From: Tropicimonas marinistellae
GTDB taxonomy: Bacteria; Pseudomonadota; Alphaproteobacteria; Rhodobacterales; Rhodobacteraceae
Length of the DNA: 64,000 bases
Assembly (NCBI RefSeq): GCF_001509585.1
Contig: NZ_LNCI01000001.1
Span: forward strand, 248,001-312,000
Direction of reading: 5' to 3'
A program made the translations under genes and the position numbers. Below are positions 1-64,000 of the stretch, piece after piece. Under the pieces are notes generated by a model, which worked only from the letters and a program-made list of their open reading frames with translations, was not told the DNA's origin and did not search any database. Position 1 is the first letter of the stretch. Every line of letters begins with the position of its first letter.

Positions 1-1
1 A

Positions 2-1306
2 ACCACCGCACATGCGAACCTGCCAGAGGAGACCTCGGTCATCTCAGATCGGTCCACATCGACGCTGCCCGGGCCTTCTGGCGCAGAGCGCTTCGCGGCG
101 GCGTTCGACCGTTGGATGCAGGCACCGACGGCAGGTCGCTTTCCCTACGCCGAGACACTTGCAACCTACAGGGCAAGCGGCAAGCATTTCGTAGCGCGGA
201 ACGTCACGGCGCGGCTCGACGGCTTGCGCGATAACTGGCAGCGCATCGAGGGCGCGGAGGTTGATCGACGCCGCCTCGACGACTTCCTCTTTGTTGCGCT
301 GGACAAGGTCGATGGACGTTACGACTACGCCAGCTATTGTGCCCTTCCGGTGCTTGGCCTGGACCGGATGACAGCGCCCGGACTGACGCGACGCGAGGTG
401 TTGTGCCAACGCGATGCCGCTCAATTGGCGCTGCTCGGGGACTTGGCAGGTTTTGAGTTGGACGCTCTGGAAGGCACGGCGGAGATCCTGCCGGAAAAAC
501 GGCCCGCGCCGGACCTCGCACGTCGTCGCCTTCGGCTTGTTCTCGCGGCCCTTCGGCCAACCCTTGAGCGAGAGAGTATTGTTCTTCGGAATGCGGGTCC
601 GGAAGGCGACGCACGGTCTGTCGCCGATCATGCTCGCGCGCGCGTTTCAAAGGCATGGCGGCATCGGCTGGATGCCAGCATGATCCCCGTTCACGTGGTG
701 CATGACGAATACCTTTTCCTTCGGGTTCTTCAGAGCTTTGAAGTGACGTTTGCGTGGATCGCGACCGTTTTGCAGGAGGCTGTGAGCGCTTTGCCCACGG
801 CACCCGCCAGAGCCGTCGAGCGGCTGAAGTTGGCAAACGTTCTCTTGCGCGAAGCCTTGCGTCTTTTTCCGCTCATCGGCTCTCTGCAGCCGGCTGCATT
901 TCATGATTTCCGCCGGTTTACGGAGGGCGCGAGCGCTATTCAGTCGACCGGCTACAAGCGGGTGGAGGCACTTTGCTCCGCTCCGGGTGCCGAGCGATTG
1001 AACTCGGTGGCGTATCGTTCCGTGCCGCAGGTGCAGGAAGAGGTGCGCGCGGGTGTTCCTTCGCTTTCCGCGGCACTTGAGACGCTTCGGGATGATCGGG
1101 CATCGGAGCCGGATGATCTCGCGTTGCTGGACGCGGAGATGACTGAGTTCGCCCGCCAGTTGGGGCGATGGCGGCAGGCGCATTTCGAACTTGCCCGCCG
1201 GTACCTGGGTGAGCGCGGCGGTACCGGGTACACCGAAGGTGTGCCGTACTTGGCGGAGACCCGGCAAATACCGGTTTTTCGCTCCTCTCCGCCCGGGTCT
1301 TCCTGA
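2..1306 (+). CDS. Tryptophan 2,3-dioxygenase-like heme protein, 5'-truncated
   Basis: The frame is open to the window edge, so the true start lies upstream; the first in-window ATG is at 116. Numbering from that ATG, residues 190-380 align by eye with the TDO core: HDE at 196-198, an IQSTGY stretch at 275-280, a His at 356 in the position of the proximal heme ligand, and GGTGYTEGVPYL at 368-379. Two active-site features differ. The HQ histidine that contacts substrate in TDO is Leu205, and the arginine after the FQS..Y motif is a lysine (281). Residues 1-185 form an N-terminal domain absent from ordinary TDO of about 265-290 residues. It is probably a heme protein of the TDO superfamily with a different reaction. 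It converges on frcA. Confidence 0.72.
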   Translation, partial: TTAHANLPEETSVISDRSTSTLPGPSGAERFAAAFDRWMQAPTAGRFPYAETLATYRASGKHFVARNVTARLDGLRDNWQRIEGAEVDRRRLDDFLFVALDKVDGRYDYASYCALPVLGLDRMTAPGLTRREVLCQRDAAQLALLGDLAGFELDALEGTAEILPEKRPAPDLARRRLRLVLAALRPTLERESIVLRNAGPEGDARSVADHARARVSKAWRHRLDASMIPVHVVHDEYLFLRVLQSFEVTFAWIATVLQEAVSALPTAPARAVERLKLANVLLREALRLFPLIGSLQPAAFHDFRRFTEGASAIQSTGYKRVEALCSAPGAERLNSVAYRSVPQVQEEVRAGVPSLSAALETLRDDRASEPDDLALLDAEMTEFARQLGRWRQAHFELARRYLGERGGTGYTEGVPYLAETRQIPVFRSSPPGSS

Positions 1307-1355
1307 CGCAGTTCAGAGAGTCACGAATAGTTTCGCTTTGCCTTGGTCGAAAGGT

Positions 1356-1435
1356 GAACAGGGACCACCGGACCGGGGGAGACCAACCTATCGTACGGTC
1401 GGAGGGGTGGTCCGGCGCTCCCTGTTCGGTTTTTC
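1356..1435. terminator. Bidirectional hairpin terminator between convergent genes
   Basis: GAACAGGGA at 1356-1364 pairs with TCCCTGTTC at 1419-1427, and an inner CCGGACC/GGTCCGG block pairs after a 3x3 internal mismatch. A T-rich run (1429-1434) follows on the plus strand. It lies between the TDO-like gene (plus) and frcA (minus) and can serve both. Confidence 0.65.
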
Positions 1436-1445
1436 CAGGTTACCG

Positions 1446-2228
1446 TTAGGCAGCCTGGACCTCTTTGGGGGGCTCCATTGCGCCGGTCATCATCGCCACC
1501 GCTTCGGACATCGAGTGATCCGATGGTTTGATAACGCAAAGGCGCCTGCCAAGACGGTGGATATGGATGCGGTCCGCCACCTCGAACACGTGCGGCATAT
1601 TGTGCGAAATGAGCACGATCGGTATCCCGCGGGATCGGACGTCTTGAATGAGTTCCAGTACCCGGCGGCTCTCCTTGACGCCGAGCGCCGCGGTGGGTTC
1701 GTCAAGGATGATGACCTTCGAACCGAATGCCGCCGCGCGGGCCACTGCGATGCCTTGCCGCTGACCTCCTGAGAGAGTTTCCACCGCCTGCCGGATATTC
1801 TGAATGGTCATCAGGCCAAGCTCATTGAGCTTCTCCCGTGCAAAGGCGTCCATGGAGGACTTGTCGAGCTGGCGAAGGTACTTCCCTCGCCAACCGGGTT
1901 TGCGCAACTCCCGCCCCATGAACATGTTGTCCGCGATCGACAGGGCAGGGGACATCGCGAGGGTCTGGTAGACGGTCTCGATCCCAGCGGCACGCGCTTC
2001 GAGCGGCGAATTGAAGTGGACAGGTTGGCTGTCCAGTTCGACGACGCCCGAGTCGGGCTGGATGGCGCCGGAGAGTGATTTGATCATCACCGACTTTCCT
2101 GCCCCGTTGTCGCCGATCACCGCGAGAACCTCGCCGGGATAGAGTTCGAAATCGCAGCCGTTGAGCGCGGTGACCTTGCCGAATTTCTTGACCAGGCCGC
2201 GTGCCTGAAGGATGGGTGCCGTGCTCAT
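1446..2228 (-). CDS. frcA: Sugar ABC importer ATP-binding protein FrcA
   Basis: A single-NBD ATPase of 260 residues, like Sinorhizobium FrcA and unlike the double-length RbsA/XylG ATPases. It energises import of fructose and related monosaccharides through FrcC. The Walker A is GDNGAGKS at 39-46, LSGGQ at 152-156, Walker B aspartate/glutamate at 176-177 and the switch histidine at 209. The C-terminal half (HIHRLGRRLCVI) is typical of FrcA. The start at 2228 overlaps the frcC stop by 4 nt (ATGA), indicating translational coupling; longer upstream starts only read through frcC in another frame. The frcK kinase gene that follows frcA in Sinorhizobium is absent here, where a terminator follows. 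Confidence 0.92.
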   Translation of the reverse strand: MSTAPILQARGLVKKFGKVTALNGCDFELYPGEVLAVIGDNGAGKSVMIKSLSGAIQPDSGVVELDSQPVHFNSPLEARAAGIETVYQTLAMSPALSIADNMFMGRELRKPGWRGKYLRQLDKSSMDAFAREKLNELGLMTIQNIRQAVETLSGGQRQGIAVARAAAFGSKVIILDEPTAALGVKESRRVLELIQDVRSRGIPIVLISHNMPHVFEVADRIHIHRLGRRLCVIKPSDHSMSEAVAMMTGAMEPPKEVQAA

Positions 2229-3310
2229 GCCGTTCCCTTTCTGATCCATTGGTCGACGGTGACCGCGAAGATGATGAGCGCACCGATCAGCAAGTAGGTC
2301 CATTGCGGATCTGTGCCGATCATGCGGAGGCCAAGTGAGAACACGCCGACGATGAGGCCTCCCGCGAGAGCGCCGAGGATCGACCCGCGTCCACCGAAGA
2401 GCGAGACGCCCCCGATCACCACGGCGGTGATCGCCTCGATGTTGGCGTTTTGGCCGGATGTGGGCGAAACCGACCCGATGCGTCCAATCAGGCACCACCC
2501 GGCAAATGCGCAGATGAGACCGGAGAGCGTGTAGACTTGGATGAGCGTGTTCTTGACCTTCACGCCGGAAAGCTCGGCGGCCTCCTGGTCATCGCCCACG
2601 GCATAGACATGCCGACCCCACGCCGTATTGCGAAGGACATAGGCCAGCAGGAAAACGATAACCAGCATGGCCACCGCGCCATAGGTGAAGACCGCGCCTC
2701 CAAACCGGAAGCTTTCGCCGAATAGCTGGAGCGCGGGTGCCTGTTCCTCGATTTCCTGCGCTCGGATCGTTTCGTTCGCCGAGTAGAGGAAGTTTGCGGC
2801 AAGGAAGATCTGCCATGTGCCCAAGGTCACGATGAATGGTGGCAGTTTGACATAGGCGACGAGAACGCCATTGATGAATCCCATCAGCGCGCCGGCCATG
2901 AGGCCAATGCCGATGGAGATTTCCGCCGGAATCCCGTAGCGGAAAGTGAACTGGCCCATGATAACCGACGAGAACACCATGATCGCGCCAACCGACAGGT
3001 CGATACCCGCGGTCAGGATGACGAGTGTCTGGGCCGAAGCCGTGATTCCGACGATCATTACCTGTTGCAGGATGAGCGTCATTGCAAATGGCGAGAAGAA
3101 CTTGCTGCCGAGAATAAGTCCGAACACGATCACGGCCATGATTAGAACGAACACGGGCACGGCGGCCGGTGTGGCATGTAGCCAGTTCTGGAGCTTCCGG
3201 CCGAAGCTTTCGTCTTGGTCGAACTCGGCCACGTTGGTCGCGGCGTCCTTCAGGACGGACTCGTAGCTTAGTTTTCCGGCGTCGGAGTTTGCGCCATCTG
3301 TGTCGGACAT
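2225..3310 (-). CDS. frcC: Sugar ABC importer permease FrcC
   Basis: A 361-residue inner-membrane permease of the RbsC/FrcC branched-chain permease superfamily, with about ten hydrophobic segments after a roughly 45-residue hydrophilic N-terminus. The GIDLSVGAIM segment and the cytoplasmic GRHVYAVGDDQEAAELSGV segment that docks the ATPase are characteristic. It works with FrcA and FrcB for uptake of fructose-type sugars. A GGGAG box seven nucleotides upstream supports the ATG at 3310. It lies 124 nt downstream of frcB, separated by a GC-rich hairpin, and is coupled to frcA by a 4-nt overlap. Confidence 0.92.
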   Translation of the reverse strand: MSDTDGANSDAGKLSYESVLKDAATNVAEFDQDESFGRKLQNWLHATPAAVPVFVLIMAVIVFGLILGSKFFSPFAMTLILQQVMIVGITASAQTLVILTAGIDLSVGAIMVFSSVIMGQFTFRYGIPAEISIGIGLMAGALMGFINGVLVAYVKLPPFIVTLGTWQIFLAANFLYSANETIRAQEIEEQAPALQLFGESFRFGGAVFTYGAVAMLVIVFLLAYVLRNTAWGRHVYAVGDDQEAAELSGVKVKNTLIQVYTLSGLICAFAGWCLIGRIGSVSPTSGQNANIEAITAVVIGGVSLFGGRGSILGALAGGLIVGVFSLGLRMIGTDPQWTYLLIGALIIFAVTVDQWIRKGTA

Positions 3311-3380
3311 TCCAATCTCCCTGACTCTGCTCGCTGGCTTGAACCGCCTGTCACGGCAGTTCCAGTTAGCCCGAAGGCGA

Positions 3381-3400
3381 GGGGCGGTACGGACCGCCCC
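3381..3400 (-). promoter_or_regulatory. Intercistronic hairpin between frcB and frcC
   Basis: GGGGCGGT (3381-3388) and ACCGCCCC (3393-3400) form a perfect 8-bp stem with a 4-nt loop. No T-run follows on the minus strand, so it is more likely a 3'-end stabiliser or partial terminator. Such a structure would keep the binding-protein mRNA in excess over the permease mRNA. Confidence 0.55.
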
Positions 3401-3434
3401 CCGTTAGGCGTTTGCTTGATGGAGTTTTCGGGCG

Positions 3435-4469
3435 TCAGCCCCAGCAGAGATCCATACCCATTTTGGAGTCGATGGATTCGACACCATCGACCGGCGCGTC
3501 GGTGATGAGTTTCACACCGGTGTCGAAGAAGTCCTTGCCTTCAGTTGGTTCGGGCTTCACGCCTTCATCGGCCCATTTCTTGATCGCCTCGATCCCCAAC
3601 GAGGCCATGTCGAGCGGGTATTGCTGCGAGGTTGCACCGATGACACCGTCAGCGACGTTCTGTACGCCGGGGCAGCCGCCATCCACGGAAACGATCAGTA
3701 CATCGTTCTCACGTCCGATCGCTTTCAGCGCTTCATAGGCGCCCGCAGCGGCGGGTTCGTTGATCGTGTAGACAACATTGATCATCGGGTCTTTGGCGAG
3801 AAGGCTCTCCATTGCCTTGCGGCCGCCTTCCTCGTTGCCGGCGGTCACGTCATTGCCGACGATGCGTGGGTCGTCCTCGTCGCCCCATTTGCCGGGGTCT
3901 TTGACGTCGATCCCAAATCCGGTCAGAAAGCCCTGATCGCGCAACACGCCCACGGTCGGCTGGCTGACGGCGAGGTCAAGCATTGCAATCTTGGCATCGG
4001 CGGCGGCGTCACCCAGTGCTGCGGCAGCCCATTGACCAATGAGTTCCCCGGCAAGGAAGTTGTCGGTGGCAAAGGTCGCGTCGGCGGCGTCGATCGGATC
4101 CAACGGCGTGTCGAGTGCGATTACCACCAGCCCGGCGTCGCGCGCTTGCTGCACCGACGAAACGATGGACGAAGTATCGGATGCCGTTATCAGGATTCCC
4201 TTGGCGCCGTCGGCGATGCAGGTTTCAATCGCTGCGACCTGTGATTCATGGTCGCCGTCGACCTTACCGGCATATGATTTAAGCGTAATTCCGAGTTCTT
4301 CGGCCTTTGCAGTCGCGCCTTCCTTCATTTTCACAAAGAACGGGTTGGTGTCCGTCTTGGTGATCAGACAGGCCGACAGGTCTTGGGCCTGGGCTGCGCC
4401 AGCCACACCCAATAGCCCGAGAGCCGATGCACCAAGCAGAGTCCGGGCGAGAGTCTTACGAGATTTCAC
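3435..4469 (-). CDS. frcB: Sugar ABC importer periplasmic binding protein FrcB
   Basis: A 344-residue periplasmic sugar-binding protein of the RbsB/Peripla_BP_4 type and the specificity subunit of the frc importer. A Sec signal peptide spans about residues 1-28 (hydrophobic core, AQA cleavage site). The mature protein has two alpha/beta lobes with typical segments such as [16 protein letters not shown] and [10 protein letters not shown] place the start at the GTG at 4469, because GGGAGGA at 4477-4483 sits seven nucleotides upstream of it. The ATG at 4490 would put that ribosome site inside the gene. It is first in frcBCA and is transcribed divergently from the ROK regulator. Confidence 0.92.
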
Positions 4470-4590
4470 GGATTTTTCCTCCCATTTCATTCACACGGGC
4501 CCTCCCAAGGCCCGGTTTCGGCGGGGATGGCGACGCCGCACCTGCCCCCGTCCGCCCCTAAGAAACAGGGAATCACAACGGGATGTCAAG

Positions 4591-4613
4591 ATAAATAAAT
4601 CACCCTTATTTAT
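4591..4613. promoter_or_regulatory. AT-rich palindrome, probable FrcR operator
   Basis: ATAAATAA (4591-4598) and TTATTTAT (4606-4613) form a perfect inverted repeat with a 7-bp spacer, conspicuous in GC-rich DNA. It lies between the divergent frcB and ROK regulator genes. TTGACA-like -35 boxes flank it on both strands (4616-4621 plus, 4584-4589 minus). The position suits an operator for the ROK repressor controlling both promoters; this is inference from location and symmetry. Confidence 0.55.
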
Positions 4614-4667
4614 TATTGACAGCTGCTGCACTCCTACGCATTCTTTTGATCAATGGGAGGAATGATC

Positions 4668-5891
4668 GTGGCGACACCGACGGCAGGGCACAGCGCTGCC
4701 AGGGATCTCAAGAGTTCCGTTCGTGGGTCGAACCAGAGCGGACTCCGTGCGCATAACGAGCGCCTCGTGCTTTCGTTGCTTCGCCTGCATGGGCCAATGG
4801 CAAAAGTTGAAATCGCGCGCGCGTCCGGCCTATCGGCGCAGACAATATCCGTCATCATGCGTGGTTTGGAGGAGGACGGGTTGCTGGAACGCGGTGAACC
4901 AATCCGTGGGCGGGTTGGACAGCCTTCCGTGCCGATGCACCTCGCCCCGGACGGCGCGTATTTCTTCGGCCTCAAGGTGGGCCGACGCTCGGTCGACCTG
5001 ATCATGGTGAATTTCGTCGGTGCCGTTCTAGGGCGGGTTCATCTGACGCACCCTTATCCGACGCCCGATGCCATTATTCGATTCGCTCTGGGTGCCATGG
5101 AGGAACTGCGCGGACAGTTGCCCGCAGACCAATCGGGGCGAATTGCCGGATTGGGTATCGCTATTCCGTTCAGGCTATGGGACTGGGCTGTGTCGATAGG
5201 TGCCCCCGCATCCGATATGGATGCATGGCGCAGCCGCGATATCCAGGCGGAGCTGGCGGCATTGGTGGATTTCCCGGTCTATTTGCGGAACGACGCCTCC
5301 GCGGCTTGCGGTGCGGAGCTGGTTTTTGGCAGCGGAGAACGTCCGCGGGAATTCCTGCACTTTTTTATCGGTTACTTCATCGGCGGGGGCCTCGTTCTCA
5401 ATGGAAGCCTCTACACCGGTCGGACGGGAAATGCCGCCGCGCTCGGGTCGATTCCGGTCCCTGCGCCGGATGGGGAACGCGTACAACTCGTGGACGTGGC
5501 GTCGCTGGCAGTCCTGGAACAGCGGATACGCGCGGCCGGGAAGCCAACACATACGCTTTGGGATCCGCCCCAGGGATGGGACGTCCCGAGCGACATTCTG
5601 AACCGCTGGATAAGTGATTCCTGCAATGCACTCGCCTATGCAATCTCAGCAGCGGCCTCCGTCGTCGATTTCGAAGCGGTCATGATCGACGGTTGGCTGC
5701 CGGCACCTGTACGCAAGCGTCTCACAGACGGAACAGAACACGCGATTCAATCTCTCGATATCAACGGTATCGACCGGCCAGAGATCCGCGAGGGTACAAT
5801 CGGTCAGGATGCGCGGTCCCTCGGTGCTGCCAGCTTGCCGCTGTCGGAACGCTACCTAGTGGATTTCAATGCGATGCTGCTGGCTGGTTGA
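4668..5891 (+). CDS. frcR: ROK-family transcriptional regulator, probable frc repressor
   Basis: A NagC/XylR/Mlc-type regulator of 407 residues. An N-terminal winged helix-turn-helix (about residues 25-85, including AKVEIARASGLSAQTIS) is followed by a ROK sugar-binding domain. The usual ROK zinc/sugar signature near GELGH reads GNAAALGS here, so kinase activity is not expected. The GTG at 4668 is preferred because GGGAGGA (4655-4661) is six nucleotides upstream; the ATGs at 4653 and 4662 overlap or abut that box. Divergence from frcBCA and the palindrome between them suggest it represses the importer until a sugar ligand binds. Confidence 0.85.
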   Translation: MATPTAGHSAARDLKSSVRGSNQSGLRAHNERLVLSLLRLHGPMAKVEIARASGLSAQTISVIMRGLEEDGLLERGEPIRGRVGQPSVPMHLAPDGAYFFGLKVGRRSVDLIMVNFVGAVLGRVHLTHPYPTPDAIIRFALGAMEELRGQLPADQSGRIAGLGIAIPFRLWDWAVSIGAPASDMDAWRSRDIQAELAALVDFPVYLRNDASAACGAELVFGSGERPREFLHFFIGYFIGGGLVLNGSLYTGRTGNAAALGSIPVPAPDGERVQLVDVASLAVLEQRIRAAGKPTHTLWDPPQGWDVPSDILNRWISDSCNALAYAISAAASVVDFEAVMIDGWLPAPVRKRLTDGTEHAIQSLDINGIDRPEIREGTIGQDARSLGAASLPLSERYLVDFNAMLLAG

Positions 5892-5942
5892 TCGAGCGCG
5901 AGCCGGCATTGATCCGAAGCCCCCTGGCCGCTAGTCCTGCCT

Positions 5943-5964
5943 GACCGGGCACGTACGCCCGGTC
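5943..5964 (+). terminator. GC-rich hairpin after frcR
   Basis: GACCGGGC (5943-5950) pairs perfectly with GCCCGGTC (5957-5964) around a 6-nt loop. It follows the regulator stop at 5891 and precedes kynA by 22 nt. There is no U-tract, so it may be a weak terminator or an attenuating structure in front of kynA. Confidence 0.45.
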
Positions 5965-5986
5965 GCAGCGACGATGAGGCCCCAAG

Positions 5987-6778
5987 TTGCAAAACGATGA
6001 TCTCAGCTACGGCAGCCATCTGATGCTGGACCGGCTTCTGTCGGCGCAACGCCCGATCTCCGGTCGACACGACGAGATGCTCTTCATCATCCAGCACCAG
6101 ACCAGCGAACTGTGGTTGAAGCTCATCATCGAGGAGCTCGGTGTGGCGCGCAAACAGCTCTTGCTGGGGCATCTGCGCCCCGCGCTGAAGGCGCTCGACC
6201 GTACCACGGTCGTGTTAGAACTCCTCGTGAAGAGTTGGGACGTGCTGCGCACGTTGACTCCGGTGGACTTCACCTCCTTTCGCAATGCGCTCGGTTCCGC
6301 ATCTGGGTTCCAGTCCCACCAATATCGGATGATCGAATTCATGCTTGGAAATCGCGCCGTGTCGCAGTTGGAGGCGCATGCCTCAAACGCAGATGCGCTG
6401 CAGGCGTTGCGCGACGAACTCGGACGGCCTTCCGTCTACCAGGCGGCGCTTTCGCTTTTGGACGCACGATCAGGCGCGGGGCTACACACGGCACTGATCC
6501 CGCAAGCGCAACCATACCGCTCGGAACCGGCGGTCTTGCGGGCGTGGCAAGCCGTCTACTCGGATCCGGACGGCCAGCCCGACCTCTTTGATCTCGCCGA
6601 AGCGTTCGTCGCCCTGGAAGACGCACTGCGTTGTTGGCGCTTCAACCACGTTACGACCGTCGAGCGCGTCATTGGCGCCAAATCGGGTACCGGGGGGACG
6701 ACCGGGGTCTCATATCTTCGCCGATTGCTGGACGTGGAGCTTTTTCCGGAACTCTGGCAGGCGCGTACTGCGATGTGA
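5987..6778 (+). CDS. kynA: Tryptophan 2,3-dioxygenase
   Basis: Heme dioxygenase that opens the indole ring of L-tryptophan to N-formylkynurenine, the first step of the kynurenine pathway. At 263 residues it is normal length for bacterial TDO. All signature elements are present: HDEMLFIIQHQTSELW with the active-site His37, SGFQSHQYR with Arg114, the heme-ligand His221 in NHVTTVERVIG, and GTGGTTG at 234-240. The start is the TTG at 5987, because a stop lies just upstream in frame and the next ATG would remove conserved sequence. No kynU or kynB is adjacent, so the rest of the pathway is elsewhere. Confidence 0.93.
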   Translation: MQNDDLSYGSHLMLDRLLSAQRPISGRHDEMLFIIQHQTSELWLKLIIEELGVARKQLLLGHLRPALKALDRTTVVLELLVKSWDVLRTLTPVDFTSFRNALGSASGFQSHQYRMIEFMLGNRAVSQLEAHASNADALQALRDELGRPSVYQAALSLLDARSGAGLHTALIPQAQPYRSEPAVLRAWQAVYSDPDGQPDLFDLAEAFVALEDALRCWRFNHVTTVERVIGAKSGTGGTTGVSYLRRLLDVELFPELWQARTAM

Positions 6779-6872
6779 TGTGTGACTGGCCCCTTTAAAT
6801 GGTTGGTCACGTAGCCTAGCCTGCGCGTGACGGTGCCATGCCGGCGCCGCGACAAATGGGTGGAACATAACA

Positions 6873-7436
6873 ATGAATTTCAAAATCGTTCTGGCGTCGC
6901 TTGCACTTCTTGGCGCGGCAGGGTGCTCTTGGTTGCCGGGTAAAGACACGTCCTTTGCCGAGCGGACGGAGACCATTTCCCTGAGCGGAACCGTCGAAGC
7001 CATCGATCAGGAAAGCCGGCTCTTCAAGGTGCGGGACGGCCGGACCGCGGTGACCTTCCGTGCCGGTCCACAGGTCCAGAATTTCGGTCAGATCGAAGTG
7101 GGCGACGTGATCACATTGGACTACTACGAATCCGTCGCCGTGGGGATGGCTGACCCGGACGATCCAGGCGGAGCCATCGGCGAGGCGATCGGCGGCGTGG
7201 CAGCTCCTGGCGAAAAACCGGCAGCCGGGATGGTTGGCACCCTGAGTGGAGTTGTCGAGTTCGTGTCCTACGACGCGGCAACCGAAATCGCGACGGTCAA
7301 GCTGGACGATGGCACATTGGAACGCGTGCAGGTCCAACCTGAGATGCAGGCCTTTGCCGCAGCACGCGTGCCGGGCGACAGGATCGCTGTCATCATAGAC
7401 CGTGCAATCGCCGTGGCGGTGACTGCGTCGGAATAG
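6873..7436 (+). CDS. Putative lipoprotein of unknown function
   Basis: A 187-residue exported protein with a lipoprotein signal peptide; the LGAAGC lipobox places the lipidated cysteine at residue 18. The mature part looks like all-beta OB-type folds: SLSGTVEAIDQESRLFKVRDG is repeated loosely as LSGVVEFVSYDAATEIATVKLDDG, suggesting two tandem beta modules. A glycine/alanine-rich loop around residues 105-125 separates them. I do not recognise a named family with certainty. It is a single-gene unit flanked by a hairpin terminator. Confidence 0.75.
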   Translation: MNFKIVLASLALLGAAGCSWLPGKDTSFAERTETISLSGTVEAIDQESRLFKVRDGRTAVTFRAGPQVQNFGQIEVGDVITLDYYESVAVGMADPDDPGGAIGEAIGGVAAPGEKPAAGMVGTLSGVVEFVSYDAATEIATVKLDDGTLERVQVQPEMQAFAAARVPGDRIAVIIDRAIAVAVTASE

Positions 7437-7464
7437 ACGCTCCGACAATCAACCCTATCCCTGT

Positions 7465-7490
7465 TTGGGGCGGTCGCGGAGCCGCCCCAA
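7465..7490. terminator. Hairpin between convergent genes
   Basis: TTGGGGCGG (7465-7473) pairs with CCGCCCCAA (7482-7490) over a perfect 9-bp stem with an 8-nt loop. It separates the lipoprotein gene (plus) from the membrane protein gene (minus). It lacks a strong T-run. Confidence 0.55.
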
Positions 7491-7525
7491 TTCGTATCGG
7501 TTTGCGGATCTAAGCCAGTCCGACC

Positions 7526-7924
7526 CTAGCTCTTGGGTGAGCCGGTACCGGCGTGCATTGTTTTCTTGAACATCACCATGGGCAGGACGATGTTGGCGAT
7601 CAGCGCGCCGAGCCAGACGAGAAGTGTCGCCGCGAGCCAGGCCGTGATGCCCGAGATCGTCATTCCGCCGACCAGAACGTTGGTGATGCCGAGCCCGACA
7701 AAGGTCGTTACCAATGCCACACCACCTTGCATCGCGGGCACGTTCTTCGTCGACATTTTGGTCAGCAGAGGGCCTGCGACGGCTTCGACCACCGATAGCA
7801 GCAGCGTTGCAACGACAAATCCAACGAAATCCAGGGAAAACCCTTCAACCAACGCGGCGGCGATCAGGAGCCCGACGCCATTGGCAAGGACGTAGAGCAA
7901 GGCGGATATCAGCGTACGGACCAT
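7526..7924 (-). CDS. Small four-TM membrane protein, holin_4_2-like
   Basis: A 132-residue protein made almost entirely of four hydrophobic segments separated by short loops. The pattern resembles the widespread phage-holin-4_2-like (former DUF360) membrane proteins, which despite the name are mostly chromosomal and of unknown function. The ATG at 7924 is supported by GGGAG seven nucleotides upstream; an in-frame ATG at 8005 would add an arginine-rich non-conserved leader. It is monocistronic, divergent from the SHOCT protein gene. Confidence 0.7.
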   Translation of the reverse strand: MVRTLISALLYVLANGVGLLIAAALVEGFSLDFVGFVVATLLLSVVEAVAGPLLTKMSTKNVPAMQGGVALVTTFVGLGITNVLVGGMTISGITAWLAATLLVWLGALIANIVLPMVMFKKTMHAGTGSPKS

Positions 7925-8101
7925 TTGGCGGCTCCCATTGTATGACCGAGTCGCGTTGATACTAGCTGCGAAACGTGGCCGCCGAAACGGATGTGCGTTG
8001 TGCAACCAATCGCGTTGATAGCGATTTTTCTGCCGTTCGTTCCATCTCTTCGCTAAGGTTGGGGCAGAGTTCGTTTCCCCGCGTCGCTATTGGAGTGGAC
8101 C

Positions 8102-8479
8102 ATGCCAATTCTACACATCTTCTGGTCGATCTTTCTGATCTTTCTGCTTGTTGCCTGGTTCTGGACATTGATCTCGGTCGTCGCCGACATCTTCTCGTCG
8201 GAGGACCTCAGCGGCCTCAACAAAGGTCTCTGGTTGCTGGGCGTCATCGTCGTGCCGTGGCTCGGCGTTCTGCTGTATCTCGTTCTGCGTGGAGACAGCA
8301 TGCAAGAGCGGCGGCGACAGGCGGCGGCGGATCTGCAGGAGGCCCAGAAAGCCTATATCCGCGAGGCCGCGGGCGCGCCGTCGGCCGCTGATGAACTGGC
8401 CAAGCTGGCAGATCTGAAAGAGAAGGGTGTGATCAGCGAAGAGGAATTCGCCGCGCAGAAGGCCAAGATCCTGGGATAA
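8102..8479 (+). CDS. PLDc_N / SHOCT domain membrane protein
   Basis: A 125-residue protein with two N-terminal transmembrane helices typical of the PLDc_N (phospholipase D nuclease N-terminal) membrane module, about residues 5-65. A charged linker and a C-terminal SHOCT motif follow (DELAKLADLKEKGVISEEEF, about 93-112). SHOCT is a short oligomerisation motif found at the ends of diverse bacterial proteins. GGAG at 8092-8095 six nucleotides upstream selects the ATG at 8102. Function unknown; probably a small inner-membrane assembly factor. Confidence 0.78.
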   Translation: MPILHIFWSIFLIFLLVAWFWTLISVVADIFSSEDLSGLNKGLWLLGVIVVPWLGVLLYLVLRGDSMQERRRQAAADLQEAQKAYIREAAGAPSAADELAKLADLKEKGVISEEEFAAQKAKILG

Positions 8480-8585
8480 TCCGCCGCTGTCGATTGCCTT
8501 CACTGTGGGTTATCCTGCGCCGGTCTCCCTTGGCTTGACGTCTCTTCGGTACCGAGCGTGAGGCGTTGTTGGGGGGAGGAACCGG

Positions 8586-8957
8586 ATGCCCAGAGATAGC
8601 CAGAAGAAGCGCCGGCATACGTTTATCCACGGCTTCTTGGATGCTGTTTCCGATCCAGGCGTCAGGCTTCTGCTTGCGCTTACCGCCACCGTCGTTTTTG
8701 CCGGTGCGGTGGTGTATTCCTTTCTTGAAGGTTGGGGCGTTGTCGACTCGATTTATTTCGCAACCGTCACAATCGCCACTGTCGGGTATGGCGATCTGGC
8801 TCCCCAGACGTCGGCAGGCAGACTGTTCACCGTTGGATACATCGTCGTCGGGATCGGGCTTTTCGTCGCCTTGGCGAGCGCTCTTGCGAACCATCTTATC
8901 CGCAGGGCGCAGCGGGACCTTGGCTTGCCGGACACCGACGATGATACGCAGGGTTGA
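8586..8957 (+). CDS. Two-TM potassium channel subunit
   Basis: A 123-residue Ion_trans_2-type channel: TM1 at about residues 28-46, a pore helix and selectivity filter TIATVGYGDL (filter TVGYGD), then TM2 at about 81-104. It would tetramerise to form a K+ pore in the inner membrane. There is no cytoplasmic RCK/TrkA domain, so it is a minimal KcsA-like subunit. A strong GGGGGGAGGA ribosome site precedes the ATG. Confidence 0.88.
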   Translation: MPRDSQKKRRHTFIHGFLDAVSDPGVRLLLALTATVVFAGAVVYSFLEGWGVVDSIYFATVTIATVGYGDLAPQTSAGRLFTVGYIVVGIGLFVALASALANHLIRRAQRDLGLPDTDDDTQG

Positions 8958-9077
8958 CCGAGCTTGCGGTTGCCCGGTCGTATTGCCCAAATCTTGAGCA
9001 ACGGGCGTTTTTCTATTGCCGAAATCGCTTTGGAAGCCTTTTGTTGGCGCAGATAACCTATTGAATGGGCCGAATTG

Positions 9078-9101
9078 CCCCGCGTCAGTCCTGTCGCGGG
9101 G
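9078..9101 (+). promoter_or_regulatory. Inverted repeat in leader of the glycosylglycerate operon
   Basis: CCCCGCG (9078-9084) and CGCGGGG (9095-9101) form a perfect 7-bp repeat around 10 nt, in the 250-nt non-coding stretch between the K+ channel gene and the binding-protein gene. It could be a leader hairpin or an operator. No regulator gene is linked to this operon. Confidence 0.35.
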
Positions 9102-9132
9102 ATACATCGGTTCCCTTTGCCGATGCTGCCGG

Positions 9133-9161
9133 CTGGGAGTTCTTTCCTGGAAATCCCAGGA
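9133..9161 (+). promoter_or_regulatory. Two overlapping, mutually exclusive hairpins upstream of the binding-protein gene
   Basis: CTGGGA (9133-9138) can pair with TCCCAG (9154-9159), while TCCTGG (9145-9150) can pair with CCAGGA (9156-9161). The two pairings share bases and exclude each other. The site is 47 nt before the start codon. It may be an operator for an unlinked regulator or an RNA switch; this is inference only. Confidence 0.3.
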
Positions 9162-9207
9162 GGTTATCCGCCGGTCGAAGTCGCTTAAGATTGTCAGGGA
9201 GGAATAC

Positions 9208-10554
9208 ATGATCAGTAAATCAGCTCTTTTCGGTGGGACAGCCTGCGCGTTCGCGCTGTCTGCCCTTGCTGCTGAGGCCGATACGGTCCGTTTCTGGACC
9301 ACGGAGATTCAGCCAGCGCGTCTCGAGCGCCAACAGGAGATGGCAGCCCAGTTCACGGACGCGACCGGCATCGACGTGGAGGTGATCCCGGTTGAGGAGA
9401 ACGAGCTGGCCACCCGTGCGACCGCCGCCTTTGCGGCGGGCGACTTGCCGGACGTAATCTATCATCCGCTGTCATACGCCTTGCCGTGGGTGGAGGCCGG
9501 AATTCTCGACGCGGAGGCCGCGACCGAAGTGATAGAGGCGCTGGACTCGGCGACCTTCGCTGCGGGAACGCTGGAGATGGCGCGTACCGAAGACGGTTGG
9601 GCCAGCGTGCCTTCCGATGGCTGGACACAGATGATCGTCTACCGAAAGGACCTGTTCGACGGCGCTGGTCTCGAAGCCCCGACGACTTACGACGCCGTGC
9701 TCGCCGCCGTGGAGGCGCTGCACAACCCGCCCGAGATGTATGGTTTCGTCGCTGCCACGAAGGCAGATGACAATTTCATGAGCCAGGTTCTCGAGCATGT
9801 GTTCCTTGCCAACGGAGTCTCGCCAGTTGACGCGAACGGCTTTGCGCCGCTCGACGAGGCGAAGACCACCGAAGTACTGGATTTCTACAAGGCGATTGTG
9901 GAAGCGTCGCCGGCGGGGGAACTCTTCTGGAAGCAGTCGCGCGAGATTTATTTCGACGGCAAGGCTGCAATGATCATCTGGTCGCCGTTCATCCTGGACG
10001 AACTCGCAGGCCTTCGTGACAGCAACCCACCGACGATAAATGACGATCCGACCAGCACGGAACTGGCATCGTTGACCGGTATCGTGACGAACTTCTCCGG
10101 CCCGTCGAATTCGGACGGTGCGGCCTGGTCCAGCACCAACCTCTTCGGGATCACCGCGGATGCGGATACCGAAAGCGCCGTGGAATTCGTGAAATTCGCG
10201 ATGGACGAGGGGTATGCCCAGACACTTTCGATCGCGCCCGAAGGGAAGTTCCCGGTCCGCAAGGGCACGGCCGCGGACCCCAGCGAGTTCTCGAACGCGT
10301 GGGCACAGCTTCCGGTCGGCGTGGATCGCAAGGCGCCGCTGTCCGAACTTTACGCGCCGGAGATGATCGACGAGATCGTCGGTGGGCTCGACGTGGCACA
10401 GCGTTGGGGCGTAAAGGAAGGGCAACTCGGACTCGCCTCCAAGATCATCAACAGCCAGGCGATCAACCGCTACGTCCGCGAGTACATCGACGGGGAGCGG
10501 GATGCGGCCGAGACGATTGCCGCGATGAATGAGGAACTGGGCAAGATCCAGTGA
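9208..10554 (+). CDS. ABC importer solute-binding protein (family 1), proposed glycosylglycerate binding
   Basis: A 448-residue periplasmic binding protein of the MalE/SBP_bac_1 class. The signal peptide covers about residues 1-23, and the mature start DTVRFWTTE is typical. Later signatures include AAGDLPDVIYHP and the C-terminal DAAETIAAMNEEL helix. The start at 9208 follows a clean AGGGAGGA site; an extension to 9016 has no export signal. It opens a six-gene operon with two permeases, a GH63-type hydrolase, an ATPase and a glycerate kinase. That context, not its own sequence, suggests mannosyl- or glucosylglycerate as ligand. Confidence 0.9.
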   Translation: MISKSALFGGTACAFALSALAAEADTVRFWTTEIQPARLERQQEMAAQFTDATGIDVEVIPVEENELATRATAAFAAGDLPDVIYHPLSYALPWVEAGILDAEAATEVIEALDSATFAAGTLEMARTEDGWASVPSDGWTQMIVYRKDLFDGAGLEAPTTYDAVLAAVEALHNPPEMYGFVAATKADDNFMSQVLEHVFLANGVSPVDANGFAPLDEAKTTEVLDFYKAIVEASPAGELFWKQSREIYFDGKAAMIIWSPFILDELAGLRDSNPPTINDDPTSTELASLTGIVTNFSGPSNSDGAAWSSTNLFGITADADTESAVEFVKFAMDEGYAQTLSIAPEGKFPVRKGTAADPSEFSNAWAQLPVGVDRKAPLSELYAPEMIDEIVGGLDVAQRWGVKEGQLGLASKIINSQAINRYVREYIDGERDAAETIAAMNEELGKIQ

Positions 10555-10584
10555 CCAGTTGCGATCTGGCGAATGCACTTCATG

Positions 10585-10608
10585 TACCGGCGGTGCTCAC
10601 CGCCGGTA
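10585..10608 (+). promoter_or_regulatory. Intercistronic hairpin after the binding-protein gene
   Basis: TACCGGCGGT (10585-10594) and ACCGCCGGTA (10599-10608) form a perfect 10-bp stem with a GCTC loop, in the 70-nt gap between the binding protein and the first permease. No U-tract follows. It occupies the same place as the frcB-frcC hairpin and probably raises binding-protein mRNA relative to the permeases. Confidence 0.6.
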
Positions 10609-10624
10609 AGGTCCGGAATGTACG

Positions 10625-11872
10625 ATGACGTCCGCTGTCCCACCCAAGGGCACGGGGCCACTCGCCCGACGTGAGGCACGCCTCGCCTGGGGTTTGCTTC
10701 TGCCCACGATCTTCAGCGTGGCAATGGTGATCATTCTTCCGTTGCTGTCGATCTTCTGGATCTCCTTCAAGCCCATCGGCCTCGCGGACCTGCGCCCACC
10801 TGTACCAGTGGTGCGAGAGAGCCTGCGCGGTCGTCCCGCTGCGGCGGGGGATGTGGCCGAAGTCGAGTACAGGCTTCGCAATTCCAGCCAGGACGAGGTG
10901 ATATCCGGTGTCACCCTGTCGGACCATTGGCCGCCGGGCATATCCCTCGTCGGCGAGATGCCGGAAGGGTGCTCATTGAGCGGACAGGATTTCTTCTGCG
11001 ATTTCGGAGACATCGATCCGAAGTTCAACTCACGGTTCCGCATCGAGGTTGAGGTCGGGCAAGCATTCTTCGACTGGGGCGGCGATCCGGAGGAGAGCCT
11101 CCCCGTCGTGACCGGGACGGCTGACAATGTACTGACCAACGCCGAGTTCACCCTCGATAATTTCCGCCGCATCTTCGACGGCGCAGAGTTCTGGTCCGTT
11201 CTTGGCGTGACCCTCGCCTACACGATCTTCGGGACTATCGGCGCGCTAGTCGTCGGGCTCTTCGCCGCACTGCTGCTCAACCGGGAGTTTCGCGGGCAGG
11301 GGGTTCTTCGGGGGCTCTACCTCTTTCCCTACGTCGCGCCGGTTATCGCCGTGGCCTTTACCTGGGTGACGTTGTTTGACCCGACATCCGGATCGGCCAA
11401 CGAATTGTTGATCCGCATGGGGCTCACCGGAGCGGGTATCAACTTCTTCGGACAGAAGCCGCTGGCGCTTATCATGGTGATCCTGTTCGAAGTCTGGCGC
11501 TATTTCCCGCTGTCGTTCCTCTTCATTCTGGCACGCCTGCAATCGATCGACCACGATATGTATGAGGCGGCAGACATGGACGGCGCCTCGCCGTTCCAGA
11601 AATTCTGGTACCTCAGCCTGCCGATGCTACTCGGTATTCTCTCCGTCCTGTTCCTGCTCCGCTTCATCTGGACCTTCAACAAGTTCGACGACATTTTCCT
11701 GCTTACAGGTGGTAGCGCCGGGACGCGCACGCTGACGGTCAACGTCTACGAACAGGCGTTCGCCATCTCCAACATCGGCGCTGGTGCGGCTGTCGCCGTG
11801 TTGATTTTCGCAATTCTTCTCGTGTTCTCGTTCTTTTTCTTCAGATTCATCAGCCGGGAGGAAGGGTTGTGA
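10625..11872 (+). CDS. ABC importer permease (MalF type) with DUF11-like extracytoplasmic insert
   Basis: A 415-residue MalF/UgpA-type permease, over 100 residues longer than usual (about 290-310). TM1 spans about 21-48. Residues about 58-165 then form a hydrophilic insert before the core resumes at FTLDNFRRIF (175). The insert reads like a DUF11/CARDB beta-sandwich (VEYRLRNSSQDEV, TLSDHWPPGIS) with two cysteines (116, 125) able to form a disulfide. It occupies the position of the MalF P2 loop that contacts the binding protein, but resembles it in place rather than sequence. The EAA loop EAADMDGASPFQKFWYLSLP contacts the ATPase. Confidence 0.9.
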   Translation: MTSAVPPKGTGPLARREARLAWGLLLPTIFSVAMVIILPLLSIFWISFKPIGLADLRPPVPVVRESLRGRPAAAGDVAEVEYRLRNSSQDEVISGVTLSDHWPPGISLVGEMPEGCSLSGQDFFCDFGDIDPKFNSRFRIEVEVGQAFFDWGGDPEESLPVVTGTADNVLTNAEFTLDNFRRIFDGAEFWSVLGVTLAYTIFGTIGALVVGLFAALLLNREFRGQGVLRGLYLFPYVAPVIAVAFTWVTLFDPTSGSANELLIRMGLTGAGINFFGQKPLALIMVILFEVWRYFPLSFLFILARLQSIDHDMYEAADMDGASPFQKFWYLSLPMLLGILSVLFLLRFIWTFNKFDDIFLLTGGSAGTRTLTVNVYEQAFAISNIGAGAAVAVLIFAILLVFSFFFFRFISREEGL

Positions 11873-11924
11873 ACCGACGTGATCACCTCCGCGGCGAACG
11901 CTTGCGACATGCGGGAGCTCAGGC

Positions 11925-13139
11925 ATGAAGACATTGCGGAAGGGAGCGATCGTCGGTCCAGTCGTAGGCGCGCTTTGGCTGCTCATCGTCGCAACCGCCG
12001 TTGCCGTCGCGATGTCGTTTGCAACGGGGAATGCCTTCAGGCCGGGTCTCGCCGGTTCTATCCTTCTGGGGGTCACACTTGGCGGCGCCGCACTGACGAT
12101 TCGCAATGCGTGGCTGCTGATCGTCACGGGCGCAATCGCCGCCTTCATGATGACGGCAGCCGGCATTGGCGCGGTGCAGGTCGGCGACGGTGTCGATACC
12201 GTGCAGGTTGCGCTGGCATCGCTGGTCACTGGCATCGGTGCCGGCTGGCCGCTCTCCGTCATCCTGGCGCGGCAGCCCACGGGCGAGATGACCCGGCACG
12301 AGTTCGAGGAGGTCCTGCTCCGCTTCCTGACGGGTTTCGGCTATATTTTCTTCACCGCCATCGTGGTCATTCCCTTCTACGTCATGGTTATGACCTCACT
12401 GAAATCGCAACAGGCGCTACTGGCGAATCCGCTCGATTTCTCTGTTGATCTCTCGAAAGGCTGGGATCTCTTCCGCAGCTACCGTGAATTGTTCGAGGAT
12501 TTCCATTTTGGATCCTACCTCTGGACGTCCTTCTACGTCTCGGTGCTGACGGTGCTGATCACGCTGCTGTTCTCGGTGCCCGGTGCCTATGCGGTGGCGC
12601 GGCTGCGTTTTACCGGCCGGGCGGCCTTCTCACGCTCGATCCTGCTGATCTACATGGTGCCGATGATCGTCGTGGCGCTGCCGATCTACATTGTCTTCTC
12701 GGTCACCGGGCTGCGGAACTCGATCTTCGGGCTGGTGCTGATCTATCCCGTGACAACGATTCCGGTGTCTCTCTACATGCTTCAGGGCTATTTTCGCGGG
12801 TTGCCGTCGGAAGTGGAGGATGCCGGGTTGATGGATGGCCTTTCGCGGCTGCAGGTCATTTGGAAGATAACCTTGCCGCTCAGCCTGCCAGCGCTGGCAT
12901 CGGTATCGCTCTATGTGTTCATGATCGCCTGGAACGAATTCCTGCTGGCCTTCATGTTGCTGGACGACCCGTCGAAATTCACGCTCACGCGCGGCGTCGC
13001 GATGCTGAATTCGTCAGAGGTGCCGCGCCAGCACCTGATGGCGGGGGCGGTGATCGCCACTGTACCGATCATGGTGCTGTTCCTCGGTCTGGAGAAATTC
13101 ATGACGCGCGGTCTGACTGCCGGATCGGTGAAGGGCTAG
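11925..13139 (+). CDS. ABC importer permease (MalG type) with N-terminal membrane extension
   Basis: A 404-residue MalG/UgpE-type permease. The canonical core begins near residue 130 (RFLTGFGYIFFTAIVVIPFYVM) and carries the EAA-type loop EDAGLMDGLSRLQVIWKITL. Before it lie about 125 extra residues with four hydrophobic segments and glycine-rich turns, which typical 270-300-residue MalG proteins lack. A GGGAG box seven nucleotides upstream supports the ATG at 11925. It pairs with the preceding permease to form the translocation pore; the hydrolase gene starts 4 nt after its stop. Confidence 0.9.
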   Translation: MKTLRKGAIVGPVVGALWLLIVATAVAVAMSFATGNAFRPGLAGSILLGVTLGGAALTIRNAWLLIVTGAIAAFMMTAAGIGAVQVGDGVDTVQVALASLVTGIGAGWPLSVILARQPTGEMTRHEFEEVLLRFLTGFGYIFFTAIVVIPFYVMVMTSLKSQQALLANPLDFSVDLSKGWDLFRSYRELFEDFHFGSYLWTSFYVSVLTVLITLLFSVPGAYAVARLRFTGRAAFSRSILLIYMVPMIVVALPIYIVFSVTGLRNSIFGLVLIYPVTTIPVSLYMLQGYFRGLPSEVEDAGLMDGLSRLQVIWKITLPLSLPALASVSLYVFMIAWNEFLLAFMLLDDPSKFTLTRGVAMLNSSEVPRQHLMAGAVIATVPIMVLFLGLEKFMTRGLTAGSVKG

Positions 13140-13143
13140 CGAC

Positions 13144-14400
13144 GTGGGGAATGATGCGGATCAGGCGGCCCGAGAGGTCCTGCGCGACAACGATCGCGGT
13201 ACCTACACCGTGCCCACCGACAACCTCTATCCCTTTCAGTGGAACTGGGATTCCTGCTTCGCCGCCTGGGGGTTTTCGACCTTCGACGTGCCGCGTGCCT
13301 GGGTGGAAATCGAAACGCTACTGGCCAACCAATGGGAAAACGGGATGATGCCGCATATGGTCTTCCACGATACCGCACCCGGCTATTTCCCCGGGCCGGA
13401 GGTCTGGGGCACAGGCAGGACGCCACCGACTTCCGGCATCACCCAGCCACCGGTGGCGGCAACGCTTGCGCGGGCCGTGTACAAGGCCGATCCGGACTAC
13501 GGCCGGACACACATGGCGTCGGTATTCGGCATACTCCTCGGCTGGCACCGCTGGTTCATGACCGAGCGGGTGGAGCGCGGCATGGTTGCCGTTACGCACC
13601 CCTGGGAAACGGGGCGAGACAATGCGGTAGACTGGGATGCGGCGATGGGCACCGTCGATACCTCCGGCGTCGGTGAGTACAAGCGCCGCGACCTGCAGGA
13701 GGTGGCGGCCGACCAGCGGCCGAAGAAGGCGGAGTACGACAAGTATCTCGCCATGGTCTATTTCGGCCGCGAATGTGGGTGGGACGAGGCCGTCATTCGC
13801 GAAGCGGGTCCGTTTCGTGTGGCCGACGTTGGCATGACCTTCATCCTCTTGCGCGCTTGTCGGGACCTGTTAGCGATGGCGCGCGATTTGGGTGAGCCGG
13901 CCGAAGAAATCGCCGGTTGGATCGCCACGCTGGAAGCGGGCGCGCGCAACCATTGGAACCCCGATGGCGAGTACTTCGATTCCATCGACCTTCGGACCGG
14001 CGCCTTCGCCGGCGCGCTGACCAACGCGAGCTTTCTCTGCTGGTACGCAGGTATCGATGATGCGCGTATGTTGGGCCATTTGGAGCGGCAGGCCGCGGCC
14101 CTGACCTATCTCGTGCCTTCGCTCGATCCCGACCATCCAGAGTTCGATGCGCTACGCTACTGGCGCGGACCGGTCTGGGGGATCGTCAATACGCTGATCG
14201 GGCTGGGACTGGCGGAAACCGGGCATGACGAACTGGCGCGACGCGTCCGCAAGGATTCGCGCCGGCTTATAGAGGCCAGCGGCTTTTTCGAGTATTTCAG
14301 TCCTTTGGACGGAACACCGGCCGGGGGCGGACATTTTTCATGGACGGCCGCCGTTTGGCTGGCCTGGGCATCGCCTGCGGCGAATGAGAGGATCTTCTGA
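13144..14400 (+). CDS. GH63-type mannosylglycerate/glucosylglycerate hydrolase-like enzyme
   Basis: A 418-residue (alpha/alpha)6-barrel glycosidase with no signal peptide, hence cytoplasmic. It matches the MGH1-like branch of GH63, whose characterised members cleave mannosylglycerate or glucosylglycerate to sugar and D-glycerate. Visible family signatures are [13 protein letters not shown] (31-43), HPWETGRDN (152-160) with Asp159 as candidate acid, YWRGPVWG (339-346), and [10 protein letters not shown] (381-390) with Glu383 as candidate base, then [11 protein letters not shown]. The GTG start at 13144 follows the upstream permease stop closely, and the ATPase start overlaps its stop by one base (TGATG). 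A glycerate kinase two genes downstream fits release of glycerate. Confidence 0.82.
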
Positions 14401-15452
14401 TGGGAGCGATCACGCTGGACGCCGTCGAGAAATGGTTCGGTGAGACACAGGTAATCAAGGGCGTGGACTTGCAGATCCCGGACGGCGAGTTCGTGATCTT
14501 CGTCGGCCCCTCAGGCTGCGGGAAATCAACGTTGTTGCGGATGATTGGCGGTCTGGAGGAAACCTCGCGCGGACGTATCCTGATCGACGAGGCGGATGTC
14601 ACCGCAGAGCCGCCGGCCAAGCGCGGGTTGACGATGGTTTTTCAATCTTATGCGCTCTACCCGCATATGTCGGTGGCCGACAACATGGGGTTCTCGCTCA
14701 AGACCTCTGGCGCTCCGAAGGCGGAGATCGAAACCAAGGTCGCGGAGGCCGCGCGGGTGCTGAAGCTCGAGCCCTATCTGGAACGCCGGCCCAAGGATCT
14801 CTCGGGTGGTCAGCGGCAGCGCGTGGCCATTGGCCGGTCGATCGTGCGTGATCCCACCGCCTTCCTCTTCGATGAGCCGTTGTCGAACCTTGACGCAGCG
14901 CTGCGGGTAGAGATGCGTTACGAGATCGCCAAGCTGCACCAAGCGCTTGGCACGACGATGATCTACGTCACCCATGACCAGGTGGAGGCGATGACGCTCG
15001 CCGACCGTATCGTCGTGCTGGAGGCCGGCAGGATCGCGCAGATAGGCACGCCAAAGGAACTCTACGAGCGTCCGGGCAATCTCTTTGTGGCGCAATTCAT
15101 CGGTTCGCCGAAGATGAATGTCCTGCCCTGCAGAACCGAGGCGGGCACCTACTACCTCGAAGGCGGTCGTGGTGGTGAGTACGGGTTTGGCACCCCTGCC
15201 GCGCATATAGGCGTTCGCCCCGAGCACATCACTGTGGGCGCATCCGGTGCGGGCGCCTGCGACGGCGTGGTAGACGTCGTCGAGTATCTGGGAGCAGATA
15301 CATACCTGATCGTGGATGCAGGTGCGCTCGGGCAGGTCACGGTACGGGTTTCGTCCGAAGACGGGCACCGGCCGGGTGATCAGGTTAGCCTGATCTTCGA
15401 TCCGAAGTGGCAGCTCTTCTTTTCCGCGGACGGGCTCGCGGTATCAGGCTGA
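14400..15452 (+). CDS. ABC importer ATP-binding protein, UgpC/MsmK/MalK type
   Basis: A 350-residue cytoplasmic ATPase of the carbohydrate-uptake class that powers the two permeases upstream. Walker A is GPSGCGKST (36-44), the signature LSGGQ 134-138, Walker B aspartate/glutamate 158-159 and the switch histidine 192. A C-terminal TOBE/OB regulatory domain (about 235-350, including IGVRPEHI) is present, as in MalK. It is placed after the hydrolase gene rather than next to the permeases. The one-base overlap with the hydrolase stop indicates coupled translation. Confidence 0.93.
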
Positions 15453-15477
15453 CCGACCAGACGAAAAGGCAAGGCGA

Positions 15478-16731
15478 ATGCACTGTTCTTCCCCCGAAAG
15501 CCTCTTGCGCGCGTTGTTCGATCGTGCGGTGGAAGTGGCCGACCCGATGGCTGTTCTTCGCGCAGAACTGCCTGACAAGCCCGCTGGGCGAGTCGTCATC
15601 GTCGGCGCAGGAAAGGCCTCAGCCCGCATGGCCGAGGCCGTGGAACGCAACTGGGGTCCTTGCGAGGGGCTCGTGATTACCCGCTACGGCTACGCCCGGC
15701 CTTGCGATGGTATCGAGATCGTCGAAGCGGCGCACCCGGTACCAGACGAGGCCGGTCTGGTCGCCACCGCGCGGATGCTGGCGTTGCTGGAGGACCTTGG
15801 GCCGGGAGATCTTGTGCTCGCGCTGATCTCAGGCGGTGCCTCGGCACTGCTGGTTCAGCCGGCCGGAGAGATCACATTGGCTGAGAAACAAGCGGTGAAC
15901 GCCGCGCTGCTGGCCTCCGGCGCGCCAATCGGCAAGATGAACATCGTCCGAAAGCACCTCAGCCGTGTGAAGGGCGGCCAGCTCGCGGCGGCTGCGCATC
16001 CTGCGCGCATGCTGGCTTTGATGATTTCCGATGTTCCCGGTGACGATCCGGCTTTCATCGGATCAGGGCCGACTGTCGGCGACGCCAGCACTCCCGACGA
16101 GGTGCGCGAGATCATCGACAGGTGGAAGGTGGAGGTGCCGCAATCGGTTCACGATGTTCTGGCGGCCCCGACAGGTGTGATCCCTCCCGGCGACACAAGG
16201 CTCTCCCGCGTGGAAAACCGCGTGGTCGCCGCCCCGTCACTGTCGCTCGCAGCGGCACGTGAGATGGCTGAAGCGGAGGGCTGCGAGGTCGTAGCACTCG
16301 GGGATGCCGTCGAAGGTGAAGCGCGAGATGTGGCGCAAAAGCACGCAGAGGCGGCACTCGCGGTTCGTTCTCAACGCCCAGTACTTCTGCTATCGGGCGG
16401 CGAGTTGACAGTTACCCGACGCGGCAGCGGTATTGGCGGGCCGAACGCGGAATATGCTCTTGCACTGGCGATCGCACTCGACGGCGCGCCGAACATTCAC
16501 GCGCTGGCCTGCGATACGGACGGGGTTGACGGTGCGGCCGAGGTTGCCGGGGCCATGATCGGCCCGGAGACCCTCCGGCTGGCTGCCGAGGCCGGCGTGG
16601 ATCCTGTCGCTGCGCTTTCAGGCAACGATGCGCACACTTTTTTCGAGGCGGTCTCCGGTCAGGTCGTCACCGGACCGACTCTGACCAATGTGAATGATTT
16701 CCGTGCCATCCTCGTATTGCCGCAAGCGTGA
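15478..16731 (+). CDS. Glycerate kinase type 2 (DUF4147/MOFRL family)
   Basis: A 417-residue GckA/TtuD-family protein. Such enzymes phosphorylate D-glycerate with ATP, usually to 2-phosphoglycerate; some homologues were historically called hydroxypyruvate reductase. The N-terminal DUF4147 domain (about 5-230) has VIVGAGKASARMAEAVE, LISGGASALL and KHLSRVKGG. The C-terminal MOFRL domain (about 300-410) has LLSGGELTV, GGPNAEYALALA and ACDTDGVDGAA. It lies 25 nt after the ATPase gene and closes the operon. In context it would capture glycerate released by the GH63 enzyme and feed it to lower glycolysis. Confidence 0.88.
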   Translation: MHCSSPESLLRALFDRAVEVADPMAVLRAELPDKPAGRVVIVGAGKASARMAEAVERNWGPCEGLVITRYGYARPCDGIEIVEAAHPVPDEAGLVATARMLALLEDLGPGDLVLALISGGASALLVQPAGEITLAEKQAVNAALLASGAPIGKMNIVRKHLSRVKGGQLAAAAHPARMLALMISDVPGDDPAFIGSGPTVGDASTPDEVREIIDRWKVEVPQSVHDVLAAPTGVIPPGDTRLSRVENRVVAAPSLSLAAAREMAEAEGCEVVALGDAVEGEARDVAQKHAEAALAVRSQRPVLLLSGGELTVTRRGSGIGGPNAEYALALAIALDGAPNIHALACDTDGVDGAAEVAGAMIGPETLRLAAEAGVDPVAALSGNDAHTFFEAVSGQVVTGPTLTNVNDFRAILVLPQA

Positions 16732-16825
16732 GTACCTCTGAGAGAAACCGACAAGTCGGCAACACTGTGAAGCTGCTGGCGCGGTTGCCTTGCCTGCCCC
16801 GGTATCGCTCCCTACATGGGGCCGC

Positions 16826-17620
16826 ATGAAGCGCTCTTTTCCCTTTTTCAACCGTGCCCCCCTGGTCTCGGTGATCCGTCTGGGCGGCATGATTGCTGCG
16901 GGTCGCCGCGGATTGAACGATGCCGGCTGTGCTGGCATGATCGAGCGCGCATTCCGGCGCGGCAAACCGAAGGCGGTTGCGCTGGTCATCAATTCGCCGG
17001 GCGGGTCGGCGGCGCAATCCTCGCTGATCGCCGGGCGAATCCGGCGGCTGGCAAAGGAGAAGGATCTCCCGGTTACGGCGTTTGTCGAGGATGTGGCCGC
17101 ATCCGGCGGCTATTGGCTTGCCTGCGCAGCGGACGACATCATCTTGGACGAAACCTCTATCGTGGGATCTATCGGGGTGATTTCCGCCTCCTTCGGCTTG
17201 CAGGACTTCATTGCGCGTTTCGGGGTCGAGCGCCGCGTCCATACGGCCGGGGAGTCGAAGAGCTTCCTCGATCCATTCCAACCGGAAAAGCCGGAAGACG
17301 TAGCACGTCTGACGGCGCTGCAGGAACAGATCCATCAGAGCTTCATTGAACATGTGAAGTCCCGTCGCGGTGATCGCCTCGACGGCGAGACGCCTCTCTT
17401 CACCGGAAATGTCTGGGTGGGACAGAAGGCGGTCGATATTGGGCTCGCCGATGGGGTGGGGCACCTCGCGGCGGTGATGAAGGAGCGCTACGGCGACAAT
17501 ACACGGTTTGCGGTTCATGGTCCGCGCCGGGGCTTGCTTCGCCGGTTTGGATTGGCGGCGGCTGAGTCAGTCGCGCTCGGGCTTGAGGAGCGCGCACTCT
17601 GGGCGCGGTACGGGCTCTAG
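16826..17620 (+). CDS. S49 family peptidase (SppA-like)
   Basis: A 264-residue short-form signal-peptide-peptidase/protease IV homologue with one S49 domain. The candidate serine nucleophile lies in VAASGGYWLACAADD and the lysine partner in GESKSFLDPF, the Ser-Lys dyad of this family. INSPGGSAAQSS is the oxyanion segment. No clear N-terminal membrane anchor is seen. I use the ATG at 16826; a TTG 36 nt upstream is possible. It is coupled to the next small gene by a one-base overlap (TAGTG). Confidence 0.85.
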   Translation: MKRSFPFFNRAPLVSVIRLGGMIAAGRRGLNDAGCAGMIERAFRRGKPKAVALVINSPGGSAAQSSLIAGRIRRLAKEKDLPVTAFVEDVAASGGYWLACAADDIILDETSIVGSIGVISASFGLQDFIARFGVERRVHTAGESKSFLDPFQPEKPEDVARLTALQEQIHQSFIEHVKSRRGDRLDGETPLFTGNVWVGQKAVDIGLADGVGHLAAVMKERYGDNTRFAVHGPRRGLLRRFGLAAAESVALGLEERALWARYGL

Positions 17621-17811
17621 TGTTGGTCAAGGTCGTCACCTTCTTTCTCATCGGGATTGCCGTGTTGGGCATGTTCGGGCGGCTGCGTTGGCCCGGCGGC
17701 GCCCGGCGTATCGGCCGCTCGGATGCGAAGCCGGCCAAACCACGCAAGTGCAAGGCATGCGGCGCTTATATCGTCGGCAAAGGTCCGTGCCCCTGTCAGA
17801 AGGATGAATGA
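17620..17811 (+). CDS. Zinc-ribbon membrane miniprotein
   Basis: A 63-residue protein with a GTG start overlapping the peptidase stop by one base. An N-terminal transmembrane helix (about 2-20) and a basic linker precede a C-terminal four-cysteine cluster, CKACGAYIVGKGPCPCQ (44-60), arranged C-x2-C...C-x-C as in a rubredoxin/zinc-ribbon knuckle. Its stop is directly followed by the exchanger ATG. Tight linkage to the S49 peptidase suggests it may assist or anchor that enzyme. Confidence 0.75.
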   Translation: MLVKVVTFFLIGIAVLGMFGRLRWPGGARRIGRSDAKPAKPRKCKACGAYIVGKGPCPCQKDE

Positions 17812-18789
17812 ATGCTAGAGGATATCGCCCTGGCCAGTCTGGGGTTGGTGATCCTGCTTTTGGCGGGGGATGCGTTGGTGAAGGGGGCGGTGAACCTCGC
17901 TCTGCGCCTTGGGGTTCCAGCCCTGCTTGTCTCGCTAACCATCGTCGCGTTCGGAACCTCTGCGCCCGAGTTGCTCGTCTCGGTGCAGGCGATCATGACA
18001 GGGGCGCCAGGGATTGCGCTTGGCAACGTGATCGGGTCGAATATTGCGAATGTACTCTTGGTGCTCGGTGTGCCCGCGTTGCTGACCGGGCTGCATACGT
18101 CCGGATGCGAGACCCGCAAGAATTACACGCTGATGATAATTGCCACCCTTGTTTTCATCGGTTTGGCATTTACGGACCTGTTCAACTGGATCGATGGAAC
18201 CGTTCTGCTCCTGATGCTGGGCTTGTTGCTTGGTGACGCGTTGCGCACGGCGCGCCAGCACCGGCGCAACACGCGACACGCGGCGGAGGCCGCCGCCTGT
18301 GCACAAGATGGCCTGGATGAAGTCGAAGGAGCCGATGCTTCCCTGCCCACGTGGAAAACGCTCATCTACTTGGGACTCGGTTTGATCGGCCTGCCGCTCG
18401 GCGCCGATATCCTTGTGGATTCGTCGGTTCGTATCGCGGCAGAACTACAGGTGCCGGACACGGTGATTGGACTGACACTCGTCGCGATCGGAACCTCGTT
18501 GCCGGAACTGGCAACGACCGTTATGGCTGCAATTCGGGGTCAGACCGAGGTGGCAATGGGCAATGTCATCGGTTCCAATCTCTTCAACATGCTTGCCATT
18601 ATCGGCATCGCGAGCTTCGTAGGGCCGATCCCGGTTGATCCCCAAACGCTCCGCTTCGACATCTGGGTCATGCTTCTTTCGGCGTTGGTGCTCTTTCCAT
18701 TCGTGTTTATGCGGTGGGACATGGGGCGCGTCTGTGGCGGTATCCTGACGGCGGTCTATGTGGTGTATCTGGTCGTGGTTGTGGTCTGA
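17812..18789 (+). CDS. Calcium/sodium antiporter, CaCA family (YrbG-like)
   Basis: A 325-residue inner-membrane cation exchanger with ten predicted helices in two inverted halves. Each half carries the alpha-repeat signatures: FGTSAPELLVS with GNVIGSNIANV in the first, and IGTSLPELATT with GNVIGSNLFNM in the second. The central loop (about 140-180) is hydrophilic and acidic. It exchanges Ca2+ for Na+ or H+. The ATG follows the preceding stop without a gap, so it is probably co-transcribed with the S49 peptidase. Confidence 0.9.
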   Translation: MLEDIALASLGLVILLLAGDALVKGAVNLALRLGVPALLVSLTIVAFGTSAPELLVSVQAIMTGAPGIALGNVIGSNIANVLLVLGVPALLTGLHTSGCETRKNYTLMIIATLVFIGLAFTDLFNWIDGTVLLLMLGLLLGDALRTARQHRRNTRHAAEAAACAQDGLDEVEGADASLPTWKTLIYLGLGLIGLPLGADILVDSSVRIAAELQVPDTVIGLTLVAIGTSLPELATTVMAAIRGQTEVAMGNVIGSNLFNMLAIIGIASFVGPIPVDPQTLRFDIWVMLLSALVLFPFVFMRWDMGRVCGGILTAVYVVYLVVVVV

Positions 18790-18812
18790 AATAGACGGTT
18801 TCGGGGAGTGAA

Positions 18813-19598
18813 ATGACCGAAAAACGCGCTTTGGTTACCGGTAGCGGTCGGCGCCTCGGGCGGGCGATGTCTCTGTTTTTGGCCGAGCGCGGCCATGATG
18901 TCGCCGTGCACTTCCATCGTTCGTCAGCGGAGGCGGACGCGGTGGTGGCGGAGATCCGTTCCTACGGACGGCGCGCCGTGGCAGTGCATGCCGATCTGAC
19001 GGATGAGGCACAAGTTCAACGGCTCTTACCCAGGGCGGCGGATGAACTGGGCGGGCCGTTCAACCTTTTGGTAAATAACGCCTCCATTTTCGAGTACGAC
19101 ACACTCCGCAGCGGTACCCGTGAGATATGGGACCGGAACATGGAGTCGAATCTGCGTGCGCCCGTGGTGCTGACCCAGCATTTCGCGGAGCAGGCACCCA
19201 AGGCGATCCTTGACCATCGCGGGGAACCCCTCTCGCAAGCGTTGGTGATCAATCTGTTGGACCAGCGGGTGCGGAAACTCACGCCGGCCTTCATGAGCTA
19301 CACGATCGCCAAGATGGGTCTGTGGGCCTTTACGCGGACCGCGGCGCAGGCACTCGCGCCGGACGTGCGTGTAAATGCAATAGGACCCGGTCCAACGCTG
19401 ATCGGCGATAGGCAGACCGAAGATCACTTCGCTCGCCAGCGAAACGCAACGGTTTTGCAACGGGGGTCCAATCCTGAAGATATTACTGCGGCGCTAGGGT
19501 ATTTCATCGATGCGCCCGCTGTTACGGGGCAGCTTCTATGCACCGATGGTGGCCAGCATCTGGGTTGGAAAACCCCCGATGTGCTCGGTCCGGAGTGA
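18813..19598 (+). CDS. SDR oxidoreductase, pteridine-reductase-like (FolM/PTR1 type)
   Basis: A 261-residue short-chain dehydrogenase with an arginine-rich nucleotide motif GSGRRLGRA (10-18), suited to NADPH, and NNAS at 88-91. The usual catalytic serine is replaced by Asp150 in NLLDQRV, thirteen residues before Tyr163, with Lys167 following. This Asp-Tyr-Lys spacing matches pteridine reductase PTR1 and FolM-type dihydromonapterin/dihydrofolate reductases. It probably reduces a pterin cofactor. It lies 24 nt downstream of the exchanger gene. Confidence 0.82.
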   Translation: MTEKRALVTGSGRRLGRAMSLFLAERGHDVAVHFHRSSAEADAVVAEIRSYGRRAVAVHADLTDEAQVQRLLPRAADELGGPFNLLVNNASIFEYDTLRSGTREIWDRNMESNLRAPVVLTQHFAEQAPKAILDHRGEPLSQALVINLLDQRVRKLTPAFMSYTIAKMGLWAFTRTAAQALAPDVRVNAIGPGPTLIGDRQTEDHFARQRNATVLQRGSNPEDITAALGYFIDAPAVTGQLLCTDGGQHLGWKTPDVLGPE

Positions 19599-19904
19599 CG
19601 TGTGAGCACTGACTTGGGGTCACTTATGCACCGTCGAGTTTGCCTTCACAAATCCGTTAGGAAACCTTTAGAAAAATCAAGCAATTGGAAGCCAAAGCGA
19701 AAAGTTTTTCGTTAAATCAGTTAGTTATCAAAACGCACAAAATTTAATCAAATCAATCAATCGCCCAAAAAACAAGAAGAATTTGCTTGCGACAGGTGGT
19801 TATCCCGTGGGTTATCCACAGAAACCGTGGACATGTTTTCAGTTGCTCTCGGGGCCCGTAAGTTGCAGCGATCCAAGGAATCGAAAGGTTAACGAGAGGC
19901 GCAG
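19599..19904. other. AT-rich non-coding island upstream of uvrC
   Basis: A 306-nt gene-free stretch. From about 19650 to 19790 it is strongly AT-rich (many A and T runs), in sharp contrast to the surrounding GC-rich DNA, and it holds a CGAAAA/TTTTCG palindrome near 19698-19711. GC content returns to normal near 19820 after DnaA-box-like repeats. The uvrC promoter must lie here. No tRNA or reading frame of interest was seen. Confidence 0.6.
19800..19820 (+). promoter_or_regulatory. Consensus DnaA box with a second half-matching copy
   Basis: TTATCCACA at 19812-19820 is an exact match to the R1-type DnaA box. TTATCCCGT at 19800-19808 is a degenerate direct copy starting 12 bp earlier. They sit on the uvrC side of the AT-rich island. 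They may be regulatory DnaA sites or part of a replication-related element. Confidence 0.5.
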
Positions 19905-21800
19905 GTGACGGATTCGGAGAGATCACAATCCGATAGCGACGCGTCGCCCGAAGATCGCCCGCGCGGCTACCAGTGCATTCATGGCTACCTGCCGTCGCTC
20001 GAGACTTCGCCCGGCGTCTACCGCATGCTCGATGGGCAGGCGCGGGTCCTCTATGTTGGAAAGGCGCGCAATCTGAAGGCGCGGGTGGCCAGCTATGCAC
20101 GGCGCACCGGACATAGCCCGCGTATCGAGCGGATGATTTCCGAAACGGCCTCGATGATGTTCCTGACAACCAGGACCGAGGCCGAAGCGCTGCTGCTGGA
20201 GCAAAACCTGATCAAGCAGCTTAAGCCGCGCTACAACGTGCTGCTGAGAGACGACAAGTCGTTCCCGAACATCCTCGTTTCCAAGGCGCATGACTTCCCG
20301 CAGATCAAGAAGCACCGGGGCGCCAAAAAGGAGAAGGGTGCCTATTACGGACCGTTCGCCAGCGCCGGCGCGGTGAACCGGACGCTGAACCAGTTGCAGA
20401 AGGTGTTCCTGCTGAGGAATTGTTCCGACGCTACGTTTGAAAGCCGGACGCGCCCCTGCCTGCTCTACCAAATCAAGCGCTGCTGTGCGCCCTGCGTCGG
20501 ATACGTCTCCGCAAAGGAATACGGAGCGCTGGTCGATGATGCGGAGCAATTCCTGCAAGGTCGTTCCACGAGTATTCAGGCCGACCTGGCCGGCGAGATG
20601 CAAGCCGCCTCCGACGCGATGGAGTTCGAGCGCGCGGCGGCCCTGCGGGATCGGATCCGTGCGTTGACCCAAGTGCAATCGACCCAGGGAATAAACCCGC
20701 GTGGCGTGGCGGAGGGGGATGTCGTCGGGCTCCACATGGAGAGCGGGCAGGCCTGTGTGCAGGTATTCTTTATCCGGGCCAACCAGAACTGGGGCAACCA
20801 CGACTACTACCCCCGGACAGGAGGCACGCAATCGCCCGGAGAGGTGATGCGATCGTTCCTGGCGCAATTCTATGACGGTAAGGAGCCACCCCGGCAGGTG
20901 ATCCTCTCGCATGACATCGATGATCGCGATCTGCTGGTCGAGGTTCTTTCCGAGAAGGCCGGCCGCAAGGTCGAAATCTTGGTCCCGCAGCGGGGCGAAA
21001 AGTCGGAACTCGTCGCCGGGGCCATCCGCAACGCGCGTGAGTCCCTGGCTCGCAAGATGTCGGAATCGGCGGCGCAGTCGCGGTTGCTCGCCGGGTTGGG
21101 TGAGGCTTTCGACCTCGGTGCGCCACCACGCCGGATCGAGGTCTACGACAACTCCCATATCCAGGGCACCAATGCCGTGGGTGCGATGATCGTTGCCGGG
21201 CCGGACGGTTTCGCCAAGAGCCAGTATCGCAAGTTCAACATCCGCGGCGAGGATCTCACACCCGGCGACGACTTCGGCATGATGAAAGAAGTTCTTACCC
21301 GCCGGTTCCAACGCATTTTGAAGGAGGATCCGGACCGCCAGTCGGAGGCCTGGCCAGACCTTCTGTTGATTGACGGCGGGGCGGGGCAGGTGAGCGCTGT
21401 GGCCGAGATAATGGCCGAACTCGGTGTCGAGGATGTTCCATTCGTAGGCATTGCCAAAGGACTTGACCGGGATGCCGGCAAAGAGGAGTTCCACCGGCCC
21501 GGCGGGCGCCCCTTCGCGCTCCGGCACAATGACCCCGTGCTCTATTTTGTCCAGCGTCTGCGTGACGAAGCGCACCGATTTGCCATAGGTGCACATCGGC
21601 AGAAACGCGCGAAGGCGGTCGGTGCGACACCGCTGGAGGAAATTCCGGGCGTGGGCGCGACCCGCAAGCGCGCGCTGCTTGCTCATTTCGGGTCCGCCAA
21701 GGCCGTGAGCCGGGCTAACCTCGCCGATCTCAAGGCGGTGGAGGGTATCAGTGCAGGGTTGGCTGAGCGGATCTATCACTATTTCAACGCGCAGGCGTAA
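19905..21800 (+). CDS. uvrC: UvrABC excinuclease subunit C
   Basis: A 631-residue nucleotide-excision-repair nuclease that makes both incisions around a lesion after UvrA/UvrB loading. The N-terminal GIY-YIG domain (SPGVYRMLDG, VLYVGKARNLK) is followed by a cysteine motif CLLYQIKRCCAPC, the UvrB-binding UVR motif (about 225-260), the RNase H-like C-terminal nuclease (VYDNSHIQGTNAVGAMIV, LLIDGGAGQ) and tandem helix-hairpin-helix motifs (EEIPGVGATRKRALLAHFG). Length is as expected. The start is a GTG at 19905 after AGAGG. It is followed, after one minus-strand gene, by pgsA, moaD and moaE. Confidence 0.96.
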   Translation: MTDSERSQSDSDASPEDRPRGYQCIHGYLPSLETSPGVYRMLDGQARVLYVGKARNLKARVASYARRTGHSPRIERMISETASMMFLTTRTEAEALLLEQNLIKQLKPRYNVLLRDDKSFPNILVSKAHDFPQIKKHRGAKKEKGAYYGPFASAGAVNRTLNQLQKVFLLRNCSDATFESRTRPCLLYQIKRCCAPCVGYVSAKEYGALVDDAEQFLQGRSTSIQADLAGEMQAASDAMEFERAAALRDRIRALTQVQSTQGINPRGVAEGDVVGLHMESGQACVQVFFIRANQNWGNHDYYPRTGGTQSPGEVMRSFLAQFYDGKEPPRQVILSHDIDDRDLLVEVLSEKAGRKVEILVPQRGEKSELVAGAIRNARESLARKMSESAAQSRLLAGLGEAFDLGAPPRRIEVYDNSHIQGTNAVGAMIVAGPDGFAKSQYRKFNIRGEDLTPGDDFGMMKEVLTRRFQRILKEDPDRQSEAWPDLLLIDGGAGQVSAVAEIMAELGVEDVPFVGIAKGLDRDAGKEEFHRPGGRPFALRHNDPVLYFVQRLRDEAHRFAIGAHRQKRAKAVGATPLEEIPGVGATRKRALLAHFGSAKAVSRANLADLKAVEGISAGLAERIYHYFNAQA

Positions 21801-22056
21801 CTTCCGCCCCGCAGTCCGTTCAGTTCCCCTCGCCGCGGTCGACAATGTCATCTCGACAAAGATGGCGTGCTGGAGAGAATCGCTTTCACCGACCCGACGT
21901 CCGTAGTCGATCCGGACGGCGGCGCTCCGCGTGGTAGTGGGACCGGTGTATTCGCGTTCTCATCGTGAGCGTCGAAGACGCGGACAGCGTTGACGAGACA
22001 GCGGTCCATACCGCAATCGACCGCAGTCCCCGTTTTCGCCCGGCGGCCATTGTTTG

Positions 22057-22851
22057 CTACGGGCGCCGTCGAAACCATTCCTGCGCCTGCAATGCCCTGA
22101 TCTCCGTGAGGTCGAAGTCGGCCATGACGAGTCCCGGCGCGTCGTCTCCCATCTTCAGTACCCGTCCAAGCGCATCCACGGCCAGCGAGTGGCCGTCATC
22201 CTTTGGCGCGGGGTAGTTGGCGACGGCGATACCCATGACGGACTGAAACCCCATCGCGCGAATTCCTGCCACGCGCACATCCCCCACGTGCGGATCCGTC
22301 ATCAGGGCGCAACTGTTCGGAACGAGCACGAGTTCGGCCTGATTCCGCATTAGTTCCTCCGCCACGTGCGGAAACTCCCGATCCATGCAGATCATGAGGC
22401 CAGCCCGCACCGGGCCCGCCGCCGTCTCCAATACCACCACCGACGAGGACTCACCCGCCGCACAAGCCTCTTCCGGCGCGTCGAAGAAGCAGATGTGCCG
22501 TTTGCGCTGCCACAGCACGATCTCGCCCCTGCGGTCAATGAGACAGGCGGTGTTGAAAGGTTTCGGCCGAGCCGCTTCGAGAAACGTCGCCACAATGGCA
22601 AAGCCGTAGCGCTTTGCCGCCCGGCGAAACCCGGAAATATATGCACTATCTGCATCAACCGCGCCATCCAGCCAATACGCGCGCGCGCCCGGGATCTCCG
22701 GGTCAAACCGGGCGTAACCGTTCGAGAACATCTCCGGAAAGAGCAGGATATCCGCGCGCCGGTTGGCGACCTCGGTGAACAGACGGTCCAGATCGGTCGT
22801 TGGCGGCGCCTGTGCCATGGCGACACGTAGTATGGCAGTGGTCTCTGTCAT
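22057..22851 (-). CDS. Carbon-nitrogen hydrolase (nitrilase superfamily)
   Basis: A 264-residue cytoplasmic amidase-type enzyme of the nitrilase superfamily. The catalytic triad can be read as Glu in LLFPEMFSNGY, Lys in the WQRKRHICFFD segment and Cys in GLMICMDREFPH. The substrate is not obvious; relatives act on amides, ureides or omega-amidase substrates. I use the ATG at 22851; longer readings upstream run against pgsA. It is transcribed divergently from pgsA with 105 nt between starts. Confidence 0.87.
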   Translation of the reverse strand: MTETTAILRVAMAQAPPTTDLDRLFTEVANRRADILLFPEMFSNGYARFDPEIPGARAYWLDGAVDADSAYISGFRRAAKRYGFAIVATFLEAARPKPFNTACLIDRRGEIVLWQRKRHICFFDAPEEACAAGESSSVVVLETAAGPVRAGLMICMDREFPHVAEELMRNQAELVLVPNSCALMTDPHVGDVRVAGIRAMGFQSVMGIAVANYPAPKDDGHSLAVDALGRVLKMGDDAPGLVMADFDLTEIRALQAQEWFRRRP

Positions 22852-22956
22852 GGAGCGGGCTTTCTCAGCGTTGTTGTCTGGGTAGAATAGGTACGGCGTC
22901 AACTTATCCCACGCCTTGCTCTTTCCCTGCCGAAAGTGTCGCGGTAGACCCGGTGC

Positions 22957-23616
22957 ATGACCTGGACGATCCCCAATATCCTCACCGTGTTTCGGCTCGT
23001 TTCGGCGCCAATGGTGCTGTTGTCCTTCGTGATCCTGCCGCGGCCGGTGGCGGATTGGGCGGCGTTGGTATTGTTTGTCGGTGCCTCGGTCACCGACTGG
23101 ATTGACGGCAAGCTTGCGCGTGCCTGGGACCAGCAAACCAAGCTCGGCACGATGCTTGACCCGATCGCCGACAAGGCGATGGTCGTTGTCGCGTTGGCCG
23201 CGCTTGTCGGTCTCATGGGGCTTGCGCCGCTACTCGTGATTCCGGCCGCAGTAATCCTGCTACGCGAGGTTTTCGTATCGGGTTTGCGTGAATTTCTGGG
23301 CGATACCGCTGGAACGCTCAAGGTGACAAAACTCGCCAAGTGGAAAACGACGATCCAGATGATCGCAATCTCGGTTCTGATGGCTTTTGGCGGGCTCGTG
23401 AGCGGGATAGAGGCGCTTACGGCGGGGATGGACAGCGCCACGGCCGCAGCAGTGATCGAGGGCGCGGAGGAAGACCTTTTCGGCTTGAGATGGAAGTCCA
23501 TCGCCGCGACGATTTGCCTGAACGGCGGCTTCGTGCTTCTCTGGATTGCAGCCGCTCTAACGGCCATCACCGGTTGGGACTACTTCAACAAGGCCCGGCC
23601 CTATCTGAAGGACTAG
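22957..23616 (+). CDS. pgsA: CDP-diacylglycerol-glycerol-3-phosphate 3-phosphatidyltransferase
   Basis: A 219-residue integral membrane enzyme that makes phosphatidylglycerol phosphate. The CDP-alcohol phosphatidyltransferase signature is intact: TDWIDGKLAR followed by G and DPIAD (pattern DxxDGxxAR...G...D...D). It starts NILTVFRL, typical of PgsA. It is 4 nt upstream of moaD, and the order uvrC-pgsA-moaD-moaE is common in Rhodobacterales. Confidence 0.93.
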   Translation: MTWTIPNILTVFRLVSAPMVLLSFVILPRPVADWAALVLFVGASVTDWIDGKLARAWDQQTKLGTMLDPIADKAMVVVALAALVGLMGLAPLLVIPAAVILLREVFVSGLREFLGDTAGTLKVTKLAKWKTTIQMIAISVLMAFGGLVSGIEALTAGMDSATAAAVIEGAEEDLFGLRWKSIAATICLNGGFVLLWIAAALTAITGWDYFNKARPYLKD

Positions 23617-23620
23617 GCCC

Positions 23621-23869
23621 ATGATTGACGTTCTCTATTTCGCCTGGGTCCGCGAACGCATTGGCCTTCCGAAGGAGCGACTGGAAACCTCGGCATCTAC
23701 CGTGGCCGATCTTGTAGAGGAATTGCGCGGTCGCGAGGAACGCTACGCGCTCGCCTTTTCCGACCTGTCCGCTCTGCGGGTCGCGATCGATCAGGAATTG
23801 GCGGATTTTGACGCGTCTCTCTCGGGGGCCCGTGAAGTGGCATTTTTCCCGCCAATGACAGGCGGTTGA
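23621..23869 (+). CDS. moaD: Molybdopterin synthase small subunit
   Basis: An 82-residue ubiquitin-fold sulfur carrier ending in the required C-terminal Gly-Gly (PPMTGG). The terminus is thiocarboxylated and donates sulfur to precursor Z within the MoaD-MoaE complex. The moaE ATG follows its stop with no gap. Confidence 0.93.
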   Translation: MIDVLYFAWVRERIGLPKERLETSASTVADLVEELRGREERYALAFSDLSALRVAIDQELADFDASLSGAREVAFFPPMTGG

Positions 23870-24310
23870 ATGGAAATCCGTGTTCAGGCAGAGGCGTTTC
23901 GCTCCGGCAAAGAGCTGGAGGCATTCACCGCTCGTACGCGCGGCGCCGGGGCCGTGGTCAGTTTCTCTGGTATTGTTCGCGACGACAGCGGTGAGCTGTC
24001 TGAAATGGTGATCGAGCACTATCCGGGTATGACGGAAAAGGCGCTCGAACAAATAGCCGCGCAGGCCGTTTCCCGATGGTCACTTGCCGGAGCGCTCGTG
24101 ATACACCGCTATGGCTCATTGAAACCCGGTGAGCAGATCATGATGGTTGCGACCGCGGCGCGGCACCGCAAGGACGCATTCGAGGCGGCCGAGTTCCTCA
24201 TGGACTACCTTAAATCCCGCGCGCCGTTCTGGAAGAAGGAACGCAATCGCGACGGCGATAGCTGGGTGTCGGCCAAAGACAGCGACGAATCCGCGTTGGA
24301 TCGCTGGTGA
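23870..24310 (+). CDS. moaE: Molybdopterin synthase catalytic subunit
   Basis: A 146-residue protein that inserts two dithiolene sulfurs from MoaD to form molybdopterin. Signatures are GAVVSFSGIVRDD, VIEHYPGMTEKAL, VIHRYGSLKPGE and the catalytic lysine region SRAPFWKKE. It is contiguous with moaD and ends this plus-strand unit; the convergent coiled-coil gene ends 33 nt further on. Confidence 0.94.
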   Translation: MEIRVQAEAFRSGKELEAFTARTRGAGAVVSFSGIVRDDSGELSEMVIEHYPGMTEKALEQIAAQAVSRWSLAGALVIHRYGSLKPGEQIMMVATAARHRKDAFEAAEFLMDYLKSRAPFWKKERNRDGDSWVSAKDSDESALDRW

Positions 24311-24343
24311 TCGACGCCCCGTGCCGAGACCGGTTCGGTCCGG

Positions 24344-24673
24344 TCAGGCACCTTCCCGGTTTCGTTCGATATGGGCGCGCAGTTCCTCGGCCTCCTGGCG
24401 CGCGTCGCGAAGCCCGTCCATGGCCGCCTGCAACTCCGCCTCGCTCTGGGTCAGTTGATTGGTGAGCTCAGCCTCACGCTGCTGCAGATAGGTGATTGCC
24501 TGATCTCGGGTTTCTTCGGCCTCGTGCAAGTCCTGAGCCATCTTGTCCAGCTCGCCCATGTCCGACTGCGTGACGCGGGTGACGCGATGGATGATCCAGG
24601 AGGCGAACCAGCCCAGAAGAAATGCCACGAACAGGACGGCTGCCGTGGCAATGATGAATTCGGAACGGTTCAC
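24344..24673 (-). CDS. Membrane-anchored coiled-coil protein
   Basis: A 109-residue protein with one N-terminal transmembrane helix (about 7-29). A long glutamate/glutamine-rich helical region (about 40-105) with heptad character follows. It overlaps the stop of the OmpA-domain gene by 4 nt, so the two are translationally coupled and may act together at the envelope. I do not recognise a named family. Confidence 0.72.
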   Translation of the reverse strand: MNRSEFIIATAAVLFVAFLLGWFASWIIHRVTRVTQSDMGELDKMAQDLHEAEETRDQAITYLQQREAELTNQLTQSEAELQAAMDGLRDARQEAEELRAHIERNREGA

Positions 24674-26781
24674 TGGGTATCCTCCGTGCTGTCTTCGGCA
24701 GCCTCGTCTGTGTTCTCGCGACTGGTGTCGGGGCTCTCTGCAACCTGTCCTTCAGCCGCCGCAGGCTGTGCGTCAGGATCAGCCTCTGGCGCAGCGCCCG
24801 TCACGCCATCGACTTCAGATGGTGCACCAGGTTCTTCGGTGGTGTCGGATGGACCGGAGTCCGTCTTCGTGCCTGTTGCCTCTTCTTGGGCCTCAGCCCC
24901 TGTTTCCTCGGATCCGCCATCCGTTTCATCCCCACCAGTGGCCAGACCGTCCGATTCTTCGGCCACGAGGCGAAACTCGATGCGGCGGTTTTCCTCTCGG
25001 CCCTCTTCGGTGTCATTGTCGGCAATCGGGTCGGTCTCGCCGTAGCCGGTCGAGACGATGCCTGATGTCAGCACACGGCGCGCGATGAGCGCCTCGAGAA
25101 CCGCGTCCGCGCGTGCCTGCGACAGTTCGAGGTTCATTTCCTCGCGACCCTGGCTGTCTGTATGGCCAGCGATCTCGATTTCCATCTGCACGTCCTTGCA
25201 GGATTTCAGTATGTCCGCGATCTCATTGACGATCCCGATCGCTGCCCCTTCGATGTCGGTTGAACTTGGGGCAAAGGATATCTTCTCGCGGGCCTGCACG
25301 GCGCGGATCTGTTCCAGGCATTCATCAGGCGTGGGCAGCGACGCGACGGGATCGAGCGCTTCGTCATAGGTCACGTTGATCCCGAAATTCTGCGCGTCCC
25401 CCAGTTTCTCTGCGAGTATTCGAGAAATCTCCGCCTTGGCCTCGGGGTTGCCGGTGGTGCCGCGAATGTCGACGTAGGATTCCTTCACCAGCGCCGATCC
25501 GTGATCCAGTTCCGACAGGGCCTCGAGCCCTGCGAGCACACGCATCGGCCAGGGTTCCGGAAGGGTTTCGTCGATCCGTGCGGCCGTATACACGGAATCC
25601 GCGCCGAAACGGGCCTTGGCATAGCTTTCAACGGTTTGCCGTACCATCGCGTTGTTGAGCCGCCCCCGAAGTTGTACCCGCCCGGCTGGGTTTCGTGTGG
25701 CGGTGAACTCGGGCGGCGCCTGGATCGAGCCGTCTTCTGTCTGCTCCGTTGGTTCGGGCAAGACCGAATGCAGGGAGAAGACGTCGGGCAGATTCGATTC
25801 CAGCTCGCCGACGACCCGGTCGAACAGAGCCGGGTCCGTGGTCTCGGTTGCCACCAGTGTGACGTCGGCATCGGCGAATGTGATCGATCCAGCGCCAAGC
25901 TCGGCCACGGCACCGATTCCGAGAATTGCCGCATTGGTCCATTCCGGCGTCGGCACGCCCAGTCCGAGCGTGCAATTGACCCTTCCGGTTGCACCTGCCT
26001 GCGTTGCAGCTTCCAGAATTCGACCCTGGTTGCGCGCGGTATCCACCGAGCATGCATCGAAATGCGGTCCGGATTCGTCGATCAAGAAGCGCAGGGTAAA
26101 GGGTGTGATCACCGGGCGTGGCGCCGAAATATTGTGGCGGAGTGAAACAGATTTCGGCACGCGCTTGGTGATTGCGGCTTCCAGCGTGGCTTTTTCTTCC
26201 GCGGATTCCGCAATCGCTTCCACGCCGACCTGCCCAGCAGAAATCGACACCTTGGAGCGTGGTAAGCGCGCCAGTACGTTCATTCCGAAGTGAACGGCAC
26301 TCTCCCAATCCCGCGGTTCGGGATAGCTTGCCACTTCCAGCAGGTCTGTGACCTCGGCGCCTTCTGCCAGCGCCGTGATCTCGTTCACCATCGACGCGCG
26401 GTCGAGCGACGTGGGTACCAGCCCGATCAGGGTGACGCCCTCATCGTTGCGCAGGATTTCAATGGAAAAGCGCGGTGGCGCCAGCGGCTCGGATGGCGTT
26501 ACCGTTGTGCCATCCACGATCCGCGTCGCGTCCACCATCGTTCCGGCAATATGCAATGCGTCGAAGCGTTGTGCCTCGGTGGGGGCGATACCGCCGATAT
26601 GCACTTGCAACCCGTCTGTGTGAACATCCGCCCAGTCGTGATCCGCTTCGATCAAGGCGATACGAACGGCCTTGCCGGACCGCGTTTCGATGATATCCGC
26701 GGCGATGGTCGCGACGAGCCAACATCCGGCGGCCGCGAGCGCCAGAGAGATTGCGGAGATGATTTTCGGACCCAGGCGCAT
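24670..26781 (-). CDS. OmpA-family envelope protein with BON-like repeats and acidic tail
   Basis: A 703-residue exported protein. A signal anchor occupies the first 30 residues. Residues about 45-450 look like repeated alpha/beta BON-type modules, several with the V-x-L-x-G pattern (RVQLRGRLNN). An OmpA peptidoglycan-binding domain at about 510-630 carries EIAGHTDSQGREEMNLELSQ and GYGETDPIADNDTEEGRE. The last 75 residues are a low-complexity Glu/Thr/Gly/Ser-rich acidic tail. It likely links the envelope to peptidoglycan. I use the start at 26781, where the signal begins. It is coupled to the downstream coiled-coil gene. Confidence 0.84.
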   Translation of the reverse strand: MRLGPKIISAISLALAAAGCWLVATIAADIIETRSGKAVRIALIEADHDWADVHTDGLQVHIGGIAPTEAQRFDALHIAGTMVDATRIVDGTTVTPSEPLAPPRFSIEILRNDEGVTLIGLVPTSLDRASMVNEITALAEGAEVTDLLEVASYPEPRDWESAVHFGMNVLARLPRSKVSISAGQVGVEAIAESAEEKATLEAAITKRVPKSVSLRHNISAPRPVITPFTLRFLIDESGPHFDACSVDTARNQGRILEAATQAGATGRVNCTLGLGVPTPEWTNAAILGIGAVAELGAGSITFADADVTLVATETTDPALFDRVVGELESNLPDVFSLHSVLPEPTEQTEDGSIQAPPEFTATRNPAGRVQLRGRLNNAMVRQTVESYAKARFGADSVYTAARIDETLPEPWPMRVLAGLEALSELDHGSALVKESYVDIRGTTGNPEAKAEISRILAEKLGDAQNFGINVTYDEALDPVASLPTPDECLEQIRAVQAREKISFAPSSTDIEGAAIGIVNEIADILKSCKDVQMEIEIAGHTDSQGREEMNLELSQARADAVLEALIARRVLTSGIVSTGYGETDPIADNDTEEGREENRRIEFRLVAEESDGLATGGDETDGGSEETGAEAQEEATGTKTDSGPSDTTEEPGAPSEVDGVTGAAPEADPDAQPAAAEGQVAESPDTSRENTDEAAEDSTEDTQ

Positions 26782-26929
26782 CAAGGCGTATCTTCGTTGT
26801 TGTTTGTGGCGGATTTGTAGAGGGCCGCGCACAGGGGATCAACAAGCGCCCCGGCCTCCTCACGGGCGGGAAACCGCCGATTGGGCCGGAGGTGTTTGGC
26901 ATGCGCCGGCGCCGGGGCCGGCTCAAGGC

Positions 26930-27922
26930 TCAGACAAGTAGCGCCAGCAACAGCCCGGCGGCGAAGATCAGGCCGGTGTGTGTGAGGGCGCGGAACGTCG
27001 AAAGGCAGGATTGTGGATCATCCAGTTTCAGGTTGGCCATCTGCCAGGTCATGTGCAGGCCCATTGCCCATGCGCCGATCAGGGCGAAAGCCAGCGACAA
27101 GGCGCTTGCACCGGGCGTGAACGCGAGGATCACACCCACGGTCATCATGAGTACCGTCACCATCATGAAGAGCCTGAGCCATGCGGGGGTATCGTCACCG
27201 AACAGCCGCGCAGTCGACTTCACGCCGATAAGCGTATCATCCTCGATGTCTTGGTGAGCGTAGATCGTGTCGTAGTAGATCGTCCACGCGACGCCCCCGA
27301 AGAACAGGAAGAGCGGCGCGAGGGAGATCTCGCCGGTATGCGCTGCCCATGCAACCAGCACGCCCCAATTGAGATTCAGCCCGAGGATGAACTGCGGCCA
27401 CCAGGTGAAGCGCTTTCCAAATGGGTAGATCACCACCAGCGCCAGCGAGGCAACGCCGACCCAGATTGCGGTGGCGTTGAACGTCAGGAGGATCAGGAAG
27501 GCGAGAAGCAGCTGTATGCCCATCCAGACCGTTGCGTTCTTTACCGTCACCTGGCCGGAGGGCAGCGGGCGGGATCTCGTGCGTTCCACGCGCGCGTCAA
27601 TTTCTCGATCGGTGATGTCGTTCCAGGTACAGCCGGCGCCGCGCATGAGAATCGCGCCCAGTACCACGGCGATGGCAATCCAAATGTCGAAGCCGCGCCA
27701 ACCCGTCGCCGCGATGGCCGCCATTAGCCCCCACCAACTTGGGATGATCAGGGTCCAGAAGCCTACCGGCCGGTCTGCACGTGACAGTCGCAGGTAAGGT
27801 CGCAACACGGGCGGGGAAACTCCGTCGACCCAATTGCCTTTCACGGCGTCTGCGACAGCGCCTGGAACGGGCGTGTTGTCGGTTTCGGTGGAGGTCTCTG
27901 GCGTATTCGGCAACTCGGTCAT
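26930..27922 (-). CDS. ubiA: 4-hydroxybenzoate octa/decaprenyltransferase
   Basis: A 330-residue integral membrane prenyltransferase that attaches the polyprenyl tail to 4-hydroxybenzoate in ubiquinone synthesis. Both aspartate motifs are present: CTWNDITDREID and the second at TIYAHQDIEDD. About nine hydrophobic helices follow a hydrophilic N-terminal extension of about 40 residues. The ATG at 27922 lies 30 nt from the divergent rsmE start, so its promoter overlaps that gene or the short gap. Confidence 0.94.
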   Translation of the reverse strand: MTELPNTPETSTETDNTPVPGAVADAVKGNWVDGVSPPVLRPYLRLSRADRPVGFWTLIIPSWWGLMAAIAATGWRGFDIWIAIAVVLGAILMRGAGCTWNDITDREIDARVERTRSRPLPSGQVTVKNATVWMGIQLLLAFLILLTFNATAIWVGVASLALVVIYPFGKRFTWWPQFILGLNLNWGVLVAWAAHTGEISLAPLFLFFGGVAWTIYYDTIYAHQDIEDDTLIGVKSTARLFGDDTPAWLRLFMMVTVLMMTVGVILAFTPGASALSLAFALIGAWAMGLHMTWQMANLKLDDPQSCLSTFRALTHTGLIFAAGLLLALLV

Positions 27923-27952
27923 ATGGTCCGCCCAGGTCTGGGGATGAGGTCG

Positions 27953-28666
27953 ATGGCTAGGGTCCGCCTGTATGTAGAACAAAGCCTTGCCGAGGGGCAA
28001 AGCGTTTCGCTGACGCGGGAGCAGGCGCACTACCTTTTCGGGGTAATGCGGCTCGGTCCGGGTGACGATCTGCGCGTGTTCGACGGTGTCTCGGGCGAGT
28101 ACCGCGCCGAAATTTCCGTCGCTGGCAAGCGTGGCGGCAGTCTGCATTGCATTGAGAAAACGCGCCCGTTGCAGGTTCCGCCCGATCTCTGGCTGCTGTT
28201 CGCGCCCATCAAGAAAGCCCGCACCGATTTCATTGTCGAGAAGGCCGCAGAAATGGGTGCGGCGCGGATCTGCCCGGTGCAGACCGCCTTCACGAATTCG
28301 GAACGAATCCGGCGCGACCGATTGCAAGCTCATGCCATCGAGGCCGCGGAGCAATGCGGCGGGACTTTCGTGCCGGAGGTTGCCGAGATGCAGCGGCTTG
28401 AACGGGTTCTGGCAGAGTGGCCGGTTGAGCGGCGATTGATGTTCTGTGACGAAGCGCGGGTTGGCGCTTGCGACGCGCTGACAGGCAAGCGAGGTCCGTG
28501 GGCGATCCTGATCGGTCCCGAAGGCGGTTTTTCCGATACGGAGCGTGCGCAGCTTGAGGCTCTGCCACAGGCCGTCGCCGTAAGTCTCGGGCCGCGGATC
28601 CTGCGTGCAGATACCGCCGCGGTCGCCGCGATGACGCTGTGGCAAAGCAGCCTGGGGGATTGGTGA
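27953..28666 (+). CDS. rsmE: 16S rRNA (uracil1498-N3)-methyltransferase
   Basis: A 237-residue SPOUT-class methyltransferase modifying U1498 of 16S rRNA with SAM. An N-terminal PUA-like RNA-binding domain (ARVRLYVEQSL, HYLFGVMRLGPGD) is followed by the knotted domain with IGPEGGFSDTE and SLGPRILRADTA. The ATG at 27953 fits the conserved MARVRLYV start; upstream in-frame ATGs at 27923 and 27944 are possible. The next gene overlaps its stop by one base. Confidence 0.93.
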   Translation: MARVRLYVEQSLAEGQSVSLTREQAHYLFGVMRLGPGDDLRVFDGVSGEYRAEISVAGKRGGSLHCIEKTRPLQVPPDLWLLFAPIKKARTDFIVEKAAEMGAARICPVQTAFTNSERIRRDRLQAHAIEAAEQCGGTFVPEVAEMQRLERVLAEWPVERRLMFCDEARVGACDALTGKRGPWAILIGPEGGFSDTERAQLEALPQAVAVSLGPRILRADTAAVAAMTLWQSSLGDW

Positions 28667-29526
28667 TGGAATTTCGTCCCGCGGTCCTTGATGACGCGGT
28701 CAGGATTGACCGCTACCTGCGCGCGCGCAGCGAAACCTCCATGTTCCTGCGCTCTAACTTGCGTGCCTTTGGCCCCTGCGGAGGCGACGCACAACATGCG
28801 ACGCAGATGTGGTTGCTGGAGGACGGTCAGCGCCTGACCGGCGTTTTGGGCTTTACGACTGGCGGCTTCGTACTGGTGCAATTGCCGGAAGGCGCGCCCT
28901 CCGGGAGCCTGCGCCGTCTGCTCGGCGGTGAGCGGATCAAGGCGATCCTCGGTGAGAGCGACCAGGTGACGCGCGCCCGAACTGCGCTCGGGCTGGACCA
29001 CGTGCATGCACAGCTCGACGATGACGAACCGCTCTATGCGCTGGATCTTGCCCGGCTGCGTGTTCCGCCAGGGGAGAGCCGCCTGCGAAAGGCTGTCGCG
29101 GAGGACCGCAAGCGGCTGATCGCATGGCGCGAGGAGTATCTGGTTGAGACGGTCTATTACTCACCCGAAGATGCCATCGCGACAGCCCCTGGCGAAATCG
29201 ACGCCATGATGGCGCGCGGCACGCTCATGGTCCTGGAATTGAACGACGGTACGCCCTGCGCCATGACGTCTTTCAACGCAATTCTTCCCGATATGGTTCA
29301 GGTCGGCAATGTCTTCACAGCGGACGAACTGCGCGGTCAGGGACATGCCCGCCGCGCGGTCGCGCTTCACCTGCAACGCGCACGCACCGACGGTGTGGAA
29401 CGGGCGATCCTGTTTGCGTCCGGTCCGGCTGCGTCGCGTGCCTACGAGGCAATCGGCTTCGAGCAGATCGGTCACTTCACCTTGCTGATTTTCCGGGATC
29501 CGCAACCCGTGGGGGCGCCGGCTTGA
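28666..29526 (+). CDS. GNAT-family N-acetyltransferase
   Basis: A 286-residue protein. The C-terminal half carries the GNAT fold: VQVGNVFTADELRGQGHARR is the acetyl-CoA binding signature (R/Q-x-x-G-x-A/G), followed by ILFASGPAASRAYEAIGFEQ. The N-terminal half (1-135) is an additional degenerate GNAT-like or regulatory domain. The acceptor is unknown. It overlaps rsmE by one base (TGATG) and is overlapped by the next gene by four, suggesting one transcription unit rsmE-GNAT-PH-like. Confidence 0.8.
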   Translation: MEFRPAVLDDAVRIDRYLRARSETSMFLRSNLRAFGPCGGDAQHATQMWLLEDGQRLTGVLGFTTGGFVLVQLPEGAPSGSLRRLLGGERIKAILGESDQVTRARTALGLDHVHAQLDDDEPLYALDLARLRVPPGESRLRKAVAEDRKRLIAWREEYLVETVYYSPEDAIATAPGEIDAMMARGTLMVLELNDGTPCAMTSFNAILPDMVQVGNVFTADELRGQGHARRAVALHLQRARTDGVERAILFASGPAASRAYEAIGFEQIGHFTLLIFRDPQPVGAPA

Positions 29527-30050
29527 GTTTCATCCGTCCGGAAGTTGCAAAGGCGTTGCATCGCTGGCGCGAGGTCTTGTCGGGGCTCGCGGGCGCTTTG
29601 GCCGGCATCTGGCTCGCCGGTCTGGGTGGAGCGGCAATGCTTGTCCTCGGCGGGCTTGTGACAGTTGCCGCACTGGCGTTGACGCTGCTGGCATGGCGCC
29701 GCATGCGGTTTCGCCTCGACGTGGATGCTCCTGGCGTTGTGGAAATCGACGAGGCTCGCATTTCCTACCTCGGACCGGTGATGGGTGGCTCGATCGACCT
29801 GTCGGAACTCGTCGAGATCGACGTGCTGGAAGTCGGCGGAAGCCGACGGTGCTGGCGGCTTCGTCAGAGCGATGGCCAGACGCTGCTGGTGCCGCTCGCC
29901 GCAGCCGGTGCCGACCGGCTCTACGATCACTTCGCGACGTTGCCGGGAATGGAGGCAGCGTCGCTGATGTCGGCATTGGACGGTGACGCGGCTTCCGCTC
30001 GCACGATCTGGCGCCGCGATGCCTCTGCCGGACCCCCGCGACTTCGGTGA
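29523..30050 (+). CDS. Two-TM membrane protein with PH-like cytoplasmic domain
   Basis: A 175-residue protein whose TTG start lies in TTGA, overlapping the GNAT stop. Two transmembrane helices (about 18-58) are followed by a beta-rich domain (VVEIDEARISYLGPVMGGSIDLSELVEID broken into strands) that resembles bacterial PH-like domains. The layout matches the two small proteins of the pyrB operon. Function unknown. Confidence 0.65.
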   Translation: MSFIRPEVAKALHRWREVLSGLAGALAGIWLAGLGGAAMLVLGGLVTVAALALTLLAWRRMRFRLDVDAPGVVEIDEARISYLGPVMGGSIDLSELVEIDVLEVGGSRRCWRLRQSDGQTLLVPLAAAGADRLYDHFATLPGMEAASLMSALDGDAASARTIWRRDASAGPPRLR

Positions 30051-30165
30051 CCGTCGACCTCAGCGATAGGCTGCCTCGGGTAAACCATCCGTTGCTCCCC
30101 CTTGACTTGCGCCGGTCCGGAGCGCACCTAAGCCGGGTTTCGCGAATGTCCGGAGACCCACAAAG

Positions 30166-31536
30166 ATGTCCATCCCCCAATCCGGCGGCGGCCCTATCGA
30201 GAGCCACGAGCAGCTTGCGGAATACCTCGAGAGCGGCTGCAAGCCCAAAGAATCGTGGCGCATCGGGACGGAGCACGAGAAGTTCGGCTATTGCCGCGAT
30301 ACGCTGCGCCCGTTGCCGTACGACGGGCCGCGGTCGATCAAGGCAATGCTGGAGGGACTGCGCGACAGCTACGGCTGGGAGCCGATCCTTGAGCAAGGCA
30401 ATATCATCGGGCTGGAACTGAACGGTGCAAACATCAGTCTTGAACCGGGTGGGCAACTGGAACTCTCCGGGGCGCCCCTGACCTCGATCCATGAGACCTG
30501 CGACGAGGTGAACGAGCACCTGCGCGAAGTGAAATCCGTGGCAGACGGGATCGGAGCAGGCTTCATCGGCCTCGGCACCGCGCCGACCTGGGCCCACGAG
30601 GATATGCCCCAGATGCCAAAGGGCCGGTACCGGTTGATGACCGACTACATGGACAAGGTGGGCGCACTCGGCAAGCAGATGATGTACCGGACGTGCACGG
30701 TGCAGGTGAACCTCGATTTCGCCTCCGAGGCTGACATGGTCAAAAAGCTCCGCGTGGCGCTGGCGTTGCAGCCGGTGGCGACGGCGCTGTTTGCCAATTC
30801 GCCGTTTCTGGAGGGCAAGCCGAATGGTCACAAATCGTGGAGATCACGCATCTGGCGCGACCTGGATCCGGCGCGCACCGGTCTCCTGCCCTTTGTCTTC
30901 GAGGACGGCATGGGGTTTGAACGCTATGTCGACTATGCGCTCGACGTGCCCATGTACTTCGTCTACCGCGACGGAAAGTACATCAACGCGCTTGGTCAGT
31001 CCTTCCGCGACTTTCTGAAGGGCGAATTGCCTGCGCTGCCTGGAGAAGTTCCGACGCTTTCGGACTGGGCCGACCACCTCACAACGATTTTCCCCGAGGC
31101 GCGGATCAAGAAGTACATGGAGATGCGCGGGGCCGACGGTGGGCCGTGGCGGCGACTATGCGCGCTGCCCGCGTTCTGGGTTGGCCTGACATACGAGCAG
31201 GGCGCGCTGGATGCTGCGTGGGATTTGGTGAAAGGTCTCGATGCCGAAACGCGGGAGGGACTGCGTGTCGCGGCATCGGTGGATGGTTTGCAAGGCCAAA
31301 GCAACGGCGTTCGGATACTGGATCTCGCGCGGGAGGCTGTCGCGATCGCGGAAGCTGGCTTGCGTGCGCGCTGCATTCCCGGGGCCGCCGGGCTCATTCC
31401 CGACGAAACCCACTTCCTGAATGCACTGCAGGAGAGCATCGAGAGCGAGCGCACTCCGGCCGACGAACTCCTGGAGCGCTACAACGGCCCTTGGGGCGGA
31501 GATCTCACGCCGATCTTCACGGAGTATTCATACTGA
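30166..31536 (+). CDS. gshA: Glutamate-cysteine ligase, plant/alphaproteobacterial type
   Basis: A 456-residue cytoplasmic ligase for the first step of glutathione synthesis, joining L-glutamate and cysteine with ATP. It is the plant-like class found in alphaproteobacteria. Signatures are WRIGTEHEKFGY near residue 31, NISLEPGGQLELSGAP, MMYRTCTVQVNLDF and MEMRGADGGPWRRLCALPAFWVGL. A 115-nt gap separates it from the upstream gene. Confidence 0.95.
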   Translation: MSIPQSGGGPIESHEQLAEYLESGCKPKESWRIGTEHEKFGYCRDTLRPLPYDGPRSIKAMLEGLRDSYGWEPILEQGNIIGLELNGANISLEPGGQLELSGAPLTSIHETCDEVNEHLREVKSVADGIGAGFIGLGTAPTWAHEDMPQMPKGRYRLMTDYMDKVGALGKQMMYRTCTVQVNLDFASEADMVKKLRVALALQPVATALFANSPFLEGKPNGHKSWRSRIWRDLDPARTGLLPFVFEDGMGFERYVDYALDVPMYFVYRDGKYINALGQSFRDFLKGELPALPGEVPTLSDWADHLTTIFPEARIKKYMEMRGADGGPWRRLCALPAFWVGLTYEQGALDAAWDLVKGLDAETREGLRVAASVDGLQGQSNGVRILDLAREAVAIAEAGLRARCIPGAAGLIPDETHFLNALQESIESERTPADELLERYNGPWGGDLTPIFTEYSY

Positions 31537-31597
31537 ACGGTGCCGGTTTTCGGGTGTGTCGATATGGTGGACGGTGCCGCGACAGAGATATGCCGGA

Positions 31598-32209
31598 TCA
31601 GCTTTTGCCGCCGCCGATCCTCGACTCCTCGCCGCGCGTTAACCGGCCAATGTTGTCCCGATGCCGGACGAAGACCAGCGCCGTGAGCAGTAATGCCAAC
31701 AGGCTCACGTCCGGGCGACCGAGCAGCAGGGCCCAAAGCGTTGACGTGCCCGCAGCCACCAGCGCCGAGAGCGAAGAGTAGCGGGTCAGAACCGCCACCG
31801 CGAGCCAGGTGCCGCAGCAGGCCAGCCCGATCCGCCAGTCGAGCGCCAGCTGAACGCCGAGAAAGGTCGCAACGCCCTTGCCGCCTCGAAAACCGAGCCA
31901 TACCGGATAAAGGTGCCCCAGGAAGGCGCAGAGCGCGGCGACCTGCGCGGCATCCGTACCGAGCGCGGCCCGCGCGATCAGAACCGCGACACCTCCCTTA
32001 GCTGCGTCGCACAGAAGCGTCAGGAAGGCGGCCAGCTTGTTGCCTGTTCTCAGGACATTCGTCGCTCCGATGTTGCCGGAGCCGATGGCGCGCAGATCGC
32101 CCAGCCCGAAGACTCGCGCCATCACCATACCGAAAGGGACAGAACCGAGCAGATAGGCCAGCACGGCTGTGGCGATCAGCGGCAGTACACCTGTTTCGAG
32201 TGCGGGCAT
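31598..32209 (-). CDS. plsY: Glycerol-3-phosphate acyltransferase PlsY
   Basis: A 203-residue integral membrane acyltransferase that uses acyl-phosphate to make lysophosphatidic acid. The conserved loops are visible: LLGSVPFGMVMAR, DLRAIGSGNIGATNVLR, DAAKGGVAVL, FLGHLYPVWLGFRGGKGVATFLG and HRDNIGRLTRGEES. It is last in the minus-strand pyrB-pyrC'-plsY row, 188 nt after pyrC', with hairpins between. Confidence 0.95.
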   Translation of the reverse strand: MPALETGVLPLIATAVLAYLLGSVPFGMVMARVFGLGDLRAIGSGNIGATNVLRTGNKLAAFLTLLCDAAKGGVAVLIARAALGTDAAQVAALCAFLGHLYPVWLGFRGGKGVATFLGVQLALDWRIGLACCGTWLAVAVLTRYSSLSALVAAGTSTLWALLLGRPDVSLLALLLTALVFVRHRDNIGRLTRGEESRIGGGKS

Positions 32210-32323
32210 TTCGGCTCCTGTCGTTCGGTGTCGGGACTATTCCTGCGCAAGGCGGGAAAGTCCACGTTTCGCGCCTGGTCCGGACGCAGGTCACTGCTGT
32301 CGCGATCATCCCGCCACGGTTCA

Positions 32324-32374
32324 CCGCCCGAAGGGCGGCCCGGCCCAACCCCGAGCCTGCGCGAAAGCGCGGGC
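32324..32374 (-). terminator. Two GC-rich hairpins between pyrC' and plsY
   Basis: GCCTGCGC (32355-32362) pairs with GCGCGGGC (32367-32374) around a GAAA loop, allowing one G-U pair. CCGCCC (32324-32329) pairs with GGGCGG (32333-32338) around GAA. Neither is followed by a T-run on the minus strand. They may end or attenuate the pyr transcript before plsY. Confidence 0.45.
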
Positions 32375-32397
32375 CGAGGGGGCGGGAGGGTCTCGGT

Positions 32398-33675
32398 TCA
32401 GCCAGGTGTTCCGTGAACGAGCGTTCCGCCGACCCAGGTCGCCAGCACTTTCCCTTCCATGCGCTGGCCGTCGAAAGGGGTGTTCTTTGATTTCGACCGG
32501 AGCTTGAACCGGTCGAGGATGAAGGGGGCATCCGGGTCGAACAATACCAGATCGGCCGGTGCGCCGGGGCTAAGGCGCCCGCCGGGGAGGCCAAGGCGCC
32601 GCGCAGGGTTGAGTGCCATTGCCCGGAAGAGCTGCGGCAGGGTCAACAGCTCCGCATGGTAGAGCCGCATGGCAGCAGGCAAGAGCGTTTCCAGCGCCAC
32701 GGCGCCGGACGCCGCTTCCTCGAAGGGCAGGCGCTTACTCTCCTCGTCCTGCGGCGTGTGCATGGAGGAGATCGTGTCGATCAATCCGGAGCCCACGGCT
32801 TCCACAACGGCCAGGCGGTCACTCTCCGACCGGAGCGGCGGCTTGATCTTGAAGAAGGTGCGGTATTCTCCAACGTCCAGAAGGTTGAGCGTGAGATGGT
32901 GGATTGACGTACCGGCGGTAACGTCAAAGCCGTTGTTCTTTGCCCGCTCCAGCGCCGGCAGCGCGCGCCGAGTGGTGATCTGGTCGGCGTGATACTTCAC
33001 GCCCGTCATCTCCACGAGCGCGATATCCCGGTCGAGTCCCATCCGCTCGGCCATTGGCGAGACGGCCGGTAGCCCCTTGAGCGAGGCGAATTTGCCCGAG
33101 GTGACAGCCGCGCCCCCGGACAGGCCCGGCTCCTGCGGATGCGCGATCACGAGCGCATCGAGCGACCGGGCATAGGTGAGCGCGCGGCTCAGCACCTTGG
33201 TATCCGTCGTAACGGTGTCGCCATCGGAGAAGGCGACGGCACCGGCATCCTGTAGGAAGCCGATTTCAACCATCTCGCGACCCTGTCGCCCCTTTGTGAG
33301 CGCTGCCAGCGGCGCGATCCGAACCGGGCTGTCTTCCAAGGCCCGGCGGGTGACGAATTCGAGCGACTCGGGCGTGTCGATGGCTGGCAACGTGTCAGCG
33401 CGCGTGACCATCGTCGTGACGCCACCCGCTGCCGCCGCCCGGCCCGCTGAGCGGAAGCTCTCCTTGTGCCGCTCGCCGGGTTCGCACACCTTCACGCCGA
33501 TATCGACGATCCCCGGTGCGAGACATTTGCCGCGGCAGTCCACGGCGCCGGCTGCGGCCGCGGATCCAACCGCCACGGAGGCAATTTGGCCGTCCCGGAT
33601 CGTCAGCGTGCCGATCCGGTCAGTCCCCGCCTCCGGGTCGATCAGCCGGACATTGGTGAGTGTCTGCTCCGTCAT
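32398..33675 (-). CDS. pyrC: Dihydroorotase-like protein PyrC', probably catalytically inactive
   Basis: A 425-residue amidohydrolase-fold protein with overall type I dihydroorotase sequence (CRGKCLAPGIVD, FEEAASGAVALETLLP, LNPARRLGL). The metal-binding residues are lost. The HxH after the first strand reads DIGVKVCEPG (Gly60, Lys62), and the late DHAPH motif reads MHTPQDEE. In Pseudomonas an inactive pyrC' next to pyrB is a structural partner of aspartate transcarbamoylase, and I infer the same role here. It overlaps the upstream small gene by 4 nt. A functional dihydroorotase should be encoded elsewhere. Confidence 0.85.
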   Translation of the reverse strand: MTEQTLTNVRLIDPEAGTDRIGTLTIRDGQIASVAVGSAAAAGAVDCRGKCLAPGIVDIGVKVCEPGERHKESFRSAGRAAAAGGVTTMVTRADTLPAIDTPESLEFVTRRALEDSPVRIAPLAALTKGRQGREMVEIGFLQDAGAVAFSDGDTVTTDTKVLSRALTYARSLDALVIAHPQEPGLSGGAAVTSGKFASLKGLPAVSPMAERMGLDRDIALVEMTGVKYHADQITTRRALPALERAKNNGFDVTAGTSIHHLTLNLLDVGEYRTFFKIKPPLRSESDRLAVVEAVGSGLIDTISSMHTPQDEESKRLPFEEAASGAVALETLLPAAMRLYHAELLTLPQLFRAMALNPARRLGLPGGRLSPGAPADLVLFDPDAPFILDRFKLRSKSKNTPFDGQRMEGKVLATWVGGTLVHGTPG

Positions 33676-34211
33676 GCGGCCCCCCTCTGGATCCGGCGCA
33701 TCAGGTTCAACACCTCGCGCCCCTCCGATATGCGTTCAAATCCGACTCGGCCGCCCCTGCCAAAACGCGACCCGGCATCGGCGAAGTACACGCTTGCCGG
33801 CGGACCTTCGTCGAAGCCAATCGCGGTGTCGGCAGTGATTGGCCATGAGTTCAGCCCTCGCCGACCGAAGATCTCGGTTGCGATGAATGCGCGCCGGTTG
33901 CTGAGCGAGTACCAGCTCCGCGCCCGTAACCAAGCCTGCCAAACGCGCGCGCCACCCGCGAGCCGCGCCCCTTGTGCGATGAACAAGACGCCCACCAGCG
34001 GGAACAGCAGACGCAAGACCAGCGGCGCGTCGCTCGTCGCGCGGGCGGCGCCCAGGGTCCAGAACACCGCGATGGCGAGCATCGCCAGTCCGAAAAGAAC
34101 GCGCCTTGGATCGAGCCCGCGAAACGACAGCCCCGGCTCGGGACGCCCCTGCCATAGGATTTTTTCCCCAGGTGCGAGAATCCCGTCCCAATCGCCGCGT
34201 GTGCCGCTCAT
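33672..34211 (-). CDS. PH-like domain membrane protein in pyr operon
   Basis: A 179-residue protein. It opens with ILAPGEKILWQGRPEPG, a segment typical of bacterial PH-domain membrane proteins. Two transmembrane helices follow at about 36-82, then a beta-rich domain (WYSLSNRRAFIATEIFGRRG). It overlaps both neighbours by 4 nt, so its translation is coupled to pyrC' and to the similar gene upstream. Function unknown. Confidence 0.72.
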   Translation of the reverse strand: MSGTRGDWDGILAPGEKILWQGRPEPGLSFRGLDPRRVLFGLAMLAIAVFWTLGAARATSDAPLVLRLLFPLVGVLFIAQGARLAGGARVWQAWLRARSWYSLSNRRAFIATEIFGRRGLNSWPITADTAIGFDEGPPASVYFADAGSRFGRGGRVGFERISEGREVLNLMRRIQRGAA

Positions 34212-34633
34212 TCGGCTGACACTCCCGCGGTTCGCGCGATGGCCGTACGCGTCGCATCCGGATCGGCGAGGTACTTCATCAGGAGCTTGTCACCGGCATG
34301 GGTGATGATTTGTACGGCACTGCCCAGCCGCCGCACCTTCGCGATGTCGCCCAGCGGCACTTGGCGACCATGGGAGCCTGCGACGGCGAGATCGGTCAGA
34401 TCCCACCGTATCGCGAGTTCCTCCGAGGCCACATACCAGCCTCGGATTCCGATCGCGAGCAGCGATGCGGGTATCCCCACCCAAGCGCTCGGATTGCCCA
34501 GCAAATACAAGATAGCCGTCGTTGCCGCCGCGCCGAACAGGGCGAGGCGAATATGGTCACGAATGTAGACCCGCCGATCAGCGCTCCAGCTCTGCATGAC
34601 CCGTCCCGCTGTCGGCGCCTCAGACACTGTCAT
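34208..34633 (-). CDS. Small membrane protein with PH-like domain in pyr operon
   Basis: A 141-residue protein with two transmembrane helices (about 28-62) and a C-terminal beta-rich domain ([40 protein letters not shown]). The ATG at 34633 has GGAGG nine nucleotides upstream; a GTG six bases earlier is too close to that box. It overlaps the 3' end of pyrB by 14 nt and the next gene by 4, so pyrB, both membrane genes and pyrC' form one coupled unit. Confidence 0.72.
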
Positions 34634-35570
34634 CGCCACGCGCCTCCCGCAGGTTGCGCGCCAGCAGGTCCATCGCCGCCATGCGTACCGCGACGCCCAT
34701 TTCCACCTGTTCCTGGATCACCGAACGGTTGATGTCGTCTGCGATGGTGCCGTCGATCTCCACGCCACGGTTCATGGGACCGGGGTGCATGACGATGGCA
34801 TCCTTCTTCGCATGTGCCAGCTTCTCGGCATCCAAGCCGAAACGATGGTAATACTCCCGCTCCGACGGGATGAAACCACCGTCCATACGCTCCTTCTGGA
34901 GCCGTAGCATCATCACAACGTCGCAGCCTTCCAGCCCTTCGGCCATGTCGCCATAGACTTCGACGCCCCAATCGGCCGCGCCGGAGGGGATCAGCGTCGG
35001 CGGCCCGACCAGTCTCACGCGGTTTTCCATCTTGCCGAGCAGCAGGATATTCGACCTCGCGACGCGGCTATGGGCGATGTCGCCGCAGATCGCGATATTG
35101 AGCCGGTTAAGCCGCCCTTTCGCGCGTTGGATGGTCAATGCGTCCAGCAAGGCTTGCGTGGGATGTTCGTGCCGCCCGTCGCCGGCGTTCAACACCGCGC
35201 AATTGACCTTCTGCGACAGCAGGTCGACGGCGCCGGAGTGAGGGTGCCGCACGACCAGAAGATCGGGGTGCATCGCATTGAGCGTGAGCGCGGTATCGAT
35301 CAGCGTTTCGCCCTTTTTGATGGAACTGGCCTGCATCGCCATGTTCATCACGTCCGCGCCGAGACGCTTGCCGGCAAGCTCGAAGCTCGCCTGTGTGCGG
35401 GTGGAATTCTCAAAGAACATGTTGATCTGGGTGAGCCCGGCGAGGGTGTCGGAGTGTTTCACCGCGCCCCTGTTGAGGTCCACATAGGTATCGGCGAGAT
35501 CCAGGATCGTCGCGATTTCGATCGGGTGAAGCGGTTCGATTCCCAGAAGATGTCTGCCGCGGAATGTCAT
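34620..35570 (-). CDS. pyrB: Aspartate carbamoyltransferase catalytic subunit
   Basis: A 316-residue enzyme of pyrimidine synthesis condensing carbamoyl phosphate and aspartate. The carbamoyl-phosphate loop [24 protein letters not shown] and [10 protein letters not shown] are intact. No pyrI is present, consistent with the class in which PyrB partners a PyrC-like protein. The start at 35570 matches the conserved [14 protein letters not shown] opening. It heads the minus-strand operon. Confidence 0.95.
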
Positions 35571-35712
35571 AGGCGCCTCCGATCTGCTGGCGCGCTTATA
35601 GCAGAGGGGCAGGGCCGGGCAACGGGCCGTGCCTCGCCGCGGCACCGCGCCGCTCCGGTCGCGGCATCCGCGACCGCTTCCCGATACCTGCGCAATCGGC
35701 TAGCAAGGGCGT

Positions 35713-36540
35713 ATGGCCAACGACCTATCCACGGAAGCGATGATCGCCGCGCTCGATTTCCAGATCGCGCTCGGGGCCGATACCTGTGTCGCGGATGCGC
35801 CGCTCGACCGCTATGCGCTGAGCCGGGAGGAAGCGGAGCGGCGGCGTGCCGCGGCTGCTGCACCGGCGCAGGTCGGGACAGGGCGGCAAGTCACGCCTGC
35901 CGTTCAGCCAAAGGCCAAGGAAGATCCGATTGGCGAGGCGCGCGCCGCCGCCGCAGGGGCCACGACGCTGGAAGAACTGCGCGCGGCGCTAGCGGCCTAC
36001 GAGCATTGCGAACTCAAGAAAGCGGCGCGCACGCTCGTCTTTTCCGACGGCCAGCCGGGGGCGCGCGTAATGATCATCGGCGAAGCACCCGGCCGCGACG
36101 AGGACATTCAGGGAAAGCCCTTCGTTGGGCGCGCGGGGCAATTGCTCGACCGGATGCTGGGCGCCATCGGTTTGGCGCGCGGGGCACCCGATCCGGGATC
36201 CGCTGTCTACATCACCAATATCCTGCCATGGCGGCCACCGCAGAATCGCGATCCGAAACCGGAAGAAATCGCGATGCTCAAGCCCTTCGTGGAGCGTCAC
36301 GTCGCGCTGGTCGAGCCGGACCTGCTGGTGCTGATGGGGAATATTTCCTGTCAGGCAATGCTCGGGCGGCGCGGTATTACCCGGCTTCGCGGCAATTGGG
36401 CTGATGTGCTTGGCCTGCCGGCGCTGCCCATGTTCCATCCCGCATATCTCTTGCGCAATCCGGCGGCCAAACGTGAGGCCTGGTCGGATCTTCTGTCCCT
36501 GAAAGCCCGGTTGCGCAGCAGGGCTGAGGAGCGTCCATGA
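35713..36540 (+). CDS. Uracil-DNA glycosylase family 4-like protein lacking most Fe-S cysteines
   Basis: A 275-residue UDG-superfamily protein. GEAPGRDEDIQGKPFVGRAG (123-142) is the family 4 motif with the uracil-binding loop, and MFHPAYLLRNP is the C-terminal histidine motif. An N-terminal alanine-rich extension of about 85 residues precedes the domain. Of the four cysteines that ligate the [4Fe-4S] cluster in family 4, only Cys99 remains; the others appear as Tyr96, Trp173 and Leu189. It probably excises uracil from DNA without a cluster, as a variant seen in alphaproteobacteria. It is coupled to moaB by a 4-nt overlap. Confidence 0.83.
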   Translation: MANDLSTEAMIAALDFQIALGADTCVADAPLDRYALSREEAERRRAAAAAPAQVGTGRQVTPAVQPKAKEDPIGEARAAAAGATTLEELRAALAAYEHCELKKAARTLVFSDGQPGARVMIIGEAPGRDEDIQGKPFVGRAGQLLDRMLGAIGLARGAPDPGSAVYITNILPWRPPQNRDPKPEEIAMLKPFVERHVALVEPDLLVLMGNISCQAMLGRRGITRLRGNWADVLGLPALPMFHPAYLLRNPAAKREAWSDLLSLKARLRSRAEERP

Positions 36541-37079
36541 GCCGTATCGACGAAGAAAAACCGTTCGTACCAGTTCGAATCGCAGTGCTGACGGTCTCCG
36601 ACAGTCGGTCACTGTCGGATGATCGCTCCGGTGACGTTCTTGCCGGTCGGATCGAAGCGGCGGGTCACACCCTGGCAGACCGCAAGATATTGACCGATGA
36701 GCGCACCGAGATTGCCGCGCAACTCTCCCATTGGTGCGACGATGCCGAGGTCGATGTGGTCATCTCTACCGGCGGAACCGGCCTCACGGGGCGCGATGTG
36801 ACCGTGGAGGCTCACAGGGACGTCTATGAAAAGGAGATCGACGCCTTCGGTACGGTGTTCACCTTTGTATCGATGAAAAAGATCGGCACATCCGCGGTAC
36901 AGTCCCGCGCAACCGGCGGTGTGGCACGCGGAACGTATCTTTTCGCGCTTCCCGGTAGCCCAGGAGCGTGCAAAGACGCGTGGGACGAAATCCTCGCGCC
37001 GCAACTCGACTATCGCCACCGGCCCTGCAACTTCGTGGAAATACTCCCCCGCCTCGACGAGCATCTGCGCCGGAAATGA
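36537..37079 (+). CDS. moaB: Molybdenum cofactor biosynthesis protein MoaB
   Basis: A 180-residue MogA/MoaB-fold protein with the molybdopterin-binding signature VVISTGGTGLTGRDVTVEAH and ALPGSPGACKDAWDEIL. It probably adenylylates molybdopterin before metal insertion. Its ATGA overlap with the UDG gene implies joint translation. The moaDE pair lies about 12 kb away in this window. Confidence 0.92.
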   Translation: MSRIDEEKPFVPVRIAVLTVSDSRSLSDDRSGDVLAGRIEAAGHTLADRKILTDERTEIAAQLSHWCDDAEVDVVISTGGTGLTGRDVTVEAHRDVYEKEIDAFGTVFTFVSMKKIGTSAVQSRATGGVARGTYLFALPGSPGACKDAWDEILAPQLDYRHRPCNFVEILPRLDEHLRRK

Positions 37080-37207
37080 GCGGTTAAAAGTGAATTACGC
37101 GCGACAGAAACAGCCGGGACGCCCGTAACAGGTCTGTGGCTTTGCCGAATTGACGTTTCGGAATAGATTTGGAAAGCGGTTGTCTCTGACGAAAAGGGCG
37201 CGCCCGA

Positions 37208-38680
37208 ATGAAATTTCTACGCAGATCCCTGACCGGATTGTTGCTGCTGTCATTGACGGTCGGGTTGCTCGCCTACGGCGGTCGGGTGTTCCTCGATGCT
37301 GTCGAGGTGCGGATGAATCGCGAGACGCAACAGCGCCCCGCGAGTGAACGGGTTTTCGGTGTGAATTCGGTGGACGTGGTTTCGACGCAGATCACGCCCA
37401 CGATGCTTGCGTTCGGCGAGATTCAAAGCAGGCGGACGCTGGAGGTGCGGGCCGGCGCGGGCGGACGGATTGTCGAACTGGCCGAGAACATGGAGTCTGG
37501 CGGGTTCGTCGCCGCGGGTGCGCTCCTGGCGCGCGTGGACCCGAAGGACGCCGAAGCCGCTTTCGAAATCGCGCGCACCGAGGTTGCCGAAGCGGAAGCA
37601 GAACTCAGGGACGCGGAGCGCAACCTGCAACTCGTGCGGGACGAATTACAGGCCTCCCAGGCGCAGGCGGACCTGCGAACACAGGCGTTGATCCGGCAAC
37701 AGGACTTGGCACGGCGCGGCGTCGGCACTGAGGCGGCAATCGAAACCGCCGCCCTGGCGGAGGCGAGCGCGAACCAGGCGGTTGTGAGCCGTCGTATGGC
37801 GGAGGCCGCGGCGGAGAACAGGGTGGATCTGGCGGGCAACCTGCTGGCGCGGGCGCGCATCGCGCTGGATGAAGCCGAGCGCGACCTTGAGGATACGGAG
37901 GTGCGCGCGGCATTCAGCGGAACCCTTGCCGACGTCTCGGTCGTCGAGGGCGGTCTGGTGACGCAAAACGAGAGGCTCGGCACGCTGATCGACCCGGAGG
38001 CTCTGGAAGTGGCGTTCAGGCTTTCCACCACGCAATACGCCCGGCTGCTGGACGATACCGGCCGCCTGATCGGGGCGCCGGTCCGGGTCACTTTGGATGT
38101 TCTGGGCTTGGATCTGGAGGCCGCCGGTCACATCTCGCGCGTGGACGCGTCGGTTGGCGAGGGTCAGACGGGGCGCTTGCTATTCGCGCGTCTGGATCGC
38201 TTTGCCGGCTTCCGCCCGGGAGATTTTGTAACGGTTCACGTGGAGGAACCGGCTCTGACCGACGTCGCGGTCCTACCGGCAACGGCGCTGGATTCCGCCA
38301 ACACCGTGCTCGCCATCGACGAAGACGACCGGCTTGAGGTCGCTCAAACCGAGTTGCTGCGTCGGCAGGGTGACGACGTTATCGTCGCTGCCGCCGGGCT
38401 GGAGGGCCGGCGCATCGTTGCCGAACGCTCCCCACTCCTTGGAGCGGGCATTCGCGTACGAGACCTGACGGCCGAAAACGCGCCTGCACTGGCAGGTGCT
38501 GCGTCCGGTGACGGAGCAATGATCACGTTGTCGACGGAGCGTCGCGCGGCGCTGATTGCCGCGGTCGAAGCGAACAGCCGGATGCCTGCGGAGGCCAAGG
38601 CGCGTATCCTGTCGCAACTGCAGGAAGACAACGTGCCGGCCGGGATGGTCGAACGTATCGAGAGCCGGATGGGGGGCTGA
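37208..38680 (+). CDS. RND efflux periplasmic adaptor (HlyD/MFP family)
   Basis: A 490-residue membrane fusion protein. An N-terminal signal anchor (about 5-27), a split lipoyl/barrel-sandwich domain (VRAGAGGRIVELAENMESGGFV... and VRAAFSGTLADVSVVEGGLV) and a long alpha-hairpin rich in Ala/Glu/Arg (about 115-235) are followed by beta-barrel domains. The final 50 residues form an unusual helical tail (STERRAALIAAVEANSRMPA onward). It lies 4 nt before the RND pump gene and links the pump to an outer-membrane channel, which is not encoded here. Confidence 0.9.
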   Translation: MKFLRRSLTGLLLLSLTVGLLAYGGRVFLDAVEVRMNRETQQRPASERVFGVNSVDVVSTQITPTMLAFGEIQSRRTLEVRAGAGGRIVELAENMESGGFVAAGALLARVDPKDAEAAFEIARTEVAEAEAELRDAERNLQLVRDELQASQAQADLRTQALIRQQDLARRGVGTEAAIETAALAEASANQAVVSRRMAEAAAENRVDLAGNLLARARIALDEAERDLEDTEVRAAFSGTLADVSVVEGGLVTQNERLGTLIDPEALEVAFRLSTTQYARLLDDTGRLIGAPVRVTLDVLGLDLEAAGHISRVDASVGEGQTGRLLFARLDRFAGFRPGDFVTVHVEEPALTDVAVLPATALDSANTVLAIDEDDRLEVAQTELLRRQGDDVIVAAAGLEGRRIVAERSPLLGAGIRVRDLTAENAPALAGAASGDGAMITLSTERRAALIAAVEANSRMPAEAKARILSQLQEDNVPAGMVERIESRMGG

Positions 38681-38684
38681 GGGC

Positions 38685-41600
38685 ATGCACGCCGACGCTC
38701 CCAAGCCGCAACGCCCCGGTATCCTGAGCTATTTCACACGCCACCGCACGGCGGCAAACCTCCTCCTCGTGATACTGATCGTTGCCGGTCTCGCGGCCTT
38801 CCCACGAATGCGCGCGCAGTACTTCCCCGATGTCGTGCTCGACAGCGTCACCGTCTCCGTCACCTGGGACGGCGCCGGCGCCGAGGATGTCGACGCCGCC
38901 ATCGTGGAGATCCTGGAACCGACTCTTCTGGCTGTCGATGGGGTGGAAAGCTCGGAATCGATTGCGAGGGAGGGACGGGCTTCCATAGAGCTGGAGTTCG
39001 AGCCCGGCTATGACATGGGCCGGGCCGCCGATGACGTGCAGCAGGCCGTCGATGCGATCACCACGCTGCCTGAAGATGCCGACGAACCGAGCGTGCGGCG
39101 CGATGCCTGGCGCGACAGGGTGTCGGACGTTGTCATCGCCGGTCCGGTGAGTGTCGATCTCTTGGCCCGCTACACCGATGAGTTCGTCCTGCGGCTTTAC
39201 TCCGAGGGTGTGACACGCACGACAATCCGGGGCTTGGCCGCGCCGCAGGTCGTGGTCGAAGTGCCGACGCTGTCTCTTGTGCGGCACAACGTAACCATGG
39301 CCGAGATCGCCCAGGCGATTGCCGGGGAGGTCGACGCCGCCCCGGCCGGGGAGGTGTCCGGGGCGAATGCACGCGTCAGGACCGGCACGGAAAAGCGTTC
39401 GGCCGAGGAAATCGCCGGGATCATCCTTCGCTCTAATCGGGACGGGACGCGGCTGACAATCGGTGACCTGGCGACGATTCGCGTCGAAGGCACGGATCGC
39501 GACCGAAGCTACTTCCGTGGAGAGCACCCGGCGATCTCGCTACGTGTGGACCGGTCTGCCCAAGGCGATGCTCTGGAGATACAGGCGACGGTGGAGGAGG
39601 TTGCAGCTTCCATGCTGGAGGGCCTTCCGGATGGCGTCAGCATCGAATTGATCCGCACGCGGTCCGAAGCGATCTCGAGCCGTCTAAAGGTTCTGATCGA
39701 GAATGCGGGGATGGGCCTGGCGCTGGTTGTGGGGCTGTTGTTCCTGTTTCTGAATGCCCGCACGGCGCTGTGGGTGGCCGCCGGTATACCGGTTGCCATG
39801 CTGACCGCGATCTTCCTGATGTGGATGGCCGGGCTCACCCTAAACATGATCTCGCTCTTCGCACTGCTGATCACGCTCGGCATCATCGTCGACGACGCCA
39901 TCGTTGTTGGCGAACATGCAGATTTCCGCGTGCGACGCCTCGGCGAGCATCCTGTCGTTGCGTCTGAAAACGCCGCGCGTCGGATGACTGCGCCGGTCTT
40001 TTCCGCCACCGTGACCACCGTGATTGCCTTTGCCGGCCTGACCTTTATCGGAGGGCGCTTCGGCGACTTGATCGCCGACATTCCCTTCACCGTGATTGTC
40101 GTGCTGATTGCGTCGCTGGTGGAGTGTTTCCTGATCCTTCCGAACCACCTGGCTCATTCGCTGCACGCGTCGAGCAAGAACGACTCCTGGTACGATTGGC
40201 CGTCGCGCACGGTCAATCGCGGCTTCGTCTGGTTCCGTGACAGGGTCTTCCGGCCATTCATGGCCTTGGTTATCCGCGCCCGCTACCCGGTTGTGGCGGG
40301 GCTGATCTTCATTCTGTCGACGCAGGTCGCAGTGTTCGTGCGCGGAGACGTGCAATGGCGGTTTTTCTCCGCGCCGGAGGAGGGATCGGTGTCGGGAAAT
40401 TTCGCCATGGCCCCCGGTGCCGGGCGCGCGGAATCCCTGGCTCAGATGCGGGCTTTTCAGGCAGCGGTTGAGGCGCTCGATGTCGAGTACGGTGAAAAAT
40501 ACGGTACGCGACCGGTGGCTTATGCGCTGGCTGAGGTGGGTGGCAATACCGGTCGTGGCCTGTCGGGAACCGAAGGGAAGGACTCCGACCAGCTCGGCTC
40601 GATTGCCGTGGAACTGATCGATCCGGACTTGCGCCCCTATTCCAGCTTCCAGTTTGTCAGTGACCTGCAGGACCGGGTGGAGCGACACCCTCTGGTCGAA
40701 ACGATCTCCTTCCGCGGTTGGCGTGCCGGGCCGGGCGGTGACTCGCTGGACGTGCAGTTCTTCGGGGCCAGCCCCTCTGTGCTGAAAGCGGCGGCCGAGC
40801 GATTGAAGGGCGAAGTTGCACGGTTCGGGGAGGTATCGGCTGTCGAGGACAACCTTGCCTACGACAAGGAAGAGCTGATCCTCGACCTCACCCCGCAGGG
40901 CGAGGCGCTCGGCTTCACCATCGAGGCGCTTGGCCGGGTCCTGCGCAACCGGCTCAACGGGATCGAAGCGGCGACCTACCCGATGGGGCCGCGCAGCGCC
41001 GAGATTCGCGTGGAACTTCCTGAGAACGAACTGACGGCCGACTTCATGAGCCGGACGCAACTGCGCACGCCCTCCGGCGAGTACGTTCCGCTGGCGGATA
41101 TCGTAGAGGTGAGCCGCCGCGACGGCTTCACGACCATCCGGCGCGAGAACGGAATTCGGGTCGTCAGCGTTACGGGCGATATCGCCGACGACGATCCGGT
41201 GCGGGCGCAGGAAATCGTGGACACCCTGCGGGATGACGTGCTCCCGCAGATCGAAGCCGAATTCGGCGTCTCTTATCGTCTGTCGGGACTTGCCGAGCAG
41301 GAGCGGGACTTCCTGAACGACGCTATGGTCGGTTTCGGCTTTTGCCTGATGGGGATCTACCTGACGCTGTCATGGGTCTTTTCGAGCTGGTTCCGGCCAT
41401 TGCTCATCATGGCTGTGATCCCGTTCGGCTTCATCGGCGCGATCTTCGGCCATGCCGCTTGGGGGCTGCCGTTCTCGATGTTCTCTGTCATCGGGCTCAT
41501 TGGAATGTCGGGTATCATCATCAACGATTCCATCGTCCTGGTCACAACCGTCGACGAATACGCCCGCGAAAGGGGAGTTCTGCCGGCAATCGTCGATGCG

Positions 41601-42098
41601 GCTGCCGACCGTTTGCGCCCCGTGCTGCTGACCACGATGACGACCGTGATCGGTCTGGCGCCGCTGCTGTACGAACCCTCACGGCAGGCACAGTTTCTCA
41701 AACCTACCGTCATTACGCTCATCTACGGTCTGGGCTTCGGCGTGGTTCTTGTGCTGCTGCTGGTTCCGTCGCTGCTCGCGATCCAGCAGGACGTGGTACG
41801 CCAGTTTGAGACGCTGTTGCGCTCATTCCGCCGGCCCGGCCGCGCTCGGGCCGTGTCGCGGTTCACGCTGACGGCCGCCGGGCTGATCGTGGCGCTGTTT
41901 ACATCGACCATGGGGCATGCGCTGTTTGCCGGTGGCGTCTGGCCGCCACTCGCCGAGCTCACCGGCATCGATCCGGAAAGCGCGCGCGCGGCGCTTGGGC
42001 TATTCTCCATCGGCTGCGTGGCGATCGTCCTGGGCGTGTTCGTCCTGGGCGCTGTTTGGCTGACCGCATCGCGGCCACGGGCTAGCGAGCTTCCTTGA
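38685..42098 (+). CDS. RND efflux pump, inner-membrane transporter subunit
   Basis: A 1137-residue AcrB/MdtB-superfamily proton antiporter with 12 transmembrane helices and two large periplasmic loops. TM1 follows a short N-terminus (FTRHRTAANLLLVILIV). The proton-relay aspartate pair lies in IIVDDAIVVGEHADFR and the matching second-half motif in GMSGIIINDSIVLVTTVDEY. An extra pair of C-terminal hydrophobic segments (about 1065-1130) extends it beyond the usual roughly 1040 residues. The substrate is not deducible. Confidence 0.93.
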   Translation: MHADAPKPQRPGILSYFTRHRTAANLLLVILIVAGLAAFPRMRAQYFPDVVLDSVTVSVTWDGAGAEDVDAAIVEILEPTLLAVDGVESSESIAREGRASIELEFEPGYDMGRAADDVQQAVDAITTLPEDADEPSVRRDAWRDRVSDVVIAGPVSVDLLARYTDEFVLRLYSEGVTRTTIRGLAAPQVVVEVPTLSLVRHNVTMAEIAQAIAGEVDAAPAGEVSGANARVRTGTEKRSAEEIAGIILRSNRDGTRLTIGDLATIRVEGTDRDRSYFRGEHPAISLRVDRSAQGDALEIQATVEEVAASMLEGLPDGVSIELIRTRSEAISSRLKVLIENAGMGLALVVGLLFLFLNARTALWVAAGIPVAMLTAIFLMWMAGLTLNMISLFALLITLGIIVDDAIVVGEHADFRVRRLGEHPVVASENAARRMTAPVFSATVTTVIAFAGLTFIGGRFGDLIADIPFTVIVVLIASLVECFLILPNHLAHSLHASSKNDSWYDWPSRTVNRGFVWFRDRVFRPFMALVIRARYPVVAGLIFILSTQVAVFVRGDVQWRFFSAPEEGSVSGNFAMAPGAGRAESLAQMRAFQAAVEALDVEYGEKYGTRPVAYALAEVGGNTGRGLSGTEGKDSDQLGSIAVELIDPDLRPYSSFQFVSDLQDRVERHPLVETISFRGWRAGPGGDSLDVQFFGASPSVLKAAAERLKGEVARFGEVSAVEDNLAYDKEELILDLTPQGEALGFTIEALGRVLRNRLNGIEAATYPMGPRSAEIRVELPENELTADFMSRTQLRTPSGEYVPLADIVEVSRRDGFTTIRRENGIRVVSVTGDIADDDPVRAQEIVDTLRDDVLPQIEAEFGVSYRLSGLAEQERDFLNDAMVGFGFCLMGIYLTLSWVFSSWFRPLLIMAVIPFGFIGAIFGHAAWGLPFSMFSVIGLIGMSGIIINDSIVLVTTVDEYARERGVLPAIVDAAADRLRPVLLTTMTTVIGLAPLLYEPSRQAQFLKPTVITLIYGLGFGVVLVLLLVPSLLAIQQDVVRQFETLLRSFRRPGRARAVSRFTLTAAGLIVALFTSTMGHALFAGGVWPPLAELTGIDPESARAALGLFSIGCVAIVLGVFVLGAVWLTASRPRASELP

Positions 42099-42146
42099 CG
42101 CGTGCGTCGTCTCGCCGACCAGTGGGGGAATGCCGCAATTGCGTCG

Positions 42147-42965
42147 TCAGTTGGTTGCGCAACCGCGGATGTCAACGGCTTGCCGCGCGCCGATCACCGT
42201 GAAACGCAATGCGCTGCGGTCCAGAGCCATTGGCTTTCCGTCGGGCGGGACAAGATCCGCGCGGACCTGAAGCGTGCCGCCGCTTCGATACGTTTCTGGT
42301 TCCGACACCCAGATTCGTGGATCGCCGGCTTCCACCAACGCGACCTCCTCGCCCCCGATTCTCGGCATTTGAATGGTCGCGCTGAGCTGCAGTCCGTCGG
42401 GGATCGGGTCCAGGTTGCAGTCGACACCATCCACACCTGCCCGCTGGCCCGGCACGGGCCGCTTAGCAAGTGCCCGGTGGATTTCGGGGTCTGAATGGCC
42501 CGCACCTTCCAGGTCGGCGTGAAAGGTCAAACGGGCCGGCACGCAGATCGTTTCGCAAACGCCGAGGTCCATCGTACCGCGAAGGCGGATCGGAACGCCC
42601 GGTGCGGTTGGATGCAATTCGAGGGGAAGGACCAGCTCGTGCTTGTAGCCGATGCTGCGCATTCCGTAGGAGGTGAAGACTTCCGGGCTTGGCCAGTGAT
42701 AGCTAACACCGCCAAGGTTCTCGGATCCTTCCCAAGTGAAGGTTGGCGGAATGCCGGCATCTCCGGGTGCGCGCCAGTAGGTTTTCCATCCCGGCGCAAG
42801 CTGCAGGTGCAGCGCGACCATGCGTGTACCTGATTCCGTTACCCACCCTTCCCTGACGTCGCCGGTCACGACGTTGGACGGCAGACCGCCGCCTGCAACC
42901 GCAACGGGCGAAACCGCGATGGCGGTGAGGGCGGCGATGGTTGTGTGGAACAGCTTCACGATCAT
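42147..42965 (-). CDS. Secreted DsbD N-terminal-domain-like protein
   Basis: A 272-residue exported protein with a signal peptide (about 1-24, AVAGG). The mature part has the immunoglobulin-like DsbD alpha / DsbC-PF11412 type fold, with HLQLAPGWKTYWRAPGDAG, WPSPEVFTSYGMRSIGYK and a cysteine pair in GVCETICVPARL. It lacks the transmembrane electron-carrying domain, so it is a stand-alone periplasmic thiol module, perhaps partnering a separate CcdA/DsbD. It is divergent from yqgE. Confidence 0.83.
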   Translation of the reverse strand: MIVKLFHTTIAALTAIAVSPVAVAGGGLPSNVVTGDVREGWVTESGTRMVALHLQLAPGWKTYWRAPGDAGIPPTFTWEGSENLGGVSYHWPSPEVFTSYGMRSIGYKHELVLPLELHPTAPGVPIRLRGTMDLGVCETICVPARLTFHADLEGAGHSDPEIHRALAKRPVPGQRAGVDGVDCNLDPIPDGLQLSATIQMPRIGGEEVALVEAGDPRIWVSEPETYRSGGTLQVRADLVPPDGKPMALDRSALRFTVIGARQAVDIRGCATN

Positions 42966-43079
42966 GGGCCGAACATTAGCCAGACGCGTCTCGGAGGGAA
43001 ATCACATAGTGGCGACGGAACGCCGCCCGCAGATCACAGGCACTTGTGCGCGTCGCCGCAGAGGCGCATTGTTTGGGCA

Positions 43080-43649
43080 ATGACCGACACTTCGATGGAT
43101 CTCTCCGGCAAATTGCTCATTGCCATGCCCGGTATGGGTGACCCCCGTTTCGATCGGTCGGTCATCTTTATGTGCGCCCATTCAGAAGACGGCGCCATGG
43201 GGCTTATCATCAACCAGCCAGCGATGGATCTTGCCTTGGCTGACCTGCTGGAGCAGCTGGATATCGACGCTTCGGACGCGGACCTGCCGACGCAGATTCA
43301 CGTGGGCGGCCCGGTGGAACACGGCCGTGGCTTCGTGCTGCATTCGGGCGAATACAGTCTTACGGACGCGACGCTGAAGGTGGATGACACCTTCGCGATG
43401 ACCGCGACGCTGGAGATACTGGAGGACATGGCGCATCACCGTGGACCCCGCCAGGCGCTTCTGGCTCTGGGGTACTCCGGTTGGGCGCCTGGGCAGCTGG
43501 AGGGGGAGATCGCACACAACGGGTGGTTAACCTGCGACGCCACGAGCGAGATCGTTTTCTGCCGTGACAATTCGCAGAAATGGGAAATGGCGCTCGCGAC
43601 CCTCGGGGTCGATCCGCTGACGCTGAGCGCAAGCGCTGGACGCGCGTGA
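43080..43649 (+). CDS. YqgE/AlgH family protein (UPF0301)
   Basis: A 189-residue conserved cytoplasmic protein of the DUF179 family. Signatures are GKLLIAMPGMGDPRFDRSVIFMCAHSEDGAMGLIINQP, read in parts across residues 9-47, then HVGGPVEHGRGFVLH and ALGYSGWAPGQLEGEI. The biochemical role of the family is unknown. A start five codons later (MDLSGK, 43095) is possible. Confidence 0.92.
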   Translation: MTDTSMDLSGKLLIAMPGMGDPRFDRSVIFMCAHSEDGAMGLIINQPAMDLALADLLEQLDIDASDADLPTQIHVGGPVEHGRGFVLHSGEYSLTDATLKVDDTFAMTATLEILEDMAHHRGPRQALLALGYSGWAPGQLEGEIAHNGWLTCDATSEIVFCRDNSQKWEMALATLGVDPLTLSASAGRA

Positions 43650-43690
43650 CCACGCGCGGCACGTCAGCCGCCCGCATTGTCTCCTGTGGT

Positions 43691-44638
43691 TCAGTTGCGA
43701 GGCGCTGCGGCGCGGACCAGCCGGTCGTTGATTGCGCGCCCCAACCCATGATCGGGGATCGGGGAAACCGCGATTGGCGAAGGTCCGTCAATCCGGCGCA
43801 GGAACGCAAAAAGGTTTGCCGCTGCCTCCACGAGATCCCCCGAAGGCGAAAGGTTAAGCGTTGCCCTTTCCGCAGCGGGGCCGAAACCAAGAAGGCGTTC
43901 GCCTGACCGCGGATGCGTGACGTTCAACCTCAGCGGCGCGTTGGGTGCATAATGCGAGGCAAGCTGACCCGGGGCGTTTGGGGTCGGCCCGGCAGGGGCA
44001 TGGGCCAGCGGACGGCCAAGTGCATCCTCGATTGCTTCTGCCGGCAAGCCTCCTGGACGCAGCAAGCGAGGGTGATCGAACGCACCGACAATCGTCGATT
44101 CCACGCCGACCTTGGCCGCACCGCCATCGACGACCGCCGCGATACGACCGTCGAGGCCATCGAGAACATGCGCAGCCTCGGTCGGGCTGACCTTGCCGGA
44201 CGGGTTGGCCGAAGGTGCGGCCACCGGACCGCCGAAGCCGTTCAGCAACGCTTGTGAAACGGCGCCGGCCGGAACGCGGATGCCAACGGTCTGAAGACCG
44301 GCCGTGACGAGGTCGGACAAACCCGCATCGTCACGCAGCGGTACAACGAGTGTGAGCGGACCCGGCCAGAAGGCATCCGCAAGCGCGGCGGCATCCGCAT
44401 TGAAACGACCGATCTGCTGCGCGGCTTCGAAATCGGCCACATGCACGATAAGCGGATTGAAGCGTGGCCGCCCTTTTGCCTCGAAGATATGCGCCACGGC
44501 CTCGCCCTGCCGCGCATCCGCGCCGAGGCCGTAGACCGTCTCGGTCGGAAAGGCGACAAGCTGCCCCTGCGCCAGCAGTTGCGCGGCTCTTGCAAGACCA
44601 GCGTCATCCGGGTCGAGACGTTCGGTTACTTGGCTCAT
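43691..44638 (-). CDS. Threonylcarbamoyl-AMP synthase, Sua5 type
   Basis: A 315-residue enzyme making threonylcarbamoyl-AMP for tRNA t6A37. The YrdC domain (about 1-200) has VAFPTETVYGLGADA, KGRPRFNPLIVHV, FWPGPLTLVV and APSANPSGKVSPT. A C-terminal Sua5 domain (about 215-310, including SHYAPNAPLRLN) distinguishes it from short TsaC. I use the ATG at 44638; a longer reading to 44683 adds a charged non-conserved leader. Confidence 0.94.
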   Translation of the reverse strand: MSQVTERLDPDDAGLARAAQLLAQGQLVAFPTETVYGLGADARQGEAVAHIFEAKGRPRFNPLIVHVADFEAAQQIGRFNADAAALADAFWPGPLTLVVPLRDDAGLSDLVTAGLQTVGIRVPAGAVSQALLNGFGGPVAAPSANPSGKVSPTEAAHVLDGLDGRIAAVVDGGAAKVGVESTIVGAFDHPRLLRPGGLPAEAIEDALGRPLAHAPAGPTPNAPGQLASHYAPNAPLRLNVTHPRSGERLLGFGPAAERATLNLSPSGDLVEAAANLFAFLRRIDGPSPIAVSPIPDHGLGRAINDRLVRAAAPRN

Positions 44639-44761
44639 GCGCTCTCGTGACGCTGCGTCGGTCTTTGTGCGTTCATTGCGCACTCGCTAGTTTGTCCTGA
44701 AGCCAAGGGTGATACGCATCTTGCGGCGTCCTGCCAAGGCCACACATAGGGGTGACCAAAC

Positions 44762-46471
44762 ATGTCATATCGCGCTCCGGTATCGGATTTTCGCTTCCTG
44801 CTCGCAAATGTCGTGAATTTCGGCCTGCTGGCCAAAACGGATCACTTCGCGGATGCGACGCCAGACGTATCCGACGCGATCCTGACGGAGGCCGGAAAGC
44901 TATGTGAAGAGGTCATTGCACCCGTGAATCGGGCGGGCGACGAAACGCCGTCGCGTCTGGAGAATGGTCGCGTGCGTGCGGCACCGGGCTTTGCAGAAGC
45001 CTACGCGGCGATTGCCGAGGGCGGCTGGGTGTGCGTTTCCGCCCCGGAAGAACACGGAGGCATGGGCCTGCCGGTGACACTGCAGACGGCGATTAACGAT
45101 ATGATGTCCGGGGCCAACCTTTCACTGCAGTTGAACCCGCTGTTGACCCAAGGACAAATCGAGGCGCTCGCGGCGCATGCAACCGACGAGTTGAAGGCGC
45201 TTTACCTGCCCAAACTCATTTCCGGGGAATGGTCCGGTACGATGAACCTCACGGAACCCGGCGCCGGATCGGACGTCGGCGCGCTGGTGACGAAAGCGGA
45301 ACCCAAGGGTGACGGCAGCTACACCATTTCCGGACAGAAGATCTTCATTACCTGGGGCGATGCGGATTTCGTCGACAACGTCTGCCATCTCGTGCTGGCG
45401 CGGCTACCCGGCGCCGTTCCCGGGACCAAGGGCATCAGCCTGTTCCTGGTGCCGCGGAACCTGCCAGAAGCTAGCGGGAATCCGGGCGTTTCGAACAACG
45501 TCAGGGTCGTGAGCCTCGAGCACAAGTTGGGCCTTCACGGTTCGGCCACCTGCGTGATGGAGTTCGACGGCGCGACCGGTTGGCTCGTCGGTGAACAGAA
45601 CGGTGGCATGGCAGCAATGTTCACCATGATGAACAACGCCCGCCTCGGCGTCGGGTGCCAGGGGATCGGTATCGCCGAGGCGGCGACACAGAAAGCCGTC
45701 GGATTTGCGCTGGAGCGCAAGCAGGGCAGGGTCGGCGGCACCGGGACGATCATCGAGCATCCCGACGTGCGCCGGATGGTGACACAGATGCGGGCAGAGA
45801 CCTTTGCCGCGCGCGCGATCGCACTCGATACGGCGCTTTCGATCGACATGGGTCATGCCACGGGCGACGTGGATTGGACCGCGCGCGCCGCGTTGCTGAC
45901 GCCGATCGCCAAGGCGCATGGGACCGACATCGGGCACGAGATGGCGCAACTCGGCATACAGGTGCACGGCGGGATGGGCTACGTTGAAGAAACCGGCGCC
46001 GCACAATTCGCGCGCGATGTTCGGGTGACGCAGATCTACGAGGGAACCAACGGGATCCAGGCGATGGACCTGGTCGCTCGCAAGATGATGGATGGCGGCG
46101 CCGCGGCATTCGCCTTGCTTGACGAGGTCGAAGCGGGAGCGGAGGCTGCACGGGAGTTTCTTCCGGCAATGGCTGAACCCGTGTGGAAGGCCGCCGAGAC
46201 ACTCCGGGAGGCGACCGAATGGCTCGTCGAGCAGGAGATGCAGGACCGTTTCGCCGGCTGCGTGGCCTATCTGCGCGCCTTCGCACGCGTGTTGGGGGGG
46301 CATTACCACCTCAAAGCCGCGCTGGCGGAGGGTGGCAGCGGTGCCCGAACTGCGCTGGCGCGTTTTTTCATTACCCGTATTCTGCCTGAGCATCAGGGGC
46401 TTCTGGCGGCAGTCGGGGAGGGCGCTGGCGGGCTATTTGACCTTTCGGTTGAAGACCTGGAGGCGGTGTAA
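44762..46471 (+). CDS. Acyl-CoA dehydrogenase, long DmdC-like form
   Basis: A 569-residue flavoenzyme, longer than ordinary 380-residue acyl-CoA dehydrogenases. An extra N-terminal segment and a C-terminal helical domain (about 450-569) place it with the DmdC/FadE-like group. FAD-binding MNLTEPGAGSDVGAL, ISGQKIFITWGD and the catalytic glutamate motif QIYEGTNGIQAMDL are present. DmdC itself oxidises methylmercaptopropionyl-CoA in DMSP degradation, but other members act on fatty acyl-CoA, so the substrate is open. An MBL-fold hydrolase starts 4 nt after its stop. Confidence 0.9.
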   Translation: MSYRAPVSDFRFLLANVVNFGLLAKTDHFADATPDVSDAILTEAGKLCEEVIAPVNRAGDETPSRLENGRVRAAPGFAEAYAAIAEGGWVCVSAPEEHGGMGLPVTLQTAINDMMSGANLSLQLNPLLTQGQIEALAAHATDELKALYLPKLISGEWSGTMNLTEPGAGSDVGALVTKAEPKGDGSYTISGQKIFITWGDADFVDNVCHLVLARLPGAVPGTKGISLFLVPRNLPEASGNPGVSNNVRVVSLEHKLGLHGSATCVMEFDGATGWLVGEQNGGMAAMFTMMNNARLGVGCQGIGIAEAATQKAVGFALERKQGRVGGTGTIIEHPDVRRMVTQMRAETFAARAIALDTALSIDMGHATGDVDWTARAALLTPIAKAHGTDIGHEMAQLGIQVHGGMGYVEETGAAQFARDVRVTQIYEGTNGIQAMDLVARKMMDGGAAAFALLDEVEAGAEAAREFLPAMAEPVWKAAETLREATEWLVEQEMQDRFAGCVAYLRAFARVLGGHYHLKAALAEGGSGARTALARFFITRILPEHQGLLAAVGEGAGGLFDLSVEDLEAV

Positions 46472-46475
46472 CCCT

Positions 46476-47531
46476 TTGGAAATTCTAGGTTTCGATCCGA
46501 TCCGGTATCCTTGGGAGGCGCCGCCAGCGGAGGGCGCTGCCATCGAAGTGGCCGAGGGCGTGTTTTGGCTGCGTTTACCGCTGCCGATGGCACTCAATCA
46601 CGTCAACATTTTTGCCCTGGACGACGGCGACGGTTGGACGGTGATCGACACCGGGCTCTCCAGCCCAAAGATACGGGCGATCTGGACATCGATCCTGGAG
46701 CATGGGCCGCTGTCCGGCAAACCGGTGCGCCGTGTCGTGCTGACGCATCATCACCCCGATCACGTCGGGCTCGTGGGTTGGTTTCAGTCGGAGCACGGGG
46801 CCGATTTGGTCGCAAGCCGAACCGCCTGGCTCTATGCGCGAATGCTGACGCTGGATGAGCAGGATACGTGGCCGGAGGAAACACTGGCATTCTATCGGGC
46901 TGCGGGCATGGAGCAGGAGGTGTTCGACAAACGCGCCTCGGAACGCCCCTTCAACTTCGCTGACGTGGTTTGGCCGATGCCGCTGGGGTTCACCCGCATC
47001 GCCGAAGGCGACACGGTTCGTATCGGCGGGCGCACGTGGGACGTGCACATGGGCAACGGTCATGCGGCAGAACACGCGACATTCTGGTGCAGGGAGGAGC
47101 CGCTGGTGCTGGGCGGCGACCAGCTTCTGCCGTCGATTTCGCCCAATCTCGGCGTCTATCCCACGGAGCCGGATTCGGACCCGGTGGGTGCCTGGATTGA
47201 GAGTTGCGAGCGTCTGGCCCGTTTCGCGACGGAGGAGCAGCTGGTCCTGCCGGGGCACAAGCTTCCCTTCACCGGTCTCCCTGCCAGGATGCGGCAACTG
47301 GTGGAGAACCACCATTTCGCTCTCGAGCGGTTGATGGAGCATCTGACAGAGCCCCGAACCGCGCACGATTGCTTCCCGGCGCTCTTCCGCCGGGAGATCG
47401 GGGCAGGGGAATACGGACTTGCCCTTGCGGAATCCATCGGCCACCTCAATCATCTGTATCGCGCCGGTCGCATCACTCGCCAGCGCCGCGAAGACGGTGC
47501 GTGGGCATGGAGACGGGCCGGGGAGGGGTAA
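46476..47531 (+). CDS. MBL-fold metallohydrolase (glyoxalase II/LACTB2-like)
   Basis: A 351-residue metallo-beta-lactamase fold hydrolase. The two-metal motif is VLTHHHPDHVG, with further ligands in MGNGHAAEH, LGGDQLLP and LPGHKLPF. The C-terminal winged-helix-like domain (about 265-345) is typical of LACTB2-type enzymes. The start is the TTG at 46476 after GGAGG; no ATG fits the conserved N-terminus. Coupling to the acyl-CoA dehydrogenase suggests a thioesterase or related hydrolase acting in the same pathway. Confidence 0.88.
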   Translation: MEILGFDPIRYPWEAPPAEGAAIEVAEGVFWLRLPLPMALNHVNIFALDDGDGWTVIDTGLSSPKIRAIWTSILEHGPLSGKPVRRVVLTHHHPDHVGLVGWFQSEHGADLVASRTAWLYARMLTLDEQDTWPEETLAFYRAAGMEQEVFDKRASERPFNFADVVWPMPLGFTRIAEGDTVRIGGRTWDVHMGNGHAAEHATFWCREEPLVLGGDQLLPSISPNLGVYPTEPDSDPVGAWIESCERLARFATEEQLVLPGHKLPFTGLPARMRQLVENHHFALERLMEHLTEPRTAHDCFPALFRREIGAGEYGLALAESIGHLNHLYRAGRITRQRREDGAWAWRRAGEG

Positions 47532-47550
47532 CGGAATCGCGGAGGAGACA

Positions 47551-48003
47551 ATGGGGAGCGACGATAGGGAAGCCGCCGGGCGAGGGGTGCCCCGCGCCCA
47601 TGCCATTCACGCGGACCCCGGTGCACGGACAGTTGAATGCCAACCCTTGCCGGAGATTGCGCGGACTCCGCCCGAGAGCAAGAGCCCGGCCAAATGGGCC
47701 TATGAGCGCCTGATCCTCTACATCAAGAATTTCGAGGAGCTGTTGGACGGGGATCACGAGATCGCCATGGGGTTCACCGGCGCCAGCGCGGGCGTGCTGC
47801 GAATCGAGGGGATCGGCTATTTCGACCCTGATATCGTAACGTTCTACGGATCGGATGCTGATGGAACGCGAACGCAGCTTATTCAGCACGTGAGCCAGCT
47901 CAACGTGATCTTGCGTGCCTTGCCGAAGCGGCCGGAGGTCGGCGAGCCTCGCCGCATCGGGTTCAGGCTGGCCGAAGCCCTGGCCGGCGATCAGGCAAGC
48001 TGA
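47551..48003 (+). CDS. Conserved alphaproteobacterial protein of unknown function
   Basis: A 150-residue soluble protein with a strong GGAGGAG ribosome site before the ATG at 47551. The first 45 residues are polar and likely disordered; the rest (AYERLILYIKNFEELLDGDH, MGFTGASAGVLRIEGIGYFD) is a compact conserved domain that I associate tentatively with DUF6173. No function is known. It is 19 nt after the MBL gene. Confidence 0.75.
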   Translation: MGSDDREAAGRGVPRAHAIHADPGARTVECQPLPEIARTPPESKSPAKWAYERLILYIKNFEELLDGDHEIAMGFTGASAGVLRIEGIGYFDPDIVTFYGSDADGTRTQLIQHVSQLNVILRALPKRPEVGEPRRIGFRLAEALAGDQAS

Positions 48004-48099
48004 TGCCGGGTTGCCACGGGGGGCATTGCGGCTCTTAACAGGCTCGGGCATCTGGGCTAAGCAGGGCGGGCCACAGGACAGAGACAGGGAGCCCGCAAC

Positions 48100-48240
48100 A
48101 TGTCGGAACACACCTACGAGCACGGAAGTATGGATACGACCACGCAGGAACAAACCTTCGACGGCTTCATCAAGATGGTCGTCAGGGTCTCGATCCTCTG
48201 CATCGTCGTGCTGATCTTCATGGCTCTGGTCAACGGCTGA
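48100..48240 (+). CDS. aa3-type cytochrome c oxidase subunit IV
   Basis: A 46-residue single-TM protein: a short hydrophilic N-terminus (EHGSMDTTTQEQTFDGFIK) followed by one hydrophobic helix ending in ALVNG. This pattern, especially MDTTxQEQTFxGFIK, is the small subunit IV that packs against the aa3 oxidase in Paracoccus and Rhodobacter. The catalytic subunit genes are not in this window, as is usual. A GGGAG box precedes the ATG. Confidence 0.85.
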   Translation: MSEHTYEHGSMDTTTQEQTFDGFIKMVVRVSILCIVVLIFMALVNG

Positions 48241-48268
48241 CAAAAGAACTGAGAGGCGGCGCGGGCAT

Positions 48269-48961
48269 ATGAGAGCCATCGTTCTGGCAGTATGTCTGCC
48301 ACTTCTGCTGGGAGCCTGTACCGATACCGGGCCCTGGGCGACGGATCAGGAGGTGCAGGCGGCGGCGTTCCGGGACGACGGCCCGCCGACGATCACGTTG
48401 TTCACGATGATCAACAACCGTTCCCACGACGGGGCGCACAGCGGACTCATGATCAGCGGGTCGCAGCGGATCATCTTCGATCCGGCCGGCACCTTCTATC
48501 ATCCCCATGTGCCGCAGCGTGCCGATGTGCACTACGGCATCACCGACAGCATGGTCGACTTCTACATCGACTATCATGCGCGAGAGACCTACCACGTCGT
48601 ACGCCATGACGTGGTCGTGACACCGGAACAGGCAGAGATCGCGCTGCAGCGCGCGCAGGCCTACGGTGCGGTTTCGAAGGCATTCTGTACCACGTCGATC
48701 CATCGCATCGTGCGGGGCGTACCCGGGTTTGAGAGCATTCCGGCGTCGCCGCGACCCAAAAAGGTCATGCGGGCGTTCGACGAGATCCCGGGCGCGACGA
48801 TCCGGCGTTATTACGATGACAGTCCAGACGACCGTTCGGACCTCATCACCGACAGCCCAAAGGCGCGCGAGGACATCCGCGTGGTTTACGGTCCGGAGCC
48901 CAGCGTACAGGAGCGGCGGCGGCAGCAAGCGGCTGCGGCGGCCGCAGCGCGCCAACAATAA
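48269..48961 (+). CDS. Putative lipoprotein of unknown function
   Basis: A 230-residue exported protein with a lipobox LLLGAC placing the lipidated cysteine at residue 17. The core contains a histidine-rich stretch (FYHPHVPQRADVHYGI, DYHARETYHVVRHDVVV), a single later cysteine (AFCTTSIHRIV) and an alanine/glutamine-rich C-terminus. The arrangement recalls DUF4105/NlpC-P60-like papain folds but I cannot assign a family. It lies 28 nt after coxIV. Confidence 0.75.
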   Translation: MRAIVLAVCLPLLLGACTDTGPWATDQEVQAAAFRDDGPPTITLFTMINNRSHDGAHSGLMISGSQRIIFDPAGTFYHPHVPQRADVHYGITDSMVDFYIDYHARETYHVVRHDVVVTPEQAEIALQRAQAYGAVSKAFCTTSIHRIVRGVPGFESIPASPRPKKVMRAFDEIPGATIRRYYDDSPDDRSDLITDSPKAREDIRVVYGPEPSVQERRRQQAAAAAAARQQ

Positions 48962-48996
48962 ACGTCAGCACTCCTTGGAGGCGCGCGCTCCCAGGT

Positions 48997-49326
48997 CTAG
49001 CCGATGAGCGCGAGTCCGGCATAGAGGCTCGCCATGCCGGACAAGACGGCGGCGAGCACGTTCCGGGTCAGATAGCCCACGAGTGCCGTCACGGCCGCCG
49101 CAATCATCCGGGCCGGATCGGGAGAGCCGCCGGTGGCGTCTGGCCAGGCAACGAGCGGGGCGATCAGCCCCGGGATGACCGCAACCGGTGTATACCGCAG
49201 GTGACGCAGCACCCAATCCGGCAGCTTTCGTTCACCGATGAGCCCCAGGAACGAGAACCTGATCAGGAACGTCCCCACGCCGAGCACGAGGATGATGGTC
49301 CAGACCGTGATATCGGAGTAATTCAT
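48997..49326 (-). CDS. azlD: Branched-chain amino acid exporter small subunit AzlD
   Basis: A 109-residue membrane protein with four hydrophobic segments, including IILVLGVGTFLIRFSFL and LRYTPVAVIPGLIAPL, signatures of AzlD. With AzlC it exports branched-chain amino acids or analogues. Its start overlaps the azlC stop by 4 nt. Confidence 0.9.
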   Translation of the reverse strand: MNYSDITVWTIILVLGVGTFLIRFSFLGLIGERKLPDWVLRHLRYTPVAVIPGLIAPLVAWPDATGGSPDPARMIAAAVTALVGYLTRNVLAAVLSGMASLYAGLALIG

Positions 49327-50036
49327 GGCAGCCCCCGCGGGTAGAAGCGCCGCTCGACCTCTGCACCGGTCGCCAGGGCGGCGACGGCGGCGACGATCAG
49401 ACCGAGATTGAATGGCAGCCCGGCGAATGCGAGCGACAGCGCGACCGATACAAATGCCGCCGCGACATGCGCAACGGTGCGCAAAGCGGGGCCGACAAGG
49501 GCGATAAAGGTGATCGGAAGGGCAAAATCCAGGGCGAGCGCCGGCGGGATCTGACGCCCGATCAATGCGCCCAACAATGTGAAGCCAATCCAGACCGGCA
49601 GCAGCGGTGTGGTCGCGCCAAGGTAGAAGGCAACGCGCTGCGGCAAGGTCATTTGCCGATCGAGCTCATATCGCGCGATGCAGGCCGCGTAGTTCTGATC
49701 GAAGAGAGAATAGCTGATGAGCGCCCGCTGCCAGAGAGGGGCGGCGCCCAGATAGGGCACCATTGACGCGGAATACATGGCCATTCGCAGGTTCACGGCG
49801 AGCGCGGAAACGAGCACAACAATCGCCGGTGCCTCGTCCGACATCAATTGCAGGGCGGTGAACTGGGCAGCTCCGGCAACGACAACCACGGTAAATCCCA
49901 TGGTCTGGGCAAGGTCCAGCCCGGCCTCCATTGCCACAACGCCGAAGAGAATGGCAAATGGCGCGACCACGAGCAGGAACGGCGCGCTTGCGCGGAGCCC
50001 GCTGAAATATATCGATTTGAGGTTTGAGTCGGGCAC
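49323..50036 (-). CDS. azlC: Branched-chain amino acid exporter large subunit AzlC
   Basis: A 237-residue inner-membrane protein with about six helices. FAILFGVVAMEAGLDLAQTM, AGAAQFTALQLM and VNLRMAMYSASMVPYL are AzlC family features. The pair azlC-azlD is translationally coupled and divergent from the GNAT gene at 50155. Confidence 0.92.
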   Translation of the reverse strand: MPDSNLKSIYFSGLRASAPFLLVVAPFAILFGVVAMEAGLDLAQTMGFTVVVVAGAAQFTALQLMSDEAPAIVVLVSALAVNLRMAMYSASMVPYLGAAPLWQRALISYSLFDQNYAACIARYELDRQMTLPQRVAFYLGATTPLLPVWIGFTLLGALIGRQIPPALALDFALPITFIALVGPALRTVAHVAAAFVSVALSLAFAGLPFNLGLIVAAVAALATGAEVERRFYPRGLP

Positions 50037-50154
50037 GGGCGATCTCTAGATTGCACCGTGAGGCGGATAGGCGATGCAGAGTAGACTTGCAATCCAACGA
50101 GACGCGTTCCGAGCAACGTGGCAGGTCCGGGAAGCGACCGGTGGCTGCCGGAGC

Positions 50155-50751
50155 ATGCCGCGTGCAACGATCGAACGTGGTTTCGATGAGGAGGAGCGTG
50201 CCCAGGTGGCAGCGCTGTTCTGGCAGGCGTTTTCTGGAAAACTCGGTCGGATCATGGCCCCGGAAATGCGCGCGCTCAAGTTCATCGAAAAAGCGTTGCG
50301 CCTCGATCATGCGCTTGTCGCGCGCTCAGATACCGGACGGATTCTGGGTGTCGCGGGCTTCAAGACGCGCCATGGCGGTCTCATCTCGGGTGATTTTTCA
50401 GACCTTGCCCGCGTCTATGGCCGGTTCGGAGCCCTCTGGCGTGGGCCGTTGCTGGACCTGATGGACCGCCAACTCAAAGACGGACAATTGTTGCTGGATG
50501 GCATATTCGTCGATCAGGACGTGCGTGGAATGGGCATCGGTTCGGCCCTCATCGATGCGGTGGTTTCAGAGGCGCGCGAGCGGGGCCTGACAGAGGTTAG
50601 ACTGAGCGTTGTCGATACCAACTTGCGGGCCCGTGCCCTCTACGAGCGCCACGGCTTCCTGCCGAAAGGCCGGGAAGACACGGGTATCTTCGCCTCTCTT
50701 TTCGGGTTTCACCACGCCACCACGATGTGCCGTCCAGTCGACCGCCGGTAG
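50155..50751 (+). CDS. GNAT-family N-acetyltransferase
   Basis: A 198-residue acetyltransferase from the preferred ATG at 50155. The acetyl-CoA motif is GIFVDQDVRGMGIGSALIDA, followed by VRLSVVDTNLRARALYERHGF, the conserved end of the fold. The acceptor is unknown. An ATG at 50074 in the same frame would add 27 poorly structured residues and leave little room for the azlC promoter, so I prefer the shorter form. Confidence 0.82.
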   Translation: MPRATIERGFDEEERAQVAALFWQAFSGKLGRIMAPEMRALKFIEKALRLDHALVARSDTGRILGVAGFKTRHGGLISGDFSDLARVYGRFGALWRGPLLDLMDRQLKDGQLLLDGIFVDQDVRGMGIGSALIDAVVSEARERGLTEVRLSVVDTNLRARALYERHGFLPKGREDTGIFASLFGFHHATTMCRPVDRR

Positions 50752-50754
50752 GTC

Positions 50755-51813
50755 TCAGTCGAAGGTTCCGGAGACACGTCCAATCAACATGAACGCGCGG
50801 GCGCTACGCGTATCGGCGAACGCTGCGATCTCTGCATCGTCGGCACCCTTTTCGAAGGTGGCGAACGTGGAATCGAAACGGCGCAGGAAATGGTGCGCGC
50901 AATCGCGGAACACCGGATCCTGCCGCATGCGCCCTGCCGTCAGCGCCAGGCTGGAGCGATCGCGAATGCCGCCAAGGGATGCAATGGTGCGTCCGCGATC
51001 ACCGGCGGCGAACTTGCGCCATATCTCCGGTCGTGCACGATCCGGCGAAAGGTCATCCATGTAGATGCCGTCCTCGGCAAGCAAGGTCAGTACATCTTGT
51101 GCGGACCGGACGAGCGGACTCGCGGTTCGGTCCTTAAGGGCAAGCCGCAGAGCGCGAAAACCGTCCTTGTCCTGCGTGTCTTCAGGGAAATTCAGTGCCT
51201 TGATGAAATCCGCCGCGGAGAGCGGTTCGGCCAAGTGTTCCGCCGTGGTGCCGAGCGCAAGCGAGGGCTGTTCGGGTTCGGGTTTCTCGGCCGGCGTTGA
51301 CTCCGCCGCGCCAAGCGCGGGGCGTGCCGAGACGGCCGCGGCGTCGTGCGCCGCTGTGGCCGCGCGTGCATTGACGGACGTGAGATGCGCCAGTGCAGCT
51401 TCGGTTTTCTTCTGGACCCGCACGAGCTCGTCGAGCTTCTGCTCCAGTGGCGGGCGAAGACCATCGGGACGTGTTTCGGCATGACTCGCCTGAGCCAATC
51501 GCACCGCATCAATGGATGCATTCAACCGGCGGCTCTCCTCCCGCATGTGCCGGGCGCTTTTTGCGGCCGTTGCGGCGACCCAGATCATCGCGACAGGAAG
51601 GACCGCGGCGAGCACCATCATCAGGAAGCGCACCGGATCATTGACCGCTTGATCAGCCGGCGACGCTTCCGGAAGAACGAGGAAGAAAAGCCCGGTCCCG
51701 AGCAGCCAGAGGGCGCTCAAAACGAGCGCAATCACGTCTGTTGCGTCCATGCCGCCGCGCGCGCTTGCGCGCCCGTTGCTGCCTTGCTCCGATGAATGTC
51801 CGTTGAGATTCAT
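50755..51813 (-). CDS. Two-TM membrane protein with coiled coil and C-terminal domain
   Basis: A 352-residue protein. Two transmembrane helices (about 24-48 and 62-84) are followed by a helical region (85-145), an Ala/Pro/Glu-rich linker (150-195) and a globular C-terminal domain (AADFIKALNFPEDTQDKDGF, VLTLLAEDGIYMDDLSPD). I do not recognise the family. It lies 18 nt downstream of greA, so it is probably co-transcribed with it. Confidence 0.72.
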   Translation of the reverse strand: MNLNGHSSEQGSNGRASARGGMDATDVIALVLSALWLLGTGLFFLVLPEASPADQAVNDPVRFLMMVLAAVLPVAMIWVAATAAKSARHMREESRRLNASIDAVRLAQASHAETRPDGLRPPLEQKLDELVRVQKKTEAALAHLTSVNARAATAAHDAAAVSARPALGAAESTPAEKPEPEQPSLALGTTAEHLAEPLSAADFIKALNFPEDTQDKDGFRALRLALKDRTASPLVRSAQDVLTLLAEDGIYMDDLSPDRARPEIWRKFAAGDRGRTIASLGGIRDRSSLALTAGRMRQDPVFRDCAHHFLRRFDSTFATFEKGADDAEIAAFADTRSARAFMLIGRVSGTFD

Positions 51814-51831
51814 GCGCGCCTTCAGCCCGAC

Positions 51832-52302
51832 TCAGACATACTTGATGGTAAGTACCTCATAGCTTCTTTCGCCGCCCGGTGTGCGAACTTCGATACTGTC
51901 GCCCTCTTCCTTGCCGATCAGTGCGCTCGCGATCGGCGATTTGATGTTAAGGAGGCCCTTTTCGAGGTCCGCTTCCGGCTCGCCGACGATCTGGTAGGTC
52001 TTTTCCTCGTCGGTATCCTCGTCGACGATGGTCACGGTGGCGCCGAACTTGATCGCGCCGGAGAGTGAAGACGGGTCGATAACGTTTGCCAGCGAGATCA
52101 GCGCTTCAAGTTCCTTGATCCGGCCCTCGATGAAGCTCTGCTTTTCCCGGGCGGAATGGTATTCGGCGTTTTCCGACAGATCGCCATGTTCCCGCGCTTC
52201 GGCAATCGCCTTGATGATGGCGGGCCGGTCGACCGATTTCAGCACTTTCAGTTCGTCGTCCAGCGCGGCAAAACCCGCGCGGGTCATAGGTATCTTTTCC
52301 AT
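51832..52302 (-). CDS. greA: Transcription elongation factor GreA
   Basis: A 156-residue factor that stimulates RNA cleavage in backtracked RNA polymerase. The N-terminal coiled coil ends in the acidic tip [16 protein letters not shown], and the C-terminal FKBP-like domain has [11 protein letters not shown] and [16 protein letters not shown]. It begins MEKIPMT, typical for GreA. An AAGGGA box precedes the ATG at 52302. It is divergent from the ETF-QO gene across a 270-nt region with no other gene. Confidence 0.96.
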
Positions 52303-52572
52303 TCTTTCCCTTGCACGGTTTCCGGTTGTGGGGATTTGGTTGAACGCCCTTAACCCAAGCGGGCCAAGGATTGTCAAGCCTCCGGCGCACCGCTCCCGAA
52401 ACGCAAAGCCAGTATCCGCCAGCGGCGCACACCCGCAGTTTCCACCCAATGAGACGTGTCGCTGCACTGCGTCATTGTGCTGCCGCGTCACAATTGACGG
52501 GGTACTTTTCTGTCCATTACGCATGGCGAACGCTAATTTCTGAACAAGCCAGAGCCAGAATCGGGAAAAGCC

Positions 52573-54225
52573 ATGAGCGAAATCGAACGCGAAGCGATGG
52601 ATTGCGATGTCGTCATTGTCGGGGCGGGGCCCTCGGGATTGTCGGCAGCGATCCGCCTGAAGCAACTTGACCCGGATCTGAACGTCGTCGTTTTGGAGAA
52701 GGGCTCCGAGGTCGGGGCGCACATCCTCTCCGGCGCGGTGATGGACCCGGCGGGGCTGGATGCGCTCATTCCCGACTGGAAAGAACGCGGTGCGCCAATC
52801 ACCACCGCAGTCAAGCAGGACGAGTTCTTCGTTCTGGGCGAAGGCGGCGAGGTTCGCCTGCCGAACGCGATGATGCCGCCGCTGATGGACAATCATCACT
52901 GCTACATTGTCAGCCTCGGGAACGTGTGCCGCTGGATGGCCGAACAGGCCGAGGCGATGGGCGTGGAGATCTTCCCCGGCATGGCCTGTTCTGAACTGGT
53001 CTATGGCGAGAACGGAGAGGTGAAAGGCGTGGTTGCCGGCGAGTTCGGCAAGAATGCCGATGGCACGCCAGGGCCGGCCTATGAGCCCGGCATGATCCTG
53101 AACGGCAAGTACGTGTTCATCTCCGAAGGGGTGCGCGGGTCGCTCGCCAAGGAAGCTATCGCGAAATACGGGCTGGATGCCGATAGCGACGTGCCAAAGT
53201 TCGGCCTTGGCATGAAGGAGCTGTGGGAGATCGACCCGGCCAAGCATCGCGAAGGGACCGTCACGCACACGATGGGCTGGCCGCTTGGGTCAAACGCAGG
53301 TGGCGGATCGTTCATCTATCACATGGAGAACAACCAGGTCTGCGTCGGTTTCGTGGTCCATCTGAACTACGCCAACCCGCATCTGTTCCCCTACATGGAG
53401 TTCCAGCGGTTCAAGCATCATCCGATGGTGGCGGAGTTGCTGAAGGGCGGAAAGCGGGTGGCCTACGGTGCCCGCGCGATCTCCGAGGGCGGGTTCCAGT
53501 CGATTCCGCAAAGCGCGTTTCCAGGCGGTTTGCTGCTTGGCTGTTCGTCGGGGCTCATCAACGTGCCGCGGATCAAGGGGATCCACAATGCCATGCACTC
53601 AGGCAAAGCCGCGGCAGAGGCGGCTTTCGAGGGGCTTCAGGCCGGCCGCGAAGGCGATGTTCTCGCATCCTACGACGACGCCCTGCGCAGCGGGCCAGTC
53701 GGCAAGGACCTCAAGCCGGTCCGGAACGTCAAGCCACTCTGGTCGAAGTTCGGACTCGTTGGAGGGTTGGCCCTGGGCGGGTTGGACATGTGGCTCGGTT
53801 CGACCGTGGGCTGGAACCCGTTCGGCACGATGAAACACGGGAAAACGGATGCCGCGGCCACTGGCGAGGCGTCGAAGTTCGAACCGATCGCCTATCCGAA
53901 GCCAGACGGTGTCCTCTCCTTCGACCGGCTCACCAATGTCAGCTTCTCGTTCACCAATCACGAAGAGAGCCAACCCTGCCACCTGCGGTTAGCTGATCCG
54001 GCCGTGCCTGTGAAAACGAACCTGCCGAAATTCGCCGGGCCCTCCGCCCGCTATTGCCCGGCAGGTGTTTACGAATTCGTGGAGGAGGACGACAAGGCGC
54101 CGCGCTTTGTGATCAATTTTCAGAACTGCGTGCATTGCAAGACCTGCGATATCAAGGATCCCAGCCAAAACATCACCTGGACGGTCCCGCAGGGTGGCGA
54201 TGGGCCGAACTACCCGAACATGTGA
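52573..54225 (+). CDS. Electron transfer flavoprotein-ubiquinone oxidoreductase
   Basis: A 550-residue membrane-associated flavoprotein passing electrons from ETF (fatty-acid and amino-acid dehydrogenases) to ubiquinone. The FAD dinucleotide motif [18 protein letters not shown] opens the protein. [16 protein letters not shown] follows. The C-terminal [4Fe-4S] ferredoxin-like domain has CPAGVYEF and [16 protein letters not shown]. It fits functionally with the acyl-CoA dehydrogenase about 6 kb upstream. A TTGACG -35-like box occurs at 52494-52499. Confidence 0.95.
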
Positions 54226-54382
54226 GCGGCTGGCGGGCGCCTTTGCGGCGGGGAACAGGCATGCCTTCGCTCACGATGCCGTCAGGTGAGGGTCGTGCGG
54301 CGGCCGCAACGGCTGTGCCTGTATTGTTTCGGCCGCCTTGCAGCGCTACGCTCTGCCGCATCAATTGCAAACGAGGCTGCAC

Positions 54383-56098
54383 TTGCCCTTCATCCGACCG
54401 ATCTGCCTGTCCCTCGCCCTTGGCCTGACGCTTTCGCTCCCAGCGGGTGCTGACGAAGAGCCGCTGGGACGCGGCTTTGCCGGCGCCTACCTCGCAGCGC
54501 GCCACGCCAGTTTCCACAGCGATTTCCGCGCCGCTGCGGACTATTACACACAAGCGCTGGTGCGCGACCGGGACAACCCGGGCCTGCAGGAAAACGCGCT
54601 GATGGCGTTTATCGGCCTCGGAAAGCTGGATTCTGCCGTGACCGTGGCCCGCCAGATGCGCGAACTCGGAATCGGCAGCCAGATGGCCAACATGGCAGTC
54701 ATGGCGAACATGCTAGCCGATGGCGAGTACAAGGGCGTCGTTGACGGCGTTGCGAAGGACATGTCGGTTGGCCCGTTGGTCGACGGACTCGTCGTCGCCT
54801 GGTGCTTGCTCGGCGCCGGCGAAGTCGATGCCGCGATGGCTGCCTTCGACGCTGCTGCAGAGAACACGGGCATGTCCGCCTTCGCGCTGTACCACAAGGC
54901 TTTGGCCCTGGGGTTTGCCGGCGACTTCGAAGGCGCGGAGCGCATCTTCTCTGGTGACGGCGGCGCGCCCCTGCGTCTCACACGGCGCGGAGCGTTTGCT
55001 CACTCGCAAGTGCTCAGCCAGCTAGGCCAAAACGCAGCGGCACTTGAGCTTATCGAGGCCGGTTGGGGCAGCGACCTGGACAAGGGGCTTGAGGAACTCA
55101 AAACGCGCCTGGAGAACGGCGAGACTGTCCCCTACACGCAGATCGGGAGCGTTCAGGACGGTCTGTCCGAAGTGTTTTACACCGTCGCTGGTGCCCTGGA
55201 GGGTGAGGCAGCCGATAGCTACACGCTGCTCTACGCGCGTATCGCGGAGTATCTGCAGCCGGACCACGTGGACGCGATCCTGCTCACCGCCAACTTGCTG
55301 GAATCGCAAGAGCAATACGAGTTGGCGACGGAGGCGTACAACCGCGTTCCGCGCGACGACCCGGGTTTCCACGTGGCCGAGATCGGGCGCGCAGATGCAT
55401 TGCATTCCGCTGGCCGCAAGGAAGCGGCGATTGAGGTGCTCGAACAGCTTGCCGAAACTCACGGGACATTGCCCGTCGTGCAGATCACGCTTGGCGACGC
55501 ACTTCGTGGGGAGGAACGCTACGACGAAGCGAGCAAGGCCTACGACGCCGCAGTTGCGCTGTTCGAGGAGGATGAGCGCGGACAGTGGATCGTCTACTAT
55601 GCTCGCGGCATTACTCATGAGCGCGAGAAGCGGTGGGAGCAGGCAGAGGCCGATTTCCGCAAGGCGCTGGAGCTTAACCCCGGACAGCCGCAAGTCCTGA
55701 ATTACCTCGGCTATTCCTATGTCGAGATGCAGACCAACCTCGACGAGGCGTTGCAAATGATCGAGGAAGCCGTCGCCGCACAACCGGGGAGCGGCTACAT
55801 CACCGATTCCCTAGGTTGGGTGCTCTACCGGCTCGGTCGGTACGACGAGGCCGTCGTCGAACTGGAACGTGCGGCGGAGTTGATGGCCGTAGATCCGATC
55901 GTGAACGACCATCTGGGCGATGCCTATTGGGCTGTTGGGCGACGGATCGAGGCGGAGTTCCAGTGGCACCGGGCGCTCTCCTTTGATCCAGAGCCCGAAG
56001 AGGCCAAGCGTATCCGTCGCAAGCTCGAGGTCGGCCTGGACATCGTGCTGAAGGAAGAAGGCGCCGAGCCGCTCGCCGTAGCCAATGACGGCGGTTGA
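54383..56098 (+). CDS. Exported TPR-repeat protein
   Basis: A 571-residue periplasmic protein built mainly of tetratricopeptide repeats. Typical units are [20 protein letters not shown] near the N-terminus, [20 protein letters not shown] and [18 protein letters not shown] near the C-terminus. A Sec signal peptide ([15 protein letters not shown]) follows the TTG at 54383, which has GAGG six nucleotides upstream; a TTG at 54338 would put 15 extra residues before it. It overlaps ispE by 14 nt. TPR scaffolds of this type often assist envelope assembly, but its partner is unknown. Confidence 0.85.
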
Positions 56099-56921
56099 GG
56101 AATTTGCGCCGGCCAAAGTCAATCTGACACTGCATGTCACGGGCCGACGGGCCGATGGGTACCATCTGCTCGACAGCCTTGTGTCGTTCGCCGATGTCGG
56201 GGACCGGATCGTCGCGGCGGTCGCGCCGGAGCTGGGCCTGACGGTCACGGGGCGCCGCGCCGTGGGCGTGCCCACGGACGGGCGCAACCTTGTTTTGCAA
56301 GCTGCTGGCCTCATGAATGGGGTCACGGCGGCGCTGACGCTCGACAAACATCTTCCGGCCGCCTCTGGTATCGGCGGCGGCTCGGCAGATGCGGCGGCCA
56401 CTCTGCGTGCCCTTTCCCGACTCACCGGGGGCTACATGCCCTCGCCGGAGGCTGTCCTCGGGCTGGGTGCAGATGTTCCGGTTTGCCTGCATGGAAAGGC
56501 GGTACGCATGCAGGGCGTTGGTGAGCGGCTCTCGGACGTGACGCCGCTTCCGCCGCTTCCAGCCGTACTCGTCAACCCCGGTGTCGAAGTGGCAACGCCA
56601 GCGGTTTTTGCTGCGCTCGACAGCCGGGACAATGCCGCGATGCCGACTTTACCGGAGCATTTCTTCAACCCAGTCGAGACGTCTCGATGGATTGCGGCGC
56701 AACGCAACGATCTCGAATCCCCCGCGATTTCCGTCGCACCTGCCGTCGCATCCGTGCTCAACGCCTTGCGTGCACAGTCGGATTGCCTTCTGGCGCGTAT
56801 GTCCGGGTCAGGGGCGACCTGTTTCGGGCTCTTCCCAACGGGCACCGCCGCGCGCGCAGCCGCCGAGGTGATTTCAGCGGGTCAGCCGGAATGGTGGGTC
56901 GCCGCAACCACGCTTGGGTAG
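56085..56921 (+). CDS. ispE: 4-diphosphocytidyl-2-C-methyl-D-erythritol kinase
   Basis: A 278-residue GHMP kinase of the non-mevalonate isoprenoid pathway. [21 protein letters not shown] is the substrate region (read as residues 7-27), [16 protein letters not shown] the ATP loop and [16 protein letters not shown] the C-terminal GHMP motif. It overlaps the TPR gene by 14 nt. A polyprenyl diphosphate synthase that uses the pathway's product lies convergent next door. Confidence 0.95.
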
Positions 56922-56978
56922 AAAAGAGGCATCATCGCCGGTCGCTGTGTGCCATCCGCGCGGGAGGCACAGGGCCTA

Positions 56979-57980
56979 TCAGTGCACCCGTGCCACCACG
57001 AAATCTGCCAAGTCCACAAGCATGTCGCGGATTTCGCCCTCGGGCAGTTCGTGGAGTGCCGATTTCGCCTTACTTGCCCAATCGAGCGCTTCGGCGCGGG
57101 TGTCATCCATGGCGTTGTGCCTGTCGAGCAAGGAGAGTGCCTCTTCCAGGTCGCCGTCTTCCTGACGCCCCTTCTCGATCACGCGTTCCCAGAATGCACG
57201 CTCTTCCGCGTCGGCCCTGGCGACGGCCTTGATCACCGGCAGCGTCAGCTTTCGTTCGCGGAAGTCGTCGCCGATATTCTTGCCTGTCGCCACGGTGTCG
57301 CCGCCGTAATCCAGAAGGTCGTCGACGATTTGGAAGCTGACGCCGAGCGCATCGCCATAGGCACGCAAGGCGGCGATCTTCGCTTCCTCCACCCCGGCCA
57401 CCACACCGCCAACTTCACAGGCGGCGGCAAAGAGCGCGGCTGTCTTGCCGCGGATTACTTGCAGATAGATCGCCTCGTCCGTCGAAAGATCCTGCGCCGC
57501 GGTCAGTTGGAGAACCTCGCCCTCCGCGATCGTCGCAGAGGCGTCAGACAGGATGTCCATCACCCGGAGGCTTTCGGTCTCGACCATCAGCTGGAAGGAC
57601 CGGGCGAAGAGGTAGTCGCCCACCAGAACCGACGACTTGTTGTCCCACAAAAGGTTGGCCGTCGGGCGTCCGCGCCGTTGCGCGCTTTCATCCACAACAT
57701 CGTCGTGCAGCAGCGTGGCGGTGTGGATGAACTCCACTGTCGCTGCGAGCTTCACGTGGTTTTCGCCGCTGTATCCGCACATCCGGGCCGCCGCCAGCGT
57801 CAGCATCGGGCGGAGCCGCTTGCCACCGGCCTCGACCAGATGCGCCGTTACCTCCGGTATGCGCGGCGCGTGTTCGGAGGCCATCCGGGTGCGGATGAGA
57901 TCGTTCACGCGGCCCATGTCATCGGCCAGAACCCGGGCCAGCCGGTCGTGCGGTTTCTCGGAAGCGTCGTCCAGGCTCAT
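56979..57980 (-). CDS. All-trans polyprenyl diphosphate synthase (octa/decaprenyl type)
   Basis: A 333-residue trans-prenyltransferase. The first aspartate-rich motif is LLHDDVVDE in a QRRGRPTAN context, the second DDLLDYGGD; VEAGGKRLRPML binds the allylic pyrophosphate. The residues preceding the first motif are small (IHTATLLHDD), consistent with a long-chain product such as the ubiquinone side chain, which UbiA would use. The ATG at 57980 is directly preceded by an in-frame GTG. Confidence 0.92.
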   Translation of the reverse strand: MSLDDASEKPHDRLARVLADDMGRVNDLIRTRMASEHAPRIPEVTAHLVEAGGKRLRPMLTLAAARMCGYSGENHVKLAATVEFIHTATLLHDDVVDESAQRRGRPTANLLWDNKSSVLVGDYLFARSFQLMVETESLRVMDILSDASATIAEGEVLQLTAAQDLSTDEAIYLQVIRGKTAALFAAACEVGGVVAGVEEAKIAALRAYGDALGVSFQIVDDLLDYGGDTVATGKNIGDDFRERKLTLPVIKAVARADAEERAFWERVIEKGRQEDGDLEEALSLLDRHNAMDDTRAEALDWASKAKSALHELPEGEIRDMLVDLADFVVARVH

Positions 57981-58036
57981 CACGCTCTCGTCACCCCATC
58001 TCGACAGCGCCGGAGGGGTTTGCTTAAGTCAATGCC

Positions 58037-58258
58037 ATGAAAGAGGTTTTGCGCACCAACGACCCGACGGTCATCGCTTTTGCGAAATCCCTCCTCGCTG
58101 GAGAGGATATAGACTGCTTCGAAATGGACGTCCATATGAGCGTCCTCGAAGGGTCGATCGGCGTTTTGCCGCGCCGGTTGATGGTGCGCGACGCGGATCT
58201 GTTCATGGCCCGTGCTGCACTGCGCGACAATGATCTGGATGTGACAGAGGACCGGTGA
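58037..58258 (+). CDS. DUF2007 domain protein
   Basis: A 73-residue soluble protein. KEVLRTNDPTVIAFAKSLL, DIDCFEMDVHMSVLEGS and RRLMVRDADLFMARAAL match the DUF2007 'putative signal transducing protein' domain, a small ferredoxin-like fold of unknown role. It ends 1 nt before the methyltransferase ATG, so the two are coupled. Confidence 0.82.
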   Translation: MKEVLRTNDPTVIAFAKSLLAGEDIDCFEMDVHMSVLEGSIGVLPRRLMVRDADLFMARAALRDNDLDVTEDR

Positions 58259-58259
58259 C

Positions 58260-59036
58260 ATGGATGCCGCACGCGGCGAGGCGCTTACCCGCGACGATTA
58301 CCTCGGTGGTCGCTTGTCGCTATGGCAGCCCGCGCGCGGTTACCGGGCCGGGATCGACCCGGTCCTGCTGGCAGCTGCATGCCCCGCCGCACCCGGACAA
58401 TCGGTGCTGGAGTTGGGCTGTGGGGTCGGTACGGCATCGCTTTGCCTGGCGACGCGCGTGCAGGAGCTGCGCGTGGTTGGATTGGAACGGCAGCCGGAGA
58501 TTGCCGACCTCGCACGACGCAACGCGGCGGAAACCGGATTGCCGTTACACGTCGAGACATGCGATCTCACGTCCATTCCGACGGAGATCCGCCAGCAGCG
58601 GTTCGATCACGTCATCGCGAACCCACCGTACTTCCAGCGCTGGCAGTCGCATGCCTCGCCGCATACCGCGCGCGAAGCGGCAATGGGCGAAGAGACGCCG
58701 CTCGATGTCTGGCTGGATGTTGCTGGCCGCCGACTGGCCCCGAAGGGCTGGCTCACGATGATCCATCGAGCCGACCGGCTCGACCAAATTCTCCGCGGCC
58801 TTTCCGGATTGGGTTCAATCCAGCTTCAACCCCTGTCTCCCAGACAGGGGCGGGATGCACGGCTGATTCTCCTGAGGGCGAGAAAGGGCGCGCGCGCGCC
58901 ATTGCGGCTCCATGCGCCGCTGGTTGTGCACGCTGGCGACCGGCATCTGCGCGACGGCGATGACTACACGCCGGAAATCTCATCCGTCCTACGCAACGGC
59001 AACGCGCTTCCTGGTTTCGGTGCGGCGGACATATAA
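58260..59036 (+). CDS. tRNA1(Val) adenine-N6 methyltransferase-like protein (TrmN6/YfiC family)
   Basis: A 258-residue SAM-dependent methyltransferase. The SAM motif VLELGCGVGTASLCLA and the adenine-methylating motif HVIANPPYF are clear. Its N-terminus (DDYLGGRLSLWQPARGYRAG) is typical of the YfiC group, which methylates A37 of tRNA1(Val) in E. coli. The target here may be another RNA. Co-translated with the DUF2007 gene. Confidence 0.87.
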   Translation: MDAARGEALTRDDYLGGRLSLWQPARGYRAGIDPVLLAAACPAAPGQSVLELGCGVGTASLCLATRVQELRVVGLERQPEIADLARRNAAETGLPLHVETCDLTSIPTEIRQQRFDHVIANPPYFQRWQSHASPHTAREAAMGEETPLDVWLDVAGRRLAPKGWLTMIHRADRLDQILRGLSGLGSIQLQPLSPRQGRDARLILLRARKGARAPLRLHAPLVVHAGDRHLRDGDDYTPEISSVLRNGNALPGFGAADI

Positions 59037-59162
59037 GCATTGTCGCCAAAGCTTCACAGGGGAGACGCAAAATAATTACCTTGGATGCGGGTTCAGCGTG
59101 ACAAGCGAAAAAAATCGTGGTCGACTTGAGTCGTGACCATAGCTTGAGAGGAGAGATCGACC

Positions 59163-59330
59163 ATGTCCGAGTCCGCCCGCGTTGTGGAACTTCGTAAGAA
59201 GCACGCTGCACTTTCGGCCCAGGTGGAACAAATTCAACAGGCTCCAGGCTCCGACGACCTCGAAATCGTAGAACTCAAGAAACAGAAGCTCCGAATCAAG
59301 GAAGAGATCACACGGCTGAGCGCTGTGTAA
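59163..59330 (+). CDS. YdcH/DUF465 small helical protein
   Basis: A 55-residue protein of the DUF465 family: two charged helices (RVVELRKKHAALSAQVEQIQ and EIVELKKQKLRIKEEITRL) separated by a short SDD turn. AGGAGAG lies upstream of the ATG. Its last 23 nt overlap the 3' end of the convergent EamA-family gene. A palindromic TGGTC/GACCA site near 59118-59139 precedes the ribosome site and may be an operator. Confidence 0.83.
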   Translation: MSESARVVELRKKHAALSAQVEQIQQAPGSDDLEIVELKKQKLRIKEEITRLSAV

Positions 59331-60201
59331 CCTTCTTGGGGGCGCGGCTTCCGGCCCAGGCGGCCAGCGCAGCGCCCCCTGTGATCAACGCCGCCGCCAG
59401 GGCAAGCCTTGGCGTCGGAGCGGCCAGACCGGCGAGTACCAGCGCCAGGGTGGACAACAAGGGCGCTGCATAGCTAGCCACACCCAAAAGCTGTATATCT
59501 CCCTGCTTCACCCCGATATCCCATACGTAGAATGCGAGGCCGACAGGGCCGAGGCCGAGAGCGACAATGCTCGCCCAGCCGGTGAGTGATTGCGGCAGAA
59601 CCGTTTCTTCCAACGTCAAATGCGCGACTGCCGAAAGTAATGCGGTTGCCAGGCAGAACACCGCGACCGTTTCCGTCGGCGCGTGTCCGAGGCGGCGCGA
59701 CAGCACGGAGTACCCTGACCAAAAGAAAGCGCAGAGCAGTGCCAGGCCGTATCCTGGCAGCGCAGATCCGCTGAAACCGGCCCCATCGCCCAGGATGATC
59801 AGCGCGGCACCGGCAAAGCCAAGCGCACCGCCCAGCAAGTGACCGGCCCGCAGGCGTTCGCCAGGCAAAAGTCCCGACATGAGCACAATCAGCAATGGCC
59901 AGAGATAAGCGATTAGCCCCGCTTGGGCGGGAGGGGCGAGGCGCAACGCGGAGAAATAGAAGAAATGATAGCCGAAAAGGCCCGCCGTGCCGAATGCGTA
60001 GACCTTCCAGCTGACGCCCCGCAAGCGGTGAAGTCCGCCGGAGGCGAGTGTCCAGACCACGCCGATTGCGCCGCCGATCAGGAAGCTCATCGCAGTCAGT
60101 TGCAACGGGGGCACGGGCGCGCTCCCGACGGTAAAGAGCGCCAACAGAGCCCAGAGCAGAACGGCAATGAAACCGATGGCGGTGGCGCGAGATCGTGTCA
60201 T
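59308..60201 (-). CDS. EamA/DMT-family transporter
   Basis: A 297-residue inner-membrane protein with ten predicted helices in two EamA repeats (for example WALLALFTVGSAPVPPLQL and FFWSGYSVLSRRLGHAP). Such transporters export or import amino acids, nucleosides or other metabolites. AAGGGGA lies upstream of the ATG at 60201, which is preferred over an in-frame start 63 nt earlier. It lies 31 nt downstream of the LysR gene, suggesting co-transcription. Confidence 0.87.
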   Translation of the reverse strand: MTRSRATAIGFIAVLLWALLALFTVGSAPVPPLQLTAMSFLIGGAIGVVWTLASGGLHRLRGVSWKVYAFGTAGLFGYHFFYFSALRLAPPAQAGLIAYLWPLLIVLMSGLLPGERLRAGHLLGGALGFAGAALIILGDGAGFSGSALPGYGLALLCAFFWSGYSVLSRRLGHAPTETVAVFCLATALLSAVAHLTLEETVLPQSLTGWASIVALGLGPVGLAFYVWDIGVKQGDIQLLGVASYAAPLLSTLALVLAGLAAPTPRLALAAALITGGAALAAWAGSRAPKKVTQRSAV

Positions 60202-60232
60202 GGGTCCCCTTTGCGTGAGGCGCCGTGTCAGG

Positions 60233-61180
60233 TCAAGCCGGTGGAAGCTGTCCGGCGTCGACAAATGTCCGGCCCTTTTCCAACTCAGCGTGGCCGCGCG
60301 ATTCCGATATCATCCAGTCCAGGAACGCAGCGATCTTCGGTTGTGTCTCCGCGCCACGGCGACAGAGAAACCGGTAGGCCGCGCTGGAACGCAGTGCGAG
60401 CGGGAATGGCGCCACGAGCCGGCCGGCCTTGATATCGTCCTCCGCGAGTGTGGCGCGGCCTAGCACAATGCCCAGTCCGGCCACGGCCGCATTGATCGCG
60501 TGGTCGGCCTGACCGAAGTGCGGGCCCGACGTGGGCGCCTTTCCAAGACCGGCCGCGCGAAACCAGGCCGCCCAATCCACCGGATGCCGCAGAAAGCCGA
60601 TGTCGTCCTGGTGCAATATCGGGAATTTCCGCAAGCACTCCATGCCCGTGACCTGTTCCGCGAGGGCGGGGCTCATCATCGGGGTTACCCAGTCCCGAAA
60701 AATCTCGCGCGAGAACAGTGCCGGGTCCACCACTTCGCCGAACCGAATGGCAGCATCGACCGGGTCGCGTTCCAGGTCGGCCAACTTCAGCGTCGCGACG
60801 AAGCGCAGCTCCAGGTCTGGGTGGGCTGCGGCGAAGTCGAAGAGGCGCGGCGCAAGCCACTTGGAGGTAAATGCCGGACCCGCGGTTATGTTGAGCGTTT
60901 GTGTCTCCTGAAGTCGCCGGGCCGACCGCCAGGCGCTGTTGAGCGCCGAAAAGCCGTCGCTCACTCCTGGCGCCAGCACACGCCCGGCTTCGGTGAGTTC
61001 TACCGCGCGGTTCAGGCGGCGGAATACCGGTTGGCCGAGGTGTTCCTCCAGAGACTTTATTTGGAAGGAAAGGGCTGCTGGCGTGACCCGCAATTCTTCC
61101 GCGGCCTTTGAAAATGACAGGTGCCTTGCTGCGGCTTCGAATGCACGCAAAGCGGTGAGAGGAGGAAGGCGGTTGCTCAT
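60233..61180 (-). CDS. LysR-family transcriptional regulator, GcvA-like
   Basis: A 315-residue LysR regulator. The HTH (about residues 5-65) reads LRAFEAAARHLSFSKAAEEL and SFQIKSLEEHLG, as in GcvA-type regulators. The effector-binding domain (about 90-300) includes ITAGPAFTSKWLAPRL. The ATG at 61180 is preferred over an in-frame TTG at 61189. It is divergent from a small protein gene and upstream of the EamA gene. Confidence 0.92.
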   Translation of the reverse strand: MSNRLPPLTALRAFEAAARHLSFSKAAEELRVTPAALSFQIKSLEEHLGQPVFRRLNRAVELTEAGRVLAPGVSDGFSALNSAWRSARRLQETQTLNITAGPAFTSKWLAPRLFDFAAAHPDLELRFVATLKLADLERDPVDAAIRFGEVVDPALFSREIFRDWVTPMMSPALAEQVTGMECLRKFPILHQDDIGFLRHPVDWAAWFRAAGLGKAPTSGPHFGQADHAINAAVAGLGIVLGRATLAEDDIKAGRLVAPFPLALRSSAAYRFLCRRGAETQPKIAAFLDWMISESRGHAELEKGRTFVDAGQLPPA

Positions 61181-61207
61181 ATCAATCAAGTAAAACTTAA
61201 CTGAAGG

Positions 61208-61233
61208 CTTGAGAAGTCTCGTTTGTCCTCAAG
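61208..61233. promoter_or_regulatory. Inverted repeat, candidate LysR-type operator
   Basis: CTTGAG (61208-61213) and CTCAAG (61228-61233) form an inverted repeat with a 14-bp spacer in the divergent gap between the LysR gene and the small protein gene. An AAGT/ACTT repeat lies just to the left (about 61188-61198). The geometry suits a LysR dimer site. Confidence 0.45.
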
Positions 61234-61295
61234 TTTGGTGATGCGCATAGTGGTTTCACATCAATTATGCTGAATCCAAGCCTTCGGAGCAAACA

Positions 61296-61445
61296 ATGTT
61301 CGAAGTCCCCACGAGCAATATCAACCGTTTGGCCATTCGCCGCGCCCATCGCGAACGCGCGGAGGTTTTCGCGCATATTTTTGGTGCGTTGCGTCGCCCT
61401 GTCTTCTACCTGCGGCGTCCTCGCAGCCGGACGGTCAGCGTGTGA
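61296..61445 (+). CDS. Arginine-rich miniprotein divergent from the LysR gene
   Basis: A 49-residue very basic protein (FEVPTSNINRLAIRRAHRER start, ending RRPRSRTVSV) with a GGAG box seven nucleotides before the ATG. It has a central hydrophobic patch (VFAHIFGALRRPVFYL), so it could be a membrane-associated or nucleic-acid-binding peptide. I do not recognise the family. Its position under the candidate LysR operator suggests regulation by that protein. Confidence 0.55.
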   Translation: MFEVPTSNINRLAIRRAHRERAEVFAHIFGALRRPVFYLRRPRSRTVSV

Positions 61446-61455
61446 ATCGGGCACG

Positions 61456-61485
61456 AAAAAACCCCCGCCGGAACGCCGGCGGGGG
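61456..61485 (-). terminator. Rho-independent terminator of phaB
   Basis: CCCCCGCCGG (61462-61471) pairs perfectly with CCGGCGGGGG (61476-61485) around AACG; reading the minus strand, the stem is followed by six T residues (61461-61456). It ends the phaA-phaB direction. Confidence 0.85.
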
Positions 61486-61509
61486 CTGCGTAGAGACGAC
61501 GTGCCTGAC

Positions 61510-62235
61510 CTAGACGAAGAATTGTCCACCATTGGCGGAAATCGTCGATCCGGTGATGAAACCGGCCTCTTCGGAAGCGAGGAAGACCACGCAGCGGGCG
61601 ATCTCTTCGGGTTCGCCGAGGCGGCCAACCGGGATCAGCGGAATGATCTTTTCGTTGAGGATCTTCTCGTCGATCGCCTTCACCATCTCGGTGCCGATGT
61701 ACCCCGGGCACACGGCGTTCACAGTGACGCCGAAGCGTGCGCCTTCCTGTGCCAGAGCCTTCGTGAAGCCCAGGTCGCCTGCCTTTGACGCCGAGTAGTT
61801 CGTCTGTCCGGCCTGACCCTTCTGGCCATTGATCGACGAGATGTTGACGATACGGCCCCACTTGCGCTCGCGCATGCCGGGGTAGACCGGGTGGGTCATG
61901 TTGAAGACGCCGTGCAGGTTGGTGTCGATCACGTCGTTCCACTGCTGCACGGTCATACGGTGGAACATGGCATCCCGGGTAATGCCAGCATTGTTGATCA
62001 GGATGTCGACCGGGCCGAGATCGGCCTCGACCTGCTTGATGCCGTTCTCGCAACCTTCGTAATCGGCCACGGACCATTTGTAGGTCTTGATCCCGGTCTC
62101 CGCGGAAAACTTGGCGGCTGCCTCCTCGTTCCCTCCGAAGTTCGCGGCGACTTCGTAACCGGCTTCTTTCAATCCCATCGAAATCGCGGCGCCGATGCCT
62201 CGGGTTCCTCCGGTGACGACTGCAACTCTTGCCAT
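61510..62235 (-). CDS. phaB: Acetoacetyl-CoA reductase
   Basis: A 241-residue SDR enzyme reducing acetoacetyl-CoA to (R)-3-hydroxybutyryl-CoA with NADPH for polyhydroxybutyrate. VAVVTGGTRGIGAA is the nucleotide motif, NNAGITRDAMFHRM and ISSINGQKGQAGQTNYSASK give the catalytic Ser-Tyr-Lys region. GGAGGAAAG precedes the ATG at 62235. A terminator separates it from phaA upstream, so it likely has its own promoter. Confidence 0.95.
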   Translation of the reverse strand: MARVAVVTGGTRGIGAAISMGLKEAGYEVAANFGGNEEAAAKFSAETGIKTYKWSVADYEGCENGIKQVEADLGPVDILINNAGITRDAMFHRMTVQQWNDVIDTNLHGVFNMTHPVYPGMRERKWGRIVNISSINGQKGQAGQTNYSASKAGDLGFTKALAQEGARFGVTVNAVCPGYIGTEMVKAIDEKILNEKIIPLIPVGRLGEPEEIARCVVFLASEEAGFITGSTISANGGQFFV

Positions 62236-62350
62236 GGCTTTCCTCCAGTCTGGCATAAATCTTCGGCAACTCTGTTAATCGACCTGCCGCCTCCCCAGCA
62301 ACAATCTTGCGTAGTCTACGTGTCGCATCAAGGGGCGGCGCCGTCGAAAC

Positions 62351-62383
62351 AGAAAGAAAAGGGGCGCCGGACGGGCGCCCCTT
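62351..62383 (-). terminator. Rho-independent terminator of phaA
   Basis: AAGGGGCGCC (62359-62368) pairs with GGCGCCCCTT (62374-62383) around a 5-nt loop; on the minus strand a T-rich tract (TTTTCTTTCT, 62360-62351) follows. It sits between phaA and phaB, so the two genes may be separate transcripts or partly read through. Confidence 0.8.
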
Positions 62384-62410
62384 GGTCCATATTCCTCCGG
62401 GGCCGAGGTG

Positions 62411-63586
62411 TTACGGGCGTTCGACGCATAGGGCCACGCCCATGCCGCCACCGATGCACAGCGTTGCAAGGCCCTTTTTCGCGTCGCGACGCTTCATCTC
62501 GAACAGCAGGGTGTTGAGTACGCGGCAGCCAGAAGCGCCGATCGGGTGGCCGATTGCGATGGCGCCGCCGTTCACGTTCACGATCGACGGATCCCAGCCC
62601 ATGTCCTTGTTCACGGCGCAGGCCTGGGCGGCGAAGGCTTCGTTGGCTTCGACCAGATCGAGGTCGTCCACGGACCAGCCGGCTTTCTCCAGTGCCTTGC
62701 GCGAGGCGTAGATTGGCCCGACGCCCATGATCGACGGGTCGAGACCAGCGGTGGCATAGGAGGCAATGCGGGCGAGGGGCTCGATGCCGCGCTTCTCGGC
62801 TTCATCTGCGCTCATGCAGAGCACCGCGGCCGCGCCGTCATTGATGCCCGAGGCATTGGCGGCCGTGACGGTGCCGTCCTTGATGAAGGCCGGGCGCAGC
62901 TTCTGCATGGCCTCGATCGTGGCGCCCTTGCGGATGTACTCGTCGCTTTCGACCACGATGTCGCCCTTGCGGGTCTTGACGGTGAAGGGAACGATCTCAT
63001 CGGCAAACTTGCCGGCGGCCTGCGCTGCCTCGGCCTTGTTCTGCGAGGCGACGGCGAATTCATCCTGCATGTCGCGGGAGATCTGCCATTTCTCGGCGAC
63101 GTTCTCAGCGGTCTGTCCCATGTGGTAGCCGTTGAAGGCGTCCCAAAGGCCGTCCTTGATCATCGTGTCGACATACTTCATGTCGCCCATCTTCTGGCCA
63201 GCGCGCAATGCAGCGGCATGGGGCGAAAGCGACATGCTCTCCTGGCCGCCAGCGGCGACAATGGCGGCGTCGCCCAGTTGAATGTGCTGCGCGGCAAGCG
63301 CAACGGTGCGCAGCCCCGAGCCGCAGACCTGGTTGATGCCCCAGGCGGCGGATTCCTGCGGAAACCCGGCATTGATATGCGCCTGACGGGCGGGGTTCTG
63401 ACCCTGAGCGGCGGTCAGCACCTGGCCCAGAATTGTCTCCGAAACCTCGGAAGGGTCCACGCCGGCGCGTTCGACGACTGCCTTGAGCACCGTGGCGCCC
63501 AGATCATGTGCCGGGGTATTGGCAAACGATCCGAGGAAACTGCCGACGGCGGTGCGGCCGGCCGATGCGATAACGACGTTGGTCAT
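62411..63586 (-). CDS. phaA: Acetyl-CoA acetyltransferase (beta-ketothiolase)
   Basis: A 391-residue thiolase condensing two acetyl-CoA to acetoacetyl-CoA, or the reverse. Catalytic residues are Cys88 (NQVCGSGLR), His347 ([13 protein letters not shown]) and Cys377 (TLCIGGGMG). Length and sequence are typical of biosynthetic PhaA. It precedes phaB in the same direction. Confidence 0.95.
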
Positions 63587-64000
63587 GATGGCTCCTTTTC
63601 AAGTCATCGTTTCGGGGGCATGTTTCCGTCGATTCAGACCTGGCCCCCCCAAGCTAACAACTTGGTAAGGGGGGGCTAGGGTTCGTTGCAACAGACAGGG
63701 TGTCCCACCCCGGCCGCATTCAAATCCGCGCGTCCTGCGGAGTTAACGGCCTTGCGACGCGAGGCGATTGGGTTGGAAAAACCGTGGGTTGTGCGATTTC
63801 TGGAGAACCGTTCGGTGACCGAGTGCGCAAAACAGCGGGCTCATACGGGGCTCGGGATTGGGTGGTTCGCCCATCCATTCCGGTCGAATCGTTGTACTGT
63901 GGTCCGCGCGGAGAATGAATGCCTTTGGGAAGGCGAGAGGCCCGCAGCCGAATTTGACGTCGCGATCGGTGTGAACTCAATTCGGAATGCGCGGGCGGTG
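63587..64000. other. Non-coding region upstream of phaA
   Basis: A 414-nt stretch to the window end. It contains the phaA ribosome site and a poly-C/poly-G hairpin (63643-63676). Short open frames on both strands lack ribosome sites and recognisable protein sequence. The phaA promoter should be here; a neighbouring gene may begin beyond the edge. Confidence 0.5.
63643..63676. repeat. C7/G7 hairpin with inner CCAAG/CTTGG arm
   Basis: GCCCCCCC (63643-63650) can pair with GGGGGGGC (63669-63676). An alternative inner arm, CCAAG (63649-63653) with CTTGG (63661-63665), shares bases with it. It lies 57-90 nt upstream of the phaA start and could be a terminator of an upstream gene or a leader structure. 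Confidence 0.45.

Follow-up and report, generated by a model that had tools for sequence, protein, structure and literature searches.

A putative operon for the import and hydrolysis of glycosylglycerates in Tropicimonas marinistellae and related bacteria

The stretch of DNA analyzed here (the window) comprises 64,000 nucleotides of Tropicimonas marinistellae contig NZ_LNCI01000001.1 (GCF_001509585.1), positions 248,001 to 312,000 of the forward strand. At positions 9208-16731 of the window six open reading frames follow each other on the + strand, and both their coordinates and their Pfam domains agree with the original prediction of six closely spaced genes. They encode a periplasmic solute-binding protein (SBP) of a CUT1-type importer (9208..10554, 448 aa), a permease of the MalF kind (10625..11872, 415 aa), a permease of the MalG kind (11925..13139, 404 aa), a GH63 hydrolase (13144..14400, 418 aa), an ATPase of the MalK/UgpC kind (14400..15452) and a DUF4147/MOFRL glycerate 2-kinase (15478..16731). 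The SBP frame opens mechanically at 9016; the ATG at 9208 is preceded by GGAGG. The intergenic gaps from the SBP to the kinase are 70, 52, 4, -1 and 25 bp, and a single transcript presumably covers all six genes.

The transport genes display the features of a CUT1 ABC importer, namely an SBP (8.7e-21 to SBP_bac_1; SBP_bac_1/8 in Pfam), two permeases with BPD_transp_1 domains (2.9e-17 for the MalF kind; 1.9e-19, aa 219-394, for the MalG kind) and a MalK-type ATPase with ABC_tran and TOBE_2 domains, which scores 445.8 bits with the UgpC subfamily model NF008653 (cut-off 432). The nearest solved structures to the SBP are 7v09 and Escherichia coli YcjN (8vqk), the latter sharing 24% identity over 456 columns, and for the MalF-kind permease and E. 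coli YcjO the identity is 37% (229 columns). The MalG-kind permease has approximately 130 extra N-terminal residues and its length is maintained within the family. The MalF-kind permease carries an insert after its first membrane helix (aa 61-165, 10805..11119 on the + strand), which structure modeling predicts to be a beta-sandwich of the DUF11 kind. The AlphaFold2 block means for aa 71-150 are 67-82, the fold matches CBM2-like domains (E ~3e-4), and DUF11 is matched by 9 of 11 family members at E<=10 (best 7.7e-5), the match of the window protein (0.0046) being under the Pfam cut-off. Outside the insert the model is poor (mean pLDDT 51), and the membrane part is therefore left uninterpreted.

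The hydrolase matches PF22422 (MGH1-like_GH) over profile positions 1-356 of 356 (6.1e-113). By sequence and in the tree its nearest characterized relatives are the mannosylglycerate hydrolase (MgH) of Thermus thermophilus (TTHA0978, 2z07/4wva) and the glucosylglycerate hydrolase (GgH) of M. hassiacum (MhGgH, 5ohc), with which it shares the fold family, the catalytic pair and the glycerate site; 2z07 is also the nearest solved structure (2.4e-98). In aligned columns it is 44% identical to T. thermophilus MgH (177 of 401 positions) and 37% identical to MhGgH. Of the 19 catalytic and substrate-contacting residues of MhGgH, 18 are identical in the alignment. The single exception, Gln434 of MhGgH, is Phe in the window hydrolase and likewise in Thermus MgH. 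As the Thermus enzyme cleaves glucosylglycerate as well as mannosylglycerate, the difference is no guide to the hexose. All five glycerate-contacting residues (Y29, W33, Y81, R192 and Y339, corresponding to Y36, W40, Y88, R216 and Y375 of MhGgH) are invariant in the 15 proteins aligned. D36 corresponds to the essential Asp43, and D159 and E383 are the predicted catalytic acid and base. In a tree of 31 chosen rows the hydrolase is nested among MgH/GgH rows of Rubrobacter, Mycobacterium and Thermus with YgjK outside, the root being unsure because YgjK (branch 10) and MhGgH (2.57) are long branches. It was suggested originally that this is a GH63 enzyme of the MgH/GgH type, an assignment that a phylogeny outside MgH/GgH would have contradicted; family, residues and tree position all agree with it. 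The protein is of the MgH/GgH kind, with the corresponding activity predicted from its sequence, and since it reaches 319.1 bits with the glucosylglycerate-hydrolase equivalog NF047898 (cut-off 550), it is not classified as a GgH in the strict sense. No signal peptide was seen in the hydrolase by eye.

Outside the window, 77 of the 91 distinct loci, the majority from Rhodobacterales, keep the order SBP - permease - permease - hydrolase - ATPase, strand included. Close kin are over-represented among them, since a pattern scan gave at least 577 confirmed relatives, of which the best 80 make up the named loci. This conserved five-gene order exceeds chance. The gene maps are tblastn maps; four loci (L027, L028, L030, L031) were excluded from the counts as copies of L085, L086, L090 and L091, and L164, which has the full order and a second ATPase match, is included among the 77. 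Matches were found in 115 plasmid records, and of the 15 neighborhoods read four contained the operon with a window-like transporter (type 1), ten the hydrolase with a different transporter (type 2) and one no ABC genes. In Loktanella and Jannaschia the different transporter and the same hydrolase family occur together with a mannose isomerase and a glycerate kinase. The isomerase, present in 6 of 106 loci, adjoins type 1 operons in L157 and L161 and several type 2 operons. A phosphorylase homolog was found in one of the 106 hydrolase loci (a table that does not include the window), that of Meiothermus (L209), where a different transporter and the hydrolase accompany a phosphorylase that shares 46% identity with YcjM of E. 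coli. No GH13_18 phosphorylase was found by Pfam among the six operon proteins and four neighbors in the window, which have other domains.

A LacI-type gene lies just upstream on the same strand in 51 of the 91 distinct loci and is divergent in 10 more, and in relatives it is often accompanied by a 14-bp palindrome, CGAAACCGGTTTCG, the sole exact copy in the genome and the predicted candidate operator of the LacI-type protein. Exact copies in G003 and G005 were set aside because they fall within the coding frames of unrelated loci. The window operon has neither a LacI-type gene nor an exact operator in the region upstream of the SBP (8958..9207, + strand), and the window as a whole holds no exact copy. 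The one match near the SBP (9020-9033, 3 mismatches) was not accepted as an operator. The window contains 14 matches with up to three mismatches (5.1 expected; 14 reached in 1 of 100 shuffles), the best being at 37552 with 2 mismatches.

The kinase carries both the DUF4147 (PF13660, 6.7e-82) and the MOFRL domain (PF05161, 5e-33) and scores below the equivalog cut-offs of NF041176 (202 vs. 550 bits) and NF040791 (155 vs. 670 bits). Together with three flanking + strand genes it forms an older block: a K+ channel gene at the left edge (8586..8957; PF07885, 2e-21), the kinase, an S49 peptidase (16790..17620; PF01343, 1e-30) and a Na/Ca exchanger family protein (17812..18789; PF01699, 3.8e-62). 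Inside this block lies the six-gene operon. The gene next to the ATPase is the kinase both here and in four genomes of the genus set, but only occasionally elsewhere; a glycerate kinase is found in 9 of the 91 distinct loci and is missing from the stretch read in 82, some of these stretches being ended by contig ends. A glycerate kinase is thus no constant companion of the operon, and in the Tropicimonas genus it is part of the older block. It could accordingly be asked whether the operon simply landed between the channel gene and the kinase-S49-exchanger block, leaving the kinase outside the pathway in this genus. The block occurs contiguously and without the operon in G004, G005 and G006 (loci L071, L072 and L073), which means that the position of the kinase is partly inherited. 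Kinase homologs are also present in 46 of 60 genomes vs. 15 with a full-length hydrolase (the own genome being counted in both), and three DUF4147 genes occur in the T. marinistellae genome. Nevertheless, the kinase is separated from the ATPase by 25 bp on the same strand, and a glycerate kinase adjoins this type of operon in five lineages (Tropicimonas/Aliiruegeria, Limimaricola, a Rhodobacter MAG, an Oceanospirillaceae MAG and Maritalea), in the Oceanospirillaceae MAG as a type I enzyme (PF02595) non-homologous to the DUF4147/MOFRL kinase. We consider a kinase outside the pathway unlikely. The original argument from the kinase is nevertheless weakened in that the kinase is not a diagnostic member of the operon.

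Taken together, the operon very probably feeds the cell on glycosylglycerates by import and hydrolysis. We infer its substrate, transport direction and products as follows. The SBP would catch 2-O-alpha-glucosyl-D-glycerate and/or 2-O-alpha-mannosyl-D-glycerate in the periplasm, and the two permeases with the ATPase would bring it in unchanged. In the cytoplasm the inverting GH63 hydrolase would split it into hexose and D-glycerate, the latter probably being phosphorylated by the DUF4147/MOFRL kinase to 2-phosphoglycerate, which enters lower glycolysis. Released glucose might be taken up by the glucokinase of the own genome, and mannose by the mannose/lyxose-isomerase homolog (75% identical to the mannose isomerase). 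Two Pfam models gave no match to a type I PMI in the genome. With both the glucokinase and the isomerase homolog present, and the isomerase beside both operon types, glucose and mannose are both candidate hexoses. The gene neighborhoods of further lineages likewise suggest glycerate together with one or the other sugar. The originally proposed route of mannosylglycerate or glucosylglycerate uptake, hydrolysis and glycolysis is consistent with the hydrolase residues and tree and with these neighborhoods. The third compound considered, glucosylglycerol, is an unlikely substrate, since the Mycolicibacterium hassiacum GgH does not split it (PMC6608630). A self-made substrate is also unlikely in terms of two synthase families: the genome has no MPGS match, and its nine GPGS-model matches are all far under the cut-off (best 71 of 262 bits), the model being weakly positive in 14 of 14 control genomes too.

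It is highly improbable that these genes form a conventional uptake system for alpha-glucosides or trehalose, with a trehalase-like enzyme or alpha-glucosidase and an unrelated kinase. In the plasmid records read, relatives of the hydrolase are labeled 'hypothetical protein' or 'trehalase family glycosidase', several with a trehalose GO term; against this, the glycerate-holding residues are invariant and two families of glycerate kinase recur beside the operon. The alphaproteobacterial agl operons (aglEFGAK with AglR) have a similar order, SBP-F-G-hydrolase-ATPase, with a GH13 hydrolase. The best own-genome match of the LacI regulator (~35% identity) adjoins a set (L176) that is agl-like by gene order and ORF lengths. 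However, the genome has both sets, and their transporters are only distantly related and not orthologous (25% for PermF, 30% for PermG, no match for the SBP). Equally little credence is given to import mainly for osmoprotection with the hydrolase trimming the solute pool once stress ends. In its favor, the mycobacterial GgH works on a stored pool following nitrogen starvation (PMC6608630); against it, the hydrolase gene here lies within a transporter operon, most relatives have a local LacI-type regulator and some have catabolic neighbor genes.

The individual parts of the operon are already known. Unlike T. thermophilus MgH and MhGgH, however, the window hydrolase belongs to an import operon. 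E. coli MngA/MngB similarly take up and break down mannosylglycerate to yield glycerate, but there the compound enters through a PTS, which phosphorylates it, and is cleaved by a GH38 enzyme, with no ABC importer. Another related system is the E. coli ycj operon, which begins with the glucosylglycerate phosphorylase gene ycjM and has the ycjNOP transporter and the LacI regulator YcjW. It resembles the window operon type in its SBP (24%), permease (37%), LacI regulator and glucosylglycerate enzyme, and differs in phosphorolysis instead of hydrolysis, a regulator of 24% identity and additional enzymes for kojibiose and gulosides. A published ligand screen left the YcjN ligand unidentified, and 'glucosylglycerate' is absent from its main text (PMC11543891). 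In Prochlorococcus a glucosylglycerate operon with a putative transporter gene is described, for which transport and breakdown were likewise proposed; it belongs to a synthesizing cyanobacterium and would recycle the solute to glucose-1-phosphate and 3-phosphoglycerate, unlike the window operon (PMC11631117).

The original note knew of no described ABC operon of this make-up, and among the matches listed from the open-access literature no account of one was found by title or start of abstract. On balance we favor the wider view of a widespread, unrecognized sink for glucosylglycerate and mannosylglycerate. In it the hydrolase would be the constant element, supplied by two or more non-orthologous ABC importers that have a LacI regulator apiece. 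Within the hydrolase tree one importer would have taken over on a single occasion, and one importer would carry a DUF11-type periplasmic domain in its permease. Glycerate kinases, mannose isomerase or phosphorylase would join the hydrolase lineage by lineage, and YcjN, the orphan binding protein of E. coli, would by the same logic serve as a receptor for glucosylglycerate. Glucosylglycerate is thus a testable candidate ligand for YcjN. Mannosylglycerate is a compatible solute of, among others, red algae. Glucosylglycerate is reported as one of two major compatible solutes in Prochlorococcus NATL2A (PMC11631117). Sugar-glycerate osmolytes from cyanobacteria, algae and other microbes are most likely food for many related bacteria with the operon. 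Because of the labels given to the enzyme in the plasmid records read, annotation misses the pathway; the gene set, the regulator with its exact operator and the marker enzyme can be counted in metagenomes to find consumers of the two compounds.

The six genes at 9208-16731 on the forward strand, encoding a solute-binding protein (SBP), two permeases (F and G), a GH63 hydrolase, an ATPase and a glycerate kinase, follow each other with hardly any gaps in the window, as the original prediction had described, and the domains assigned there agree with Pfam. The operon is real and widely conserved. The glucosylglycerate hydrolase (GgH) model gave matches in 16 of 60 genomes, including the own genome of 5.4 Mb, and 15 of them are full-length; its cut-off was reached in none of the 60. 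Fourteen loci were compared together with 80 named ones, the best 80 of 577 relatives, which with the window comprise 91 distinct loci. In this set, whose named loci are those best 80, the order SBP-F-G-GH63-ATPase occurs at 77 of 91 loci, the last three genes are seen at six more where contig ends cut the rest, and three (L019, L020 and L021) have another transporter. At the remaining five (L023, L087, L088, L092 and L093) the hydrolases, 60-62% relatives, have no linked transporter within the stretch examined. Hosts among the best 80 of 577 are chiefly Rhodobacterales, with Cohaesibacter, Pseudovibrio, Roseibium, Grimontia, Enterovibrio and gammaproteobacterial MAGs in addition.

The enzyme families of the operon are already known, and its catabolic function is well predicted. 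The hydrolase is MGH1-like in Pfam (6.1e-113), and its strong PDB matches are the mannosylglycerate hydrolase (MgH) of T. thermophilus (TtMgH, 2.4e-98) and five variants of the M. hassiacum GgH (MhGgH, 7e-62 to 1e-59); the next one is a debranching enzyme (E 0.07). Of 19 MhGgH positions described as catalytic or substrate-contacting (PMC6608630), 18 are identical in the window hydrolase and the same 18 in Thermus, while the last, Gln434, is Phe in both. In MhGgH, Tyr36, Trp40, Tyr88, Arg216 and Tyr375 directly touch the glycerate moiety, and glucosylglycerol and glucosylglycolate are not cleaved (PMC6608630). Judging from this residue identity and from the contacts and substrate limits of MhGgH, the acceptor moiety of the substrate should be glycerate. 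The residues do not fix the hexose, since the Thermus and Selaginella enzymes cleave glucosylglycerate and mannosylglycerate about equally efficiently (PMC6608630). A tree built from 31 chosen rows, whose root is unsure because YgjK and MhGgH form long branches, has the window hydrolase nested within the MgH/GgH rows. TtMgH splits off there later than MhGgH and a Rubrobacter protein, presumably the characterised MgH named for the same species in PMC6608630; no ABC genes adjoin the Rubrobacter hydrolase (L213). The MgH/GgH type originally proposed is upheld by Pfam, PDB, residues and tree, but the protein stays below the cut-off of the NCBIfam GgH equivalog, which speaks against a strict naming. 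Several proteins of this group (L209, L212, L214 and others) are named 'trehalase family glycosidase', some with a trehalose GO term, which looks misleading.

The proposed role of the glycerate kinase as pathway partner gains more support from its recurrence than from its position in this genus set. Genomes G004, G005 and G006 have a contiguous block of the genes for ion channel, kinase, S49 peptidase and exchanger, with no operon in it. In the window (S49 peptidase 16790-17620, Na/Ca exchanger 17812-18789), G001, G002, G007 and G008 the operon is followed by kinase, S49 peptidase and exchanger, and in the window (8586-8957) and G008 the ion channel gene also precedes it. The hydrolase tree places the window with G003, G005 and G006, so either the operon was present at the site in the ancestor and left that site in some species, or it was inserted there twice. 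Because the kinase block occurs without the operon and the operon history is ambiguous, adjacency in this genus set, taken alone, is weak evidence. Recurrence across lineages is stronger: a glycerate kinase lies within the stretch examined at nine of 91 loci (named ones from the best 80 of 577) in five lineages, namely Tropicimonas/Aliiruegeria, Limimaricola soesokkakensis (L110, where the kinase gene lies 5' of the regulator gene), a Rhodobacter MAG (L125), L020 with its other transporter, and an Oceanospirillaceae MAG (L099) with a non-homologous PF02595 kinase. By our own estimate, about two such kinases per 4000 genes and two adjacent slots give approximately 0.1 adjacent cases expected by chance. 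A plasmid record of Maritalea myrionectae has the order LacI-SBP-F-G-GH63-ATPase-kinase, with 32 bp separating ATPase and kinase, and plasmid records of Limimaricola variabilis, Loktanella salsilacus (SBP identical to that of L020) and Jannaschia also include the kinase.

A LacI-kind gene (assigned by Pfam for L134 and L020, by similarity or annotation for the others) precedes the SBP gene on the same strand at 51 of 91 loci and divergently at 10 more, the named loci being the best 80 of 577. Within this selection, the exact palindrome CGAAACCGGTTTCG lies at or just 5' of the regulator start at 44 of the 51, and AAACCGGTTT at 46. The palindrome is single-copy in 31 of 35 chosen whole genomes scanned, and in 29 the copy is the site at the operon; in G003 and G005 it falls within reading frames of other genes. 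In the same scan it was absent from the own genome, G006 and the genomes of L112 and L117, the latter two having the regulator. The own genome and G006 lack the exact site, and the best regulator matches in these two, G003 and G005 are at 34-37%, which suggests that the regulator was lost in the window's branch.

The window SBP and first permease are similar to E. coli YcjN and YcjO, the genes of which adjoin ycjM for glucosylglycerate phosphorylase, whereas the window has a GH63 hydrolase instead. No ligand of YcjN emerged from a published screen (PMC11543891). Glucosylglycerate is a candidate ligand of YcjN (L222, 3910-5202), a distant relative of the window SBP. The first permease has a predicted DUF11-kind beta-sandwich inserted after its first helix (10805-11119), missed by annotation because it scores below Pfam's cut-off. 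In MalF, the P2 domain occupies the corresponding place. The MalG-type permease has approximately 130 additional N-terminal residues (11925-12315) with hydrophobic stretches seen by eye and no Pfam match; this length is kept in the family.

Another kind of ABC set (type 2) precedes the hydrolase on plasmids of Loktanella, Ruegeria sp. B32, Marinovum, strain SC52, Fuscovulum, Roseomonas gilardii, Rhizobium and Meiothermus, and was assigned from gene order in Jannaschia and R. marmotae. The SBPs of five type 2 sets compared have no meaningful similarity to the window SBP, and the first permeases are 25-31% identical to the window's, as expected within the CUT1 class. In the 31-row tree the hydrolases accompanying the window's transporter kind (type 1) form one group (98/94, L023 inside) and those of type 2 do not, which would suit a single transporter swap, provided that the root is right. 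For Prochlorococcus, a transporter has, similarly to the window, already been proposed within a glucosylglycerate operon (PMC11631117). Among the papers listed by searches of open-access literature, and in passages of PMC11009771, PMC11631117, PMC5507952, PMC12636525, PMC8269247, PMC6775983 and PMC4052901, none was found to describe this operon, its regulator or the transporter swap, which for the operon agrees with the original prediction. PMC5507952 reconstructed sugar use in consortia including Rhodobacteraceae, where glucosylglycerate had been detected, and the parts of its main text examined give no glucosylglycerate pathway.

Accessory genes are rare: of 106 loci (copies included, window not), 11 have a glycerate kinase, one a type I glycerate kinase, six an isomerase and one a phosphorylase. 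The phosphorylase encoded in the Meiothermus operon shares 46% identity with E. coli YcjM and contains TETN and PYELC; the motifs of glucosylglycerate phosphorylases are TETN and PYELN (PMC10608839), of which YcjM has only TETN. Mannose isomerase and glycerate kinase are added in Loktanella and Jannaschia, the isomerase only in Marinovum and SC52, and no phosphorylase, isomerase, glycerate kinase or amidohydrolase in Rhizobium and Ruegeria B32. Downstream of the hydrolase gene and on its strand, Roseomonas (L217, 7754-10340; L225, 7745-10340) has genes for two amidohydrolases and a Rieske protein. In two type 2 operons (L019, 8369-9073; L219, 7748-8443) the gene directly 3' of the hydrolase encodes a PIG-L family deacetylase, as would be fitting if the substrate were acylated or N-acetylated. 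The 26-kb plasmid of Jannaschia sp. W003 (L224) combines regulator, importer, hydrolase, mannose isomerase and glycerate kinase, and is a candidate portable mannosylglycerate pathway.
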